From NCBI RefSeq assembly GCF_013031245.1, contig NZ_WPZL01000001.1, forward strand, positions 186,001-250,000: a DNA stretch of 64,000 nucleotides, written 5' to 3'. Of this stretch, positions 1 to 64,000 are shown piece by piece. Position 1 is the first letter of the stretch. Every line of letters starts with the position of its first letter. The translations under genes were made by a program, and so were the position numbers. Source of the DNA: Ruegeria lacuscaerulensis. GTDB taxonomy: Bacteria > Pseudomonadota > Alphaproteobacteria > Rhodobacterales > Rhodobacteraceae. Below the pieces are notes generated by a model. The model was not told the origin of the DNA. It searched no databases and saw only the letters and a list, made by a program, of their open reading frames with translations.

Positions 1-9
1 AATCGTATC

Positions 10-84
10 TGGAGCGGGCGAGGCGATTCGAACGCCCGACCCTAACCTTGGCAAGGTTATGCTCTACCCCTGAGCTACGCCCGC
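10..84 (-). tRNA. tRNA-Gly (anticodon GCC), copy 1
   Basis: Read on the minus strand this is a complete cloverleaf. The 7-bp acceptor stem is GCGGGCG/CGCCCGC, the D-arm holds GCTCAGGGGTAGAGC, the anticodon stem-loop is CCTTGCCAAGG with anticodon GCC, and the T-arm carries GTTCGAATC. The discriminator is T and the terminal CCA is encoded. It is identical to the copy 38 bp upstream, so the two are probably one transcript. It supplies glycine for GGC and GGU codons. Confidence 0.97.
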
Positions 85-122
85 ATCAGATACACATATA
101 TTTTGGTCCTGAGACCTCTCAA

Positions 123-197
123 TGGAGCGGGCGAGGCGATTCGAACGCCCGACCCTAACCTTGGCAAGGTTATGCTCTACCCCTGAGCTACGCCCGC
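123..197 (-). tRNA. tRNA-Gly (anticodon GCC), copy 2
   Basis: This is an identical 75-nt copy of the neighbouring tRNA, with the same GCC anticodon, intact acceptor, D, anticodon and T arms and an encoded CCA. It is the promoter-proximal member of the tandem pair. The flanking bases differ from those of the other copy, so the duplication covers little more than the tRNA itself. Confidence 0.97.
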
Positions 198-214
198 GCC
201 GTTGAGTGAGGAGG

Positions 215-243
215 GATGTATAAATTCCCACGCGGCGCTGCAA
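215..243 (-). promoter_or_regulatory. Candidate sigma-70 promoter of the tRNA-Gly pair
   Basis: Upstream of the tRNAs on the minus strand, TTGCAG (238-243) lies 17 nt before TACATC (215-220); the overlapping TATACA at 217-222 would give a 15-nt spacer. The -10 box is about 18 nt from the first tRNA base, as expected for a short tRNA leader. This was read by eye. Confidence 0.35.
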
Positions 244-345
244 GCGGAAAAACACAAAAAAGCGGAAAAATCTTTCGACGGAAATCCGGGATCGGCGCGT
301 TGAACACGTAGAGCATTACAAAACAAGAGGGATCGAGAAGAAGAA

Positions 346-498
346 ATGACACGGATTGCAGATTTGAAGATGGCTTTGCTGGCGGTGCTAATCGTGCTGA
401 CATCGGCACTTTGTTTGCCGGAGAAGGAAAGGCTGAGTGAGGTTGAGCCTGTCTTCAGGGATGCACCGCAAGTCGAAACGCGGGTACTGGCTGGGTAA
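346..498 (+). CDS. Small hydrophobic, possibly exported protein (50 aa), unknown function
   Basis: ATG at 346 follows a purine-rich GAGAAGAAGAA stretch that can serve as ribosome-binding site. The 50 codons run to TAA at 496-498. Residues 1-8 contain Arg and Lys, residues 9-24 are a hydrophobic stretch rich in Ala, Leu and Val, and a Cys lies at about residue 23. The tail is short and acidic/polar. That is the layout of a signal peptide, signal anchor or small lipoprotein precursor. It lies between the tRNA promoter (divergent) and the MAPEG gene (convergent). I do not recognise a family. It could be a chance ORF, but the start context and hydrophobic profile favour a gene. Confidence 0.45.
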   Translation: MTRIADLKMALLAVLIVLTSALCLPEKERLSEVEPVFRDAPQVETRVLAG

Positions 499-513
499 AC
501 TCTGCCTGATGGA

Positions 514-897
514 TCAGAGCGCAAGCCTAAGATTTACGAATGCGGCCATTAGAATGGCTCCAAAGGTTAGCACCATGCCGATCTGGCGCAGAATCACGAT
601 CTGCGGGCTGCGTCCGAAACCGTAAGCGTGCAACAGCCGTCCGCTCAGTAAAGTCAGACCCAAAAGGTTCAGCAACAGGCCGCCCGCGCCCTGTAGTTCG
701 ACCATAGCGATCAGCAGCAGAGCAAAGGGCGTGTATTCGATAAAGTTGGAATGCGTCCGCATCACCTTGAGCATCGTCGAGTTTCCACCGTCGCCGTAGG
801 AAATTTTGTCGCTGCGCCGCTGACTGATGACCCTGACGCTGAGCGCGAAGAACAGGATTGCCAGCAATGCGGCATAGACTGGTGTGACAGACAGCAT
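514..897 (-). CDS. MAPEG family membrane protein
   Basis: The 127-residue protein has four predicted membrane helices: about 5-25, 55-70, 73-92 and 103-125. The MAPEG-type segment is visible as MRTHSNFIEYTPF (about 46-58), where R, H, N and E match the R-x-H-x-N-x-x-E pattern. MAPEG proteins include glutathione-dependent membrane enzymes. Most bacterial relatives, such as the YecN type, have no assigned substrate. It sits downstream of pyruvate carboxylase on the same strand, but a strong terminator lies between, so it probably has its own start in that gap. Family assignment is good; the substrate is unknown. Confidence 0.85.
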   Translation of the reverse strand: MLSVTPVYAALLAILFFALSVRVISQRRSDKISYGDGGNSTMLKVMRTHSNFIEYTPFALLLIAMVELQGAGGLLLNLLGLTLLSGRLLHAYGFGRSPQIVILRQIGMVLTFGAILMAAFVNLRLAL

Positions 898-922
898 GGG
901 CCTTTATCCTCCTCGGGCCAAG

Positions 923-951
923 AAAAAGGCCGCCCGGTTCCCCGAGCGGCC
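923..951 (-). terminator. Rho-independent terminator of pyc
   Basis: Reading minus, GGCCGCTCGG pairs with CCGGGCGGCC around a short loop, with one mismatch, and TTTTT follows at once. It lies about 25 nt past the pyruvate carboxylase stop codon. Confidence 0.85.
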
Positions 952-977
952 CCTGTTAGCCCAGAAAGCTAAACTGG

Positions 978-3900
978 TTATTCCAGTTCGACCAGCAGGT
1001 CCTTTGCGTCAATTTGGCCGCCGGGCTGGACGTGAACAGCCTTGACCACTGCGTCCCGCTCCGCGTGAATGCCGGTTTCCATCTTCATCGCCTCTATGGT
1101 CAGCAGCAGGTCGCCTTCCTTGACCTCCTGGCCAGCGGTGGCTGCGACGGTTGCCACAACGCCAGGCATCGGCGCGCCGATATGGTTGGCGTTGCCTGCC
1201 TCAGCCTTGGGCCGGGCCTGAGTGGTCGAGGTCACCAGACGGTTCGGCACCCGGATCACGCGCGGCTGACCGTTCAGTTCAAAGAACACTTTGACCTCGC
1301 CTTTCTCATCGGTCTCGCTAACGGCCTGACAGCGGATTTCAAGTGTCTTACCCGGATCGATTTCGGCGGTGATCTCTTCACCCGGCTCCATACCGTAGAA
1401 GAAGGTGCGGGTCGGCAGGGTGCGGACCGGTCCGTAGACGCGGTGACGACCCATGTAATCCAGGAACACCTTGGGGTACATCAGGTAGCCGTTCAGGTCC
1501 TCGTCATCGACCTCTTTGCCTTCCAGTTGTTTGGACAGCTCGGCGCGGGTGGCCTCCAGATCAACCGCAGGCACATCCTTGCCGGGGCGGTCTGTATTCG
1601 GGGCCTCGTCCTTCAACACCTTCTTGATGATGGTATCGGGGAACCCGCCCGGAGGCTGGCCCAGATTGCCACGCATCATATCCACGACTGAGTCGGGGAA
1701 GGCCACATCCGTATTCGGGTCCTCGACCTGCTCGCGGGTCATATTCTGGCTGACCATCATCAGCGCCATGTCACCGACAACCTTGGATGACGGCGTCACC
1801 TTCACGATGTCGCCGAACATCTGGTTCACGTCGGCATACATCTGTGCGACCTCGTGCCAGCGTTCCTCCAGCCCCAGAGAGCGCGCCTGCGCCTTGAGGT
1901 TGGTGAACTGACCGCCCGGCATTTCGTGCAGATAAACCTCGGACGCGGGAGCTTGCAGGCTGGATTCGAAGGCCGCGTATTGGCCGCGGACCGCCTCGAA
2001 ATAGTCGCTGATCTCACGGATCGCCTTGATGTCCAGCCCGGTGTCACGCTCGGTGTGGCGCAGTGCTTCAACCACGGTACCCAGCGTCGCCTGCGAAGTG
2101 TTGCCTGAGAAGCTGTCCATCGCGCAGTCCACCGCATCCACGCCGGCCTCGGAGGCGGCAAGAATGGTGGCGCTGGCGATACCGGCGGTGTCGTGGGTGT
2201 GGAAGTGGATCGGCAACCCAACCTCTTCTTTCAGTGCGCGGATTAGGATGCGCGCCGAGGCTGGTTTCAGCAGACCGGCCATGTCCTTCAGGCCCAGCAC
2301 ATGCGCGCCTGCGTCGCGCAGTTCCTTGGCCATGCCGACATAGTATTTCAGGTCATACTTGGCGCGATCCGGATCGAGGATATCCCCGGTATAGCAAACG
2401 GTGCCTTCACAAATCTTGCCGTTCTCGACGACTGCGTCCATCGCCACGCGCATGTTCTCGACCCAGTTCAGCGAGTCAAAGACGCGGAACACGTCGATAT
2501 TCCCGGACGCCTGACGGACGAACTCCTGCACCACATTGTCCGGGTAGTTTGTGTAGCCAACCCCGTTCGCGCCGCGCAGCAGCATCTGGGTCATCAGGTT
2601 CGGCATCGCCTCGCGCAGGTCGCGCAGACGCTGCCACGGGCATTCCTGCAGGAAGCGGTATGCCACGTCAAATGTCGCACCGCCCCAGCATTCGACCGAG
2701 AACAGTTGCGGCAGGTTGGCGGCATAGGTCGGTGCCACCTTGATCATGTCGATCGAGCGCATCCGGGTTGCCAGCAGCGACTGGTGCCCGTCGCGCATGG
2801 TGGTGTCGGTGATCAGAAGCTGGCGCTGCGCTTTCATCCAGTCGGCAACGGCTTGCGGGCCTTTCTGCTCCAGCAGGTTGCGAGTGCCCATCTGAGGCTC
2901 GGCCTTGGACGCGGGGGCTTTGGCCTCTTTCAGGTCTGCGCGCGGTTCAGGGCGGTCCTTGGTCTCGGGATGACCGTTCACGGTGATATCCGCGATGTAG
3001 GTCAGAACCTTGGTGCCGCGGTCACGGCGGCGCTTGAAAGTGAACAGGTCTGGCGTCGTGTCGATGAACTTGGTGGTGTATTCGTTCGACAGGAAGGTCG
3101 GATGCTTCAGCAGGTTGATGACAAAGTCGATATTGGTGCTGACGCCGCGAATACGGAATTCACGCAGGGCGCGGTCCATCCGCGCAATCGCAGCCTCGGG
3201 CGTCGGCGCCTTGGCGGTCACCTTGGTCAGCAGCGAGTCATAATACCGCGTGATTACCCCGCCCGCATAGGCCGTTCCACCGTCCAGACGGATGCCCATG
3301 CCGGTGGCCGAACGATAGGCGGTGATACGGCCATAGTCGGGGATGAAGTTGTTTTGCGGGTCCTCAGTAGTGATCCGGGTTTGCAGCGCGTGGCCGGTCA
3401 GGTGCACGTCTGCCTGGCCGGCGGCACCCGTGGCCTCGGCCAGGGTCTTGCCCTCGGCGATCAGGATCTGGGCTTGAACGATGTCGATGCCGGTGACTTC
3501 CTCGGTGACGGTGTGCTCCACTTGTACGCGGGGGTTCACCTCGATGAAGTAGAACTTGCCGGTTTCCATATCCATCAGGAATTCAACGGTGCCTGCGCAT
3601 TCATAGTTCACATGGGCACAGATCTTGCGGCCCAACTCACAAATCTCGGCGCGCTGTTCGTCGCTCAGATACGGGGCAGGGGCGCGTTCGACGACTTTCT
3701 GGTTCCGGCGCTGGACCGAGCAGTCGCGTTCGTACAGGTGGTAAATTTCACCGTGCTTGTCGCCGAGGATCTGCACCTCGACGTGGCGGGCGCGGGTGAT
3801 CATCTTTTCCAGATAACCCTCGCCGTTGCCGAATGCGGCCTCGGCCTCGCGACGGCCTTCCAGTACCTTTTCTTCCAATTCATCTTCGGACTCGATCGGG

Positions 3901-4415
3901 CGCATTCCGCGACCGCCGCCACCCCAGGATGCCTTGAGCATCAACGGATAGCCGATCTCGGCGGCCTCCTTGCGGATCGCGTCCATGTCATCGCCCAGAA
4001 CTTCGGTCGCCGGGATCACCGGAACTCCGGCCTCGATGGCGACGCGCCGCGCACTGGCCTTGTCGCCGAGGGCCCGCATGGTTTCGGCCTTGGGGCCGAT
4101 GAATGTGATACCGTTTTGAACACAGGCATCCACGAAATCGGGGTTCTCGGACAACAGGCCGTATCCAGGGTGGATGGCGTCCGCGCCGCAGTCCTTGGCC
4201 ACGCGAATGATCTCGTCGATCGAAAGGTAAGCCGCGACCGGCCCCATCCCCTCGCCAATGCGATATGCCTCATCCGCTTTAAAGCGATGCAGGCCCAGCT
4301 TGTCTTCTTCGGCAAAGACGGCAACGGTGCGTTTGCCCATCTCGTTGGCTGCGCGCATCACGCGAATGGCAATCTCGCCGCGATTGGCGATCAGGATCTT
4401 GTTGAAGTCGGTCAT
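978..4415 (-). CDS. pyc: Pyruvate carboxylase
   Basis: This biotin enzyme converts pyruvate, bicarbonate and ATP to oxaloacetate, the main anaplerotic entry to the TCA cycle. At 1145 aa it is full length for the single-chain form. The biotin carboxylase half comes first (about 1-450, with a glycine-rich ATP loop WGGGGRGM and EVNPRVQVEHTVTE). The carboxyltransferase domain follows (about 530-810, starting with TDTTMRDGHQSLLATR and including HFHTHDTAG). Last are the carboxylase assembly domain and the biotinyl domain with AMKMETG, biotinyl lysine at residue 1111. ATG at 4415 gives the standard N-terminus. It has its own terminator. A hydroxy-acid dehydrogenase that could make pyruvate from lactate lies just upstream. 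Confidence 0.97.
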   Translation of the reverse strand: MTDFNKILIANRGEIAIRVMRAANEMGKRTVAVFAEEDKLGLHRFKADEAYRIGEGMGPVAAYLSIDEIIRVAKDCGADAIHPGYGLLSENPDFVDACVQNGITFIGPKAETMRALGDKASARRVAIEAGVPVIPATEVLGDDMDAIRKEAAEIGYPLMLKASWGGGGRGMRPIESEDELEEKVLEGRREAEAAFGNGEGYLEKMITRARHVEVQILGDKHGEIYHLYERDCSVQRRNQKVVERAPAPYLSDEQRAEICELGRKICAHVNYECAGTVEFLMDMETGKFYFIEVNPRVQVEHTVTEEVTGIDIVQAQILIAEGKTLAEATGAAGQADVHLTGHALQTRITTEDPQNNFIPDYGRITAYRSATGMGIRLDGGTAYAGGVITRYYDSLLTKVTAKAPTPEAAIARMDRALREFRIRGVSTNIDFVINLLKHPTFLSNEYTTKFIDTTPDLFTFKRRRDRGTKVLTYIADITVNGHPETKDRPEPRADLKEAKAPASKAEPQMGTRNLLEQKGPQAVADWMKAQRQLLITDTTMRDGHQSLLATRMRSIDMIKVAPTYAANLPQLFSVECWGGATFDVAYRFLQECPWQRLRDLREAMPNLMTQMLLRGANGVGYTNYPDNVVQEFVRQASGNIDVFRVFDSLNWVENMRVAMDAVVENGKICEGTVCYTGDILDPDRAKYDLKYYVGMAKELRDAGAHVLGLKDMAGLLKPASARILIRALKEEVGLPIHFHTHDTAGIASATILAASEAGVDAVDCAMDSFSGNTSQATLGTVVEALRHTERDTGLDIKAIREISDYFEAVRGQYAAFESSLQAPASEVYLHEMPGGQFTNLKAQARSLGLEERWHEVAQMYADVNQMFGDIVKVTPSSKVVGDMALMMVSQNMTREQVEDPNTDVAFPDSVVDMMRGNLGQPPGGFPDTIIKKVLKDEAPNTDRPGKDVPAVDLEATRAELSKQLEGKEVDDEDLNGYLMYPKVFLDYMGRHRVYGPVRTLPTRTFFYGMEPGEEITAEIDPGKTLEIRCQAVSETDEKGEVKVFFELNGQPRVIRVPNRLVTSTTQARPKAEAGNANHIGAPMPGVVATVAATAGQEVKEGDLLLTIEAMKMETGIHAERDAVVKAVHVQPGGQIDAKDLLVELE

Positions 4416-4539
4416 AGCTGGTCCCGGGCTTATTGGTGTGGCCGTGTTAATAGGCGGACAATACGCGCACGTATATCAGTCGTTCTGGGTAGAACCGGCA
4501 TGTTATCGCTCGCAAACGCCGCCTTTTGGCATGATCGTT

Positions 4540-5697
4540 TTACATACGCTGCGCTGCAGCATCAACATTTGTGATCGCGGATGGGATATTTTGCAGATTC
4601 GGCAGGCCCAGCTGTCCCATGTTGGCGATTATGTCCTGACGTAGAATATCGATGACATGCGCTGGTCCTTGCGCACCCAAGGCACTGAGTCCATATAAGA
4701 AACCGCGCCCAAGCATGACGAAATCGGCACCCAGAGCCATCGCGCGCAGAATGTCCAGACCGCCCTCAATCCCACTGTCAAAGATCAGTGGCAGGCATGT
4801 CGCTGCCCGAATGTACGAAAGCACGTCAATACTGGCCGGAGCGCCGTCAAACTGTCGACCGCCGTGATTCGAAACCCAGATGGCGTCGATACCGACCTGT
4901 TGCAGACGTTCGGCATCCTCGGCCCGCATGACCCCTTTTATGACAAATGGCCCGTCCCATGCATCCCGTAGCCATTTGACATAGTCCATGTCCGGTGAGG
5001 TACGCAGCAGATATCCGACATGGGCCGTCGGCGGTAGGGCGCTTTCGCCATCAATATACTTGTCCAGCGCCCGCATCCTTGGCATCCCGCATCGCACCAT
5101 GCCCAACGCCCAGGTTGGTCTTAACGCAATTTGTGCCAGCAGGCGCGGCGTCAACTTTGGTGGATGGGTCAGTCCCGAACGAGTCTGCCTCTCGCGCCGG
5201 GAAGCGACCGGGACATCCGCAGTCAGAACGAGCGTCGAGAAACCTGCCGTCTTTATGCGATTCAGCATATCCCTGCGAATATCCGGGTCCTTTGGGGGGT
5301 ATAGCTGAAACCACGCGTTCTGGCCGATATGAGGGGCCATGTCCTCGGGGCTCTGACTGGCAACAGTCGACAGCGTGTAGGGCAAGCCTGCCTCAGCAGC
5401 GGCGCGCGCCAGCAGTTTTTCCGCATCAGGCCAAACCAAACCTGACATTCCAATCGGAGCAATTCCGACCGGCAAAGGAAGGTCGCGGCCCAAAAACTGG
5501 ATGCCGGTATCGCATTCGATCGGCCCATGCAGAATTGAGGGCAGAAACCCAATGCGTTCAAGCGCGATCCGGTTGCGCTGAATCGCGGCTTCCGTACCGG
5601 TACCGCTATCCAGAAATTCCCAGACAAAATGTGGCACGCGGTGTCGTGCGCGGCGTTTCAGGTCGGCAATGCCGGGGAATGAGCTGTGCAGGTCCAT
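4540..5697 (-). CDS. FMN-dependent alpha-hydroxy-acid dehydrogenase (L-lactate dehydrogenase-like)
   Basis: Members oxidise a 2-hydroxy acid such as L-lactate to the 2-keto acid using FMN, usually passing electrons to the respiratory chain. The 385-residue protein covers the whole TIM barrel. The catalytic-base signature SNHGGRQFDGAPASID is intact, with His278 and substrate-binding Arg281, and phosphate-binding residues follow (DSGIEGG, LGRGFLYG). ATG at 5697 is preferred because GGA lies 9 nt upstream. An in-frame GTG at 5718 would add seven residues but lacks a ribosome-binding site. It lies between the GGDEF gene and pyc on one strand. The substrate could be lactate, mandelate or another hydroxy acid. 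Confidence 0.88.
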   Translation of the reverse strand: MDLHSSFPGIADLKRRARHRVPHFVWEFLDSGTGTEAAIQRNRIALERIGFLPSILHGPIECDTGIQFLGRDLPLPVGIAPIGMSGLVWPDAEKLLARAAAEAGLPYTLSTVASQSPEDMAPHIGQNAWFQLYPPKDPDIRRDMLNRIKTAGFSTLVLTADVPVASRRERQTRSGLTHPPKLTPRLLAQIALRPTWALGMVRCGMPRMRALDKYIDGESALPPTAHVGYLLRTSPDMDYVKWLRDAWDGPFVIKGVMRAEDAERLQQVGIDAIWVSNHGGRQFDGAPASIDVLSYIRAATCLPLIFDSGIEGGLDILRAMALGADFVMLGRGFLYGLSALGAQGPAHVIDILRQDIIANMGQLGLPNLQNIPSAITNVDAAAQRM

Positions 5698-5736
5698 ATG
5701 AATTGATCCGACCTGCACAACGATTCTGCAAGGTTT

Positions 5737-7536
5737 TCATGCCGCTGCCGGGGGCGGAGCGGCCTTGGGTGACAGTTCTGACTTGGCCTTTGAACCCTCT
5801 GTTGCCGATGCATTCGCTGCAGGAGTACCGGCGACCTGCACCTGATTCCGGCCCCTGTCTTTGGCACTGTAAAGGGCGTCATCCGCCGCGCGCATCAGAT
5901 CCTGCGGCATAGTTCCATGTGCCGGATAGTGAGCGACCCCGACCGAAATCGTAATGCGTGGCAGCGATTTCTCACCATACCGAACCGCGACAGCTTCGAC
6001 CGCCTGCCGCAATTGTTCGGCCCGGGTTACTGCGTCATCGGGTGTGTTGTCCGGCAGGATCAGCATGAACTCTTCACCGCCGATGCGACAGGCGACCTCG
6101 TCCCGGTCGCAACCCTGCTCCAAAGCCGAACCGACCGCGCGCAACACCATGTCCCCTGCATCGTGTCCATGGGTGTCGTTGAACTTTTTGAAGTGATCCA
6201 CATCCACCGCAATCAGGCTTAGCGGCGCGCCCGTCTGCTGGCTGCGGCTGATGGACTTGCGCAAGGTTTCCGTCATGTGCCGTCGGTTGAACAACCCAGT
6301 CAGTGGGTCCCGGACAGACTGATCATGCAACTGGTCGCGCATCCGCACATTCGCTATCGCCATGCTGATCTGTTCGGCGCAAAGCTGGGCCAGCTTCTTG
6401 CTGGAATGAAACATTTCATCAGACCCTTCATGCGCCCGCAGATGCAGTAGCCCAACCGTTTCTCCATGCGCCAGAATGGGAAAGCAGAAATAAGGCCGCC
6501 CGTCATGCGGTTCAGCGTGTTCGCAAACAAAATCGATTTCGGATGCGCCATATTCATAAGTCCGGCCCCGGCGCAGGCCCCAGCATCCTTCGGGGTGGAT
6601 GTGCGACTTGTGGGTGCCGCCATTCCAACTGGCGCAACCGTCAAGTACATCGCGCGAGTTCGAATAGACATACACGCTGCCTTCTGCCTCGGGTAAGAGG
6701 TGGGTCATAAAGCGCGAGACCATATCGAACAGCTCGTCCAGAGACCGGCTGGATTGCAGCCACTCGTTTAACTCGCCCAGCAATCGGACCTCGCGTGCCA
6801 GACGGAGTTGATCGTCCATCAACTCACGCTCTTTGGCCGCGCGTCCCCGCAGGTTGCGCACCTGACGCAGATTGGCGCGATAGATCACCAAAATCACCGC
6901 CGACAGAGCAAACAGGGCGACGCCGCTGAGAACGCCCAGTGACAGCCGGGCCCGGTAAATGAATGTATTCCGGATCTGGGTGATGTCTGAATAAAACTCA
7001 ATCGCGCCCAAAAAACGCCCTTCGCGGATGACCGGCGTGTAGATCTCGGCAACATGGCGGGTCTGCGGGCCAGTTGCGTGCAGCAAATTACCGTCAAGAT
7101 TTTCGACCTCGGTCAGCGGCTTTTCTTCGTGTTTGTAAAAGATGTTTCCTTGCCCAAGGATATCGCTGAAATAGGCGTTGGTATTGATCGAACCCACGTC
7201 CGAGGCGCGCGTGGACCAGAACACCTGGCCTGTGCCGTCAAAGAGTTTAAAGCGGTAGATGTCCGAAGTTGCTGGCAACAGCTCCAGAAATTCTTTGTCA
7301 TGGTCATCCAGGATGCCGACTCGGAACGTGGCATCGACATCCTCAAGATGCGAGACCACCTGCCGGTTCAATTGCGTCGCTTCGCGGCGCAGATCGGATT
7401 CCAGCATCCGGTCGACCACTGGCGCCGGAATCGTGTAAATTCCCCACCCAGACAAGGCGGTCAAAATGCCCAAAGTCAAAATGATGCCTGCAAGTTTCAG
7501 TCGGGAGCTTACGCCCGATCCGCCAGGTTGTTCCAT
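5737..7536 (-). CDS. Membrane-anchored GAF-GGDEF protein (putative diguanylate cyclase)
   Basis: It probably makes cyclic-di-GMP from two GTP. From ATG at 7536 it is 599 aa. TM helix 1 is at about 15-35, a periplasmic sensor segment of roughly 170 residues follows, and TM helix 2 is at about 215-240. A coiled linker, a GAF-like domain (about 270-415) and a GGDEF domain (about 430-570) complete it. The active-site motif is GGEEF, which is catalytically competent. The position of the usual RxxD inhibitory site reads DRDE, so product feedback may be lost. The C-tail is Ala/Pro-rich. The start was chosen for GGGAG 8 nt upstream; a longer reading frame would run into the divergent helicase gene. 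It is transcribed toward the hydroxy-acid dehydrogenase. Confidence 0.9.
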   Translation of the reverse strand: MEQPGGSGVSSRLKLAGIILTLGILTALSGWGIYTIPAPVVDRMLESDLRREATQLNRQVVSHLEDVDATFRVGILDDHDKEFLELLPATSDIYRFKLFDGTGQVFWSTRASDVGSINTNAYFSDILGQGNIFYKHEEKPLTEVENLDGNLLHATGPQTRHVAEIYTPVIREGRFLGAIEFYSDITQIRNTFIYRARLSLGVLSGVALFALSAVILVIYRANLRQVRNLRGRAAKERELMDDQLRLAREVRLLGELNEWLQSSRSLDELFDMVSRFMTHLLPEAEGSVYVYSNSRDVLDGCASWNGGTHKSHIHPEGCWGLRRGRTYEYGASEIDFVCEHAEPHDGRPYFCFPILAHGETVGLLHLRAHEGSDEMFHSSKKLAQLCAEQISMAIANVRMRDQLHDQSVRDPLTGLFNRRHMTETLRKSISRSQQTGAPLSLIAVDVDHFKKFNDTHGHDAGDMVLRAVGSALEQGCDRDEVACRIGGEEFMLILPDNTPDDAVTRAEQLRQAVEAVAVRYGEKSLPRITISVGVAHYPAHGTMPQDLMRAADDALYSAKDRGRNQVQVAGTPAANASATEGSKAKSELSPKAAPPPAAA

Positions 7537-7717
7537 TGTCCGCGCTCCCACAGCTTTGGTCCCAGCATCAGATTTAAGCTTTGACAGATGGTTAACGGGC
7601 CCGCGCCAAACCCCGTTGTATTGATTAGAATTGACCGCAAAGGCTGGTAAAAAACTGTGTGAACAAGGGGTGAACAAACTCTTTCCCTCGGCGCGTATCC
7701 GGCGTAGTTTGGGGGTT

Positions 7718-10114
7718 ATGAGCAGTTTCGACGAAATGGACGCCTTTGAGGGCGCATCGCTATCCGCACGAGCCATGGCGGCGCGCCCCATGCCTTATCT
7801 GGACGAGCTGAACCCGGCGCAGCGCGACGCGGTCGAACGGCTGGATGGTCCGGTGCTGATGTTGGCCGGGGCGGGAACGGGTAAGACCAAGGCGCTGACG
7901 GCGCGCATAGCGCATTTGCTCAGCAACGGGCGCGCGCGTCCAAACGAGATACTGGCGGTCACCTTCACCAACAAGGCCGCGCGTGAGATGAAAGAGCGTG
8001 TGGGGCGTCTGCTCGGGCAGCCTGCCGAGGGGATGCCGTGGCTGGGTACGTTTCACTCGATCTGCGTCAAGCTGTTGCGCCGTCACGCGGAACTGGTGGA
8101 CCTGAAGTCGAACTTCACCATTCTGGATGCGGATGACCAATTGCGATTGCTCAAGCAATTGGTAAAGGCCGCCAACATCGACGACAAACGGTGGCCTGCC
8201 AGAATGCTTGCGGGCATTATCAGCAGTTGGAAGAACCGCGCGCTGAAGCCCGGTAAAGTACCCGCCGCAGACGCCGGTGCGTATAACAACAAGGGTATTG
8301 AGCTCTATGCGCAGTATCAGACCCGTTTGCGAGAACTGAACGCGGTCGATTTCGACGATCTGCTGTTGCACATGGTCACGATCTTTCAAACGCATCAGGA
8401 TGTTCTGGAACAGTATCAACGCTGGTTCCGGTACATCCTCGTGGATGAGTATCAGGATACCAACGTCGCGCAGTATCTCTGGCTGCGGTTGCTGGCCGGG
8501 GCGCATAAGAACATCTGTTGTGTGGGTGATGATGACCAGTCGATCTATGGCTGGCGCGGTGCCGAGGTGGGCAATATTCTGAAATTCGAAAAGGATTTTC
8601 CCGGCGCCTATGTCGTGCGGTTGGAGCAGAACTATCGCTCGACCCCGCATATTCTGGCGGCGGCGTCCAATGTCATCCGCGGCAACGAAAGCCGCCTGGG
8701 TAAGGAGCTTTGGACCGACGCGGAAGAGGGACACAAGGTCAACCTGATCGGCCATTGGGATGGCGAGGAAGAAGCCCGCTGGATCGGTGAAGAGATTGAC
8801 GCGTTGCAGGGGGGCACGCGCGGTATTCGCCCCATGAACCTGGATGAGATCGCCATTCTCGTCCGCGCCAGCCATCAAATGCGTGCCTTCGAAGATCGGT
8901 TCCTGACCATCGGTCTGCCCTACAAGGTCATTGGCGGCCCCCGCTTCTATGAACGAATGGAGATTCGCGACGCCATGGCCTATTTCCGGCTTGTGGTCAG
9001 CCCCGATGACGATCTGGCCTTTGAGCGGATCGTGAACACTCCGAAGCGAGGTCTGGGCGACAAGGCGCAACAGACGATCCAGTTGACGGCGCGTGAAAAC
9101 GGCGTGTCGCTGATCGACGGCGCGCGGATTGCGGTTGATAATGGTTTGATCAAGGGCAAAGGCGGCAAGGCGCTGCGCGAGCTGATCGAGGGCCTGGCGC
9201 GCTGGAACGCCATGACACGCGGGCCTCGGATCGTAGTTGACGACGACTCGGTGATCGACGACGGCACGGCTCCGATGCGATTTGGCGAGCCGGAAGTGTC
9301 GCATATCGAATTGGCACAGATCATTCTCGACGAATCCGGCTACACCGCCCACTGGCAGAACGAAAAGACACCCGAAGCGCCGGGGCGGCTGGAAAACCTC
9401 AAGGAACTGGTCAATCAACTGGACAATTTCGAGAACCTGCAAGGGTTTCTGGAACATGTCAGTCTGGTCATGGACAATGAACAAGAGGGCGATGGGGCCA
9501 AGGTCTCGATCATGACCCTGCACGCGGCCAAAGGGCTGGAGTTTCCCGCCGTTTTCCTGCCGGGTTGGGAGGATGGATTGTTCCCTTCGCAGCGTTCCAT
9601 GGATGAAACCGGAATCAAGGGCCTCGAAGAAGAGCGACGGTTGGCTTATGTCGGCATCACCCGCGCCGAAGAGGTCTGTACCATTTCCTTTGCCGCCAAC
9701 CGGCGCGTATTCGGACAGTGGCAGAATGCGATGCCGTCGCGATTCATTGACGAATTGCCCGAGGATCATGTTGAGGTGCTGACACCTCCGGGTCTTTATG
9801 GTGGTGTTCAGACGACGGCCGGGATCGAATCCCGCGCGGCTGAGGCGAATGTTTACAACTCGCCCGGCTGGAAGCGGATGCAGGCGCGTCAGGGGCAGTA
9901 CGGAACGTCTCAGCCGCGTGAAAGCCGTAATACCGTGATCGATGCTACGGCAGTGGCCAGTTTCACGTTGGGTGAGCGGGTTTTCCATCAGAAGTTCGGC
10001 TACGGCGCGGTGATCGGCATTGAAGGCGACAAGGTCGAGGTCGATTTCGAAAAGGCCGGCACCAAGAAAGTGGTCTCGCGGTTTTTGTCCGCCAAAGACG
10101 ACGTTCCGTTCTGA
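7718..10114 (+). CDS. uvrD: UvrD/PcrA-type superfamily 1A DNA helicase
   Basis: An ATP-driven 3'-5' helicase used in nucleotide excision repair, mismatch repair and removal of RecA filaments. It is 798 aa from ATG at 7718, which is preceded by TGGGGGTT. Walker A is GAGTGKT (51-57), motif II is VDEYQDTN, motif III contains GDDDQSIYGWRGA, and motifs V and VI are MTLHAAKGLEF and RRLAYVGITRAEE. The last 60 or so residues form the Tudor-like tail seen in PcrA (GERVFHQKFGYGAV). An in-frame ATG at 7631 would add 29 residues of atypical sequence. It is divergent from the GGDEF gene and convergent with the DUF1330 gene. Confidence 0.96.
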   Translation: MSSFDEMDAFEGASLSARAMAARPMPYLDELNPAQRDAVERLDGPVLMLAGAGTGKTKALTARIAHLLSNGRARPNEILAVTFTNKAAREMKERVGRLLGQPAEGMPWLGTFHSICVKLLRRHAELVDLKSNFTILDADDQLRLLKQLVKAANIDDKRWPARMLAGIISSWKNRALKPGKVPAADAGAYNNKGIELYAQYQTRLRELNAVDFDDLLLHMVTIFQTHQDVLEQYQRWFRYILVDEYQDTNVAQYLWLRLLAGAHKNICCVGDDDQSIYGWRGAEVGNILKFEKDFPGAYVVRLEQNYRSTPHILAAASNVIRGNESRLGKELWTDAEEGHKVNLIGHWDGEEEARWIGEEIDALQGGTRGIRPMNLDEIAILVRASHQMRAFEDRFLTIGLPYKVIGGPRFYERMEIRDAMAYFRLVVSPDDDLAFERIVNTPKRGLGDKAQQTIQLTARENGVSLIDGARIAVDNGLIKGKGGKALRELIEGLARWNAMTRGPRIVVDDDSVIDDGTAPMRFGEPEVSHIELAQIILDESGYTAHWQNEKTPEAPGRLENLKELVNQLDNFENLQGFLEHVSLVMDNEQEGDGAKVSIMTLHAAKGLEFPAVFLPGWEDGLFPSQRSMDETGIKGLEEERRLAYVGITRAEEVCTISFAANRRVFGQWQNAMPSRFIDELPEDHVEVLTPPGLYGGVQTTAGIESRAAEANVYNSPGWKRMQARQGQYGTSQPRESRNTVIDATAVASFTLGERVFHQKFGYGAVIGIEGDKVEVDFEKAGTKKVVSRFLSAKDDVPF

Positions 10115-10118
10115 ACGG

Positions 10119-10409
10119 CTACAGCCCTTCGACCAGCGCCATATTTGCCGTCGCTGTTTTGTGCCGGATCTTCGCCAGTTCGATATAGTCCGGGTCGTCC
10201 TTCCAGGCCTTTGCTGCCTCCAGCGAAGGGAACTCCATCAGAACGATTCCGTCCTCGGGCCAAGTACCTTCGATTATTTCCACCGGCTTGGATGACACTG
10301 TCAGCAGGCGTCCCCCGTGCCGGTCAAAGATCGGCATGAAACCTTCAAGGTATCCCTGATATCCGTCCGGGTCGTGAATGGTAATCTGGGCGATGAAATA
10401 GGCGGCCAT
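10119..10409 (-). CDS. DUF1330 family protein
   Basis: A 96-residue cytoplasmic protein with the ferredoxin-like alpha/beta fold of the DUF1330 (dimeric alpha/beta barrel) group. Visible hallmarks are the opening beta strand MAAYFIAQITIHD, the GGRLL segment and EGTWPEDGIVLMEFPSLEAAKAW. AGGAGC lies 6 nt upstream of the ATG. The stop codons of this gene and of uvrD are 4 bp apart, convergent and without a visible terminator. The enzymatic role of the family is not established. Confidence 0.9.
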   Translation of the reverse strand: MAAYFIAQITIHDPDGYQGYLEGFMPIFDRHGGRLLTVSSKPVEIIEGTWPEDGIVLMEFPSLEAAKAWKDDPDYIELAKIRHKTATANMALVEGL

Positions 10410-10456
10410 AGGAAGCTCCTGAAAACTCGTTCAGAACTTCATCTTACACACAGTTC

Positions 10457-10504
10457 AAAAAAACAAAAAACGGCGGTTCCCAGGGAGGAGGAGGGGAACC
10501 GCCG
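10457..10504 (-). terminator. Terminator of the DUF1127-sRNA transcript (made by hairpin 6)
   Basis: On the minus strand an 11-bp stem (CGGCGGTTCCC/GGGAACCGCCG) is followed directly by TTTTTTGTTTTTTTG. The hairpin loop carries the CCTCCTCCC motif, so the last small RNA of the array also ends transcription. Confidence 0.9.
10471..10504 (-). ncRNA. CcsR-like sRNA hairpin 6 (terminal)
   Basis: An 11-bp GC-rich stem with the CCTCCTCCC loop is followed by a long T-run, so this RNA is expected to have a terminator-defined 3' end. The linker to hairpin 5 is TGAAAAGAA. Confidence 0.88.
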
Positions 10505-10513
10505 TTCTTTTCA

Positions 10514-10545
10514 ACATCAAGGCAGGGAGGAGGAGGCCCTGATGT
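10514..10545 (-). ncRNA. CcsR-like sRNA hairpin 5
   Basis: The stem ACATCAGGGC/GCCTTGATGT has 10 pairs with one G.U, and the loop holds CCTCCTCCC. A spacer hairpin without the motif (CCGGG/CCCGG, 10554-10569) lies between it and hairpin 4, like the one between hairpins 2 and 3. Confidence 0.85.
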
Positions 10546-10580
10546 ATCCGAACCCGGGTCTGATCCCGGTATGAGGAGAA

Positions 10581-10617
10581 CGCGGCGACACCAGGGAGGA
10601 GGAGAGGCGTCGCCGCG
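10581..10617 (-). ncRNA. CcsR-like sRNA hairpin 4
   Basis: The stem CGCGGCGACGCC/GGTGTCGCCGCG has 12 pairs including one G.U, with the CCTCCTCCC loop. The linker to hairpin 3 reads TGAAAGCG on the transcribed strand. Confidence 0.85.
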
Positions 10618-10625
10618 CGCTTTCA

Positions 10626-10657
10626 ACACCGGGAAAGGGAGGAGGAGTACCCGGTGT
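10626..10657 (-). ncRNA. CcsR-like sRNA hairpin 3
   Basis: An 8-bp perfect stem ACACCGGG/CCCGGTGT carries a loop containing CCTCCTCCC. The 33-nt spacer before it (10658-10690) holds a small hairpin without the loop motif, CCGGC/GCCGG at 10666-10682. Confidence 0.85.
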
Positions 10658-10690
10658 GTCAGCGTCCGGCATTCAGGGCCGGTATAAGAA

Positions 10691-10725
10691 GCGGCGACAT
10701 CAGGGAGGAGGAGAGACGTCGCCGC
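10691..10725 (-). ncRNA. CcsR-like sRNA hairpin 2
   Basis: A 10-bp stem, GCGGCGACGT/ATGTCGCCGC on the minus strand, has one G.U pair and a CCTCCTCCC loop. The stem is nearly the same as that of hairpin 4, which points to duplication of a two-hairpin unit. Confidence 0.85.
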
Positions 10726-10732
10726 TGAAATA

Positions 10733-10761
10733 CAGGTCCTAAAGGGAGGAGGAAGGACCTG
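10733..10761 (-). ncRNA. CcsR-like sRNA hairpin 1
   Basis: This is the first hairpin after the DUF1127 gene, 23 nt past its stop. It has an 8-bp perfect stem CAGGTCCT/AGGACCTG around a loop containing CCTCCTCCC. It is joined to hairpin 2 by the 7-nt linker TATTTCA, a possible ribonuclease E cleavage site. Confidence 0.85.
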
Positions 10762-10784
10762 ATCTCGGTTATGTCATTCTGCGC

Positions 10785-11009
10785 TTAACGCGCAATGTAG
10801 TCCTCGGCCGCTTGCAGCGCGACACGGCGGATCATCGAGCGGTGCAGGCCCAGATCGGCCAGTTCGCGGTTCGACAATTCAGACAGTTCGTTTACCGTCT
10901 GGCGGTAGATGCGGTAGCGGGTGAACCGGGTCTTTGCGGCCTCGAACAGCGAAGTAAGTCCGGTTGCAGGTGCGCCTTTGAGCGCGGTTTGATGTGCTGC
11001 TACAGCCAT
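10785..11009 (-). CDS. DUF1127 small arginine-rich protein (CcaF1-like)
   Basis: The 74-residue protein ends in the DUF1127 helical motif, with LSELSNRELADLGLHRSMI at about 42-60 and basic residues before and after it. The R. sphaeroides homolog CcaF1 binds RNA and affects maturation of CcsR RNAs encoded in its own 3' region and RNA turnover. This gene is followed by the same kind of hairpins, so the same role is inferred. ATG at 11009 was chosen because it gives the usual length. The upstream in-frame start at 11111 would add residues unlike the family and would overlap the likely promoter. The ribosome-binding site is weak (GGGTT). Confidence 0.9.
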   Translation of the reverse strand: MAVAAHQTALKGAPATGLTSLFEAAKTRFTRYRIYRQTVNELSELSNRELADLGLHRSMIRRVALQAAEDYIAR

Positions 11010-11036
11010 GTGCGTAACCCGATAAGTTTTGTTCGT

Positions 11037-11052
11037 GCCGGTTCGTTCCGGC
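11037..11052 (-). promoter_or_regulatory. 5' leader hairpin of the DUF1127 gene
   Basis: The stem GCCGG/CCGGC with a 6-nt loop AACGAA lies 28 nt before the ATG in the presumed untranslated leader. It could affect mRNA stability or ribosome access; no function is known. Confidence 0.35.
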
Positions 11053-11067
11053 GTTTGCTTGAGACTG

Positions 11068-11095
11068 AAAATAAGAAAATGCTGCAATTGCACAA
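11068..11095 (-). promoter_or_regulatory. Candidate promoter of the DUF1127-CcsR transcript
   Basis: On the minus strand TTGTGC (11090-11095) and TATTTT (11068-11073) are separated by 16 nt. Transcription from here would give a leader of about 50 nt. In R. sphaeroides this operon is driven by heat-shock-type sigma factors (RpoHI/RpoHII); the match is too loose to say which factor applies here. Confidence 0.3.
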
Positions 11096-11116
11096 TAGCC
11101 CATGTCGTCAATGCCG

Positions 11117-11135
11117 CTATGCAGCAATTGCATAG
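11117..11135. promoter_or_regulatory. Inverted repeat upstream of the DUF1127 promoter, possible operator
   Basis: CTATGCA and TGCATAG are perfect 7-bp arms around GCAAT. The core GCAATTGCA recurs at 11084-11092 (as TGCAATTGCA from 11083), exactly 40 bp away and overlapping the candidate -35 box. Two such sites four helical turns apart look like a regulator that binds cooperatively or loops DNA. The regulator is unknown. Confidence 0.4.
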
Positions 11136-11644
11136 ATATCAGAGAGTTGCAGTCCAGGCGGTCAAATTCCCCAAAAACAAAGGGTTTGTCTCGCGCTTTA
11201 TCCATAAAGCAGACGTTCTGAGGTCCCAGCCATACGGAGGATTTCCCGTTCTTAGCGCGGAATGATCTGAAATTTAGAGACCCGGAATGCAGAGAGCGGC
11301 GCGAAGCTCGCTTCTGTTGATGAGCGTTTGAGCTGGCATGGGAAATTATGGGCACGTGATGGAATACCCGTAATGGGCGCAGCTTGGCGCAAGAGGATTG
11401 GGGTGATTCGTCGGGCGAATTCCGCGTTTTGGACCAGATATGCAGAAGATTTCACCGTTCATGAATTTTTTTTGGGAATACATGGGACGTAATGGGTTTT
11501 GGTATAATTCGGCATATCTTGTGTGTAATTTTGATGAAGTATCTATTTATGGTATCAATTGAGCCGTTTTCTTTTGCATTTTGATTGATTATGTTGCGAT
11601 TCTTAAATTGACGGTGCGAAGTTTCCTGTTGATTTCCATAAATT
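11136..11644. other. Non-coding stretch between the DUF1127 and mraZ transcripts
   Basis: About 500 bp without a convincing gene on either strand; the reading frames here are short and lack ribosome-binding sites. A perfect 16-bp palindrome GCTTTAT-CC-ATAAAGC lies at 11195-11210. From about 11450 to 11645 the sequence becomes clearly A+T-rich, with an 8-T run near 11467, unlike the GC-rich surroundings. This is probably promoter and upstream-element DNA for the dcw leader. TTGACG at 11608-11613 could be its -35 box, but no good -10 hexamer at the right spacing was found. Confidence 0.5.
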
Positions 11645-11869
11645 CCCATGGCATCCCTTAGTCATCCGATGAGGACGAGGCACATGGGGCACCAAACGAC
11701 CCCGAACCAATAAAATCAGGTTTCATACAGGCATCTCGCTTTCATCAATCAAGAGATCCGGCGCGCGGGCGAGCAGACATCCCCCCAGGTGGCGCGCGCA
11801 GCTGGACATCCCGCAAGGCGGGTCAATGCGGCGGGTTGATCAGTGGCAGCAGATCAACTCGCCGTTTTT
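11645..11869 (+). ncRNA. UpsM-like leader small RNA upstream of mraZ
   Basis: The dcw cluster is preceded by a long leader that ends in a strong intrinsic terminator 54 nt before the mraZ start codon. In Rhodobacter sphaeroides the dcw leader yields the abundant 206-nt sRNA UpsM by termination at the same place. Position, terminator type and expected length (about 200-225 nt) agree here. The 3' end is well supported. The 5' end is a guess from the end of the A+T-rich promoter region. Stem segments inside include GGGG-CACCAAACGA-CCCC near 11675-11695. Confidence 0.6.
11829..11869 (+). terminator. Intrinsic terminator of the mraZ leader RNA
   Basis: A 13-bp stem, CGGCGGGTTGATC with GATCAACTCGCCG, closes a 10-nt loop and is followed by TTTTT. 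One pair is G.U on the plus strand and would be C.A on the minus strand, so the plus strand is the transcribed one. Only read-through RNA polymerase would reach mraZ, making this a control point for the dcw cluster. Confidence 0.88.
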
Positions 11870-11922
11870 AACTTCGGGGGACGGAAGATTTAGGTGGGGC
11901 GCAAGCGAAAGGGATAGTCGTC

Positions 11923-12426
11923 TTGGCGCGCAGGTTTAGAGGTGAAAGCCACCACAAGGTGGATGCGAAGGGCAGGGTGTCGATCCCGGCCTCGTTTCGC
12001 CGTGTGCTTGAGGCCTCTGATTCCAACTGGCAGCCCGGAGATACTCCTGAATTGGTGATTGTCTATGGTGATCACCGCCGCAAATTCCTAGAATGCTATA
12101 CCATGCAAGCGATCGACGAGGTCGACGAAAAGATTGATGCGCTGCCGCGGGGCTCGATGCAGCGGAAGATGCTGCAGCGCATGTTTCATGGTCAGTCCTT
12201 TCCCACCACTGTGGATGAAACCGGACGTCTGGTCCTGCCTGCCAAGCTGCGTAACAAGATCGGGCTTGAGAATGAGGCGTTCTTTATCGCCGCCGGTGAC
12301 ACGTTCCAGATCTGGAAGCCCGAGACGTACGAGGCCGAAGAGCTGGCTGCCGCCGAAGAATGGCTGGACGAACAGCCCGAGGATTTTGATCCTTTGGAAT
12401 TCCTAGACGGCGTCGGGGACGCGTAA
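11923..12426 (+). CDS. mraZ: Transcriptional regulator MraZ
   Basis: A DNA-binding protein that heads the dcw cluster and represses it in Escherichia coli. The 167 residues hold two SpoVT/AbrB-like repeats with [13 protein letters not shown] and [13 protein letters not shown]. The start is TTG at 11923, supported by AAGGG about 9 nt upstream and by alignment of the first residues with the family; there is no nearby ATG. An acidic C-terminal tail ([16 protein letters not shown]) is present. rsmH follows after 4 bp. Confidence 0.96.
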
Positions 12427-12430
12427 CGGC

Positions 12431-13423
12431 ATGGCCGGCGCTGAGACCCTTTCTGACAAACCTCATATACCTGTTCTGCTGCGTCCATTGCTTGCGGCAG
12501 TTGCGCCGGTGTCCGGTGTCTGGCTGGACGGCACGTTCGGCGCAGGCGGTTATACGCGCGGTTTGCTTGAGGCCGGGGCGAACAAGGTTATTGGCGTTGA
12601 TCGCGATCCACTGGCATTCGATATGGCCGCGGATTGGGCTGGCGAATATGGTAACCGTCTGGTGATGCAGCCCGGTGTTTTTTCTCGCATGGACGAATAC
12701 GCGCAGGATCTGGACGGGGTAGTGCTGGATCTTGGCGTGTCCTCCATGCAACTGGATCAGGCTGCGCGTGGGTTTTCGTTCATGAAGGACGGCCCTCTGG
12801 ACATGCGCATGAGCCAGGAGGGCGAGAGCGCCGCTGATCTGGTCAACACCGCGACCGAGGCGCAACTGGCTGATATCCTCTTCCATTACGGAGAGGAGCG
12901 CGCCAGTCGTCGTATCGCCAGAGCAATCGTGAAAGCCCGGGCTGAGGAGCCGATCAACACAACCCTGCGTCTTGTCGAGATCATCGAGTCCTGTCTGCCG
13001 CGCCCCAAGCCGGGCCAGTCACACCCTGCGACGCGCAGCTTTCAAGGCCTGCGGATCGCAGTAAACGCTGAGTATGAAGAACTGTTTCAGGGTCTCATGG
13101 CCGCAGAGAGGGCATTGAAGCCGGGCGGGCAGCTGGCTGTGGTCACCTTCCACTCGATCGAAGATCGGATGGTTAAGCGCTTTTTCCAATCCCGTGCGGG
13201 CAAGACGGGGCGCGCAAACCGCTACGCGCCCGAGATGGAACAGGAACTGCCGCAATTCACGCTCAAGACCCGCAAGGCGGTGGGTCCTGACGAACAGGAA
13301 TTACAGGACAATCCGCGCGCGCGTTCAGCCAAGTTGCGCGTCGCAATTCGGACTGAGGCTCCGGCGGGGGAAATTGACGCCCGCGCCATCGGGATGCCGC
13401 AACTGGGTGGAAGGGCAAGATGA
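12431..13423 (+). CDS. rsmH: 16S rRNA (cytosine-1402 N4) methyltransferase
   Basis: RsmH (MraW) methylates C1402 in the 16S rRNA decoding centre using S-adenosylmethionine. The 330-residue protein shows motif I as [16 protein letters not shown], the [10 protein letters not shown] motif, and the family ending with [13 protein letters not shown]. Its last codons overlap the ftsL start by ATGA. Confidence 0.97.
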
Positions 13424-13788
13424 AGAGTGTTTTGTATGTGTTGACTGCTCTGGCCGTGTTTGGACTGGCGCTTTGGGCGTATCAGGAGAATTACCGCACC
13501 CAGCAGGTCGTGAAGGAAACGCAGCGGTTGCAGCGTCAGATTGGCATGGCGCAGGTACGGCTGGCTGTTCTGAACGCTGAATGGGCATATCTGAACCGCC
13601 CTGATCGTTTGCGAGAGCTGGCTGACCTAAACTTCGAGCGTTTGGGCTTGCTGCCCCTGCGTGCGGAACAATTTGGCCGCGCCGACCAGATCGCCTATGC
13701 TGAAGACCCGGACCTGCCGATCGTCGATCCGATCGAATTGCAGGCGATTACCAATATTCAGGCGTTGGGTGAGGTGCAGATTCCATGA
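13420..13788 (+). CDS. ftsL: Cell division protein FtsL
   Basis: A small bitopic divisome protein that forms the FtsQLB complex. It has 122 residues: a short cytoplasmic start, one TM helix (about 4-22) and a periplasmic coiled-coil region from about 25 to 60 ([13 protein letters not shown]). Identification rests on position between rsmH and ftsI and on topology, because FtsL sequences diverge quickly. It overlaps both neighbours by 4 bp. Confidence 0.92.
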
Positions 13789-15572
13789 CCCGCACACCCC
13801 TTCGCCCTCTGGCCCGCATTCTTGATGCTCGCGCCCGGGGTGAAAACCCCAAGGCCATCGAACGGGAGAATATCCGCCAGCGTCACGAAGATATGAAGGA
13901 TCGCGCCCGCGCCCGCGCCGAGGGCCGTCTGCTGGTGCTTGGCCTGTTCTTCTTCTGTGCCTTCTCTGTTGTGGGTGTCCGTATGGGCATGCTGGCCACG
14001 TCGGAAGCGCAGGAGCCGCTGGCCTCGGCACCCGGTGCCGCGATTGCGATGCAACGCGCCAATATCGTCGACCGTGAGGGGCGCATTCTGGCGACCAATC
14101 TGGATACCTATTCGGTCTACGCACAGCCGCCCCTGATGATCGACCCGATCGCCGCAGCCGATAAGTTGGTAGCGATCTTCCCTGATCTGGATAAAGAGCG
14201 CCTTGTCAAAGACTTCACTGGCAAACGCAAGTTCCTTTGGATCAAGAAGCGCATTTCGCCCGAGCAGAAACAGGCTGTGCATGACATTGGCGATCCCGGC
14301 ATCCTGTTCGGCCCGCGGGAAATGCGCCTGTATCCGAATGGCCGTCTCGCCGCGCATATTCTCGGTGGCTCGGGTTTTGGGCGCGAGGGCGTGAGCGCGG
14401 CTGAGGTAATCGGCGTGGCCGGTGTTGAAAAACAGTTTGACGACTATCTGCGCGACCCGGCCAACGGCAACAAGCCGTTGCAACTGTCCCTGGACCTGAC
14501 CGTTCAGGCGGCGGTTGAGCAGGTGCTTTTTGGCGGTATGAAGATCATGAACGCCAAGGGTGCCTCGGCCGTTCTGATGAACGCGCATACGGGTGAGGTG
14601 ATTTCGGCGGCATCGCTGCCCTCGTTCGATCCGAATGACCGCCCGCGCCCGCCGACTTCGGGGTTTGATCCATCGGACAGCCCTCTGTTCAATCGCTACG
14701 TGCAGGGCGTGTATGAACTGGGTTCGGTGTTCAAGATCTTCACCGCGGCACAGGCGGTGCAGTTGGGGTTGGTCAATTCCAATACCATTATCGACACCTC
14801 TGGCCCGATGAAGATCGGCCGCTTTCCGATCGGAGAGTTCAACGGCAAGAACTACGGCAAGATCAGCGTGTCTGATGTGATCGTCCACAGTTCGAACCGT
14901 GGCACCGGGCGGTTGGCGTTGCAGATCGGTGCGCAGCGGCAGCAGGACTTCCTGCAGGCACTGGGGATGTTTGAACCCACCCCGTTCGAGATTGTCGAGG
15001 CTGCAGGCGGCGAACCGCTCAAGCCTAAGAAATGGGGCGAACTCAGCACCGTGACAATCTCCTATGGCCACGGGTTGTCGACCAGCCCGATGCATCTGGC
15101 CGCCGGTTATGCGGCGATTGCCAATGGCGGACATTACGTCAGCCCGACCATCTTGCGCAAAAACGGCCCGCAATATGGTCCGCGCGTGATGTCGGAAAGC
15201 GCGGCAACTCAGGCGCAGAAAATGCTGCGTCGTGTTGTAACGGATGGCACCGCGAGCTTTGGCGATGTGGCGGGTTATGACGTAGCCGGTAAGACCGGTA
15301 CAGCGGACAAACCCAAGCCCCGCGGTGGCTATTATGATGACAAGGTAATCGCCACCTTTGCTACGCTGTTTCCCGCCTACGATCCGAAATACGTCCTGAT
15401 CGTCACGCTGGATGAGCCATCCATAGTTGCCTATGGCGAAAAGCGGCGCACAGCGGGCTGGACGGCAGTTCCGGTCGCAGCGGAATTGATCGGTCGCATC
15501 GCACCCTTGCTGGGCCTGAGACCGCGGCTTGAGCCTGAGGCGGGCGCTGCTATAACCCTGACCTCAAATTAG
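13785..15572 (+). CDS. ftsI: Peptidoglycan D,D-transpeptidase FtsI (PBP3)
   Basis: The septal transpeptidase, a penicillin-binding protein partnered with FtsW. It is 595 aa with a cytoplasmic arm, a TM helix at about 45-65, a pedestal domain and a transpeptidase domain. The three active-site motifs are present: SVFK (serine nucleophile), SSN and KTGT. It starts inside the ftsL stop. A 21-bp gap separates it from murE. Confidence 0.97.
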   Translation: MTRTPLRPLARILDARARGENPKAIERENIRQRHEDMKDRARARAEGRLLVLGLFFFCAFSVVGVRMGMLATSEAQEPLASAPGAAIAMQRANIVDREGRILATNLDTYSVYAQPPLMIDPIAAADKLVAIFPDLDKERLVKDFTGKRKFLWIKKRISPEQKQAVHDIGDPGILFGPREMRLYPNGRLAAHILGGSGFGREGVSAAEVIGVAGVEKQFDDYLRDPANGNKPLQLSLDLTVQAAVEQVLFGGMKIMNAKGASAVLMNAHTGEVISAASLPSFDPNDRPRPPTSGFDPSDSPLFNRYVQGVYELGSVFKIFTAAQAVQLGLVNSNTIIDTSGPMKIGRFPIGEFNGKNYGKISVSDVIVHSSNRGTGRLALQIGAQRQQDFLQALGMFEPTPFEIVEAAGGEPLKPKKWGELSTVTISYGHGLSTSPMHLAAGYAAIANGGHYVSPTILRKNGPQYGPRVMSESAATQAQKMLRRVVTDGTASFGDVAGYDVAGKTGTADKPKPRGGYYDDKVIATFATLFPAYDPKYVLIVTLDEPSIVAYGEKRRTAGWTAVPVAAELIGRIAPLLGLRPRLEPEAGAAITLTSN

Positions 15573-15593
15573 GCTGTCCAAAAGAGGTGGGTC

Positions 15594-17075
15594 ATGGGCG
15601 CAAGGACAAAGAAACTCAACCAACTGGCCCTGACCGCGCGGGGAGGCGATAATCCCGACATCACCGGATTGGCCGTCGACAGCCGCGAGGTCAAGGACGG
15701 CTACCTGTTCGCTGCCCTTCCCGGCACTCGCGTACATGGGGGTGAGTTTATCCAGTTCGCGCTGCGCATGGGGGCTGCCGCGATCCTGACCGATGCCGAA
15801 GGTGCCGGAATCGCCGCCGATGAACTGGCCGCATCGGACGCCGCGCTGATTGTTGTCGAAGACCCCCGGCAGGCGCTGGCCGGATGCGCCGCGCTGTGGT
15901 TCGGCGCGCAGCCTCAAACCGTCGTTGCGGTCACAGGGACGAATGGCAAAACCTCAGTGGCCACATTCGTCCGCCAAATATGGATGGAACTGGGCCGTGC
16001 CGCCGTGAACCTCGGCACCACCGGGGTGGAAGGCGCATGGGCGGCCCCGCTGGCCCATACAACTCCAGAACCGATTACGCTGCATCGCTGCCTTGCTGAG
16101 GCCGCTGAGAATGGCGTGACCCATGCGGCAATGGAGGCATCGTCTCATGGTTTGGAGCAGCGCCGCCTGGACGGAGTGCATCTGACAGCGGCCGGGTTCT
16201 CGAATTTCACGCAGGATCATCTGGATTACCACGAAACCTTTGAGGCCTATTTCGCAGCCAAGGCCGGGCTGTTTGACCGGGTTTTGCCGCAGGATGGCAC
16301 CGTGGTCGTCAACATGGCCGACCCCAAAGGCGTTGAGGTGCGCGAGATCGCTGAAGAGCGAGGGCAAAATGTGCTTACGGTTGGACCGGGCGATGCCGAT
16401 CTTTGCCTTATCAACCAGCGGTACGATGCAACGGGGCAGGACTTGCGCTTTTCCTGGCAGGGAAAGGTTTTCCAGACTCGATTGAATCTGATTGGTGGGT
16501 TTCAGGCCGAAAACGTTTTGCTGGCCTGTGGTCTGGTCATCGCGGGTGGAGAAGACCCGGAATGCGTGTTCGAGACCCTGCCGCACCTGACGACAGTACG
16601 GGGTCGCATGCAACTGGCCGCGACGCGCGATAACGGGGCGGCCGTGTTTGTCGACTATGCCCATACACCGGATGCGGTGGCCACGGCGCTCATGGCGATT
16701 CGGCCGCACGTCATGGGGCGCCTGATCGCCATAGTCGGCGCAGGTGGCGACCGCGATGCCACCAAGCGCCCGCTGATGGGCAAAGCTGCCGCTGACCATG
16801 CCGATATTGTTTTTGTCACGGATGACAACCCTCGCGGCGAAGACCCGGCCACCATACGCTCGGCTGTTCTGCTGGGTGCACCTGAAGCGACCGAGGTCGG
16901 CGACCGCGCCGAAGCGATTTTGCGCGGCATTGATGCTCTGCAACCGGGTGACGCTCTTTTGATTGCGGGCAAGGGGCATGAAACCGGTCAGATTGTAGGT
17001 GACCAGGTCTTGCCTTTCGATGACGTTGAGCAAGCCAGCATCTGTGTGGCCGCACTGGACGGGAGGGTTGCATGA
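15594..17075 (+). CDS. murE: UDP-MurNAc-L-Ala-D-Glu:meso-DAP ligase
   Basis: Adds the third amino acid of the peptidoglycan stem peptide in the cytoplasm. The 493-residue ligase has the ATP loop TGTNGKTSVATF. The DNPR motif (VTDDNPRGEDP) marks use of meso-diaminopimelate rather than lysine. GAGGTG precedes the ATG. It overlaps murF by ATGA. Confidence 0.97.
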   Translation: MGARTKKLNQLALTARGGDNPDITGLAVDSREVKDGYLFAALPGTRVHGGEFIQFALRMGAAAILTDAEGAGIAADELAASDAALIVVEDPRQALAGCAALWFGAQPQTVVAVTGTNGKTSVATFVRQIWMELGRAAVNLGTTGVEGAWAAPLAHTTPEPITLHRCLAEAAENGVTHAAMEASSHGLEQRRLDGVHLTAAGFSNFTQDHLDYHETFEAYFAAKAGLFDRVLPQDGTVVVNMADPKGVEVREIAEERGQNVLTVGPGDADLCLINQRYDATGQDLRFSWQGKVFQTRLNLIGGFQAENVLLACGLVIAGGEDPECVFETLPHLTTVRGRMQLAATRDNGAAVFVDYAHTPDAVATALMAIRPHVMGRLIAIVGAGGDRDATKRPLMGKAAADHADIVFVTDDNPRGEDPATIRSAVLLGAPEATEVGDRAEAILRGIDALQPGDALLIAGKGHETGQIVGDQVLPFDDVEQASICVAALDGRVA

Positions 17076-18466
17076 CGCTCTGGACAGCGGCCGAGGCTGC
17101 CAAGGCCACTGGTGGACGCGCCACCACCGATTGGCAGGTCGAGGGCGTGTCGATCGACACGAGGACCATCCAGCCCGGAGACTTGTTCGTCGCGCTCAAG
17201 GCTGCGCGCGACGGGCATGAATTTGTAGCGCAGGCTTTGGACAAAGGCGCAGGAGCCGCGCTGGTATCCCGTATACCCGAGGGTGTACGAGAAGACGCCC
17301 CGCTTTTGATCGTCAACGACGTGCAGGCCGGGCTTGAGGCTCTGGGGCAGACGGCCCGCGACCGCACCCACGCGCGCGTGGTTGGCGTGACAGGGAGCGT
17401 TGGTAAGACATCCACCAAAGAGATGCTGGCTACCATATTGGAAACGCAGGGCAAAACTCATGCCAGTGTGGCCAGCTACAACAACCATTGGGGCGTGCCG
17501 CTGACCCTGGCCCGGATGCCCCAAGACACCGAGTTTGCAGTGATCGAGATCGGTATGAACCACCCCGGTGAGATCTCTCCGCTGGCACGGCAGGCCCGTC
17601 CGCATGTGGCGTTGGTGACGACGGTTGCAGCGGTGCATCTTGAGGCTTTCGAGTCGGTGGCCGGCATTGCGCACGAGAAAGCTGCGATTTTTGACGGGCT
17701 GGTCCAGGGCGGCGCGGCCATCGTGAATGCAGACATTGCGCACGCGGATGTTCTTCGGACGTGTGCTCGGGATCGTGGTGTCAAGACGGTCGAGTTCGGT
17801 CGCAACGGATCGGATTACGTACTGACCGATGTGGTTCAGCAACCCGATACAGTTCATGCGGAAGCTTCGGTCGCGGGTGAACCGATATTATATGACGTGC
17901 AGTCCGCCGGTACGCATTTTGCAATGAACGCCTTGGGTGCCTTGGCAGCTTGCGTCGAACTGGGTGTCGATCTGGATCGGGCGATTTCCGGTCTGGGTGA
18001 ATGGTCGCCGGTCAAAGGGCGCGGCGTGCGCGAACAGATCGCTCTGGCGGGCGGTGGCAAGATCGAATTGCTGGACGACAGTTATAACGCGAACCCCACC
18101 TCGATGGAGGCCGCCTTGGATGTGCTGGCCGCATCGCAAGGCACACGTCGGATCGCTTTTCTGGGCGATATGAAGGAATTGGGGGCGCAGGAACTTGCCA
18201 TGCACGCGGCAATGGCGGACGTACCGGCGATGGCGCGCGTCGATCAGGTGCACTGCGTTGGTCCGTTGATGCAGGCGCTGCATCAGGCGCTGCCCGAGGG
18301 CAAGCGCGGGTTGTGGTTCGAATCCAGCGCCGAGATGGCCGGGCACCTGCCGGGATTGATCAGGGCAGGTGACACGGTATTGGCCAAAGGGTCGCTCAGC
18401 ATGGCGCTGGCACAGATTGTTGACGGTTTGCGGAAAATGGGGCATGGGAGCGCGCTTGACCCATGA
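17072..18466 (+). CDS. murF: UDP-MurNAc-tripeptide:D-Ala-D-Ala ligase
   Basis: Completes the UDP-MurNAc-pentapeptide by joining the D-Ala-D-Ala made by Ddl. The 464-residue protein has the ATP loop GVTGSVGKTSTKEML, the Mur-ligase central motif around VIEIGMNHPGEI and the C-terminal segment DDSYNANPTSMEAAL. Translationally coupled to murE. Confidence 0.97.
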   Translation: MTLWTAAEAAKATGGRATTDWQVEGVSIDTRTIQPGDLFVALKAARDGHEFVAQALDKGAGAALVSRIPEGVREDAPLLIVNDVQAGLEALGQTARDRTHARVVGVTGSVGKTSTKEMLATILETQGKTHASVASYNNHWGVPLTLARMPQDTEFAVIEIGMNHPGEISPLARQARPHVALVTTVAAVHLEAFESVAGIAHEKAAIFDGLVQGGAAIVNADIAHADVLRTCARDRGVKTVEFGRNGSDYVLTDVVQQPDTVHAEASVAGEPILYDVQSAGTHFAMNALGALAACVELGVDLDRAISGLGEWSPVKGRGVREQIALAGGGKIELLDDSYNANPTSMEAALDVLAASQGTRRIAFLGDMKELGAQELAMHAAMADVPAMARVDQVHCVGPLMQALHQALPEGKRGLWFESSAEMAGHLPGLIRAGDTVLAKGSLSMALAQIVDGLRKMGHGSALDP

Positions 18467-18490
18467 CCGCTGTCTGAGAAAGGTTTTGTA

Positions 18491-19573
18491 ATGCTCTATT
18501 GGTTGACCGCCTTATCGGACGGGGGGGATTTCTTTAACCTCTTCCGCTACATCACGTTCCGTGCGGGTGGTGCCTTTATGACGGCACTGATATTCGGGTT
18601 CATCTTTGGCAAACCCCTGATCAACGTGCTGCGCAAGAAGCAGGGCAAGGGTCAACCGATCCGGGATGACGGACCTGAGGGGCATTTCTCGAAGGCCGGC
18701 ACGCCAACAATGGGCGGGCTGCTGATCGTTGGGGCGCTGGTGACGTCGACTTTGGTCTGGGCACGATGGGACAATCCGTATGTCTGGATGGTTCTGTTCG
18801 TGACGTTGGCCTATGCCGCGATAGGTTTTGCAGATGACTTCGCCAAGGTCTCGAAGCAAAACACTAAAGGTGTTTCGGGCAAGATGCGGATGGCATTGGG
18901 AGTAATAATCGCCGTTCTGGCGTCACTGTGGGCGACATTGCACCATCCCGAAGCGCTCCAGAGTCAATTGGCTGTTCCGGTTTTTAAGGACACTTTGGTC
19001 AATCTGGGGATATTCTATATTCCCTTTGCCATCGTGGTGATCGTCGGCGCGGCCAACGCGGTGAACCTGACCGATGGGTTGGACGGACTGGCGATCATGC
19101 CCGCGATGATTGCAGCCTCGACATTGGGCATCATTGCCTATGCGGTAGGCCGAGTGGACTTTACCGAATATCTGGACGTGCATTACGTACCCGGAACGGG
19201 GGAGATTTTCATCTTTACCTCGGCGTTGTTTGGCGCGGGTCTTGGTTTCCTTTGGTACAACGCCCCGCCCGCCGCGGTGTTCATGGGTGATACGGGTTCG
19301 CTGGCGCTGGGCGGCGCACTGGGTGCGATCGCGGTGGCGACCAAGCACGAATTGGTGCTGGCCGTTGTGGGCGGACTGTTTGTGGTCGAGGCGCTGAGCG
19401 TGATCATACAGGTGCTGTATTTCAAACGCACCGGACGCCGCGTGTTCCTAATGGCGCCGATCCATCATCACTATGAGAAAAAAGGCTGGGCAGAGCCAAC
19501 AATTGTGATCCGCTTTTGGATCATCTCGCTGATCCTGGCGATGATCGGTCTGGCAACACTTAAAGTCCGGTAA
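18491..19573 (+). CDS. mraY: Phospho-MurNAc-pentapeptide transferase (lipid I synthase)
   Basis: A polytopic inner-membrane enzyme that moves phospho-MurNAc-pentapeptide onto undecaprenyl phosphate. It has 360 residues and about ten membrane helices. Active-site signatures include [27 protein letters not shown] and [21 protein letters not shown] precedes the ATG. Confidence 0.97.
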
Positions 19574-19589
19574 CGCTCCCGCCAGGTTC

Positions 19590-19647
19590 GGTGGACCTGC
19601 GGTCCACCTGCCACCTGTTGGGCCCGGCTCGCGCTGCCGCGCGAGCC
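19590..19647. repeat. Pair of adjacent perfect palindromes between mraY and murD
   Basis: Two GC-rich hairpins stand 17 bp apart: GGTGGACC-TGC-GGTCCACC (19590-19608) and GGCTCGCGC-TGCC-GCGCGAGCC (19626-19647). Neither is followed by a T-run, so they are not ordinary terminators. They resemble REP-type intergenic palindromes or mRNA-stabilising structures; no second copy was noticed in the window. Confidence 0.6.
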
Positions 19648-19723
19648 ATTTGTCGCCCTTGCCATCGGTGATTTCTTCTGTGCAGTGTGACGGCCAATTC
19701 AAAGTCAGATGAAGGTGGGCAGC

Positions 19724-21124
19724 ATGATCCCGGTCAAAGGGTTTTCAGGGCAGAAAGTAGCGGTTCTGGGACTTGGACGGTCCGGGCTGGCCACGGCTCG
19801 TGCATTGCGCGCGGGTAAGGCAAACCCGGTGTGCTGGGATGACAACCCGGCTGCGCGCGAAAATGCCGAAGCGGAAGGGTTTGCCTGCGCCGATCTGCAC
19901 CGGCAAGGCGCGTTTGATGAGATCGCAGCGCTGATCGTGTCGCCGGGTATCCCGCATCTTTACCCCGAACCAAATCCGGTTGTGGTGGCAGCGCTTGAAG
20001 CCGGGGTGCTGGTGGACAACGATATCGGCCTGTTCTTCCGGTCTTTTGCCGGGCCTGAGTGGAACAACTTCGACATGCCTCCGCGCGTCATTGCCGTGAC
20101 CGGATCAAACGGAAAATCGACCACCGCAGCCTTGATCCACCACATCCTGACCGAGGCAGGGCGCGAAGCACAACTGGCGGGAAACATTGGCCGAGGCGTC
20201 CTGGATATTGACCCCGGTGGCGATGGGTCGGTCGTTGTCCTGGAATTGTCCAGCTATCAGACCGAACTGGCGCGAGCGCTGACACCGGATGTGGCTGTTT
20301 TCACGAACCTCTCACCGGATCATCTGGACCGGCATGGCGGCATGGGCGGATACTTTGCAGCCAAACGACGCCTGTTTGCCGAGGGCGGCCCCGATCGCGC
20401 TGTGATCGGAGTAGATGAAAGCGAAGGCATTTTCCTGGCCGGACAGCTGGCTGAGGGGCCTGCGGATGACCGGGTCATCCGCATCTCTGTCGCGCGCAAG
20501 CTGACGGGGCCGGGCTGGCAGGTCTTTGCGCGCAAGGGGTTTTTGTCGGAATACCGCAAGGGGCGGCAAACCGGTGCAATTGACCTTCGAGGCATCAAAG
20601 GGCTGCCCGGTGCGCACAACCATCAGAACGCCTGCGCCGCCTATGCCGCTTGCCGCGCGCTGGGGTTGGCGCCGCGGGTGATCGAGGACGCTCTGCACAG
20701 CTATCCCGGCCTGCCGCATCGCAGCCAGATCATCGCCGAGGCGGATGGTGTGACCTATGTGAACGACTCCAAGGCCACCAATGTCGACAGTGCTCTCAAG
20801 GCGCTGAGCGCGTTCAAAAAGATCCGCTGGATCTGTGGCGGGCTTGAGAAAGAGGGCGGGCTGGCGGCGCTGAACGGGGCTGCAGATCAGGTTATCAGGG
20901 CCTATGTGATTGGGCGCGAAGCCGCCGGATTCGCCATGCAGCTTGAGGTTGACGCGCAGGTCTGCACCACCATGGCGGATGCCGTCGAACACGCTATGGC
21001 GGATGCTGAGCCGGGAGAGACCGTCTTGCTGGCTCCGGCCGCAGCCAGTTTCGACCAGTACGACAATTTCGAGCAGCGCGGAGAGGACTTTGTGGCGCAA
21101 GTCCGACAGAGGTTGCCCGAATAG
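19724..21124 (+). CDS. murD: UDP-MurNAc-L-alanine:D-glutamate ligase
   Basis: Adds D-glutamate to UDP-MurNAc-L-Ala. It is 466 aa from ATG at 19724, preceded by AGGTGGG; the in-frame ATG at 19709 has no ribosome-binding site. Visible motifs are the N-terminal nucleotide-binding [14 protein letters not shown], the ATP loop [24 protein letters not shown] and the C-terminal YVNDSKATN. The gap from mraY (about 150 bp) is unusually long for this operon and carries two palindromes. Confidence 0.97.
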
Positions 21125-21229
21125 TCATTTGCAATAGATCGCCGGTTGGGCCAATCTGCGATGCTATCAGCTTGACGTTTCAAAGTTATTGGTTTTGCCT
21201 GCCCGCAAATTCAACACGAGGTTATGACT

Positions 21230-21604
21230 ATGCCATACCGTAAATTCTCTCTGATCCTTCCAGCCCTTATGGTGGTTGGTGCTTGCTCGAACGTTGGCGC
21301 GAATTACCAACCGATTGTCGACGGTCCAGTAGGCCCGAACTACAACGCAGATCTGGCCCAGTGTCAGGCGCTGGCGAGATCGCAGCCTACTGTTGACAGC
21401 AGAACGGCCGGTGCGGCGGCGATTGGTGCGGCGGGTGCAGCCGGGACAAAAGCCATTATCGATGACAGCGCCAGTGATCTGGGTCGTGCTGCGGTAGCCG
21501 GTGCTTTGGTCGGGGCCGGTGCGAGCGCGATTAGCAACACCCAGAACCAGGAAGTCATCGTACGCAACTGTATGCGCGGGCGCGGCTATAACGTCGTCGG
21601 CTAA
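21230..21604 (+). CDS. Glycine-zipper lipoprotein
   Basis: A 124-residue protein with a lipoprotein signal peptide ending VVGAC (lipidated Cys19). Its middle segment is rich in Gly and Ala (GAAAIGAAGAAG; AVAGALVGAGASA), matching the glycine-zipper pattern of outer-membrane 17-kDa/SlyB-like lipoproteins. The C-terminus carries a conserved-looking NCMRGRGYNVVG. ATG at 21230 has GAGG 8 nt upstream; the ATG at 21224 is too close to it. It sits inside the dcw cluster after murD and may help envelope integrity, which is inference. Confidence 0.8.
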   Translation: MPYRKFSLILPALMVVGACSNVGANYQPIVDGPVGPNYNADLAQCQALARSQPTVDSRTAGAAAIGAAGAAGTKAIIDDSASDLGRAAVAGALVGAGASAISNTQNQEVIVRNCMRGRGYNVVG

Positions 21605-22779
21605 CGGCCGGCGATAGCAGTTCCTGCGGCATGACCCGAAGACCACGCCCACTGGAAGTTGTAGCCACCCAGCCAGCCGGTGACATCCACCGCTTCACCA
21701 ATCACATAGAGGCTAGGAACATTCCTGGCCTCCATCGTTTTCGATGACAGGTCATCTGTCTCGATACCCCCCAGCGTGACCTCGGCTGTGCGATAGCCTT
21801 CGGTGCCAGAAGGCGTCAATGGCCAGTCAGAGAGGGCCGCAATCAGGTCCTTCAATGCAGTGTCGGACTGATCCGCCAGGTTGCCCTGCATCGGGGTATG
21901 TCGGCTAAGGTAGTCCACCAGCCGCGCGGGCAGGTGCCGCGACAGTTCCGTTGTCAGTGCCTTGCGCCCGCCGCTTTGCCGCTGGTCGCGCAGCAGGTCG
22001 AACAGAGGCAGGTCGGGGATCAGATTGACCCGGATCGCCTCACCCTCGCGCCAGTAGGACGAAAGCTGCAGCACCGACGGCCCGCTGAGGCCGCGATGAG
22101 TGAACAGCAGCGCCTCGTCGAAACTGGTGCGATCATTTGACAATCGCGCGGGCAAGGACACGCCGGACAGGTCCTTGAATTTCCCGTCCGAGAAGGTAAA
22201 TGGCACTAGCGCCGCTCGTGTCTCGGTAAGGCGAAGCCCAAATTGCCGCGCAATGTCATAGGCCAACCCGGTCGCGCCCATCTTGGGGATCGACTTGCCG
22301 CCTGTGGCCAGTACCAGATTGGCGCAGGTCAGATTGAGACGCTGCCCCTCGCGCTCAACATCCAGCGCAAAGCCACTTTCGGTTTTGCGCAGGTCCTTTA
22401 GTTCGGTTCGTACCCAAAGCTCAGCCCTAACGCGTTCCATCTCAGCTAGCAGCATCGAGATGACCTGTTTCGACGACCCGTCGCAAAACAGCTGTCCCAG
22501 CGTCTTTTCAAGCCAAGCGATTCCGTGACGCCCAACCAGGTCAATGAAATCCCATTGCGTATATCGGGCCAGCGCCGATTTGCAGAAATGCGGGTTCCGC
22601 GACAGGAAATTGCCCGGCCCCGTATACAGGTTGGTAAAGTTGCATCGCCCACCGCCCGAGATGCGGATCTTCTCACCCGGAGCCTTGGCGTGATCGATCA
22701 CCAGCACGCGCCCGCCGCAATGGGCGGCGCACATCATACCGGCAGCCCCGGCACCGAGGATGATCGTGTCATAGGTCAT
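21601..22779 (-). CDS. BaiN/HI0933-family FAD-dependent oxidoreductase
   Basis: A 392-residue flavoprotein starting with a GAGAAGMMCAAHCGGRVLVIDHA dinucleotide fold and followed by KIRISGGGRCNFTN, the HI0933/YhiN family hallmark. It ends with EARNVPSLYVIGEAVDVTGWLGGYNFQWAWSSG, the family's C-terminal FAD contact. The physiological substrate of this group is generally unknown. It is the only minus-strand gene inside the dcw region and overlaps the lipoprotein stop codon tail to tail by 4 bp. Confidence 0.9.
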   Translation of the reverse strand: MTYDTIILGAGAAGMMCAAHCGGRVLVIDHAKAPGEKIRISGGGRCNFTNLYTGPGNFLSRNPHFCKSALARYTQWDFIDLVGRHGIAWLEKTLGQLFCDGSSKQVISMLLAEMERVRAELWVRTELKDLRKTESGFALDVEREGQRLNLTCANLVLATGGKSIPKMGATGLAYDIARQFGLRLTETRAALVPFTFSDGKFKDLSGVSLPARLSNDRTSFDEALLFTHRGLSGPSVLQLSSYWREGEAIRVNLIPDLPLFDLLRDQRQSGGRKALTTELSRHLPARLVDYLSRHTPMQGNLADQSDTALKDLIAALSDWPLTPSGTEGYRTAEVTLGGIETDDLSSKTMEARNVPSLYVIGEAVDVTGWLGGYNFQWAWSSGHAAGTAIAGR

Positions 22780-22975
22780 GCGCAGCGCATGGCGTGGAAT
22801 GACAGGGAAGGCAAGAGTACACGCCGATGCGGAACGCGAGAAAAACTGCCTGGGTCACCAGGCGCCCTAGAATTTCGGGCGAACTGAATAGCAGATTGCC
22901 AGCCGCTTTTCGCACTGTCATGCTGCCGCATTGTGCCAAGAGCCATTGGCTGTATCTGCGAACAAGGATATTTCA

Positions 22976-23311
22976 ATGCAATTTCCCGATTTTATTACTG
23001 CTTTTCCAAAACTGGACGTGCCTTTTCCTGAGGATGTTGTGCAGACAGCTGTCGTTCGATCCGATGCTGGATTGGTCGCATTTTTCACCTTTCTCAAGGA
23101 TATGGAACTACCCCTGCATTCGCATGGTGCACAATGGGGAACCGTGGTTGAAGGAGAGATTGAACTTACCATTGGTGGCAATACAAAAATCTATCGTCCC
23201 GGCGACAGCTATTCGATCCCGGCCGGGATGGAACACGGCGGGACAATCAAGGCAGGATCTCGGGTTATCGATGTGTTTGAAGAGCCCGACCGTTATCCGG
23301 TCAAAGGGTGA
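22976..23311 (+). CDS. Cupin-domain protein
   Basis: A 111-residue single-domain beta-barrel. Cupin motif 1 is seen as LPLHSHGAQWGTVVEGEIEL and motif 2 as PGDSYSIPAGMEHGG. The metal-binding histidines are present, but a Gln replaces the usual second His. ATG at 22976 follows AAGGAT; a longer frame from 22931 lacks support. It lies divergent from the flavoprotein gene and upstream of ftsW. Ligand unknown. Confidence 0.85.
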   Translation: MQFPDFITAFPKLDVPFPEDVVQTAVVRSDAGLVAFFTFLKDMELPLHSHGAQWGTVVEGEIELTIGGNTKIYRPGDSYSIPAGMEHGGTIKAGSRVIDVFEEPDRYPVKG

Positions 23312-23566
23312 TGAAAAACAGGTTTCGGCGCTGGTTTGACCGCACGCGTCACACGGGATGGGCACGGCGCATACGTTTGTCGCGCCATCTGGGAAAAAAC
23401 AGCTTTTTCAACATGCCCGGCAGGGTGTCGGAGGTTTCGCGTACATCCTGCGTTGAATTTTACGCCTCGCCGTCATTCCGCTAGCCCAAAAGCAAAAATC
23501 CCTGTAGACTCTCAATCAGATCCCGAAAAAACGGGACGTAAACGAGGCAGATAGTGGCGGTATCTC

Positions 23567-24730
23567 ATGACTGAGATGGTGTATGGCGCGGTCCAGGACC
23601 AGCGCGGCGAACCGATTCTACCAAAGTGGTGGCGAACGATCGATCGCTGGACGATGTCCTGCGTGCTGATCCTGTTTGTCATCGGGCTGTTGCTGGGGCT
23701 GGCCTCGTCGCCGCCGCTGGCCGGGCGTAACGGGTTCGATCCGTTCCATTATGTCGAACGACAGGCATTGTTCGGCGGGCTTGCCCTGATTGCAATGCTG
23801 CTGACCTCGATGATGTCGCCGACGCTGGTGCGAAGGCTGGCGGTTCTGGGATTTCTGAGCGCGTTCGTGGCGCTGGCCTTTCTTCCCATTTTCGGCACCG
23901 ATTTCGGTAAAGGCGCGGTGCGTTGGTATTCTCTGGGCTTTGCGTCGCTGCAGCCGTCGGAATTTCTGAAACCCGGTTTTGTCGTTGTGGCCGCTTGGCT
24001 GCTGGCCGCGTCGCAGGAGATTAACGGCCCTCCGGGGCGGCTGTGGTCGTTCGCCCTGTGTATGGCCATTGTTGCTATGCTGGTGATGCAGCCCGATTTC
24101 GGCCAGGCCTGTCTGATCCTGTTCGGCTGGGGCGTGATGTATTTCGTGGCCGGGGCGCCAATGTTGTTACTGGTTGGCATGGCCGGAGTAGTCGTTCTGG
24201 GCGGCATGTTCGCCTATTCCAACTCGGAACACTTTGCCCGCCGCATTGACGGTTTCCTGAATCAAGAGGTCGATCCGACCACCCAGCTTGGTTATGCCAC
24301 CAATGCAATCCGCGAGGGTGGCTTGTTCGGTGTCGGCGTAGGTGAAGGGCAGGTGAAATGGTCGCTGCCCGATGCTCATACGGATTTCATCATCGCTGTC
24401 GCGGCCGAGGAATATGGATTGATTCTGGTGCTGATCGTCATCGCGCTTTATTCAATTATTGTGGTACGATCGCTGCTGAGGCTGATGCGGGAACGTGACA
24501 TGTTTATCCGTCTTGCTGGCACTGGTTTGGCCTGCATGTTTGGCGTTCAGGCGATGATCAATATGGGTGTAGCCGTGCGCCTTCTGCCCGCCAAGGGCAT
24601 GACGCTGCCGTTTGTCAGCTATGGTGGTTCCTCCCTGATTGCGGGCGGTATTGCCATTGGCATGCTGCTGGCCTTCACCCGCACCCGCCCACAGGGCGAA
24701 CTTGGCGATATTCTGCGCGGAAGAGGATAA
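23567..24730 (+). CDS. ftsW: Septal peptidoglycan glycosyltransferase FtsW
   Basis: A SEDS-family polymerase that works with FtsI. It has 387 residues and ten predicted TM helices. SEDS signatures include [19 protein letters not shown] and [26 protein letters not shown] 255-bp gap before it probably holds a promoter, as the preceding cupin gene is unrelated. The stop overlaps the murG ATG by one base. Confidence 0.96.
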
Positions 24731-25827
24731 TGGGGAAACCTTACCTGTTGATTGCGGCTGGCGGCACCGGGGGCCATATGTTCCCCGCCCAGGCGCTGGC
24801 CGAGGCGATGCTGCAAAAAGGTTGGCGGGTGCGCCTGTCCACCGATGCGCGCGGTGCGCGCTATACCAGCGGCTTTCCACAGCCCACCGAGATTGTCGAG
24901 GCGTCCTCCGCGACCTTCGCCCGCGGCGGTTTGGCGGCTAAGGCGATGGTCGGACCAAAGATTGCGGGCGGTGTGACCAGCATGTCCATCCAGATGATGC
25001 GCGACAGGCCGGATGTGGTTGTCGGTTTTGGCGGCTATCCGTCCATCCCCGCGCTGGGCGCAGCAACGATGCTGAAAATCCCGCGTATGATTCACGAACA
25101 GAACGGTGTTTTGGGCCGTGTGAACCAACTGTTTGCTACGCGTGTTTCTCACGTGGCCTGCGGCGTCTGGCCCACGGACCTGCCCGAGGGGGCCAGGGGC
25201 CAGCACACCGGTAACCCTGTCCGCGCCGCGGTGTTGGAGCGCGCAGCGGCGGGATACATCCCACCCGGTGATTACCCGATGTCGATCCTTGTGATGGGCG
25301 GCTCTCAGGGTGCGCGTATCCTCAGCGACGTGGTTCCCGGTGCCATCGCCGCATTGCCCGACGATCTGCGCGCCCATATCCGCGTCGCCCACCAGGCGCG
25401 CGACGAAGACGGTGAGCGCGTCACTACTTTCTACGCTGATCACGGCATCCGGGCCGAGGTGAAACCCTTCTTTCAGGACGTCCCCTGCCGTATGTCGGAC
25501 GCGCAGTTGGTCATTTCACGCTCCGGCGCGTCAAGCGTTGCCGATATCTCGGTCATCGGACGGCCCTCGATCCTGATCCCCTTTGCCGCTGCGGCAGGGG
25601 ATCATCAGACTGCAAACGCACGCGGACTGGTTCAAGCCGGAGGGGCGATCATGATACCCGAAAGTGCCCTTGACGTTTCCGCGCTGACAGAGCAAATCAC
25701 CGCAGTTCTGACCAACCCCGAAGCCGCGCAAAAGATGGCCCATGCCGCCCTTTCGACTGGCGCGCCGGATGCAACCGAGCGTCTGGTGCATCTCGTCGAA
25801 CAACTGGCGCAGAAGGAGACCGCATGA
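24730..25827 (+). CDS. murG: UDP-GlcNAc:lipid I N-acetylglucosaminyltransferase
   Basis: Converts lipid I to lipid II at the inner face of the membrane. It is a 365-residue GT28 enzyme with the lipid-carrier loop [19 protein letters not shown] at the N-terminus and the second glycine-rich loop GGSQGARIL. It also has the donor-site segment [12 protein letters not shown]. It overlaps murC by ATGA. Confidence 0.97.
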
Positions 25828-27233
25828 ATCCTGCAACCAAACTGCCGCAAGACGTAGGCCCGATCCATTTCGTGGGGATCGGCGGGATCGGGATGTCAGG
25901 CATTGCCGAGGTGCTGCTGAACCTGGGGTACCGGGTGCAGGGTTCGGACCTGAAGGCGTCCAAGATCACCGATCGTTTGGCTGGTTTGGGGGCCGAGATC
26001 TTTGTTGGCCAGCGCGCCGAAAATCTGGAAAATGCCGCCGTTGTCGTGGTCTCGACCGCGATCAAACCGGGCAATCCGGAACTGGACGGCGCACGCGCAC
26101 AGGGATTGCCGGTTGTCCGCCGAGCCGACATGCTGGCCGAACTAATGCGCCTGAAGTCCAACATCGCTATCGCCGGAACTCACGGCAAGACCACCACCAC
26201 CACGATGATGGCTGAACTGATGGTGGCGGGCGATTTCGATCCGACTGTGATCAATGGCGGCATCATCCACGCTTATGGCTCGAACGCGCGAATGGGGCAG
26301 GGCGAATGGATGGTGGTCGAGGCCGACGAATCGGACGGTTCCTTCAACCGCCTGCCTGCAACCATCGCCATCGTCACCAATATCGACCCCGAGCATATGG
26401 AGCATTGGGGTGACTTCGACAAACTGCGCGACGGGTTCCACGAATTCGTTTCGAACCTGCCGTTTTACGGTCTCGCTGTTTGCTGCACAGACCATACAGA
26501 AGTTCAGACGCTGGTGGGCCGAGTCACCGACCGCCGTGTTCGGACCTATGGCTTTAACGCGCAGGCCGACGTGCGGGCGGTCAACCTGACCTATAAGGGC
26601 GGCGTCGCGCATTTCGACATCCACCTGCAATACGAAGATACCGTGATCGAGGGCTGCACCTTGCCGATGCCGGGTGACCACAACGTTTCGAATGCCTTGT
26701 CTGCCGCGGCTGTTGCCCGCCATCTGGGCATGAAGGCATCGGAAATTCGCGAAGCTCTGGCCAATTTCGGCGGCGTCAATCGTCGCTTTACCAAGGTGGG
26801 CGAAGTCGATGGTGTCACAATTATCGACGATTACGGCCACCACCCGGTTGAAATTGCCGCCGTTCTGAAAGCCGCCCGTCAGGCGACCGAGGGTCGTGTT
26901 ATTGCGGTGCATCAACCGCACCGATACTCGCGCCTGTCCAACCTGTTCGACGATTTCTGCACCTGCTTCAATGACGCCGATGTTGTCGCCATCGCTGATA
27001 TCTTTGCCGCCGGAGAAGAGCCCATCGAAGGTGCCAGCAGCGATGATCTGGTGCAGGGCCTGATCCGCCACGGCCATCGCCACGCCCGCGCCTTGCTGGA
27101 CGAAAACGATCTGGAACGCCTCGTCCGCGAGCAGGCCCGACCGGGCGACATGGTTGTTTGCCTCGGGGCGGGGACGATCAGCACCTGGGCCAACGGTCTG
27201 CCCGAGCGGTTACAGCGAAAACAGGCTGTTTGA
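25824..27233 (+). CDS. murC: UDP-MurNAc:L-alanine ligase
   Basis: First amino-acid ligase of the stem peptide. The 469-residue protein has an N-terminal [17 protein letters not shown] fold, the ATP loop [24 protein letters not shown] and HQPHRYSR, all typical of MurC. GGAGACC precedes the start, which overlaps the murG stop. Confidence 0.97.
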
Positions 27234-27311
27234 CGCAATGGACTCTTGTGTGTTGCAACTTTAAGGTGCGATGTCGCAACCGCCGAAGTGGCGTCCTCGG
27301 AGGGGTTATTC

Positions 27312-27557
27312 GTGTACTCGGTCGTATTTGCAGCCTTGTGGGTTGTGGCCTCGACAATCGTGGCCATGCTGCCGATGCGTTTGCAATTCCCACCGGGGGT
27401 AGCGCTGTTTGTTTCTGCACCCGCTCTGATCGTCTGGCTGGGTCACGACTTTGGATGGGTCTTCTCTGTCTTGGCTTTCGCGGCCTTCGCTTCAATGTTC
27501 CGCAATCCCATCCGATTTTACTGGCGTCGGTGGACCGGGCGGGAGGTTGAGGAATGA
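27312..27557 (+). CDS. DUF2484 small membrane protein, copy 1
   Basis: An 81-residue protein with three hydrophobic helices and a basic C-terminus (NPIRFYWRRW). GTG at 27312 is chosen because GGAGGGG lies 6 nt upstream; the longer frame from TTG at 27246 has no ribosome-binding site. DUF2484 proteins occur in Rhodobacterales next to murC/murB. It overlaps a second, similar gene by ATGA. The location suggests a link to envelope synthesis, but no function is established. Confidence 0.75.
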   Translation: MYSVVFAALWVVASTIVAMLPMRLQFPPGVALFVSAPALIVWLGHDFGWVFSVLAFAAFASMFRNPIRFYWRRWTGREVEE

Positions 27558-27820
27558 ACTGGTCCATCGCCCTTGCCGCCATTTGGGGGATTGCAGCCAA
27601 TGTGCTGGCGATGCTTCCCAGCAAAGACAATCACTGGACTCGTGCCTATTTCCTGATTGCATTGGGTATCCCGATATTGGGTTACGTCACATATCAGAAC
27701 GGCCCGTGGATCGGGCTGATCGTTCTGGCGGCCGGCATGTCTGTGCTGCGCTGGCCGGTGATTTACCTGACCCGTTGGACAAAGGCGAAAATGCAGGGCA
27801 TGAAGGCGACCAACAAGTAA
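27554..27820 (+). CDS. DUF2484 small membrane protein, copy 2
   Basis: An 88-residue paralog of the preceding gene. Both share an opening W..AA.....AMLP segment, two middle helices and an ending R-P/N-P-I-x-Y/F-x-x-R-W followed by charged residues. The pair looks like a tandem duplication that has diverged. It is translationally coupled to copy 1. Confidence 0.75.
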   Translation: MNWSIALAAIWGIAANVLAMLPSKDNHWTRAYFLIALGIPILGYVTYQNGPWIGLIVLAAGMSVLRWPVIYLTRWTKAKMQGMKATNK

Positions 27821-27843
27821 CCGGCCATTTTCAGGAGGCCCCC

Positions 27844-28137
27844 ATGGTCGACACCGCCACTTTCGCTTTTCTGCCGCTGATATCACTCATCCTCGGAGCC
27901 ATCGCAGGCTTTATTGCCGGGCGTTGGATTGGGACCAAAGCCCTGCTTTGGCTGATCGGGCTGTCCTCGGCGGTTGGCCTGGTGCTCATCGTAATGCTGG
28001 CAAGCGTTGGAACCGGTGAGGAAGAACAAGCCTTTGGCCCCTTCATCTGGCTGACCGGTGCAGTGTTGCCCTTTCTGTTTGCTGTCATCATGGGCGGTGT
28101 CGGCGGACGCAGTCTGGCCGCGCGAGTTGGCGCATGA
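27844..28137 (+). CDS. Small hydrophobic protein upstream of murB
   Basis: A 97-residue protein with three or four membrane helices: about 8-27, 34-55, 67-82 and a glycine-rich end [20 protein letters not shown] lies 6 nt before the ATG at 27844, a near-ideal site, and the stop overlaps the murB start by ATGA. It is not recognisably a DUF2484 protein. Function unknown; tight coupling to murB implies co-expression. Confidence 0.75.
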
Positions 28138-29060
28138 TCGAACTACCCGACGTTCGGGGCCGTCTTTCCCGGGCCCGTACGCTTTCCGATCTGACCTGGT
28201 TGCGCGTCGGCGGTCCGGCGGATTACCTGTTTCAGCCTGCTGATATCGAAGATCTGCAGACGTTCATGCGCCAGTTGCCGACCGATGCGCCGGTCTTCCC
28301 CATGGGCGTCGGTTCGAACCTCATCGTAAGAGACGGAGGGCTCCGCGCTGCGGTGATCCGCCTTGGACGTGGCTTCAATGACATCGCGGTCGAGGGCAAT
28401 ACGGTGACTGCAGGTGCGGCGGCGCTGGACGCGCATGTGGCGCGCAAGGCGGCGGATGCGGGGGTCGATCTGACCTTTCTGCGGACCATTCCCGGCTCGA
28501 TCGGCGGTGCCGTGCGGATGAACGCGGGCTGTTACGGCAGTTACACGGCCGACGTTCTGCGCAAGGCAAAGGTAGTTACCCGTCAGGGTGAGGTGGTGGA
28601 GCTGACGCCTGCGGACCTGAATTTCCGCTATCGCCAAACCGACCTGCCCGAAGGCGCGGTGCTGGTCTCAGCCACATTCGAAGGTCCTTCGGATGATCCT
28701 GAGGAGCTGCACGCTCGTATGGCGTCGCAGTTACAAAAGCGAGACGAAACCCAACCCACCAAGGACCGCAGCGCCGGATCGACATTTCGCAATCCGGCCG
28801 GGTTTTCCTCGACCGGGCGGGCGGATGATGTGCATGACCTCAAGGCGTGGAAGGTGATTGACGATGCGGGCATGCGCGGTGCCACCCTTGGTGGTGCGCA
28901 GATGAGCGACAAGCATTCGAATTTCCTGATCAACACCGGCACCGCTACCGCTGCGGACCTGGAAGGTCTGGGCGAAGAGGTGCGAAAAAAGGTTTACGAA
29001 ACAAGCGGCATCACGCTAGAGTGGGAAATCATGCGGGTCGGCGATCCGCTGAAGGAATAA
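28134..29060 (+). CDS. murB: UDP-N-acetylenolpyruvoylglucosamine reductase
   Basis: FAD enzyme that makes UDP-MurNAc from the MurA product using NADPH. At 308 aa it is the short type. FAD-binding residues are in [15 protein letters not shown] and [17 protein letters not shown]. The catalytic serine region reads [13 protein letters not shown] and the C-terminal Glu lies in [19 protein letters not shown] and beyond. Confidence 0.97.
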
Positions 29061-29164
29061 AGCCCCAGCCGTCAGACCATAACAAGAAATTTCAGGCGAC
29101 GGATCAAAGGCATAACACAGTACGGACCACCACATAAGGTCCGGGGACATTGAGGCGCACGAAC

Positions 29165-30088
29165 GTGGGTAAGTCGAGCAGGACACACCCCAAAGTGGCG
29201 GTATTGATGGGTGGACCCTCGGCGGAACGCGAGGTGTCGCTCAGCAGCGGGCGCGAATGCGCAGCCGCCCTCAGGGGAGAAGGCTTTGAAGTGGTCGAAC
29301 TGGACGCAGGTCCCGACCTCTACGCGCGCCTATTGGATATCAAGCCGGATGTTGTTTTCAATGCTTTGCATGGCCGTTGGGGGGAAGATGGCTGTGTGCA
29401 GGGGCTGCTGGAATGGATGCGGATTCCCTACACGCATTCCGGCGTGTTGGCTTCGGCGCTGGCAATGGACAAACAGCGCAGCAAAGAGGTTTACCAGGTC
29501 GAGGGTCTGCCGGTTGTGCCCAGCGTGATCGTGCCGAAGGTCGAGGTTATCGAAGTTCACGTGATGGAGCCGCCCTACGTGGCAAAGCCCAATAACGAGG
29601 GCTCCAGCGTCGGCATCTACATCGTGCACGAAGGTTCCAACGGCCCGCCGCAGCTATCGGATGAAATGCCCGATATGGTGATGGTCGAGAAATACGTCGC
29701 GGGTCGCGAATTGACCGTGACCGTGATGGGTGACCGCGCCCTGACGGTGACCGAAATCATGACCGATGGTGGCTGGTACGACTATGATGCAAAGTACAAG
29801 CCCGGCGGCTCGTGGCATGTTGTGCCCGCCGATATCCCGCAGGACATTTTTGACCGTTGCATGGATTACGCCCTGCGCGCTCATAACGCGCTGGGGTGCA
29901 AGGGGGTCAGCCGAACCGATTACCGCTGGGATGACAGCAAGGGCCCGGATGGTCTGTTTCTGCTGGAAACCAATACCCAGCCGGGCATGACGCCGACTTC
30001 GCTGGTGCCCGAACAGGCCGCCCACCTGGGTATGACCTTCGGTCAGCTCTGCGCCTGGATGGTAGAGGACGCCTCATGCGACCGCTAA
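29165..30088 (+). CDS. ddl: D-alanine:D-alanine ligase
   Basis: Makes D-Ala-D-Ala for MurF. The 307-residue ATP-grasp enzyme shows [32 protein letters not shown] and [23 protein letters not shown] at 29165 has GAGG 9 nt upstream and gives the usual N-terminus; TTG at 29150 is the alternative. The 104-bp gap from murB is longer than the operon norm. The end overlaps ftsQ by 13 bp. Confidence 0.95.
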
Positions 30089-31077
30089 GGGCCACCCGCG
30101 CCCCGGTGATCCACCGCTCCAAACCGCTGGCCGGGCCGGATGCCGATTTCGACGCGGGCGCGCGGTCCGGGGCTGAGCCCAAGCTGCGCCTGCGCGGAGC
30201 GCGACTTTTTGGCCGTAAGTCGCAACACTCCGATCCGGCACCATCGCGGCTCAGTTATCGTTTGCAGCGCTGGATGCTGACGCCGGGCATTCGACGCGGA
30301 CTGAAGTTCGGGTTGCCGGTTTTTGCGATCTGTGCCGCCATTGGCATCTATTTTGGATCGGAAGAGCGTCGTGAGGCGGTAGTGGCCTATGTGAACGACA
30401 TCAAAACTTCCATCCAGCAACGGCCGGAATTCATGGTCAATCTGATGGCCATCGACGGCGCGGGCGCCAACCTTTCCGAAGACATCCGCGAGGTGGTGCC
30501 TCTGGATTTCCCCATCAGCTCCTGGGATCTAGATGTCGAGCAGATCCGCGACACGATCACCGGTTTGAACCCGGTCAAATCTGCGACCGTGCGCGTGCGG
30601 CCGGGGGGCATTCTGCAAGTGGACGTGGTCGAGCGGCAACCGGTCATCGTCTGGCGCACCCGCTTCGGGATCGAGCTGCTGGACGAAACCGGCGCTCATG
30701 TGGAGCGTATCACGTCGCGCAAGGATCATGCGAACCTGCCGCTGATTGCCGGCAAAGGGGCGGACGGCCATGTTGCCGAAGCTCTGGAATTGCTGACCAC
30801 TGCGCGCAGTTTGGGTGGACGCGTGCGCGGGCTGGTGCGGATTGGTGAACGCCGCTGGGATCTGGTGCTTGATCGCGGTCAGCGCATCATGCTTCCGACC
30901 GATGTTCCGGTACGCGCGTTGGAACGTGTTTTGGCTGTGAACGAGGTGCAGGACCTTTTGGAACGCGACGTGGCCGTCGTGGACATGCGTCTGGGTCAGC
31001 GTCCGACGATCAGAATGACCGAAGCTGCCAGCGAAGACTGGTGGAATACAAAAGTGACAGTGGGTAGTGGGCAGTAA
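30076..31077 (+). CDS. ftsQ: Cell division protein FtsQ
   Basis: A bitopic divisome scaffold. It has 333 residues: a long cytoplasmic arm of about 75 residues rich in Arg, a TM helix at about 77-95, then a POTRA-like domain (about 125-195, with [21 protein letters not shown]) and a beta domain. GAGGACGC precedes the ATG, which lies inside ddl. ftsA follows after 5 bp. Confidence 0.95.
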
Positions 31078-31082
31078 CGACC

Positions 31083-32420
31083 ATGATGACCGATCTTTAT
31101 CAGTCCCAACGGGCCATGCGACAGATGCGCGGACAGGCGATGCAACGCGGTGTCGTCGCAATTCTGGATGTAGGAAGTTCCAAGATCGCCTGCCTCGTGC
31201 TGCGTTTCGACGGGACTGGACGGCTGAGCGAGGATAACAGCATCGGATCGCTGGCTGGCCAGACCGGGTTCCGCGTGATTGGCGCCGCCACCACCCGCTC
31301 GCGCGGGGTGCAGTTCGGCGAAGTCACCGCGATGCAGGAAACCGAACGCGCCATTCGCACTGCTCTGCAAGCCGCGCAAAAGATGGCTGATATTCGGGTC
31401 GACCACGTAATTGCCTGTTTTTCAGGTGCGAACCCACGCTCTTACGGGCTGGATGCGCAGGTTGATCTTGAGGGCCAGGTCGTCACCGAGGCCGAAGTTG
31501 GTCGTGTTCTCAATGCCTGCGACGTGCCGGATTACGGGGCCGGTCGCGAGGTGTTGCATGCGCAGCCGGTGAATTTCGCACTGGATAACCGTTCGGGCCT
31601 GATCGATCCGCGCGGTCAGATGGGGCAGAGCCTCGCAGTGGATATGCACATGCTGACTGTCGACGCGGCGGCAATCCAGAACATCGTGCGCTGTATCAAG
31701 CGCTGCGATCTGGAGCTGGCGGGAATTGCGAACTCGGCCTACGTGTCAGGTATCTCGGCGCTGGTCGAGGACGAACAGGAACTCGGCGCGGCTTGTATCG
31801 ACATGGGCGGTGGTACGACCAGCGTGTCGATCTTCATGAAAAAGCATATGATTTATGCCGATTGCGTGCGCATGGGCGGCGATCACGTGACTTCAGATAT
31901 CTCTATGGGGCTGGGCGTTCCGGCGTCCGTGGCGGAGCGGATCAAGACCTTCAACGGCGGCGTTCACGCGACCGGGGCCGATGACCGGGACCTGATCGAA
32001 GTTGGGGGTGATACCGGCGATTGGGAACATGACCGTCGCACCGTCAGCCGGGCAGAGCTGATCGGAATCATGCGTCCGCGCGTCGAGGAGATTCTGGAAG
32101 AGGTGCGCGTCCGGCTCGATGCCGCCGGGTTCGAACACATGCCAAGCCAGCAAATCGTACTGACGGGCGGAGGCAGCCAGATCATGGGTCTCGACGGGTT
32201 GGCCACCCGCATTCTGGGCCAGCGCGTACGCCTTGGCCGACCGCTTCGCGTTCACGGTTTGCCGCAATCGGCGACCGGGCCGGGATTCTCGTCCGCCGTA
32301 GGGCTCAGCCTGTTTGCAGCGCATCCGCAGGACGAGTGGTGGGATTTCGAAATCCCGGTCGACACTTATGCTGCGCGGCCATTCAAGCGGGCGGTGCGTT
32401 GGTTCCGTGACAATTGGTAA
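31083..32420 (+). CDS. ftsA: Cell division protein FtsA
   Basis: Actin-like protein that links FtsZ to the membrane. The 445-residue sequence has the ATPase phosphate loop ILDVGSSKIACLV, the second phosphate motif CIDMGGGTTSVSIF and the adenosine motif LTGGGSQIMGL. Its C-terminal amphipathic membrane anchor is KRAVRWFRDNW. The next gene starts inside its last codons. Confidence 0.97.
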   Translation: MMTDLYQSQRAMRQMRGQAMQRGVVAILDVGSSKIACLVLRFDGTGRLSEDNSIGSLAGQTGFRVIGAATTRSRGVQFGEVTAMQETERAIRTALQAAQKMADIRVDHVIACFSGANPRSYGLDAQVDLEGQVVTEAEVGRVLNACDVPDYGAGREVLHAQPVNFALDNRSGLIDPRGQMGQSLAVDMHMLTVDAAAIQNIVRCIKRCDLELAGIANSAYVSGISALVEDEQELGAACIDMGGGTTSVSIFMKKHMIYADCVRMGGDHVTSDISMGLGVPASVAERIKTFNGGVHATGADDRDLIEVGGDTGDWEHDRRTVSRAELIGIMRPRVEEILEEVRVRLDAAGFEHMPSQQIVLTGGGSQIMGLDGLATRILGQRVRLGRPLRVHGLPQSATGPGFSSAVGLSLFAAHPQDEWWDFEIPVDTYAARPFKRAVRWFRDNW

Positions 32421-32823
32421 GGCCGTGGCGGTCGCGATGTTTGTCGCACTGATCCCCCTGACCACACAGGCCCAGACCCGAATTACACCAGAGGCTTTTC
32501 TGGACGCGGTTCAGGGCAAAACCGTCAAATTTCATGACTATCCCGGCGGGGATTTAGTGGGCACGGAGGAGTTCCTCAGCCGCAGTCTTTCGGTCTGGCG
32601 GATGGAGGGGAGGGGCTGTGTCTATGGCCAGGTCACTACGCCCAACGGTCAGATTTGCTTTCTTTACGATGACGACCCGGATGGCCTGCCCGTCTGCTGG
32701 TGGCCCTTCCTGCATGAGGGCCGCCTGATGGTCCGCCTGGCCACCTTTTCTTACACGGAAATACAAGAGGTGCTCAGCATTTCTGAGAACGGCTTGGATT
32801 GTCCAAGTACCCCAATTAGCTAA
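32407..32823 (+). CDS. Exported protein of unknown function between ftsA and ftsZ
   Basis: From GTG at 32407 this 138-residue protein has a clear signal peptide with a basic start, a hydrophobic core AVAVAMFVALIPL and a likely cleavage after TQA. The mature part has four Cys (GRGCVYG, GQICFLYD, LPVCWWPF, GLDCPS) that could form two disulphides, and several aromatic residues. The start overlaps the ftsA 3' end; GTG at 32425 and ATG at 32437 would shorten the signal peptide. I recognise no family. Its place between ftsA and ftsZ suggests co-expression with division genes. Confidence 0.7.
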   Translation: MTIGKAVAVAMFVALIPLTTQAQTRITPEAFLDAVQGKTVKFHDYPGGDLVGTEEFLSRSLSVWRMEGRGCVYGQVTTPNGQICFLYDDDPDGLPVCWWPFLHEGRLMVRLATFSYTEIQEVLSISENGLDCPSTPIS

Positions 32824-33170
32824 AGAAATGGGTTGCGGCCCGTGCATTTATCCCGCAAGATATCCACAAGGCCCGTCAGAGGCCCCGCGGCAGGACCTGA
32901 GCAGTTTTCCGCATTTTGAAAATTAGTAGACCTCCAAGTGACGTGCGTTTTGTAGCGGCTCGCGTGTCGCTTGTTTTGTGGTGCATTGAGATCAATCCGC
33001 AACATCTGGCAAACAATGCGAAATCCTGCTTAAACCTGCCTTATTTCCTCCATATTTTGTGGAATTAGGCGATTTTTGGCGTGACGTTTGCGGTTTCGAG
33101 CGGTAGGATTGTTGGCGGATAGGTAAGAAAAACACCGCTTTGGCGGGTCAATAAAACAGGCGGACAGAGC
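32824..33170 (+). other. ftsA-ftsZ intergenic region, likely ftsZ promoter
   Basis: There are 347 bp without a convincing gene. The last 170 bp are A+T-richer than the surroundings and end in a leader with CAGGCGGACAGAGC before the ftsZ ATG. ftsZ is expected to have its own promoters here so that its amount exceeds that of the upstream genes. A CtrA-like site is listed separately. No terminator was found after the upstream gene. Confidence 0.5.
33030..33044 (+). promoter_or_regulatory. Possible CtrA binding site upstream of ftsZ
   Basis: TTAA-N7-TTAT matches the alphaproteobacterial CtrA consensus TTAA-N7-TTAA with one mismatch and lies 127 bp before the ftsZ start. CtrA controls ftsZ in Caulobacter; in Rhodobacterales it mainly controls motility and gene transfer agents, so relevance is uncertain. 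Confidence 0.25.
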
Positions 33171-34793
33171 ATGACATTGAATCTTTCGATGCCCGGGCAC
33201 GACGAACTGAAGCCTCGGATTACAGTTTTTGGCGTTGGTGGTGCAGGCGGCAACGCAGTCAACAACATGATTGAGAAACAGCTGGACGGCGTCGATTTCG
33301 TGGTCGCCAACACCGACGCGCAGGCGCTGCAGCAAAGCCAATCTTCGGCACGGGTGCAGTTGGGCGTGAAAGTGACCGAAGGTCTCGGGGCAGGGGCCCG
33401 GCCGACCGTAGGTGCCGCGGCTGCCGAGGAAAGCATCGAGCAGATCGTTGATCACCTTGCTGGCGCGCATATGTGCTTTATCACCGCTGGTATGGGCGGG
33501 GGCACCGGTACGGGCGCGGCTCCGATCATTGCGCAAGCCGCACGTGAGTTGGGTGTTCTGACAGTTGGTGTTGTAACCAAACCCTTCCAGTTCGAAGGCG
33601 CCAAGCGCATGCGCCAGGCCGAAGATGGTGTGGAATCGCTGCAAAGGGTTGTCGACACGCTGATCATTATTCCGAACCAGAACCTGTTCCGTCTTGCCAA
33701 CGAAAAGACCACCTTTACCGAGGCGTTCTCGATGGCCGATGACGTTCTGTATCAGGGCGTTAAAGGTGTCACCGACCTGATGGTGCGTCCGGGCCTGATC
33801 AACCTCGACTTTGCGGACGTGCGTGCCGTTATGGACGAGATGGGCAAGGCGATGATGGGCACCGGTGAGGCCACCGGCGAAGACCGTGCCGTTCAGGCCG
33901 CCGAGAAGGCGATCGCCAACCCGCTGCTGGACGAAATCAGCCTCAAAGGCGCCAAGGGCGTGCTGATCAACATCACCGGCTCGCACGATCTGACCCTGTT
34001 CGAACTGGACGAAGCCGCCAACCGCATCCGCGAAGAAGTGGACCCCGAAGCCAACATCATCGTCGGCTCGACTCTGGACACTGCGATGGAAGGCGGCATG
34101 CGCGTTTCGGTTGTGGCAACCGGTATCGACGCCACCGACAAGCAGGCTGAAATTCCGGTCGCGCGCCGCTCGATGTCGGCTCCGCTGACCCGCACGGTTT
34201 CAGCGGAAGAGCCGGTGCAGGAAGAAGCCCCCGTGGTAGCGGCTGAGGCAGTCGAGCCTGCGCCCCAGCACGAAGTGAACCGTGAACCCTCGCTGTTCGA
34301 AACAACCGATGAGCCCGCGCAGCCGCAGTTCCAGCCACAGGCGGAACAGGACGATGATGGTCTGCCGCCTCCGGCCTATCAGCCGCGAATTGCAGAGTTC
34401 GAGCCGACGCCGGAACCGGCAGAGCCCGCTCCGGAAAGCTTTGTCGCGCCGCAGCCCCAGGCCGCCGCGGGGACCCCTTCGCCCGAGGCGCTGCAGCGTT
34501 TGCAGGCCGCGGTTCAGAACGTTCCGTCCGCACAGCAGCGCCTGTCCGCAACACGGCCTCCGGCACCTCAACCGGCCCCTGAACCGCAGGCGGACGGTCA
34601 GGATCGACCCCGGTTCGGCTTTAACCGGCTGATCGACCGGATGACCGGGCATGCGCCCGATACACCGGCCCAGCCGGTGCGTCAGCAGCCCGCGATGCGC
34701 CAAGCTGACGCTACGGCACCTGCGCATGACGAGGCCGACCCCGAGCAGGATCGGATCGAAATTCCGGCCTTTCTGCGCCGTCAGGCCAACTGA
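33171..34793 (+). CDS. ftsZ: Cell division GTPase FtsZ
   Basis: Tubulin-like GTPase that forms the Z-ring. The N-terminal 320 residues carry [13 protein letters not shown], the tubulin signature [13 protein letters not shown] and [11 protein letters not shown]. At 540 aa it is much longer than the 383-residue E. coli protein. The extra length is a Pro/Gln/Glu-rich linker (about 335-520), as usual in alphaproteobacteria. It ends with the FtsA/ZipA-binding peptide [13 protein letters not shown] terminator follows. Confidence 0.98.
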
Positions 34794-34817
34794 TCGCGGT
34801 AACAAATTGACAATCAA

Positions 34818-34848
34818 GGGTCGCCGTTTGGCGGCCCTTTTCTTTTTT
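34818..34848 (+). terminator. Terminator after ftsZ
   Basis: GGGTCGCC-GTTT-GGCGGCCC forms an 8-bp stem including one T.G pair, followed by TTTTCTTTTTT. It ends the dcw transcript 25 bp after the ftsZ stop. Confidence 0.9.
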
Positions 34849-35006
34849 AATACATGCGTTTAAGTGCCTGTAAGCAGCGTTTTGCCGATCTGTTACAATG
34901 ATGTTTCATTCAGTTACAAAGAGTGAATTGAGCCTTGAGGCTTGCTTCCTTAACTGAGTGTCCAACACGGCACGTAAAGGCCGGACACCACTCACCGAGG
35001 TTCACC

Positions 35007-35927
35007 TTGCAACATACGCTCAAATCTCCGATCACGTTTACCGGCGTCGGGCTGCACAGCGGAAAGCCTGCGACGATGGTCCTGAAACCGGCCGCTGCTG
35101 GCCACGGGATCTGGTTCAAACGGACGGATATTGAGCTGGGCAATGCCCTCGTTCCTGCCATCTATGATGTTGTCGAGCGGACACCGCTGTGCACCCGTCT
35201 GGTTAACGACGCAAATGTGTCGGTATCAACCATCGAGCATATCATGGCAGCCCTTTCTGGGTGCGGTGTGCACAATGCGCTGATCGAAATTGATGGTCCC
35301 GAAGTTCCGATCATGGACGGTTCGTCGATTGATTTCGTGCGCGGCATCGTGGCTACCGGCGTGCGGCGCCAAGCCAGCCCGGTTTTGGCATTTGAGGTTC
35401 TGAAACCCGTGACTGCAACGCGCGAAGGCGCCAGTGCTTCCATTGCGCCTGCGGATGGCCTGATCATCGACTTCCACATTGATTTCGAAGACGACGCCAT
35501 AGGCAGACAGACCAAAACGCTGGACATGCGCAACGGTTCCTTTGCACGAGAGCTCAGCGATTGCCGTACTTTCTGCCGTCGGACAGACGTCGAAGCAATG
35601 CGGGAAAACGGTCTGGCATTGGGCGGCACTTTGGACAACGCGGTTGTTGTACAGGGCAGCGAAGTATTGACACCGGGTGGTTTCCGCCGCGCGGACGAGG
35701 CCGTACGCCACAAGATGCTGGACGCTCTGGGTGATCTGTATCTGGCGGGCGGTCCGATTCTGGGTCATTTCACAGGCGACAAATCCGGTCACGCCATGAC
35801 CAACACGCTACTGCGCAAACTGTTCGAAACGCCTGGCGCTGTGCGTCCGATCCTGTGTACCCCAGAACAGGCTGCTCGTCTGCCGGGACAGGGCCTGATC
35901 TGGAACGAAATCCCCGAAGTCGCGTAA
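35007..35927 (+). CDS. lpxC: UDP-3-O-acyl-N-acetylglucosamine deacetylase
   Basis: Zinc enzyme for the committed step of lipid A synthesis. TTG at 35007 gives 306 aa, like the 305-residue E. coli enzyme, and has GAGG 6 nt upstream. A longer frame from 34935 adds unrelated residues. Family features are SPITFTGVGLHSGKPATM, VSTIEHIMAALSGCGV (zinc His) and RHKMLDALGDLYLAGGPI (zinc His and Asp). Confidence 0.96.
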   Translation: MQHTLKSPITFTGVGLHSGKPATMVLKPAAAGHGIWFKRTDIELGNALVPAIYDVVERTPLCTRLVNDANVSVSTIEHIMAALSGCGVHNALIEIDGPEVPIMDGSSIDFVRGIVATGVRRQASPVLAFEVLKPVTATREGASASIAPADGLIIDFHIDFEDDAIGRQTKTLDMRNGSFARELSDCRTFCRRTDVEAMRENGLALGGTLDNAVVVQGSEVLTPGGFRRADEAVRHKMLDALGDLYLAGGPILGHFTGDKSGHAMTNTLLRKLFETPGAVRPILCTPEQAARLPGQGLIWNEIPEVA

Positions 35928-36054
35928 TCTGATCAACTCTGCCGACAAATCCGCCAGCGGGTGTACTAAGGCGTTTTGCCCCGGAATTATCTGTGTTAAA
36001 CCGGAGCCCGATCCGGGGCTAACCCCGAGTAGTAATACGACAAGGATAGGCGGA

Positions 36055-36897
36055 ATGGTTGGCACCAAAGCGGCAGTCAGATTCGCGGGCGCGCTTCTTC
36101 TGACGGCAGTTTTGACGGCATGCGGCGACAAAGGCGCAGACCGCGATCAAAACCTGGAAGGGTTTACTCCTGAACAGATTTATACGCGCGGCGAGTACGA
36201 ACTTTCGCAGAATCGTTCGGACGATGCGGCGTGGTATTTTTCGGAAGTTGAACGCCTTTACCCCTATTCCGACTGGGCCAAGCGCGCGCTGATCATGCAG
36301 GCGTTTTCGTTCCACGCGGACGAGAATTACGAAGAAAGCCGTGCGGCTGCGCAACGCTATATCGACTTCTACCCGACGGATGAAGACGCGGCCTATGCGC
36401 AGTATCTGCTGGCGCTAAGTTATTATGACCAGATTGACGAGGTGGGACGCGATCAGGGCCTTACCTTTCAGGCGCTGCAGTCATTGCGCACGGTGATCGA
36501 GGTCTATCCCGACAGTGAATACGCTACTTCGGCCGTGCTGAAATTCGATCTGGCCTTCGACCATTTGGCCGGAAAAGAGATGGAAATCGGGCGCTACTAC
36601 CTGCGTCAGGACCACTACACTGCGGCCATCAACCGGTTCCGCGTCGTGGTCGAGGATTTCCAGACCACGTCCCACACTGCCGAGGCGCTCTTTCGCTTGA
36701 TCGAGGCCTATCTGTCACTGGGTCTGATTGATGAGGCGCAGTCGGCCGGCGCCATATTGGGTTACAATTACCAGTCGTCGGAATGGTACGACGCTGGCTA
36801 CCAGCTGCTGACGTCTCGTGGCCTTGATCTCAAGAGCCGTGGCAATAACTGGCTGAGCCAGATTTACCGCCAGACGGTCAAAGGTGAGTGGTTGTAA
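36055..36897 (+). CDS. bamD: Outer-membrane assembly lipoprotein BamD
   Basis: A lipoprotein of the BAM complex that folds outer-membrane beta-barrels. The 280-residue protein has a lipobox LTAC with Cys23 followed by a series of TPR repeats, for example YTRGEYELSQNRSDDAAWYF and FPTDEDAAYAQYLLALSYY-like units. AAGGATAGGCGG precedes the ATG. It lies between lpxC and recN, the usual order in this group. Confidence 0.95.
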   Translation: MVGTKAAVRFAGALLLTAVLTACGDKGADRDQNLEGFTPEQIYTRGEYELSQNRSDDAAWYFSEVERLYPYSDWAKRALIMQAFSFHADENYEESRAAAQRYIDFYPTDEDAAYAQYLLALSYYDQIDEVGRDQGLTFQALQSLRTVIEVYPDSEYATSAVLKFDLAFDHLAGKEMEIGRYYLRQDHYTAAINRFRVVVEDFQTTSHTAEALFRLIEAYLSLGLIDEAQSAGAILGYNYQSSEWYDAGYQLLTSRGLDLKSRGNNWLSQIYRQTVKGEWL

Positions 36898-36932
36898 TCG
36901 CCATGGTTAAAGGCGTGGGACGCTAAGACCCG

Positions 36933-38582
36933 ATGCTGCGCGCCCTTGATATCCGCGACATGCTGATCATTGACCGGCTGGAACTTACGTTTCAGCCGGG
37001 ATTGAACGCGTTGACCGGCGAAACAGGTGCAGGCAAGTCGATTCTGTTGGATTCGCTGGGCTTCGTGCTGGGTTGGCGCGGTCGGGCCGAACTGGTGCGT
37101 CAGGGCGCAGCACAGGGCGAGGTCGTTGCCGAGTTTGAACTTCCCGAAAGCCACCCGGCGCATACCATATTGGCTGAGGCTGGCTTGCCGGGCGGTGAAG
37201 AACTGATCCTGCGCCGCGTCAATACGGCAGAGGGGCGCAAGACTGCTTGGGTCAATGACCGACGCTGTTCCGGTGAGGTGCTGCGCGCGCTGTCGGAAAC
37301 GCTGGTGGAACTGCATGGCCAACACGATGATCGTGGGTTGCTGAATCCGCGTGGCCACCGGGCAATGCTGGATGATTACGCCGACGCAGGGGATCACCTC
37401 GCAGCGGTGCGTGCCGCCTGGTCCGAAATGTCACGCGCGCGCAAGGCATTGGCCGAGACGGAAACAGCCCTGGCCGCCATGCGCGCAGAGGAGGAATTTC
37501 TGCGCCACTCTGTCGGCGAGTTGGACAAGCTGGATCCGCAGCCGGGTGAGGATGCTGAGTTGGATGCGCGCCGTCGCATGATGCAGGGGGCCGAGCGTAT
37601 TCGCGACGATGTCGCACGCGCCTTTGCTTTGCTGGGTGGGGACGGGGTCGAAGGTGCGATGGCCGATGCCGTCCGCTGGCTGGAAGGCGTGTCCGACAAC
37701 GCAGGTGGGCAGCTTGAAGAACCCATCGCTGCGTTGGGGCGTGCCCTGATCGAACTGGGCGAGGCGCAGGACGGCGTGAACGCCTGCCTGCAGGCGCTGG
37801 ACTTCAACCCGGCGGAATTGGAAGCAGCCGAAGAGCGCCTTTTTGCCATCCGCGCGCTGGCTCGAAAGCATGATGTGACCCCGGACGATCTTGGAGCATT
37901 CGCGGACACGTTGCGTGACCGGTTAAACCGGCTTGAGGCAGGTGATGCTGATCTGGCCGATCAGCGCGCGGCAGTTGCAGCTGCTCAGGTTGCCTATGAA
38001 AGGGCAGCCGCCGGCCTCAGTGCCACGCGCCAACAGGCTGCGGGGCAACTGGATGTTGCGGTGATGGCCGAGCTTGCGCCGCTGAAAATGGAACGCGCAG
38101 TGTTCCGGACGGAAATCACTCCTGCTGAACCCGGCCCGGAAGGCACCGATGCGGTGGCATTTTCTGTCGCTACCAACCCCGGTGCGCCCTCTGGCCCGTT
38201 AAACAAGATCGCCTCAGGCGGGGAACTCAGCCGCTTTCTGCTGGCGCTCAAAGTATGTCTGACCGGAGATGAAAGCGCGCGCACCATGATTTTTGACGAG
38301 ATCGACCGTGGTGTTGGGGGGGCCACTGCCGATGCGGTCGGGCGCCGTTTGGCCTCGCTGTCACAGGGCGGGCAGGTGCTGGTTGTCACGCACTCGCCGC
38401 AGGTGGCCGCTCGTGCCGCGCATCACTGGCGGGTGCAGAAACAGGTCTCTGACGGGCAAACCCTGTCCACAGTTATCCCACTGGCCACACCCGACCGTGT
38501 GGACGAAATCGCGCGCATGGTCGCCGGTGACACCATCACCGACGAAGCCCGCGCCGCTGCCCGGGCCTTGCTGGACGCCTGA
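36933..38582 (+). CDS. recN: DNA repair protein RecN
   Basis: SMC-like ATPase for double-strand-break repair. The 549-residue protein has Walker A in TGETGAGKSILLDSLGF near the N-terminus and central coiled coils (about 150-210 and 300-370). The C-terminal half carries the signature LNKIASGGELSRFLLALK and Walker B TMIFDEIDRGVGG. It follows bamD after 35 bp. Confidence 0.97.
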   Translation: MLRALDIRDMLIIDRLELTFQPGLNALTGETGAGKSILLDSLGFVLGWRGRAELVRQGAAQGEVVAEFELPESHPAHTILAEAGLPGGEELILRRVNTAEGRKTAWVNDRRCSGEVLRALSETLVELHGQHDDRGLLNPRGHRAMLDDYADAGDHLAAVRAAWSEMSRARKALAETETALAAMRAEEEFLRHSVGELDKLDPQPGEDAELDARRRMMQGAERIRDDVARAFALLGGDGVEGAMADAVRWLEGVSDNAGGQLEEPIAALGRALIELGEAQDGVNACLQALDFNPAELEAAEERLFAIRALARKHDVTPDDLGAFADTLRDRLNRLEAGDADLADQRAAVAAAQVAYERAAAGLSATRQQAAGQLDVAVMAELAPLKMERAVFRTEITPAEPGPEGTDAVAFSVATNPGAPSGPLNKIASGGELSRFLLALKVCLTGDESARTMIFDEIDRGVGGATADAVGRRLASLSQGGQVLVVTHSPQVAARAAHHWRVQKQVSDGQTLSTVIPLATPDRVDEIARMVAGDTITDEARAAARALLDA

Positions 38583-38682
38583 GACCGTTCTGCCGCTTTC
38601 TGGTTCCCAATCCGTCGCTATCCCACTTTTATATGGGCGCTCCGTGGCTTACTAAGGGGATAGACTTGATCCCCGAGGGCCA

Positions 38683-40368
38683 ATGACCCAATCGACCCGC
38701 ACTGTTTTGCGCAACCAGCTCAATCAGGCTCTGGCCGCGATGAAGGATGCCTGGCGGGTCATGCTGCGCCGTGGTCCCAGCCAGATCCAGTTCTGGTTCA
38801 TTGCGCTGGCGATCGGAATTGCGGCAGGCTTTATGGCACTGGGATTCCGAAAAGCGATCCGGGCGCTGCAGGCCTATGTCTATGATACCGATGACATCCT
38901 GATGCTACACAGCCATGCCGAGATGTTGCCGTGGTTCATGATCCTGATCACGCCGATAGTTGGCGGCTTGATCGTGGGTATCATCCTGCACAAGTTCACG
39001 GATGACGGGCGCGTTCGTTCAGTGGCGGATGTGATCGAAGGTTCGGCGGTGACCGATGGCAGGGTCGAAGGCAAGGCGGGTGTTGCTTCGTTCTTTGCCT
39101 CTCTCATCACTCTCAGCACCGGCGGGTCCACGGGTCGGGAGGGACCGGTGGTGCACATGGCCGGAGTGATCTCGACCTGGGTCAGCAACCGGATCCATGC
39201 AGATGGGATTACCGGCCGGGACCTGCTGGGCTGTGCCGTGGCCGCTGCGGTGTCGGCCAGCTTTAACTCGCCCATCGCGGGCGCGCTTTTCGCGCTTGAG
39301 GTCGTGCTGCGCCATTTCGCCGTGCACGCCTTTGCACCCATCGTCATTGCCTCGGTTGCCGGGACGGTGATCAACCGACTGGAATATGGCGATGTGACCG
39401 AATTTGTTCTGGAAACGCCCGGCTCGCTGCAATTCTACGTCGAACTGCCCGCCTTTTTGCTGCTGGGACTGATCTGTGGGTTGGTTTCCCTGCTGTTGAT
39501 GCGCTCGATCTTTTTTGCCGAGGATATCGGCAACCATATCCAGAGCCGCTTGTCCCTGCCGCGCTGGCTGCGCCCGGCGGTGTCAGGCGCGATGCTGGGC
39601 CTTTTGGCGATCTGGTTCCCGCATATTATCGGCGTAGGGTATGAGACTACGACCCGCGCGCTGGCGGGGGATCTGACGTTAACCGTTGCAATCCTGTTCG
39701 CCGTGATAAAAACGGTTGCTCTGGCCATCACCATGGGCGGGCGCATGGGTGGCGGGGTGTTTTCGCCTTCACTGATGATCGGAGCGCTGACCGGGCTGGC
39801 TTTTGGTCTGATCGCCACCGGGCTGTTGCCGGATGTGTCGGGCACGCACACGCTTTATGCCTTTGCCGGTATGGGGGCTGTGGCCGCGGCTGTTCTGGGT
39901 GCTCCGATTTCGACCACGATGATCGTTTTTGAACTGACCGGGGACTGGCAGATCGGTCTGGCCGTGATGGTTTCGGTCTCTATGTCCACCGCGTTGGCCT
40001 CGCGCCTTGTGGACCGGTCGTTTTTCCTTACTCAGCTGGAGCGCCGCAATGTGCATCTGGCTGCCGGACCGCAGGCTTACCTGTTGGCGATGCTGCGGGC
40101 AGGGGCGGTGATGCGGCCCATCGGTGACGCGCGTTCGATTAACAAGGATGAGGCGCAGGTACTGATCGATCAGGGCCTTTGCGTCAAGGCCAGCGCCACG
40201 CTTGAGGCTGCGATGCCCTATTTCGACCGCGACGACATCCCTTGCATTCCGGTCGTGGTGATCGGTGAGGATGGCTGTGAAAACCCCGTCGGTGCGCTTT
40301 ATCATGTCGACGCGCTCAAGGCCTATAACCGCGCGCTTGCGGCTACGGCGGCCGAGGAACACTCCTAA
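38683..40368 (+). CDS. ClC-type chloride channel/antiporter with a C-terminal CBS-like region
   Basis: A polytopic membrane protein of 561 aa. The second selectivity motif is seen as GSTGREGPVVHMAG, and further ClC motifs are AFNSPIAG-like SASFNSPIAGALFALE and GGRMGGGVFSPSLMIGAL. The Glu of GREGP is the external gate; a Glu there fits both channels and H+/Cl- exchangers. The last 90 residues form one CBS-like domain. GAGGGCCA precedes the ATG. Its stop overlaps that of the next, convergent gene by 4 bp. Confidence 0.93.
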   Translation: MTQSTRTVLRNQLNQALAAMKDAWRVMLRRGPSQIQFWFIALAIGIAAGFMALGFRKAIRALQAYVYDTDDILMLHSHAEMLPWFMILITPIVGGLIVGIILHKFTDDGRVRSVADVIEGSAVTDGRVEGKAGVASFFASLITLSTGGSTGREGPVVHMAGVISTWVSNRIHADGITGRDLLGCAVAAAVSASFNSPIAGALFALEVVLRHFAVHAFAPIVIASVAGTVINRLEYGDVTEFVLETPGSLQFYVELPAFLLLGLICGLVSLLLMRSIFFAEDIGNHIQSRLSLPRWLRPAVSGAMLGLLAIWFPHIIGVGYETTTRALAGDLTLTVAILFAVIKTVALAITMGGRMGGGVFSPSLMIGALTGLAFGLIATGLLPDVSGTHTLYAFAGMGAVAAAVLGAPISTTMIVFELTGDWQIGLAVMVSVSMSTALASRLVDRSFFLTQLERRNVHLAAGPQAYLLAMLRAGAVMRPIGDARSINKDEAQVLIDQGLCVKASATLEAAMPYFDRDDIPCIPVVVIGEDGCENPVGALYHVDALKAYNRALAATAAEEHS

Positions 40369-41729
40369 CGCTGGTACATGGTTGCCGCATCGCCCAAGTA
40401 GTTGTCCCAGGCAAACCAGTATGAGATATGGCCGGCCACGCGCAGCAATTTGGTGCCATCCGGCCTGACCAGAGCCTCTTCGGTCATGGTCCATTTCTGC
40501 CCTGCCTCATCCAATAAGCCCCCGTCAGACGCGGTGAACCTGTGCGATGTACGCTCATAAGCACGCACAGCGCGCTTGTCCGCGTTGCCGATCAGAACCA
40601 GCGGTCGATTGGCTATTGCATCGTTGATGACGCGGGTCCTGCTGAATGCATCCAGCGGCCATGCCCGAGCCGCGCCGAACTGGCGAATGGCAAAGACGTA
40701 GTCCTTTTGCCGATGCTCCGATTCGTCGACCTGGGCCGGGAACATCAGTTCGGGCGAGGTGAAATACTCGCGATATACCACTCCCGACCCATAGTTTCTC
40801 CGATGCCCCGTTTGCAAGGACAAGACTTTTGTGCCGGGATGTGAGGTTTTCCAACTTTCCCATGTTGTTATCACCACCGGACGCTGCTTCAGCTCGATCC
40901 CACTGTTCACCAGCGGACCAACAACCGGCTTGCCCGTGTACTGGTTCCACAGCGAATGCGTTTCGCGGTCAAACATCAGTTTGTTCGACCGATAGAGAAA
41001 TCCCGATGAACCAAACACCAGCGGTTTTCGCCGTCCCGCAACCCGCGTTTCAAACAGGATGCCCGACCCGCAGAGTGTGCAATAAGCAAGCGCCACCGGC
41101 ACGCCTCCGATCACCTCGTTGAACATCTCGTGCCAACCCATGATCCTCAAGGGATAGGCGCGCACGTCTCCGTTGATCGAAACGCCAAATACCAGATCGT
41201 CACCTTTGAGGTAATCGGCGCGGGTCGCGGGTATCAGCGTTGGATTGTCCAGCGACGGTATGCCATCCTTTTGGACACCGCCCCAGGCGATCTCTTCCAG
41301 CCGGATTTTCATCTTGTCGCGCTGAAGGTATTCGGGGCGAAGAAAGTCGTCGAAATTGGTGTCGAGCCCCAGCAGAACCTCTCGTTTGAAAGGGATCAGA
41401 GAAGGGTGGGGGACAAGCTGCGGGTTCTTCTCCTGCCACAACATCCAGCCGAACCAGTCGGTGCCAATATTCTCACCTGTCAAAGTCCGCATGACCCGCG
41501 CAATCTCATCGCTGCGGCCCCGACCATAGCGCATTCCGGTCAACAGGGCCGGGACCACGTCCGGTTTGCCGCGCTGCACCAGAAAGGCCATGCCTTGTTC
41601 AAATTCGGCGTTGCTGCCGAACAGAGTGGAGCGCACGGCCTCCAGCACCGGGTCCTGCTGTGCCCAAAGCGACCCGGGTAGTGCGGCTCCGGCCAACATT
41701 CCGGCGAAACTTCGGCGCGTGATCGACAT
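40365..41729 (-). CDS. DUF3179 family protein with Tat signal
   Basis: From ATG at 41729 (GGAGG 5 nt upstream) it is 454 aa and starts with a twin-arginine signal, ITRRSFAGMLAGAA, followed by an AxA-type cleavage region SLWAQ. Tat export implies a folded or cofactor-bearing protein in the periplasm. The DUF3179 region covers the rest, with a conserved-looking CTLCGSGILFETRVAGRRK (two Cys). No activity is established for the family. A start at 41747 would spoil the signal layout. Confidence 0.88.
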   Translation of the reverse strand: MSITRRSFAGMLAGAALPGSLWAQQDPVLEAVRSTLFGSNAEFEQGMAFLVQRGKPDVVPALLTGMRYGRGRSDEIARVMRTLTGENIGTDWFGWMLWQEKNPQLVPHPSLIPFKREVLLGLDTNFDDFLRPEYLQRDKMKIRLEEIAWGGVQKDGIPSLDNPTLIPATRADYLKGDDLVFGVSINGDVRAYPLRIMGWHEMFNEVIGGVPVALAYCTLCGSGILFETRVAGRRKPLVFGSSGFLYRSNKLMFDRETHSLWNQYTGKPVVGPLVNSGIELKQRPVVITTWESWKTSHPGTKVLSLQTGHRRNYGSGVVYREYFTSPELMFPAQVDESEHRQKDYVFAIRQFGAARAWPLDAFSRTRVINDAIANRPLVLIGNADKRAVRAYERTSHRFTASDGGLLDEAGQKWTMTEEALVRPDGTKLLRVAGHISYWFAWDNYLGDAATMYQR

Positions 41730-41915
41730 GGCATCCTCCGGTTGCATCCCAGCCCATTGTGCACGGCCTGTCGTTCACATGCATGCAACAGGCGCGTGAA
41801 GGTGCCGATTTTTGGCCACAGCAGAAAGGGTGGGTAAATTCAAAGGCAATCTCGACCGGGGGACAAAGCGGAGATTTTCGTTTAGGCCTGAGACGAGTGA
41901 TAGGGAGGCCAACTC

Positions 41916-42584
41916 ATGCAGACTGTTTTGCTTACCGGTTTCGAAGCCTACGGAACGACCCCAATAAACCCGGCCGAGCAAGTTGCGAAACTTCTGGATG
42001 GTGAAACGGTTGGCGGGTCCAGGCTTGTCTCAAAAATTGTCCCGAACACGTTTTTCAAATGCATTGATTTTGTACAAGACGCGATTACAGAAGTTCAGCC
42101 CGACGCCGTTGTCATGATGGGAGAGTACGGGGGCCGCAGTATGATCACTGTCGAGCGTATCGCGCAGAACCTGAATGATGACGCGCGATACGGTCTGAAA
42201 GACAACGATGGTGTCGTCTTGCAGGACGTTCTGACGGCTCCTGACGGTCCGGCGGCCTATCGTACAACCCTGCCGATCAGGGCGATGGTCCGCGCCATGC
42301 GGGATGCAGGAATACCTTCAGACATCTCTGACGCCGCAGGCACGTTTTGTTGCAATCACCTGATGTATGGCGTTCTGCACTACCTTGCTGAGAACAACCT
42401 GGACATTCGGGCGGGCTGGGTACACCTGCCGACATTGCCCGGGGTTGCTGCGCTCGACCGGAACCTGGGGACACCCAGCATGTCGAAAGAGACGGCCGCA
42501 GCCGGGATTCGCGCAGCCATCACCGCCATAACGGCCAACCCGCAAGACACCAAAGAAACTATCGCCTCAAGACTGCAGATTTAA
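41916..42584 (+). CDS. pcp: Pyroglutamyl-peptidase I (C15 peptidase)
   Basis: Removes N-terminal pyroglutamate from peptides. The 222-residue protein keeps the catalytic triad in its family contexts: Glu80 in TVERIAQNLND, Cys146 in GTFCCNHLMY and His170 in GWVHLP. GGGAGGCC precedes the ATG. It is monocistronic and divergent from the DUF3179 gene. Confidence 0.92.
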   Translation: MQTVLLTGFEAYGTTPINPAEQVAKLLDGETVGGSRLVSKIVPNTFFKCIDFVQDAITEVQPDAVVMMGEYGGRSMITVERIAQNLNDDARYGLKDNDGVVLQDVLTAPDGPAAYRTTLPIRAMVRAMRDAGIPSDISDAAGTFCCNHLMYGVLHYLAENNLDIRAGWVHLPTLPGVAALDRNLGTPSMSKETAAAGIRAAITAITANPQDTKETIASRLQI

Positions 42585-42588
42585 TCTT

Positions 42589-42603
42589 CTGGGAAAATCC
42601 CAG
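42589..42603. terminator. Small hairpin between the convergent pcp and DUF427 genes
   Basis: CTGGGA-AAA-TCCCAG is a perfect 6-bp stem just after the pcp stop codon. There is no clear T-run on either strand, so terminator activity is uncertain. Confidence 0.3.
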
Positions 42604-42620
42604 CTGTCAGACAACGATTC

Positions 42621-42962
42621 CTAGATTTGCTCAACCTTCACCGAATCCAGGGGATAGAATGCGACATAACCCTTGATCTCTGCCACAGCAGGGATTGGAT
42701 CGTCATAGCTCCAGGCCGCATTTTCGGTCACCGAGGATTTGTTGACGATCGAAAAATGTGTGGCATCCCCCTTATGTGGGCAATGGGTGATCTTGTTGGT
42801 AACGTCCAGAAAAGCCATAGCAATATCAGAGCGCGGGAAGTAGATCACCGGGTCCAGATCGCCTTCCAACATTTCAAGCGCGCTTGTGCTCTCGCCCAGA
42901 ATTGCACCGCCTGAACGGACGCTCCACTTACCTGGTGCATTGCGGATTGTGATCTCAGTCAT
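42621..42962 (-). CDS. DUF427 family protein
   Basis: A 113-residue protein typical of DUF427: KWSVRSGGAILGESTSALEMLEG, PVIYFPRSDIAMAFLD, THCPHKGDATHFSI and AAWSYDDP. Start at 42962, where GGAAGGAG lies about 6 nt upstream; the longer frame is not supported. The family fold is a small beta barrel; its function is unsettled. Confidence 0.9.
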   Translation of the reverse strand: MTEITIRNAPGKWSVRSGGAILGESTSALEMLEGDLDPVIYFPRSDIAMAFLDVTNKITHCPHKGDATHFSIVNKSSVTENAAWSYDDPIPAVAEIKGYVAFYPLDSVKVEQI

Positions 42963-43026
42963 CTCTGCTCCTTCCCTCGTCTTTTTCAGGGCTTCTTCTC
43001 TGCCCCGGAATTGTAACAGTCCGGTG

Positions 43027-44817
43027 TCAGACCGGCGCGGTTGCGGCATCCAACCACAGTTGCGCCTTCTCGCCCAGCCTTGGCCGGATTTTTTCCGCAA
43101 CGTCGCGATGGTACGCATTCAGCCAGTCGCGTTCCTCTGCCGTCAGCATGTTGACCACAATCAGCCGCCGGTCGATTGGCACGTAAGTCAACGTGTGCCA
43201 GTTCAACATAGCGCGCTCCTCGTCGCCGGTGGGCAGAGCAGGGGCTTCCTGCACGACGACCAGGTTTTCAATGCGGATGCCAAAGGCCCCCTCGCGGTAA
43301 TATCCCGGTTCGTTTGACAGGATCATGCCCGGCTGCAGGGGGACATGGCTGACCTTAGACAGACGTTGAGGACCTTCGTGAACGCTCAGATAGGCCCCAA
43401 CACCATGCCCGACACCGTGGTTGAAATCCTGCCCGGCAGCCCACAGCGGCCCGCGGGCGACGCATTCTATGTCCCGACCGGCCAACCCAACAGGCCAACG
43501 CAACATGGACAGGTTAATCATGCCCTTCAACACGCGGGTAAAGCACGATTTTTCTTCGTCGCCAACCTCACCGATGGCAATGGTGCGGGTGATGTCGGTG
43601 GTGCCGTCCAAGTATTGCCCGCCGCTGTCCAAAACCAGGATGTGCCCGCTTTCCAAACGGCTGTCAGTCTCTTCTGTCACCCGGTAATGCATGATCGCGC
43701 CGTTCGGCCCGGTACCCGCAATCGTGTCAAAAGAGATATCCTGCAGCGCGTTGTCTTTCCGCCGATTTTCTTCCAACTGAGTGACCACCTGGGTTTCGGT
43801 CAAAGTGCCCGGTGGCTGCGCGTCCAGCCAGCACAGCGTTTCGACAACCGCCACTGCGTCGCGCAAATGCGCCTCGGCGCTGCCTGCAATCTCTGCCGCG
43901 TTCTTGCGGGCCTTGGGCAGGGCGCAGGGGTCGCCTCCGTCAACCATCTGGTCCTTCAATACATCTGCCACCGCTTGCGGCAGGGTGGTCAGATCGACCT
44001 GAACCTTGTCTTCCAGGTTTGCAACAGCATCTAAAAAATCCGCAGGAGCGTGGGCAGAAACTCTATCCCCCAAATGGTCGCCAAGCCCCGTCAGCTTTTC
44101 TGAGGCCATAAACAAGTCCACCCGGCCATCAGCGTGCAAAATACCAAACCCATGCGCCACCGGGTTGTATCCGATGTCTGATCCACGAATGTTCAGCAGC
44201 CACATTAACGAATCTGGCAGTGTGATCACTGCAGCCTCGCAACCTGCTTCCTTCAGCGCATCGGCCAGGCGTGAGACCTTGCCGTCAGCCGTTTCACCGG
44301 AGAATTCAATCGGATGCACCTTTACCGGATTTATAGGCGGTTCCGGCTGGTCCGGCCACACACGGTCAACCAGATTGTCGGCACGCACCAGTTCGATTCC
44401 GCTGCCCGCCAGATCCTTTTGCGTGCTGGCGATTTGTCCGGCCGCATGAAGCCACGGATCAAAACCAACCTTGCCGCCATCGGGCAATTGCTCCTTCAAC
44501 CAGGAGCTCAAACTAACATCCGGCCACGGAACGGGCGCATACTCGGCAGCGACCTGAGCCTTGACCTGTGTGCGATACCGCCCGTCGATGAAAACACCCG
44601 CCACATCCGCCAGCACGGCACAGAATCCGGCTGATCCGGTAAACCCGGTCAGCCACGCCAGCCGTTCATCCCGAGGAGCCACGTATTCGCCCTGATGCGC
44701 ATCCGCGCGCGGCACCAGAAAACCGTCCAGCCCTTCGCGCGCCAGCTCTTCACGCAGTGCCGCCAGACGTGGTGGCCCCTGTTCCGGGCGCGCTGTTACC
44801 TCAAAGGACTGAAACAT
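43027..44817 (-). CDS. Xaa-Pro aminopeptidase (M24B family)
   Basis: Releases N-terminal residues before proline. It is 596 aa, with two creatinase-like N-terminal domains (about 1-310) and a metal-dependent pita-bread domain. The metal ligands are visible in LDSGGQYLDGTTDITRT, GHGVGAYLSVHEGP and LSNEPGYYREGAFGIRIEN. The length matches the long, three-domain eukaryote-like aminopeptidase P. GAGGTATGAC precedes the ATG. Confidence 0.93.
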   Translation of the reverse strand: MFQSFEVTARPEQGPPRLAALREELAREGLDGFLVPRADAHQGEYVAPRDERLAWLTGFTGSAGFCAVLADVAGVFIDGRYRTQVKAQVAAEYAPVPWPDVSLSSWLKEQLPDGGKVGFDPWLHAAGQIASTQKDLAGSGIELVRADNLVDRVWPDQPEPPINPVKVHPIEFSGETADGKVSRLADALKEAGCEAAVITLPDSLMWLLNIRGSDIGYNPVAHGFGILHADGRVDLFMASEKLTGLGDHLGDRVSAHAPADFLDAVANLEDKVQVDLTTLPQAVADVLKDQMVDGGDPCALPKARKNAAEIAGSAEAHLRDAVAVVETLCWLDAQPPGTLTETQVVTQLEENRRKDNALQDISFDTIAGTGPNGAIMHYRVTEETDSRLESGHILVLDSGGQYLDGTTDITRTIAIGEVGDEEKSCFTRVLKGMINLSMLRWPVGLAGRDIECVARGPLWAAGQDFNHGVGHGVGAYLSVHEGPQRLSKVSHVPLQPGMILSNEPGYYREGAFGIRIENLVVVQEAPALPTGDEERAMLNWHTLTYVPIDRRLIVVNMLTAEERDWLNAYHRDVAEKIRPRLGEKAQLWLDAATAPV

Positions 44818-44856
44818 GTCATACCTCGTTCAGATGGGGGCTTCCCCTTCATCTTT

Positions 44857-44880
44857 TTGAAAAATACTCCCGCCGGAGGC
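44857..44880 (-). terminator. Terminator after cobT
   Basis: On the minus strand GCCTCCGGCGGGAGTATTTTTC forms a short CTCC/GGAG hairpin followed by a T-run. A second hairpin, GGCCAGC-TGA-GGCTGGCC, sits on the cobT stop codon itself (44880-44900). Confidence 0.6.
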
Positions 44881-44890
44881 AAGGCCAGCC

Positions 44891-46768
44891 TCAGCTGGCC
44901 TTTTTCATCCCCATCACCCGTGCCCGTGCACGCGGGTCGCTGTCGAACAAAGCGGCGAGCTGTTCGGTCATCGCGCCCGCCAATTGTTCGACGTCTGTAA
45001 TCGTAACGGCGCGATCATAATACCGAGTCACGTCATGGCCGATGCCGATGGCCAACAGCTCAACCATCTTGCGTTTTTCAACCATTGCGATCACGTCGCG
45101 CAGGTGTTTTTCCAGATAATTCGCCGGGTTGACGCTCAAAGTTGAATCATCGACTGGTGCCCCATCGGAAATTACCATCAGGATCTTGCGCTGTTCGCGC
45201 CGTGCCACCATCCGGCGGTGCGCCCATTCCAGTGCCTCACCGTCGATGTTCTCCTTCAGCAGCCCTTCCTTCATCATCAGGCCAAGATTGGGTCGTGAAC
45301 GTCGCCACGGCGCATCCGCACCCGTATAGATGATGTGACGCAGGTCATTCAGACGCCCCGGCTGCTGCGGACGGCCATCGTTCAGCCACGCTTCACGCGC
45401 CTGACCGCCTTTCCATGCCCGGGTGGTAAAGCCCAGAATCTCGACCTTTACATTGCAGCGTTCCAGCGTCCGCGCCAGAACGTCCGCGCAGATTGCCGCG
45501 ATTGAAATCGGACGCCCGCGCATCGAGCCCGAGTTGTCCAGCAATAGCGTCACCACCGTATCGCGGAATTCCGTGTCTTTTTCGACCTTGAAGCTCAACG
45601 GCGTGGTCGGGTTGGCGACCACTCGCGCCAGACGGCCTGCGTCAAGAATGCCTTCCTCGCGGTCGAACTCCCAGCTCCGGTTCTGTTGGGCCTGCAAACG
45701 GCGTTGCAGCTTGTTGGCCAGACGGCTGACCGCGCCTTTCAGAGGTTCCAACTGCTGATCCAGGTAGGCACGCAACCGTTCCAGTTCGGCAGGTTCAGCC
45801 AATTCCTCGGCCGAGATTTCTTCGTCATAGGTGCTCAGATACACCTTGTAGTCCGGATCGGCCTCGGACGCGGGCGGTGGGGCAGGTGGCTCCAGCGGCG
45901 CCTCACCCTCGGGCATCTCAGCCTCATCGCCCATCTCATCCTCGGCCAGTTCATCCATCGAGACCTGGGCCTGAGATTGATCCTGCTGTTCTTCCTGGGT
46001 CTGCTCCGGGGTCGCGTCGGCGTCCTGATCGTCCTGATCGTCCTGACCGGTGCTGTCGGGATCGGGTTGTTCTTCAGCGTCGTCCTCGGCCTGATCTTCC
46101 TGTTCGTCGTCCAGTTCATCGGGGTCGTCACCCAACTGGTCGCCATAGCCCAGATCCTTGATCATCTGCCGCGCAAACTTGGCGAATTCGGCTTGATCCG
46201 ACAGGATGTCGTCAAGGTTTTCCAGCGTTCCGCCGGCCTGTTCCTCGATGAATCCCCGCCACAGGTTCATAATATTGGATGCCGCCGGTGGCAGCTCGCG
46301 CCCCGTGGCCAAATGCCGGATCAGATAACCTGCCGCCACGGCCAACGGAGCATCGGCAGGCTGCTTGCACTGGTCATAGCCGCGCCGCAGCGCCTCGTGC
46401 CCGATCTTGACGTCGATATTCGAGGCCGTGCCAGGCATGTCCCGCGCGCCCATCGCCTCACAGCGGGCAACCTCCATGGCCTCATAAAGATCCCGCGCCA
46501 TATCGCCCGGAGGCGCATAGCGTGCATGGGTTGCGTCGTCGTGATATTTGCGCTGCAGCGCCAGCGCATCGGCCGTGCCCCGCGCCAACAACACCTCTTC
46601 GCGCGTCATCCGCCGGCTGACCTGCGGCAGGCGCATCGATTCACCCGACAGGCCCGACGGATCAACCGTGTAAGAGACGTTCAGCTCAGGATCGTCAGCC
46701 ATCACTTTGGTGGCTTCGGCCAAAGCCTTTTTGAACGGATCAGCGGGGTTGTCGTTGGGTTTGCTCAT
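44891..46768 (-). CDS. cobT: Cobaltochelatase subunit CobT
   Basis: With CobN and CobS it inserts cobalt into hydrogenobyrinic acid a,c-diamide in the aerobic vitamin B12 pathway. From ATG at 46768 it has 625 residues. A very acidic Asp/Glu/Gln-rich middle region (about 225-310) is followed by a von Willebrand A domain with MIDAS motif [10 protein letters not shown]. The start gives the expected [12 protein letters not shown] end, although no strong ribosome-binding site is visible. CobN is not in the window. Confidence 0.95.
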
Positions 46769-47005
46769 CGGGGCAGGTCCGGTCTTGTTCTGTCCCGGCA
46801 ACCTAGAGCCATTCCATGGCCTTGACCATAGGGCCAACCCCGTTTTCCCATCAAACCAGTGCGGGTGTCAGGGACAGACTTCTACGGTGCAGGAAAATCC
46901 ACGCATCGGTCGAATGACCAAAATCTATGCGGCCAGAACCGCAATCCGGTGTGAATTTACCAATCGTTAAGCGGCGCGACCGGGCAGGGCCGCGACCTAA
47001 TCGCA

Positions 47006-48481
47006 TCAGACAGGCATTTTATAGTTATAGGCCTCGCAATATTCCGCCAGAAGGTCTTTGGCTGCACTTCCGATGTTTCCCCATTCCGTTGTGGAAACAT
47101 CCGGCTTCTTGTGGTGCACGCCCTTGTACAGCTTTTCCGCGTTCACGGGTTCAAGGTCCAGATTGTCCTTGCTGACATTGAAACCCTTTGAGTGCAGGAA
47201 ATCGATCAGGGCCTCTGCGTCGTATTCAATTCGACACACAAAATCCGGATTTTGTTCTCGTATGATCCTGGCCCACAAACACAAAGACGCGATAGCACGC
47301 TCGATACCCTGTTCAAATTTGTCCAGATCCGTCCCGGTTTGCGCAAGAATATGTTCGCGGCGAAAGTCATAAGACGCCGGCGCATGCTCATTTTCGCGCA
47401 TGATGGACGGGATGGCCGTAGCAGGATCGCGGACTGTCTGGATCATTACAGACCAATGAAGTGCGCGCCTTGTCCGCGCGACCGGATTCAGCGCCCATGG
47501 ATTCTCGTCAGCTTCCACCGCAAACATCCACGAACTGATCCCGTCGGCACCGCCAGCTTCATGCCCGATGTCCAGACCGGCTTTGGAACACAGCTCAGCA
47601 ACAAAACCGGTGCCTGTCCGGGGATGGCCAACACACAGGATCGGTCGGCTATACATGCGCTTGACATGCTGCCGCAGCCGCTGTTCGTGATCCGCGTGCT
47701 CCGTGTTCAGGTTGTGTTCCCTGAGATACGCCAGCCGGTTTTCCTTGGGATGGATGTAGGAATCCACTGACCCTTCGGACCACGACAGCTCTGACACGAT
47801 GGGAGGGTAAATCGACAGCGAATCTGACTTGTCCGCGACGCGGTCGTGTATGAAATCATCGGACGTGGAGTCGACACGTTCGAAATTGCGGACCAGCTTT
47901 TCCGCAAAGCCCGGAGTGATCGCGTAGCAGGGATTCGACATTTCCACGACCGGTTTGGCCCGAAAAAATTGAAAAGGTCTGTGGTTGCGGGATTTTGCCC
48001 AGCCCATTCTCAGCAACATCGTATCCCGAGGGTCAAATGCAATCTTGCCCTGCGCGACGCGCCTTCTGAGTTTTTGCATGGTGCGCATGGCCCAGGGATG
48101 AATGACCACGTCATCTTCCATCACCAGAACCCGTTGGTCCTGTTTGCTTGCCTTTTCCCATATGTCCAGATGGCTGGCGAAATTCGCCACCTGTTGGGGG
48201 ATCAGTACGTTATTCTCGCAATCGCAGGTTTCTTTGCCACAGCGGAAACAGGGGGGAAAGGTCGCAACCAAATTTTGATCATACAGAGCCTGAACTTTTG
48301 GGTGATCCGCCGCAAAGGCATCGTGCCATTCAAAACGGGTTATCCCAAATTCAGCCAAATGTCCCGGCAAGCGAGAGCGACGTTCTTCAGCCTGAGGCAG
48401 GCTGAGGACAACGATCTTGTCGGCGATGCCCTCAAAGATGCCGAGACCTTGCGTGCTGATGGGCTCGGACCGGAACAACAT
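47006..48481 (-). CDS. Glycosyltransferase family 25 / sulfotransferase-like fusion
   Basis: A 491-residue two-domain protein. Residues about 20-250 resemble GT25 lipopolysaccharide glycosyltransferases: IVVLSLPQAEERRSRL, metal/nucleotide motif VMEDDVV (120-126) and CYAITPGFAEKLV. A CxxC...CxC cluster (Cys78, 81, 86, 88) may bind zinc. From about 278 a sulfotransferase-like domain begins with a PAPS-type loop GHPRTGTGF (285-293) and a later RDPATAIPSIMREN. The start is ATG at 48481. It lies 7 bp after cobS and before cobT on one strand, though it has no evident B12 role. Surface glycan modification is inferred. Confidence 0.75.
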   Translation of the reverse strand: MLFRSEPISTQGLGIFEGIADKIVVLSLPQAEERRSRLPGHLAEFGITRFEWHDAFAADHPKVQALYDQNLVATFPPCFRCGKETCDCENNVLIPQQVANFASHLDIWEKASKQDQRVLVMEDDVVIHPWAMRTMQKLRRRVAQGKIAFDPRDTMLLRMGWAKSRNHRPFQFFRAKPVVEMSNPCYAITPGFAEKLVRNFERVDSTSDDFIHDRVADKSDSLSIYPPIVSELSWSEGSVDSYIHPKENRLAYLREHNLNTEHADHEQRLRQHVKRMYSRPILCVGHPRTGTGFVAELCSKAGLDIGHEAGGADGISSWMFAVEADENPWALNPVARTRRALHWSVMIQTVRDPATAIPSIMRENEHAPASYDFRREHILAQTGTDLDKFEQGIERAIASLCLWARIIREQNPDFVCRIEYDAEALIDFLHSKGFNVSKDNLDLEPVNAEKLYKGVHHKKPDVSTTEWGNIGSAAKDLLAEYCEAYNYKMPV

Positions 48482-48488
48482 GGTATAT

Positions 48489-49475
48489 TTACCCCAGGCT
48501 CGCACTCGCCGCGCTTTCCGGCAGTTCCTCATCGAAACAGCGTTGATAGAACTCGGCAACAGTCTGACGCTCAAGCTCATCGCATTTGTTCAGGAAGGAC
48601 AGACGGAACGCGTAACCTACATCGCGGAATATTTCGGCGTTCTGGGCCCAGTTTATCACGGTCCGTGGGCTCATGACGGTGGACAGGTCGCCATTCATGA
48701 AGGCGGTCCGGGTCAGGTCGGCGACAGTGACCATCTGGCTGACGGTCTTGCGGCCCTTTTCGGTGTTGTAATGTGGTGCCTTGGACAGGACGATCATTGT
48801 TTCGGCGTCATGGCTGAGGTAGTTCAGCGTCGAGACCAGCGACCAACGGTCCATCTGCGCCTGGTTGATTTGCTGCGTTCCGTGGTACAGGCCGGTTGTA
48901 TCACCCAGGCCAACCGTGTTTGCCGTCGCGAACAGACGAAAGTTCGGGTTCGGCGTGATGATCTCGTTCTGGTCCAGAAGGGTTAGCTTGCCGTCATGTT
49001 CCAGCACGCGCTGGATGACGAACATAACATCCGCGCGGCCTGCATCGTATTCGTCGAAGACGATGGCGACAGGATTGCGCAGGGCCCAGGGCAGGATGCC
49101 TTCGTGGAATTCGGTGACCTGCTTGCCATCGCGCAGTTTAATGGCATCCTTGCCGATCAGGTCGATCCGGCTGATATGGCTATCAAGGTTTACACGTACG
49201 GCAGGCCAGTTCAGACGGGCGGCGACCTGTTCGATATGGGTCGACTTTCCGGTGCCGTGATAGCCTTGGATCATCACCCGGCGGTTATGGGCAAAGCCCG
49301 CCAGAATCGCCAAAGTGGTCTCGGGATCGAACTTGTAGGTGTGGTCGATGACCGGCACACGGTCGCTTTTCTCGACAAAGCCTTTGACGCTCATGTCCGT
49401 ATCGATGCCGAACACGTCACGAACCGAGATTTCTTCGGTGGGTTTTGCGTTGATGTCGATCGATCCGTCAGCCAT
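48489..49475 (-). CDS. cobS: Cobaltochelatase subunit CobS
   Basis: AAA+ ATPase partner of CobT. From ATG at 49475 it is 328 aa; Walker A is GYHGTGKST (71-79) and Walker B ends with FDEYDAG (Asp141-Glu142). AAGGACT precedes the start; the longer frame to 49616 is not supported. The gene order on the strand is cobS, the fusion gene, cobT. Confidence 0.96.
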
Positions 49476-49646
49476 GCGTCTAGTCCTTATCCTTTGCCCC
49501 GTCTGCCGGGTTTGAACTCGTGTGTGGTGCAACATATTGCAGACAAGGGCAAGGGAAAGCCGCGCAGGTCCGGAACTAGCAGGGCGTTTCTTTGAAACTG
49601 GCCTTAACGATGCCAATTCCCCGCGCCGAATAATGTGCTGTTTCGC

Positions 49647-50708
49647 TTATCCGGTGTTTGGCGCGTCGGTTTCTACACCCAAATCATGGGCTAACCTCAG
49701 AATTTCGCCCCACGTTGCCGACGGTAACTCCAGTGGTCGGTTCCTGTTGCGTGTCCGCGCGTCGGCTTCGCGTTCTCCCGGGACATCGACCTGGTCGAAG
49801 CCGGGTGCAGGCGGGCAATCTCTCAACTCACTCAGAACTTCTTCGGCAAGTTCCTGCAAACGCGTCGGTTTCTGATACAAGCCGCAATCCAAAGCCAGCA
49901 TCAGCCAGTTACACTCGGTTGTCGCCGGACCCAGCATTGCCTCGGCGATCATTTCGGCCGCAACCGCCAGCGCATATCCTTTGGCCCCGCCCGCCGTGAG
50001 GATCGCACCTCCGTCAAAATAGGCCTGAGGGTCGGTGCTGGGTCGGCCATCGCGGTCGATCAACACGCCTTCGGGCAGCTTCGCGCCCGCCACTTTGGCC
50101 CCATACACCCAACCCGCTGCTGCCGCCGATGTTGCGAAATCAACAATGACGGGCCCCCGGTTGCCGCCGGGAACGCCAATACAGTAGGGGTTGGTCGACA
50201 TCAGCGCCTTACGACCGCCATAAGGGGCGACCAGACGCCAGTTCTGGCGACCGCCGCCGCCGATGATGATAGTCAGGCAACCTTGCCCGGCGGCATATTC
50301 CGCAAAAGCGCCTAACCGACCAGTATGGCCGACATGCTGCAAGGCGATTGCGGCCATTCCCGTATCCTTTGCCCGGGTCACCACGTTCCGGCTGGCCAGA
50401 GTCATGGCCGGAATTCCGATGCCGCCGCAGCCGTTGACCAGCCAGGCTCCGCGTGCGTTCTGTTCCAGTCGTGGACGCACGTCTGCTGTCAGATAACCGC
50501 TGTCGTAATAGCCGGCATATTGCAGAACCCTCCAGACGCCATGAGATTCCACGCCCGAGAGATCGGAGTCGATCAAGTGGTCAGCAGCCTCGACGGTAAT
50601 GTCCGGTGGACACCCTTTGGCGCCCAGAACACCCTTGGCGATCCGACGGGCGGTTTCGATGTCCACCTGCACGCGCCGTGTGTCTGAACTGTATTTGCTG
50701 CAGGTCAT
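49647..50708 (-). CDS. Malate/L-lactate dehydrogenase (LDH2/YlbC-type) family oxidoreductase
   Basis: NAD(P)-dependent dehydrogenases of this family act on malate, L-lactate, ureidoglycolate or related 2-keto/2-hydroxy acids. From ATG at 50708 (AGGGATG upstream) it is 353 aa. Landmarks are LSGVESHGVWRVLQYAGYY, HVGHTGRLGAFAEYAA (catalytic His) and STNPYCIGVPG. The substrate cannot be told from sequence. A few internal segments are shorter than in typical members. Confidence 0.88.
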   Translation of the reverse strand: MTCSKYSSDTRRVQVDIETARRIAKGVLGAKGCPPDITVEAADHLIDSDLSGVESHGVWRVLQYAGYYDSGYLTADVRPRLEQNARGAWLVNGCGGIGIPAMTLASRNVVTRAKDTGMAAIALQHVGHTGRLGAFAEYAAGQGCLTIIIGGGGRQNWRLVAPYGGRKALMSTNPYCIGVPGGNRGPVIVDFATSAAAAGWVYGAKVAGAKLPEGVLIDRDGRPSTDPQAYFDGGAILTAGGAKGYALAVAAEMIAEAMLGPATTECNWLMLALDCGLYQKPTRLQELAEEVLSELRDCPPAPGFDQVDVPGEREADARTRNRNRPLELPSATWGEILRLAHDLGVETDAPNTG

Positions 50709-50803
50709 GGTTTGGCATCCCTGTCGGATCATTGGACCCTCAGGTTACGACGGGCACGCGCCAAGCCTAGCCTGTTTGCGACGAGATCACGTCGGTGCGG
50801 CAG

Positions 50804-51430
50804 CTATTTGAAGTTCCGGCTGTCCTTGATCTGATCCCAAGCCCAGACAACTTCTTGCAGCTGTTCTTCCTGGGAGCGGTCACCGCCGTTCATGTCAGGG
50901 TGCAGTACCTTGATCAGTTTCTTGTAGGCCTTGCGCACCTCGGCCTTGGACCAGCTATCCTTGGCTTCGAGGATTTCGATGGCCCTTCGCTCGGTCGGCG
51001 GCAGACGACGCCCGCCGCCACCTGCGGTGCGACCGGGATTCTTGGTCGCGTTCCCACCCAGCACCTGATGCGGGTCCTCGATGCCCAAACGCGCCCAGGC
51101 ACGTGCCTCAGGGTCGCCCATAGGCTTGGTCTCGCGTTCCCACACCTTGTCTTTTGAGCGCTGCGCGTTCAGCTCGGCCTCGGTTGTGCCGTCGAAAAAG
51201 TTCCATTTCTGATTATATTCGCGCACATGCTGCTGACAGAACCAAAAGAAATCATCCAGAACATCCGGCGCCTTGGGCGCGCGGAATTTGCCGGGCTCCT
51301 CACATCCCTCATGGTCACAGATTCGCACCGAGGTTTCAGACGCACCCGACATTCCCCGACGCCCGCGCGGGTTCTTTTTCTTTGAGGTGGAAACGGACAT
51401 ATCAAATCCGAAGGGGTCTGACTTCACCAT
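50804..51430 (-). CDS. J-domain (DnaJ-like) protein
   Basis: A 208-residue protein whose last 65 residues form a J domain with the HPD tripeptide (KVLHPDMNGGD) that stimulates Hsp70 ATPase. The N-terminal part contains ICDHEGCEEPGKF and FWFCQQHVREYN, a possible Cys/His metal site, and no Gly/Phe region or DnaJ zinc finger. AAGGATG precedes the ATG. Divergent from bolA. Confidence 0.9.
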   Translation of the reverse strand: MVKSDPFGFDMSVSTSKKKNPRGRRGMSGASETSVRICDHEGCEEPGKFRAPKAPDVLDDFFWFCQQHVREYNQKWNFFDGTTEAELNAQRSKDKVWERETKPMGDPEARAWARLGIEDPHQVLGGNATKNPGRTAGGGGRRLPPTERRAIEILEAKDSWSKAEVRKAYKKLIKVLHPDMNGGDRSQEEQLQEVVWAWDQIKDSRNFK

Positions 51431-51525
51431 GTGCTCATCCTTACGAACGCATCTTTTCGACTCGGAGGCAGCAGTTTAATCTAAGCAGCCAAAAGTAGAA
51501 GAGGGGAGCGGCAAAAATTTTGCCG

Positions 51526-51792
51526 ATGAGCATAAAAATGACCGTGACCGACGAGATCAGATCCCGCCTGCAAGTCGCCTTTGACCCGAGAGAGCTTGAG
51601 GTCGTCGACGAAAGCGAAAGCCACCGGGGCCATGCCGGATACCAGGAGGGCGGCGAAAGCCATTTCAACGTCCGCATCCGCGCCAGCGCTTTCGAAGGCC
51701 AATCCCGCGTTGCCCGCCATCGTGCGGTGCACAAGGCATTGGGCGATATCGTACCGCGCATTCATGCGTTGGCCTTGGATATTGAGGCCTAA
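51526..51792 (+). CDS. BolA family protein
   Basis: An 88-residue BolA-fold protein, in other bacteria a partner of monothiol glutaredoxins in Fe-S handling and a regulator of morphology. The family pattern is clear: LEVVDESESHRGHAGYQEGGESHFNVRI and RHRAVHKALGD. The start is ATG at 51526; ATG at 51538 is an alternative. Just upstream, GGCAAAA-A-TTTTGCC (51510-51524) can pair and bring the distant GAGGGGAG site nearer to the start codon. Confidence 0.93.
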   Translation: MSIKMTVTDEIRSRLQVAFDPRELEVVDESESHRGHAGYQEGGESHFNVRIRASAFEGQSRVARHRAVHKALGDIVPRIHALALDIEA

Positions 51793-51875
51793 GTCGCAGT
51801 ATTCTCGTAAGATCGGGAAGGTTCAATTACACGCTGAAGGCCGTCAAAGCCTGGTAATTTGCCCGAAATTGAACT

Positions 51876-51897
51876 GAGCCCCAAGAACCTGGGGCTC
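51876..51897. terminator. Shared terminator between bolA and the methyltransferase gene
   Basis: GAGCCCCA-AGAACC-TGGGGCTC is an 8-bp perfect stem between two convergent genes. On the plus strand it is followed after a few bases by GGTTTTT; the minus side has a weak T-rich tail. Confidence 0.6.
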
Positions 51898-51906
51898 ATA
51901 AGGTTT

Positions 51907-52887
51907 TTAACGTTTTCGCAGGATCAAGGCGGATTGCCACCCATATGCTTCGGGGACGATTTCGCGTACTTCAAACCAGGCTTCGAGTTTGCGGCGTATA
52001 TACTCCGTACGGTGAATGACTCGCGTTCGTTGCAAGCTGGTTCCTTCAACGACCATCCCATAATTTTTGGATAGAATCCCGTGGCTGTCGTCGATCTTTT
52101 GGATTTCCGACACTACGTCGCCTTCACCTTTGGTCATGCAGGTTTCCATACTGTGATCGTCAAAGATGGTAATGAATGCTCTCCCTCCCGGCTTCAGTAT
52201 CCTCCGGGTTTCAAGGTACCAACTGTCAGCCAGATCGCCGATATGGGTCCAAACCGATCCTGCATAGACAAGATCGAAATGATTGTCCTCAAATGGAAGA
52301 TGCGGGTGGGTGGTGTTTGTAATAAAGTTCATTGGTGCCAGATATTGTTGACACCAAGTTATTGCATCGGCGCGCAGATCAACGCCCCAAACTTCAACAT
52401 CCTGCGCGCGCGGCAGCCACCACCGCGTCAAGCGCCCGGCAGCACATCCGATTTCCAAAACCCTGCCTCCCGCAGGAACCGAGAAGCCGTCTGCAGACAG
52501 AGCCGCATTCATTCGGTTTGTAACCGTCTCTCCGGATTTGAGGAACCGCTCGTCGAACCACTTGCCCTGTTTGGCATCGTAGCCGTAACCAAGTCGGAGC
52601 GGATAAGGAGGTAGCGGACATTCATTCGGGTCCAGATGTGTTTCCTGAGCGTTCTCGATCACATAAACACGCCCTTCACGCGTGTGTGGATAATAAAGCG
52701 CGGACGGAAAAACACTTCCCACCGCGTCTGCTTCCACTTGGCCCAGCAATGAATCCGACGGTTTGTCGGTAGCGTTTGAAGCCGGCGGATTGTCGGTAGC
52801 GTTTGAATCCAACGGTTTGTCGGCAGCGTTTTCACTTTTGGACTGAACATTTTCTTTATTGGACTTTTCGCGTTTGAAAATTCCCAT
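51907..52887 (-). CDS. Class I SAM-dependent methyltransferase
   Basis: A 326-residue protein with the SAM loop VLEIGCAAGRLTRWW at about 140-155, an acidic residue in GVDLRAD, and FDLVYAGSVWTHI and LKPGGRAFITIFDD as motifs II and III. The first 50 residues are low-complexity and hold three 9-residue repeats. AGGAAG precedes the ATG. The substrate is unknown. The surrounding DNA is more A+T-rich than the housekeeping genes, a mild sign of later acquisition. Confidence 0.88.
   Translation of the reverse strand: MGIFKREKSNKENVQSKSENAADKPLDSNATDNPPASNATDKPSDSLLGQVEADAVGSVFPSALYYPHTREGRVYVIENAQETHLDPNECPLPPYPLRLGYGYDAKQGKWFDERFLKSGETVTNRMNAALSADGFSVPAGGRVLEIGCAAGRLTRWWLPRAQDVEVWGVDLRADAITWCQQYLAPMNFITNTTHPHLPFEDNHFDLVYAGSVWTHIGDLADSWYLETRRILKPGGRAFITIFDDHSMETCMTKGEGDVVSEIQKIDDSHGILSKNYGMVVEGTSLQRTRVIHRTEYIRRKLEAWFEVREIVPEAYGWQSALILRKR
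52753..52833 (-). repeat. Three 27-bp tandem repeats in the methyltransferase N-terminus
   Basis: The repeats encode ENAADKPLD, SNATDNPPA and SNATDKPSD. The DNA units share TTGTCGGTAGCGTTTGAA (plus-strand reading) with a 27-bp period, so length changes would keep the frame. Confidence 0.85.
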
Positions 52888-53170
52888 TGTCGCATCTTCC
52901 TATTCGCAAAGTGGAATATTTTTTTCGAGGATCATCGCTCCAGCAGTATTGCTGGGCTTTCGTCGTTCAAGCGGCTCTGAACCCAAGCTTCTGGATGTAA
53001 TGGGAAAAGTCTGTTTGCGTCAATCGACATCTGCAACATTGAGTTTTCTCGATACTAAAGCTTGACGATAGTCACCTACTTATTATCTCATTAGCTCCCG
53101 TAGACTAAACTCTGCTCCTCTTTGCGTGTTTTGGTCGGCTGACCACGGAATTACAGTCTTTTCAGTCTCT

Positions 53171-53602
53171 TTAGTTTCCCGCTTGGATTGAGTTTCCGAC
53201 CCCGGCGGTGGTTCGAATTTTGTCTTCCGATTTCAACGACAGCGGCGGATCTTTCGCTTCTTCAGCTATCGGTTCTGGTGCCTTCACGGCATCCGGCCCC
53301 GGAACCGGCTGCGCCAGCGCGACGCCTTCTGGGCTTTCAGTCGGTCCGCGCGCCGACGTAAAGGTAACCTCTGTCTCACGCCGAAACACCAGCACGTTGC
53401 GCCAGTTCACGATCGAGCCGGTCAGGCCAGAGCGTTCTTCGCTGGGCAGAAGTTCGGCGCGTTGATATTCCCAGCCGTCCTCGCCCATTTGGTTCAGCAC
53501 CTGTTCGACCGACGCCGCAAACCGACCCTCGGCGGTTTTCACGCCTTTGGCCTTTGTACCTTTTTGGGGGGCGGGGACAACTTTGTATTCGTAGCGCTGC
53601 AT
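53171..53602 (-). CDS. DUF4177 family protein
   Basis: A 143-residue protein whose first 75 residues match the DUF4177 pattern: MQRYEYKVVPAPQ, then a central FAASVEQVLNQMGEDGWEYQRAELLP and the strand NVLVFRRE. The rest is a Pro/Ala/Glu-rich tail, likely disordered. AGGAAG precedes the ATG at 53602; a longer frame to 53728 is not supported. Function unknown. Confidence 0.88.
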   Translation of the reverse strand: MQRYEYKVVPAPQKGTKAKGVKTAEGRFAASVEQVLNQMGEDGWEYQRAELLPSEERSGLTGSIVNWRNVLVFRRETEVTFTSARGPTESPEGVALAQPVPGPDAVKAPEPIAEEAKDPPLSLKSEDKIRTTAGVGNSIQAGN

Positions 53603-53785
53603 CAGATCTTCCTGGTTGCCAGTTCCGGGCAATCTATCATCTTGCAGGTTTTGGGGAAGTGGTCTTCGCGCGCTGGCCGATTTCCGCCGTACCTGCTGCG
53701 TTAACCTCGCGAGAAGACAGCCGTGCAAAGGGAAAACGGCAGGGATTCATACACCCTGCCGCTCATGTCGCTGAAATCGGGCGGT

Positions 53786-55297
53786 TTAAGAACCCAGCTT
53801 TTTGCCGACCAATTCGTTGACGGCCTTCGGATTGGCCTTGCCGCCGGTGGCCTTCATCACCTGACCGACGAACCAGCCCGCCAGTTTCGGGTTCACCTTG
53901 GCTTTTTCGACCTGGGCGGGGTTGGCGGCGATGATTTCATCCAGAGCGGTTTCAATCGCGCCGGTGTCGGTCACCTGTTTCATGCCGCGTTCTTCGACGA
54001 TCTGCGCCGGGTCCCCACCTTCGGTATAGACAATCTCGAACAGATCTTTGGCGATCTTACCCGAGATGGCGTCCGAAGAAATCAGGTCGATGATCCCACC
54101 CAGCTGCGCAGGGGAAACCGGAGACTCGGTGATGTCGTGGTCTTCCTTCTTCAGACGACCGAACAGTTCGTTGATCACCCAGTTGGCTGCCAACTTGCCG
54201 TTGCGCCCCTTGGCGACCTCTTCAAAATAGGCGGCCGATTCCACCTCGGCGGTCAGCACCGACGCGTCATAGTCGGTCAGGCCGAACTCGCTGATAAAAC
54301 GCGCTTTTTTGGCGTCAGGCAGTTCAGGCAGCTTGGCGGCGATATCGTCGACCCAGGCCTGCTCGATTTCCAGCGGCAACAGGTCTGGGTCGGGGAAATA
54401 GCGATAGTCATGCGCTTCTTCCTTGGACCGCATCGAGCGCGTCTCGCCTTTGTCCGGATCGTACAGGCGTGTTTCCTGATCGACTTTGCCGCCGCCTTCG
54501 ACGATGGCAATCTGACGGCGGGCTTCGACCTCTATCGCTTGCTGGATAAAGCGCATTGAGTTCATGTTCTTGATCTCGCAACGCGTGCCCAGATGCGAGA
54601 AGTCCTGCGTTTCCTGATACTTCTCATAGGCACCGGGCAGGCAGATCGAGACGTTTACGTCCGCCCGCAAGTTGCCATTCTGCATGTTGCCGTCGCAGGT
54701 GCCCAGATAGCGCATGATCTGACGCAGCTTGGCGATGTAAGCAGCCGCTTCTTCGGGGCCACGAATGTCCGGACGCGACACGATCTCCATCAGGCAGACA
54801 CCGGTGCGGTTCAGGTCGACGAAGGACATGTGCGGGTCCATGTCGTGGATCGACTTGCCCGCGTCCTGCTCCATATGGATACGTTCGATCCGCACCATGC
54901 GAGCGGTGCCGTCGCCCATTTCAACCAGTACTTCGCCTTCGCCCACGATGGGTTGGTACAGCTGGGAGATCTGATAGCCCTGCGGCAGGTCTGGGTAGAA
55001 ATAGTTTTTGCGGTCAAAGGCGGATTTCAGGTTGATATCCGCCTTCAGGCCCAGACCAGTGCGCACAGCCTGTTCCACACAGAACTTGTTGATCACTGGC
55101 AGCATGCCCGGCATCGCAGCGTCCACGAAGGCCACGTTCGAGTTCGGCTCGGCCCCGAAAAGGGTCGACGCGCCCGAGAACAGCTTGGCATTGGACGAGA
55201 CCTGCGCATGCACCTCCATCCCGATCACCAGTTCCCAATCGTGCTTGGCCCCGGCAATGGTTTTGGGTCTGGGCATTTCGTATGTCAGGTCGAGCAT
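53786..55297 (-). CDS. gatB: Asp-tRNA(Asn)/Glu-tRNA(Gln) amidotransferase subunit B
   Basis: GatB phosphorylates Glu or Asp on mischarged tRNA and, with GatA and GatC, completes Gln-tRNA(Gln) or Asn-tRNA(Asn). From ATG at 55297 (GAGG 6 nt upstream) it has 503 residues. Family segments are [52 protein letters not shown] and [12 protein letters not shown]. The C-terminal YqeY-like tail is complete. gatA and gatC are not adjacent. Confidence 0.97.
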
Positions 55298-55367
55298 GGC
55301 GCGCCTCATTTCCGCAGAAGTCTAAGCCTGCGTATTAGGCCCGGCACGGGCGAGGGGCAAGGGGGAA

Positions 55368-56627
55368 TCAGTTCTCGGACAGGCGCAGGCCGGACGGGGT
55401 AAAGGTCACGTTCCTGCCACTGCGCAGTTCCTCGCGGAACAGATCGGTAATTGCCCGTAGTGCGTCGCGCTGGCCGCGCGCCGCGAACCGCTCAGGTGAG
55501 CTGATGCGGACGGAATTGTTGAACCCGTTGGCCGCATGGGCCCAGATCAGCGGATGCAGCTCGGTTAGGTGATCACGGATCAGCCAACTGGCGGCCTCGT
55601 GAATCTGTGCACGTACGATATCGGCTTTTTCGTTCAGGCCAAATCCACTCTGGATCGTGGTTGCACAATAGGCCGACAGCATATTGACGGTCTTCTGATC
55701 CGGGCGCCGGTCCAGAATGTCGTGCAACCCTTCCAGAAAATACTCCACGTCCAACCGCGCGCAGGCTTCTTCATCCAACGCGATTGCGTCGAATTGTACC
55801 CAGGTATAGCCGCCAGCGCCCCAGATATTCTGAGTTCGGGCCGCGGTACGCAGGGCCTGAACCTCAAGCTCTTCGTAACTGCCGAACCAACGTGGCAACA
55901 AATGGGTACCCATCGCGCGCATATGTCTCTGGTTGCGAGGATCCAGCGTGATCAACCGTTCATATTCATCGGCGACGCGGATATTTGACCTGCGCTGTCC
56001 GGCCAGCAAGGCGCAGCCCGTGGCTGCGACCAAGGGGCTGTCCGGCGCGGCTTCGCGGCATTTCGGCAAAAGCGCGGCGGCCCGGTCGAAATGTGCGGCG
56101 CAGCGCGAACGGTGCAGCGGCGGCAGAGTTGCATTGGTCGCGGTCCCGCGCCAGGCCCAGGCAAGATCAATATGCGCCAGAGCAACTACCAGCGTGATCA
56201 TCGGATCACCGGCGTGCTCACGCATTTCGTCTTCCAGTTCCGATATTCCGCCCAGCAGATCGTAATCGGACAAGGCCTTTCCATCCGACAGGGCGTGTTC
56301 TGCTGCCAGAACAACGTCTGATCTGGCGCCAAAGGCCAGCAAATCCGCAATTGGTATTCCGTCCGGTGCAGTATCACGCGCATCGTCAGCGGCCTGCATC
56401 AGCCCGGAAAGTTCGGCCCAGCGGTCCTGTCTGGCCAGAGTGCGTCCGTGTTCAATCTTTTCCCGACCAACCAGATCCTCAGCGCCGATGCTGGCCAACG
56501 GTATGTTCAGCTGCCCCTGATCCGGAAGGGTGGCAGCGGCGGCACAATCAGGCGCACGCATGTCCGACGTGATTTGACGGGAAGGCAGAGATGGGCGGAC
56601 TGAACGTGTCCTGAAAAAACCAAACAT
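55368..56627 (-). CDS. Conserved-looking protein of unknown function, helical repeat-like
   Basis: From ATG at 56627 it is 419 aa. The first 50 residues are basic and Pro/Ser-rich. From about 60 on it is strongly helical with short Ala- and Leu-rich repeats that look like degenerate TPR units. Notable segments are HIDLAWAWRGTATNATLPP, WGAGGYTWVQFDAIALDEEAC and HLTELHPLIWAHAANGFNN. No enzyme motif or membrane helix was seen. The start is uncertain because no good ribosome-binding site is visible. It lies alone between gatB and the pepN unit. Confidence 0.7.
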   Translation of the reverse strand: MFGFFRTRSVRPSLPSRQITSDMRAPDCAAAATLPDQGQLNIPLASIGAEDLVGREKIEHGRTLARQDRWAELSGLMQAADDARDTAPDGIPIADLLAFGARSDVVLAAEHALSDGKALSDYDLLGGISELEDEMREHAGDPMITLVVALAHIDLAWAWRGTATNATLPPLHRSRCAAHFDRAAALLPKCREAAPDSPLVAATGCALLAGQRRSNIRVADEYERLITLDPRNQRHMRAMGTHLLPRWFGSYEELEVQALRTAARTQNIWGAGGYTWVQFDAIALDEEACARLDVEYFLEGLHDILDRRPDQKTVNMLSAYCATTIQSGFGLNEKADIVRAQIHEAASWLIRDHLTELHPLIWAHAANGFNNSVRISSPERFAARGQRDALRAITDLFREELRSGRNVTFTPSGLRLSEN

Positions 56628-56758
56628 GGCAAAACTCGTGACCGTAAAAACTGGCAAGCTAGCTCGAATTATTGGCCGAGATTGCCCGCAAATTCAAGTT
56701 TTCCCTGTTGAATTGGGGTGAATACTGGCATCAATGCCATGCTCGCGCGCGGATCGTT

Positions 56759-57187
56759 TCAAAATACGGTAAAATGATGCCGGCTAACGCGAAGCCCGGC
56801 CATTTGCAGGATGGGTTCGAAATCCCGGTGAGGAGGAGTCGACTCGTCCGGCAGCCGAACTCGTTTCCCTGACTTCAGAACAAGCGATAAACGAACCGAG
56901 AGGTCCCAGCGTGTATCGAATCTTACATGATCGATTTCGGAAAGACTGAGCTCGGCCTCGCGGGTTCCTGAGAACCAGCGTATCTTGCCCTGATCCAGGA
57001 CTAGTCCTGCACTTGTGTTGCGCGCGACATCCCAAAGCGCGGGCAGTGTGGCCAGCGCCAGCAATCCCATCAGCCACCAGGCCGCGTCGAACTGAATTAC
57101 CAAAGCAAGCAGCGCCGCGTAAATGCAGATCAGAATGATAACGGTGCGCGGCGACCTGTTGCGGCACGTATATGTGAACGGGATCAT
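56759..57187 (-). CDS. Small membrane protein coupled to pepN
   Basis: A 142-residue protein with two membrane helices (about 15-35 and 37-55) and a C-terminal cytoplasmic domain resembling a PH-like bacterial membrane module (GLVLDQGKIRWFSGTREAELSLSEIDHVRFD). Its ATG overlaps the pepN stop codon (ATGA), so it is translated from the pepN mRNA. Function unknown. Confidence 0.75.
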   Translation of the reverse strand: MIPFTYTCRNRSPRTVIILICIYAALLALVIQFDAAWWLMGLLALATLPALWDVARNTSAGLVLDQGKIRWFSGTREAELSLSEIDHVRFDTRWDLSVRLSLVLKSGKRVRLPDESTPPHRDFEPILQMAGLRVSRHHFTVF

Positions 57188-59736
57188 GCGCCGAGGATAC
57201 GAGACACCATTTCCGTTGTGTCACGCGACAGGTTTGGCGTGTCGGCGATGCGGCTCAATTGCGCCCGCATCAAATCCTGACGGTCGGCATCATAGCGCGT
57301 CCAGGTCTGAAAGGCTGAACACATCCGTGCGGTGGTTTGCGGGTTGACCGGGTCCAGCCGGATCAGCCATTCCGCCAGCAGGGCATATCCGGCACCATCC
57401 GCGCGGTGAAATCCGGCGTGATTCATCGCGAGCGCGCCCATGATGGCACGGAATCTATTCGGGTTTTTCCAATTGAAATCAGCGTGTTCCGTAAGGGTGC
57501 GGGCGATATCCGCCGTGGCCTCTGGGGCCGCCATCGACACCTGCAGGCCGAACCACTTGTCCATCACCAGCCGGTCGTGTTGCCACTGATCGTAGAACGC
57601 GGACAGCTCAGCCTCTCCTTTGCCTGCCCGCAGCAGGCAGGACAGGGCGGTCAGCTGACGGGTCATGTTGTCGGCCGCGGCGTATTCATCAACCGCCTTG
57701 GCACCGCCATCCAGCCGAGAAGTCAGGGCCAGCGCCGCGCCGCCTAGCGCACGCTTGCCCGCTTGTTCGGCATCGGGGCTGTAGGGGGCCTCGATCAGGG
57801 TTTCGCTGTGCAGTCGTGGCAGCAGGTCCTGCACATGTTGCGCCGTGGCTTGTCTCAGAGTTTCCACTGCCGACCAGATTGTCATCGGATCGGGCGTATC
57901 TCCTCGGTCAAACAGGACTGCGGCAAGCTCGGATTGCGTCGGCAGACCCAACATCAGCGAGCGGTAAGCGGGGTCCAGATCGGCGTCGCGCAGAACGGCC
58001 AGAATGCCGTCCAGATAGTCTGCATCGGGCGCGGTATCGTCTAGGATCATACGCAGCAGCGTATCCTGTGCCAGCGACCGCCCTGCCTGCCAGCGATTGA
58101 ACGGGTCGGAGTCATGGGCCAACAAAAAGGCGCGCTCGGCATTTGTGTGATCGTGTTCCAGAATAATCGGGGCAGAGAAATCCCGCAGGATCGAGGCCAC
58201 AGGTTTGGCAGCCAGCCCGGTGAACTGAAAACTCTGCTCGGCTTCGGTCAGTTCCAACACTTCGGTCGCGCGCACTTCATCACCGTTTGGGCTCAGCAGA
58301 CCAACCGCCACGGGAATCACCTGGGGCAGTTTCTCGGACTGACCCGGTGTGGGTTCCGTGCGCTGCGATAGTGTCAGCGTGTAGGTGCCGTCATCCCAAT
58401 CTTCGGTCACTGTAACGCGCGGCGTGCCGGACTGGCTGTACCAGCGTTTGAACTGGCTCAGATCGCGGCCGGTGGTATTTTCGAATACCTTGATCCAGTC
58501 CTCGATGGTGCAGGCCTGCCCGTCATGGCGGTCGAAATACAGGTCCAGCGCCTTGGCGTAGGCTTCGTCGCCGACCAGCCGTTTCAGCATGCCGATGACC
58601 TCGGCACCCTTTTCATAGACAGTGGCGGTGTAGAAGTTATTGATTTCCTGAAAACTTTCCGGGCGGACGGGGTGGGACAGGGGGCCGTTATCCTCGGGGA
58701 ATTGCCGGGCGCGCAGGTCTATGGCGTCATGGATGCGTTTGACCGGGGCCGAGCGTATGTCCGAGGTGAACTGGGCATCGCGGAACACCGTCAGGCCCTC
58801 TTTCAGGCACAACTGGAACCAGTCGCGGCAGGTAATGCGGTTACCGGTCCAGTTGTGGAAATACTCATGCGCGATGATCGCCTCGATCCGTTCGAAGTTG
58901 GCGTCGGTCGAGGTTTCGGGGCTGGCCAGCACGGCGGAGGAGTTGAAGATGTTCAGCCCTTTGTTCTCCATTGCGCCCATGTTGAAATCATCGACGGCCA
59001 CGATGTTGAACACGTCCAGATCGTATTCCCGGCCGTAGACGTCCTCGTCCCATTTCATGGATTTCTTAAGCGCCTCCATGCCAAAGGCGCATTTGCCTTC
59101 GTCTCCGGGACGGACCCAGAGGTTCAGCTCGACCTCACGGCCCGACATGGAGGTGAACTGGCCGGGATGGGCGATAAGATCGCCCGCAACCAGCGCGAAC
59201 AGATAAGCGGGTTTGGGCCACGGGTCAGTCCATTCGGCCCAGCTGTCGCCCTTGCCAGTGGGGTTGCCGTTGGACAGCAGTACCGGAAGGTCACAGTTGA
59301 TGCGAACGGTAAAGGTGGACATCACGTCGGGGCGGTCGGGGTAATAGGTGATCTTGCGGAACCCTTCAGCCTCGCACTGGGTGCAATACATGCCGTTTGA
59401 CATATAAAGTCCCTCAAGTGCGGTGTTGTTGCCGGGGTCGATTTCGACAACGGCTTCCCAGATGAAGGGCGTGTCGGGGACATCTACAGTCAGACCCTTG
59501 TCGGTGACATCAGGCACGACCTCGACCCCATCAATGACCGCGCGGATCAGGGTCAGGTCCTCGCCATGCAGAAAAAACGTGCGGTCGGTGGCGTCGGGGT
59601 TCGGGCGGAACGCAATGCGCGACGTAACGCGGGTGGCGTGATCGGCCAGATCAAATGTCAGATGCACGCTGTCCACCAGATAACCGAAGGGCGTGTAGTC
59701 TTTCAGATAGATCGTAGTAGGGGCGGCATCGCGCAT
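57184..59736 (-). CDS. pepN: Aminopeptidase N (M1 family)
   Basis: Broad-specificity zinc aminopeptidase of 850 aa, close to the E. coli length. The exopeptidase motif GAMEN (254-258), the zinc motif HEYFH (290-294) and the third zinc ligand Glu313 are intact. The C-terminal half is the helical DUF3458-type domain. GAGGCC precedes the ATG. Confidence 0.97.
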   Translation of the reverse strand: MRDAAPTTIYLKDYTPFGYLVDSVHLTFDLADHATRVTSRIAFRPNPDATDRTFFLHGEDLTLIRAVIDGVEVVPDVTDKGLTVDVPDTPFIWEAVVEIDPGNNTALEGLYMSNGMYCTQCEAEGFRKITYYPDRPDVMSTFTVRINCDLPVLLSNGNPTGKGDSWAEWTDPWPKPAYLFALVAGDLIAHPGQFTSMSGREVELNLWVRPGDEGKCAFGMEALKKSMKWDEDVYGREYDLDVFNIVAVDDFNMGAMENKGLNIFNSSAVLASPETSTDANFERIEAIIAHEYFHNWTGNRITCRDWFQLCLKEGLTVFRDAQFTSDIRSAPVKRIHDAIDLRARQFPEDNGPLSHPVRPESFQEINNFYTATVYEKGAEVIGMLKRLVGDEAYAKALDLYFDRHDGQACTIEDWIKVFENTTGRDLSQFKRWYSQSGTPRVTVTEDWDDGTYTLTLSQRTEPTPGQSEKLPQVIPVAVGLLSPNGDEVRATEVLELTEAEQSFQFTGLAAKPVASILRDFSAPIILEHDHTNAERAFLLAHDSDPFNRWQAGRSLAQDTLLRMILDDTAPDADYLDGILAVLRDADLDPAYRSLMLGLPTQSELAAVLFDRGDTPDPMTIWSAVETLRQATAQHVQDLLPRLHSETLIEAPYSPDAEQAGKRALGGAALALTSRLDGGAKAVDEYAAADNMTRQLTALSCLLRAGKGEAELSAFYDQWQHDRLVMDKWFGLQVSMAAPEATADIARTLTEHADFNWKNPNRFRAIMGALAMNHAGFHRADGAGYALLAEWLIRLDPVNPQTTARMCSAFQTWTRYDADRQDLMRAQLSRIADTPNLSRDTTEMVSRILGA

Positions 59737-59958
59737 CGGGGGCCTCGCATCGGTTCGTGTTTGGCGCGACGTTATGGGTTGTGGCGTTGAGCTGCAAGCG
59801 GGGCTGCGCGGCTAATCTGTCCGGCCATCGGGTACGAGATGATTTTGATGTGACCTAACGGCCCGGCCCCGAAACATCCCGAGACCTGTTGCCTATCGGA
59901 AACATCCGCCCTAATTGGATGCTGCATACAGTGGCGTACAATTCGGGAGATGTCGAAT

Positions 59959-62130
59959 ATGAGCAGCAGGGAAACCCGGAACGGTCTGCAGATTGCCGTC
60001 GAACTGGCGGATTTTATCGAAAACCGGGCTCTGCCTGGCACGGGCGTCTCGCCCGAGGTTTTCTGGTCCGGCCTGTCCCGGCTGGTCCAAGAGCTTGGAC
60101 CAAAGAACAAGGCCCTGCTGGCCAAACGGGCCGAATTCCAAAGCCGTATCGACGGTTGGCATGCCGCCAACAAGGGGCAGGACCATGACGCCGCCGCCTA
60201 TCAGGACTTTCTTCGCGAGATCGGATATCTGGTCGAGGAAGGCGCGGATTTCCAGATCGAAACAGCGAACGTTGACCCCGAGATCGCCCTCACACCAGGG
60301 CCGCAGCTGGTTGTGCCGATCACCAATGCCAGGTTTGCATTGAACGCCGCAAATGCGCGCTGGGGCAGCCTGTATGATGCGCTGTATGGCACGGACGCGA
60401 TGGGCGATTTACCCGATGCTGGTGAGTATGACGAAGCCCGTGGCGAAAGGGTCATTGCCTGGGCAAAACACCATCTCGGTTTCTTCTGCACACCCGCCAT
60501 TGACGATTGGGAAAGTGTTGTCAGCTTTGCCGTTGAAGATGGGCGGCTTATCGTAACTTTGGACGACGGCGAACAGGCGTTCATCTATGGGTCGCAAATG
60601 CATGGCAAAGGACGTTTTGTCGGCTACACGGGCGACCCTGCTTCACCACGCTCAGTTTTCTTGGAGAAGAATGGCCTTCACGCCGAAATAGTGATCGACA
60701 GATCGACGGCTATCGGGGCTGCCGACCCGGCAGGAATCGCGGATGTCCGGCTGGAATCGGCTCTGTCTACGATCATGGATTGCGAGGATTCAGTGGCCTG
60801 TGTTGATGCCGCTGACAAGGTTGTGGCCTACAGTAACTGGCTGGGTCTGATGAAGGGGGACCTGACCGAAGAGGTTTCGAAAGGTGGCAAAACCTTTACT
60901 CGTAAGCTGGCCGGTGACATCGAATTCACCACCGCCAGCGGCGAACAGGCGACGCTAAAAGGTCGCTCGCTGATACTGGTCCGTAACGTGGGTCACCTGA
61001 TGACCAACCCTGCCGTTCTGGACGCCGAGGGCAGCGAGATCGGCGAAGGTTTGATGGATGCGCTGTGCACCACGCTGATCGCCATGCATGACCTGAAACG
61101 CGACGGGGGCAACTCGGTCGAAGGATCGGTTTATGTGGTGAAACCCAAGATGCACGGGCCGGAAGAGGTGGCGTTCTCGGTCGAGATTTTCGACATGGTC
61201 GAAGACATCCTCGGCCTGCCACGCAACACAGTGAAACTGGGCATCATGGATGAGGAGCGCCGCACCTCGGTAAACCTGAAGGAATGCATTCGCGCTGCGA
61301 AATCCAGGGTGGCCTTCATCAACACCGGTTTTCTGGATCGGACCGGTGACGAGATTCACACGTCGATGGAAGCAGGTCCGATGCTGCCCAAGGGCGATAT
61401 TAAGAACACGCCGTGGATCAACTCCTATGAGGATCGCAATGTCGATATCGGTCTGGCCTGTGGCCTGAAGGGCAAGGCGCAGATCGGTAAGGGCATGTGG
61501 GCGATGCCCGACCGCATGGGCGAGATGCTGGAGGCCAAGATTGGCCATCCGCAATCCGGCGCGACCTGTGCCTGGGTGCCGTCGCCGACCGCCGCGACCC
61601 TGCACGCGACGCATTATCACAAGGTCGACGTGCTGGCCCTTCAGGATGAATTGGCCGCCGGTGGTGCCCGTGGCACGCTGGACGATCTGCTGACTATTCC
61701 GCTGCTGGGCGGCCGCAATCTCAGCGACCACGAAATCACCCGCGAAATCGAAAACAACGCTCAGGGCATATTGGGTTATGTCGTACGTTGGGTCGATCAG
61801 GGTATCGGCTGTTCCAAAGTGCCGGATCTGAACGATATCGGCCTGATGGAAGACCGCGCGACCTGCCGGATTTCCAGCCAGGCGCTGGCCAACTGGTTGC
61901 GCCACGAAATTGTCACCGAGGAACAGGTGATGACGGCGATGCAAAAGATGGCCGCGGTGGTGGATCGCCAGAACGAAGGGGATGCGGCCTATCGCCCAAT
62001 GGCACCTGGCTTTGACGGCATTGCTTTCCAAGCGGCTTGTGATCTGATCTTTAAGGGGCGTGTGCAGCCTTCGGGCTATACCGAACCGATTCTGCATGCC
62101 CGCCGTCTGGAGCTGAAGGCGAGCCTCTAA
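59959..62130 (+). CDS. glcB: Malate synthase G
   Basis: Condenses glyoxylate with acetyl-CoA to malate, used for growth on glycolate, glyoxylate or C2 compounds. ATG at 59959 gives 723 aa, the same as E. coli GlcB, with GGGAG 9 nt upstream; ATG at 59950 would add three residues. Family segments include [51 protein letters not shown]-like text and [12 protein letters not shown]. The partner gene glcG follows 30 bp later. Confidence 0.97.
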
Positions 62131-62160
62131 ACTGATTAAAATCGAAAGATAGGACACGAC

Positions 62161-62586
62161 ATGGAAGTTTCGCTTCGCAAAGCCCGCACCATCATCCGGA
62201 AGACCATGGAAAAGGGCCGCGAGATGGAATTGAAACCTCTTTCCGTTGTCGTGTTGGATTCAGGTGGCCACGTCATCGCCTTTGAGCGTGAAGACGGTGC
62301 GGCTCCAGGCCGATTCGCAATTGCGCACGGCAAGGCTTATGGCTCGGTCATGTTGGGTATGGCCGGCACGGCACAGATGCAGAGGGCTGAGGAGCAGGCG
62401 TATTTCATGGCTGCCGTGAATGGTATCTACGGCGGCCAGGTCGTTCCGGTACCAGGCGGCGTATTGCTGCGCGACAAGAAGGGCGCGGTTATCGGTGCCG
62501 TTGGCGTGACCGGCGATTCATCTGAAAACGATGCCATCGCGGCGATGACCGGCATTGAAGGCGCCGGTTTGACTGGCGAGATCTGA
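62161..62586 (+). CDS. GlcG/HbpS family protein
   Basis: A 141-residue protein of the heme-degrading/GlcG family: LDSGGHVIAFEREDGAAPGRFAIAHGKAYGS and GGVLLRDKKGAVIGAVGVTGDSSENDAIAA. In E. coli glcG lies in the glc operon next to glcB, and here it also follows glcB. The biochemical role of GlcG is unclear; relatives bind heme. AGGACACG precedes the ATG. Confidence 0.9.
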   Translation: MEVSLRKARTIIRKTMEKGREMELKPLSVVVLDSGGHVIAFEREDGAAPGRFAIAHGKAYGSVMLGMAGTAQMQRAEEQAYFMAAVNGIYGGQVVPVPGGVLLRDKKGAVIGAVGVTGDSSENDAIAAMTGIEGAGLTGEI

Positions 62587-62695
62587 ATCAGTTTTTACTG
62601 CGAGCCAGGGCAACCTTCCGACCCCTGCGGGCAATGAACGCGGTTTTACGGCATGGCTCGTGAATTCCATGACATGTGCAATGTTGAACAAGAAC

Positions 62696-62724
62696 TTGCG
62701 CTGACACGCAGGTTTTGTGCTATT
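62696..62724 (+). promoter_or_regulatory. Candidate promoter of the C26 hydrolase gene
   Basis: TTGCGC and GCTATT are spaced by 17 nt, 62 bp before the ATG. The rest of the 200-bp gap after glcG shows no gene. Confidence 0.3.
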
Positions 62725-62786
62725 GCGCGCTTTCGTTACTGCCGATAGGTTTTTTGAAAGCGCAGGTAACGATTTAGGAATACAGA

Positions 62787-63566
62787 ATGTCTCGACCCGT
62801 CGTCGGTATCATCGGCAATTCGTATTTGATGAACGATCAATACCCGACCCATGCCGGTGGAACGATGAACTCGGACGCGGTCGCTAACGTTTCCGGTTGT
62901 TTGCCGATGCTGATCCCGGCCGACCCTCGCTTTGTAAACGTCGAGGAATTGCTGGAGGTTTGTGATGGTTTCCTGCTGACCGGCGGGCGTCCAAATGTGC
63001 ACCCAGAGGAATATGGCGAACCGGCGACTGAGGCCCATGGCGAATTCGACCGTGCCCGGGACGCGATCACCCTGCCGTTGGTACGGGCCTGTGTTGAGCG
63101 TGGGCAACCGTTCTTTGGCATCTGCCGCGGGTTTCAAGAGGTCAACGTGGCGATGGGTGGCACGCTCTATCCCGAAATCCGCGACTTACCGGGCCGTTTG
63201 AACCACCGGATGCCGCCCGACGGCACGCTCGAGGAGAAATTCGCCCTGCGCCATGTGGTGGCACTCACCGAGGGTGGCGTGTTTCATCGTTTGATGGGCG
63301 CAACCGAGGTGATGACGAACACGCTGCACGGTCAGGGGATCAACACGGTTGGGCAGAGGGTTGTAGTCGACGGTCATGCGCCGGATGGCACGCCCGAGGC
63401 GATCTACATTAAAGACGCCCGCGGTTTCACCTTATCGGTGCAATGGCACCCGGAATGGGATGCCGTGAACGATCCGGTCTCACGCCCCCTGTTCGAGGCA
63501 TTCGGCGCCGCGGTGCGCGCCTGGTCCACCGGGTCGGACGCTGGGCTGTTTCAACAAACAGCGTGA
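62787..63566 (+). CDS. Gamma-glutamyl-gamma-aminobutyrate hydrolase-like (C26 peptidase)
   Basis: A class-I glutamine-amidotransferase fold hydrolase of the PuuD type, which frees GABA from gamma-glutamyl-GABA in putrescine breakdown. The 259-residue protein keeps the triad: Cys113 in FFGICRGFQE, His221 and Glu223 in VQWHPEWD. AGGAATACAG precedes the ATG. No other putrescine gene lies in the window, so the substrate is only inferred. Confidence 0.88.
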   Translation: MSRPVVGIIGNSYLMNDQYPTHAGGTMNSDAVANVSGCLPMLIPADPRFVNVEELLEVCDGFLLTGGRPNVHPEEYGEPATEAHGEFDRARDAITLPLVRACVERGQPFFGICRGFQEVNVAMGGTLYPEIRDLPGRLNHRMPPDGTLEEKFALRHVVALTEGGVFHRLMGATEVMTNTLHGQGINTVGQRVVVDGHAPDGTPEAIYIKDARGFTLSVQWHPEWDAVNDPVSRPLFEAFGAAVRAWSTGSDAGLFQQTA

Positions 63567-63570
63567 AATT

Positions 63571-63600
63571 AGCGCCGGTCGCGAAAGAGGGACCGGCGCT
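63571..63600. terminator. Hairpin between the convergent C26 hydrolase and oxidoreductase genes
   Basis: AGCGCCGGTC and GACCGGCGCT form a perfect 10-bp stem around a 10-nt loop, directly after the hydrolase stop. T-runs are weak on both sides; it probably serves both genes. Confidence 0.6.
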
Positions 63601-63606
63601 TCGCTA

Positions 63607-64000
63607 TCAGATCAGCAGGTTAAACTGATTGATCAGCGGCAGGCGGCGAGCGCGTTTCCCGGTCAAGTCGAACAACGCATTTCCAAGAGCCGGCATCGAT
63701 GGGGGAGTGCCCGGCTCACCTGCGCCTCCCATATGACGATTGGTTTCAAGAACGCGCACTTCGACCTGCGGGGCCGTGTGCATTCGCATGGCGTCATAGT
63801 CCGGGAAGTTGAATTGCTCCACTTCGCCCTCGGTAAAGGTAATCTCGCCGAAGCATGCTGCTGACAGGCCGTACATCATGCCGCCGAACATCTGCGCCTT
63901 GACGTTTTCGGAGTCCAGCGCGAGGCCCATGTCGCAGGCGATCCACGCCCTGTTGATGCGGATGCTGCCATCTTCGTCCACCACTTCGATCACTTGCGCG
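63607..64000 (-). CDS. Molybdopterin-binding oxidoreductase subunit, C-terminal part (IorB/xanthine dehydrogenase family)
   Basis: The reading frame is open to the window end, so only the last 131 or so residues are seen. The segment AWIACDMGLALDSENVKAQMFGGMMYGLSAACFGEI and the end HMGGAGEPGTPPSMPALGNALFDLTGKRARRLP match the C-terminus of the isoquinoline-1-oxidoreductase-beta-like members of the xanthine dehydrogenase family, with the catalytic Glu in GGAGEPG. These act on N-heterocycles or aldehydes with Mo cofactor. The substrate is unknown. Confidence 0.88.
   Translation of the reverse strand, partial: AQVIEVVDEDGSIRINRAWIACDMGLALDSENVKAQMFGGMMYGLSAACFGEITFTEGEVEQFNFPDYDAMRMHTAPQVEVRVLETNRHMGGAGEPGTPPSMPALGNALFDLTGKRARRLPLINQFNLLI

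Follow-up and report, generated by a model that had tools for sequence, protein, structure and literature searches.

Behind a gene for a small DUF1127 protein, the minus strand of Ruegeria lacuscaerulensis carries six hairpins that share one loop sequence. The questions raised by this locus are which kind of RNA the hairpins form, how many such RNAs there are, whether their number is out of the ordinary and what may control them. The locus is most likely a conserved and ordinary CcsR/cuckoo cluster of three RNAs in the 3' UTR of the DUF1127 gene. In what follows, the window is the whole stretch of DNA that was analysed, 64,000 nucleotides long.

The hairpin array

The six-hairpin array spans positions 10465-10766 of the minus strand. 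Its loop 10-mer, CCUCCUCCCU on the minus strand and thus AGGGAGGAGG on the plus strand, is present in six copies in the 64-kb window, starting on the plus strand at 10482, 10524, 10593, 10636, 10702 and 10743, against 0.10 copies expected from shuffled sequences. Over both strands of the 5,273,537-base genome, CCTCCTCCCT has six matches, all of them in the array, and its backwards control has three. The minus-strand region 10450-10790 folds with an energy of -158.9 kcal/mol, compared with a mean of -100.15 kcal/mol after shuffling (z -11.2). The six invariant-loop hairpins reported in the initial annotation are therefore real, as shown by this folding energy, by the absence of any further copy of the 10-mer in the genome and by the compensatory stem changes described below.

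In transcript order, the motifs are spaced by 41, 66, 43, 69 and 42 nt, so that the hairpins fall into the pairs 1+2, 3+4 and 5+6 with a period of about 110 nt, as had been proposed. A/T-rich linkers (UGUAUUUCA, UUGAAAGCG and UUGAAAAG) join the members of a pair. The spacers between pairs contain small motif-less hairpins, the first at 10666-10682 (minus strand, CCGGC..GCCGG; alignment columns 107-125) and the second at 10554-10569 (minus strand, CCGGG..CCCGG; alignment columns 225-242). Linkers and spacer hairpins had both been described beforehand and are found again in the sequence and in the fold of the alignment. Hairpin 6 is followed by a U-run, UUUUUUGUUUUUUU, read directly from the sequence, with which it likely constitutes the transcription terminator of the array, a feature absent from the initial annotation. 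This terminator is absent from the terminator scan because the scan had a loop limit of 8.

The DUF1127 gene and its surroundings

Immediately upstream of the array and on the same strand, as is characteristic of a DUF1127-CcsR (CIN1) locus, lies a short ccaF1-like gene of 74 aa (10785-11009, minus strand, ATG at 11009), the stop codon of which is 18 nt away from the first CcsR1 match. The match to Pfam family PF06568 (E 1.6e-15, scored on a longer ORF of 108 aa) and the common strand bear out the ccaF1-type partner gene that had been suggested, and the start at 11009 is identical in Ruegeria-group relatives. The terminator scan, with its loop limit of 8, listed none between the gene and the array, and a scan for sigma-70-like promoters found 0 where 1.1 would be expected by chance.

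Relatives were collected by a search with the DUF1127 protein, and the counts given for them concern the best 80 of 112 loci, which are mostly from Ruegeria and selected by similarity. In the window, the locus is flanked by mraZ on one side and by genes for a uvrD-type helicase and a DUF1330 protein on the other. Of the best 80 of 112 loci, 64 have MraZ upstream of DUF1127, 66 have UvrD, invariably on the strand opposite to DUF1127, and 22 have DUF1330; as the flanks extend to 2.5 kb at most, a neighbour that is absent may be out of reach. A search of the interval between DUF1127 and mraZ for an UpsM-like RNA (Rfam, E <=0.5) returned a single match, to a microRNA family and far below gathering, which is taken as chance.

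Division of the array into RNAs

The initial annotation had counted six CcsR RNAs, which would exceed the four that are described as co-transcribed with ccaF1 in R. sphaeroides (PMC10253847). This count has to be halved, because the proper unit is one RNA for every two hairpins. Indeed, the Rfam model of CcsR1 (RF02791) is 83 nt long and comprises two hairpins with CCUCCUCCC loops, and at a relaxed threshold it has exactly three full-length matches (1-83/83) on the minus strand, one per module. They delimit a first CcsR-like RNA with hairpins 1+2 at 10686-10766 (51.2 bits, E 1.7e-11), a second with hairpins 3+4 at 10577-10662 (42.3 bits, E 7.2e-9) and a third, terminator-bearing one with hairpins 5+6 at 10465-10548 (39.5 bits, E 4.6e-8). 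A further guide is the R. sphaeroides transcript RS0680a, which is presumably a CcsR RNA. In this transcript, two stem loops with the aSD motif have been described (PMC3927594, section 2.7); together with the two hairpins of the CcsR1 model, this makes six hairpins equivalent to three CcsR-like RNAs. The array accordingly holds fewer RNAs than that of R. sphaeroides and not more. As for the duplication that had been invoked, a two-hairpin unit was duplicated, but this module is one sRNA and no "two-RNA unit".

None of the three matches attains the gathering score of RF02791 (65.3 bits), which explains why the array was missed by the Rfam scan at gathering, where the 64-kb window yields two tRNAs and nothing else, and why a relaxed scan was needed. 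The covariance-model search that had been suggested is thus favourable in its three full-length matches and unfavourable in that all score below gathering. Two tandem tRNA-Gly (GCC) genes of equal length and score are located at 10-197 of the window (minus strand). The other relevant model, RF02344 (ar14), gives 52.9 and 45.2 bits, both below its gathering score of 58.8, with matches that cover 154 and 150 nt for a model of 123 nt, unmatched stretches included, so that the array does not qualify for this family, which is defined by a gathering-level match with three consecutive hairpins. In terms of structure, the array consists of adjacent hairpins, all six carry CCUCCUCCCU, which contains a CCUCCUCCC-type loop, and the stems are variable yet paired over 38 sequences. 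The CcsR/cuckoo identity put forward initially is upheld by the three RF02791 matches, by the DUF1127 context and by the loop and stem structure, and the array is filed as CcsR-like for its structure and its context; it does not count among the gathered members of RF02791. Among 20 scanned array loci (L007, L010, L011, L020, L030, L044, L048, L056, L058-L060, L063, L064, L069, L072, L075, L077, L078, L085 and L104), a gathering-level match to CcsR1 or ar14 occurs in three (L078, L072 and L085), with L078 alone reaching the gathering score of RF02791, so that annotation at Rfam thresholds misses the other 17.

Like the CcsR1-4/ccaF1 cluster as described for R. sphaeroides, the locus has two hairpins per RNA with CCUCCUCCC loops, DUF1127 upstream and a terminator at the end. 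It differs from that cluster in having three RNAs instead of four and from CcsR1/RF02791 in scoring below gathering; the motif-less hairpins between the RNAs set it apart from the R. sphaeroides locus by description only. The variable stems and invariant CCUCCUCCC loops are also shared with the cuckoo or alpha-r14 RNAs (RF02344; NfeR1 and SmelA075/SmelA099 of Sinorhizobium). However, descriptions of the rhizobial members give three or four hairpins for each transcript, whereas here pairs of hairpins stand behind DUF1127, and NfeR1 is described with its own sigma-70 promoter, whereas the array here follows the DUF1127 gene.

Hairpins in relatives were counted when they had a stem and at most two loop mismatches, a few of those with two mismatches (in L058, L060, L066 and L073) being doubtful. 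Counted in this way, their number ranges from 4 to 14 and is even in 74 of the best 80 of 112 loci, so that hairpins seem to be gained or lost in pairs. The range of 4-14 hairpins over the best 80 of 112 loci, the 26 motifs of the relative G165 and the terminator-like hairpin with which the array closes would fit a dose or sponge role of an uncut multi-hairpin 3' UTR, which would titrate ribosomes, 30S subunits or an RNA-binding protein, or else stabilise the DUF1127 mRNA. Such an uncut 3' UTR is nevertheless improbable, since RNase E is described as cutting the R. sphaeroides precursor into separate CcsR RNAs (PMC10253847, PMC8625941), and the conserved spacer hairpins and A/U-rich linkers would suit processing. 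Six separate one-hairpin sRNAs are more improbable still and were rejected. Each hairpin does have a full loop and a stable stem, but each CcsR1 match takes in two hairpins and exactly three full-length matches cover the array, 74 of 80 relatives (best 80 of 112) have an even number of hairpins, and RS0680a, with its two stem loops (PMC3927594), provides a precedent for the two-hairpin unit. Three RNAs of two hairpins each are therefore retained below.

Conservation and history of the array

The array is found downstream of DUF1127 in all of the best 80 of 112 loci, with at least three exact motifs in 79 of these 80; in L076, a single motif is exact and five differ at one letter. Six hairpins are no unusual expansion, as counting modules in relatives shows exactly six to be the commonest state (41 of the best 80 of 112 loci, a Ruegeria-dominated set), and clusters of three RNAs are therefore the most frequent form among the loci examined. 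In a sample of 394 family genomes drawn independently of the array, 297 contain at least one motif pair, compared with about 56 (hand count) for the backwards control, which is not independent of the arrays because CCCTCCTCCTCCC loops contain the backwards word. Motif pairs are located at two separate genomic places in G112 (C1:489292-489346 and C9:86810-87094) and in G092 (C2 and C27).

The stems were followed in an alignment of 38 six-hairpin arrays, namely the window and 37 of the 41 six-hairpin loci, with L068, L074, L075 and L076, which belong to other genera, omitted. Over the 68 pairs of the consensus structure, from which three long-range pairs were dropped, 99.4% of the cells are paired in the 38 sequences. 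Two-sided changes are seen at 20 of the 68 pairs, whereas the mean after shuffling is 8.6, with no value as high in 500 trials, and each of the six motif hairpins includes at least two such pairs. When the partner is slid by 1-3 columns, 31-46% of the cells are paired and 3-4 pairs are two-sided, a control that is biased toward the structure because the structure was derived from the same alignment. The conservation of the stems in relatives, on which the initial annotation depended, thus holds up. The spacer hairpins behave differently: 4/5 pairs are invariant in the first, with 100% of cells paired, and 5/5 in the second (38 sequences), and these nine invariant pairs out of ten reflect sequence conservation, not covariation.

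The modules are orthologous by position. In the 38 arrays, modules compared between genomes at a given position have a mean identity of 0.82-0.89, against 0.62-0.73 for modules at different positions of one genome. Of the 114 modules, 112 have as their nearest neighbour the module that occupies their own position in a different genome. Among 15 eight-hairpin arrays from the Ruegeria group, 14 (all but L034) have two central modules that are each closest to the middle module, which suggests that array size changes via the middle module; the first module and the terminator-bearing last one seem to stay. The two central-module copies of L048 are 99% identical.

The extreme case among the 394 family genomes, at 25 pairs, is G165 (L104, G165:C1:334949-336119), with 26 CCTCCTCCC motifs within about 1.2 kb in one array. 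This array is largely made of a near-identical 140-bp unit (6.5 copies, 97% matches), in contrast to the diverged modules of the Ruegeria-group arrays. Although repeated hairpins, and a 140-bp unit in 6.5 copies with 97% matches in one relative, are what ordinary mobile or REP-like palindromic repeats without regulatory function would also display, this explanation is practically negligible, given that the six genomic copies are all at a single place, that the same gene precedes the array in 80/80 loci (best 80 of 112), that the stems covary around fixed loops and that 112 of 114 modules are nearest to the same position elsewhere.

Anti-Shine-Dalgarno potential and proposed mechanism

The CCUCCUCCCU loops are taken here to resemble the anti-Shine-Dalgarno end of 16S rRNA. 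Their complementarity to Shine-Dalgarno sequences, already pointed out in the initial annotation, holds, and ribosome-binding-site-like matches are numerous: 7-nt complements of the loop occur 2-10 nt before an ATG 91 times, against 11 backwards, and a second 7-nt set does so 130 times, against 9. Both sets overlap, some rows being one site with two ATGs and three rows lying inside the array, and the counts express a potential only, since any genome that relies on strong Shine-Dalgarno sequences would yield similar ones. A genome-wide avoidance of the loop complement is not claimed: the 10-mer is confined to the array in this genome, against three backwards matches, but whole-genome counts of the 9-mer, arrays included, fall short of the backwards control in six of nine other genomes picked for their many motif pairs and exceed it in the remaining three (G165, G006 and G039).

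A DUF1127-CcsR (CIN1) operon that provides a DUF1127 protein together with three stress-type anti-Shine-Dalgarno sRNAs masking strong ribosome-binding sites is very probably what the locus represents. One minus-strand transcript would contain the 74-aa DUF1127 ORF and, in its 3' UTR, the three two-hairpin RNAs, the last hairpin serving as terminator. By analogy with R. sphaeroides, this transcript would be made under stress and then cut by RNase E, aided by the DUF1127 protein, into three short RNAs. Through the CCUCCUCCCU loops, these RNAs would pair with strong Shine-Dalgarno sequences, so that many mRNAs would be translated less or become less stable. Control of the promoter by a VtlR-type LysR regulator is probable as well, judging from the upstream site described below.

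In R. sphaeroides, an RpoHI/RpoHII promoter is described for the CcsR cluster, with RNase E and CcaF1 involved in maturation (PMC10253847, PMC8625941), and the CcsR RNAs are described as binding Hfq and targeting flhR (PMC8307010). Blocking of ribosome-binding sites has been proposed for cuckoo RNAs (PMC3927594, PMC7143759, PMC10746234). RNA binding is not universal among DUF1127 proteins, as the account given of YjiS offers no evidence for it (PMC12501420). The main texts of sRNA papers on Ruegeria pomeroyi and Paracoccus denitrificans contain nothing on CcsR or the loop motif, nor does that on P. denitrificans mention DUF1127.

The idea that DUF1127 escapes its own sRNAs by lacking a Shine-Dalgarno sequence was rejected, as 36 of 52 window ORFs, a rough set with spurious ORFs included, lack one too. 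AGGA, GAGG and GGAG are absent from the 17 nt upstream of the gene in 51/51 Ruegeria-group loci (L007-L057), and AGGA or GAGG is present, by eye, in several of the remaining 29 loci.

A candidate LysR-type site upstream of the operon

A VtlR-like candidate operator, TGCATAGCGGCATTG (CAATGCCGCTATGCA on the plus strand), is located at 11109-11123 of the minus strand, 100-114 nt upstream of the DUF1127 ATG on the operon strand, and is overlapped by an inverted repeat, CTATGCA-N5-TGCATAG, at 11117-11135. The reverse complement of the candidate site agrees in 13 of 15 letters with the Brucella VtlR site, CAATGCAGCCATGCA, as given in PMC12595884. With respect to the published VtlR consensus, GCAT-N3-TG-N3-T (PMC7486931), it has six of the seven fixed letters, reading GCAT-AGC-GG-CAT-T.

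CAATGCNGCNATGCA has its sole exact match in the genome at the site upstream of this DUF1127 gene, and one mismatch brings 17 more matches against 1 for the backwards control. The genome contains nine PF06568 matches, and for the eight other genes the nearest of these 17 matches is about 6.7 kb off. Leaving the two differing letters open fits the search pattern to this window, and with the 13 remaining letters fixed it is found exactly in 56 and with at most one mismatch in 72 of the best 80 of 112 loci, which are related and not independent draws; two or three mismatches are needed in 8. The reversed pattern is found with at most one mismatch in none of these 80 loci (best 80 of 112) and with two mismatches in 2. 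In the family sample, TGCATRGCNGCATTG is exact in 249 of 394 genomes, and the control is zero throughout. Among the 47 genomes with array positions listed, 32 have the site and 15 have none; it precedes the array by 312-524 nt on the same strand in 26 of the 32 and lies elsewhere in 6.

This conserved 15-bp candidate site is possibly the sole part of the locus that looks new; by term counts, none of the papers listed in a literature search combines VtlR with CcsR or CcaF1. Its closest parallel is found in the Brucella and Agrobacterium VtlR regulons (AbcR sRNAs), where 13 of the 15 letters recur in the Brucella site and where the targets are described as sRNAs with CU-rich anti-Shine-Dalgarno motifs together with DUF1127 or related small proteins, a combination similar to the present one. 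Unlike in these regulons as described, the sRNAs and DUF1127 would here belong to one operon, in a different order. The site raises the possibility of a regulator shared between the Rhodobacter CcsR and the rhizobial VtlR systems. It is conceivable, though somewhat short of probable, that a VtlR-type LysR regulator acts directly on the DUF1127-CcsR operon throughout the Rhodobacteraceae, that a circuit in which such a regulator switches on a DUF1127 protein and anti-Shine-Dalgarno sRNAs is ancestral to alphaproteobacteria, and that R. sphaeroides CcsR and rhizobial/Brucella VtlR-AbcR are versions of one regulon. In G112, with its two places, the sole operator-like site adjoins the single pair on C1 and not the longer array on C9.
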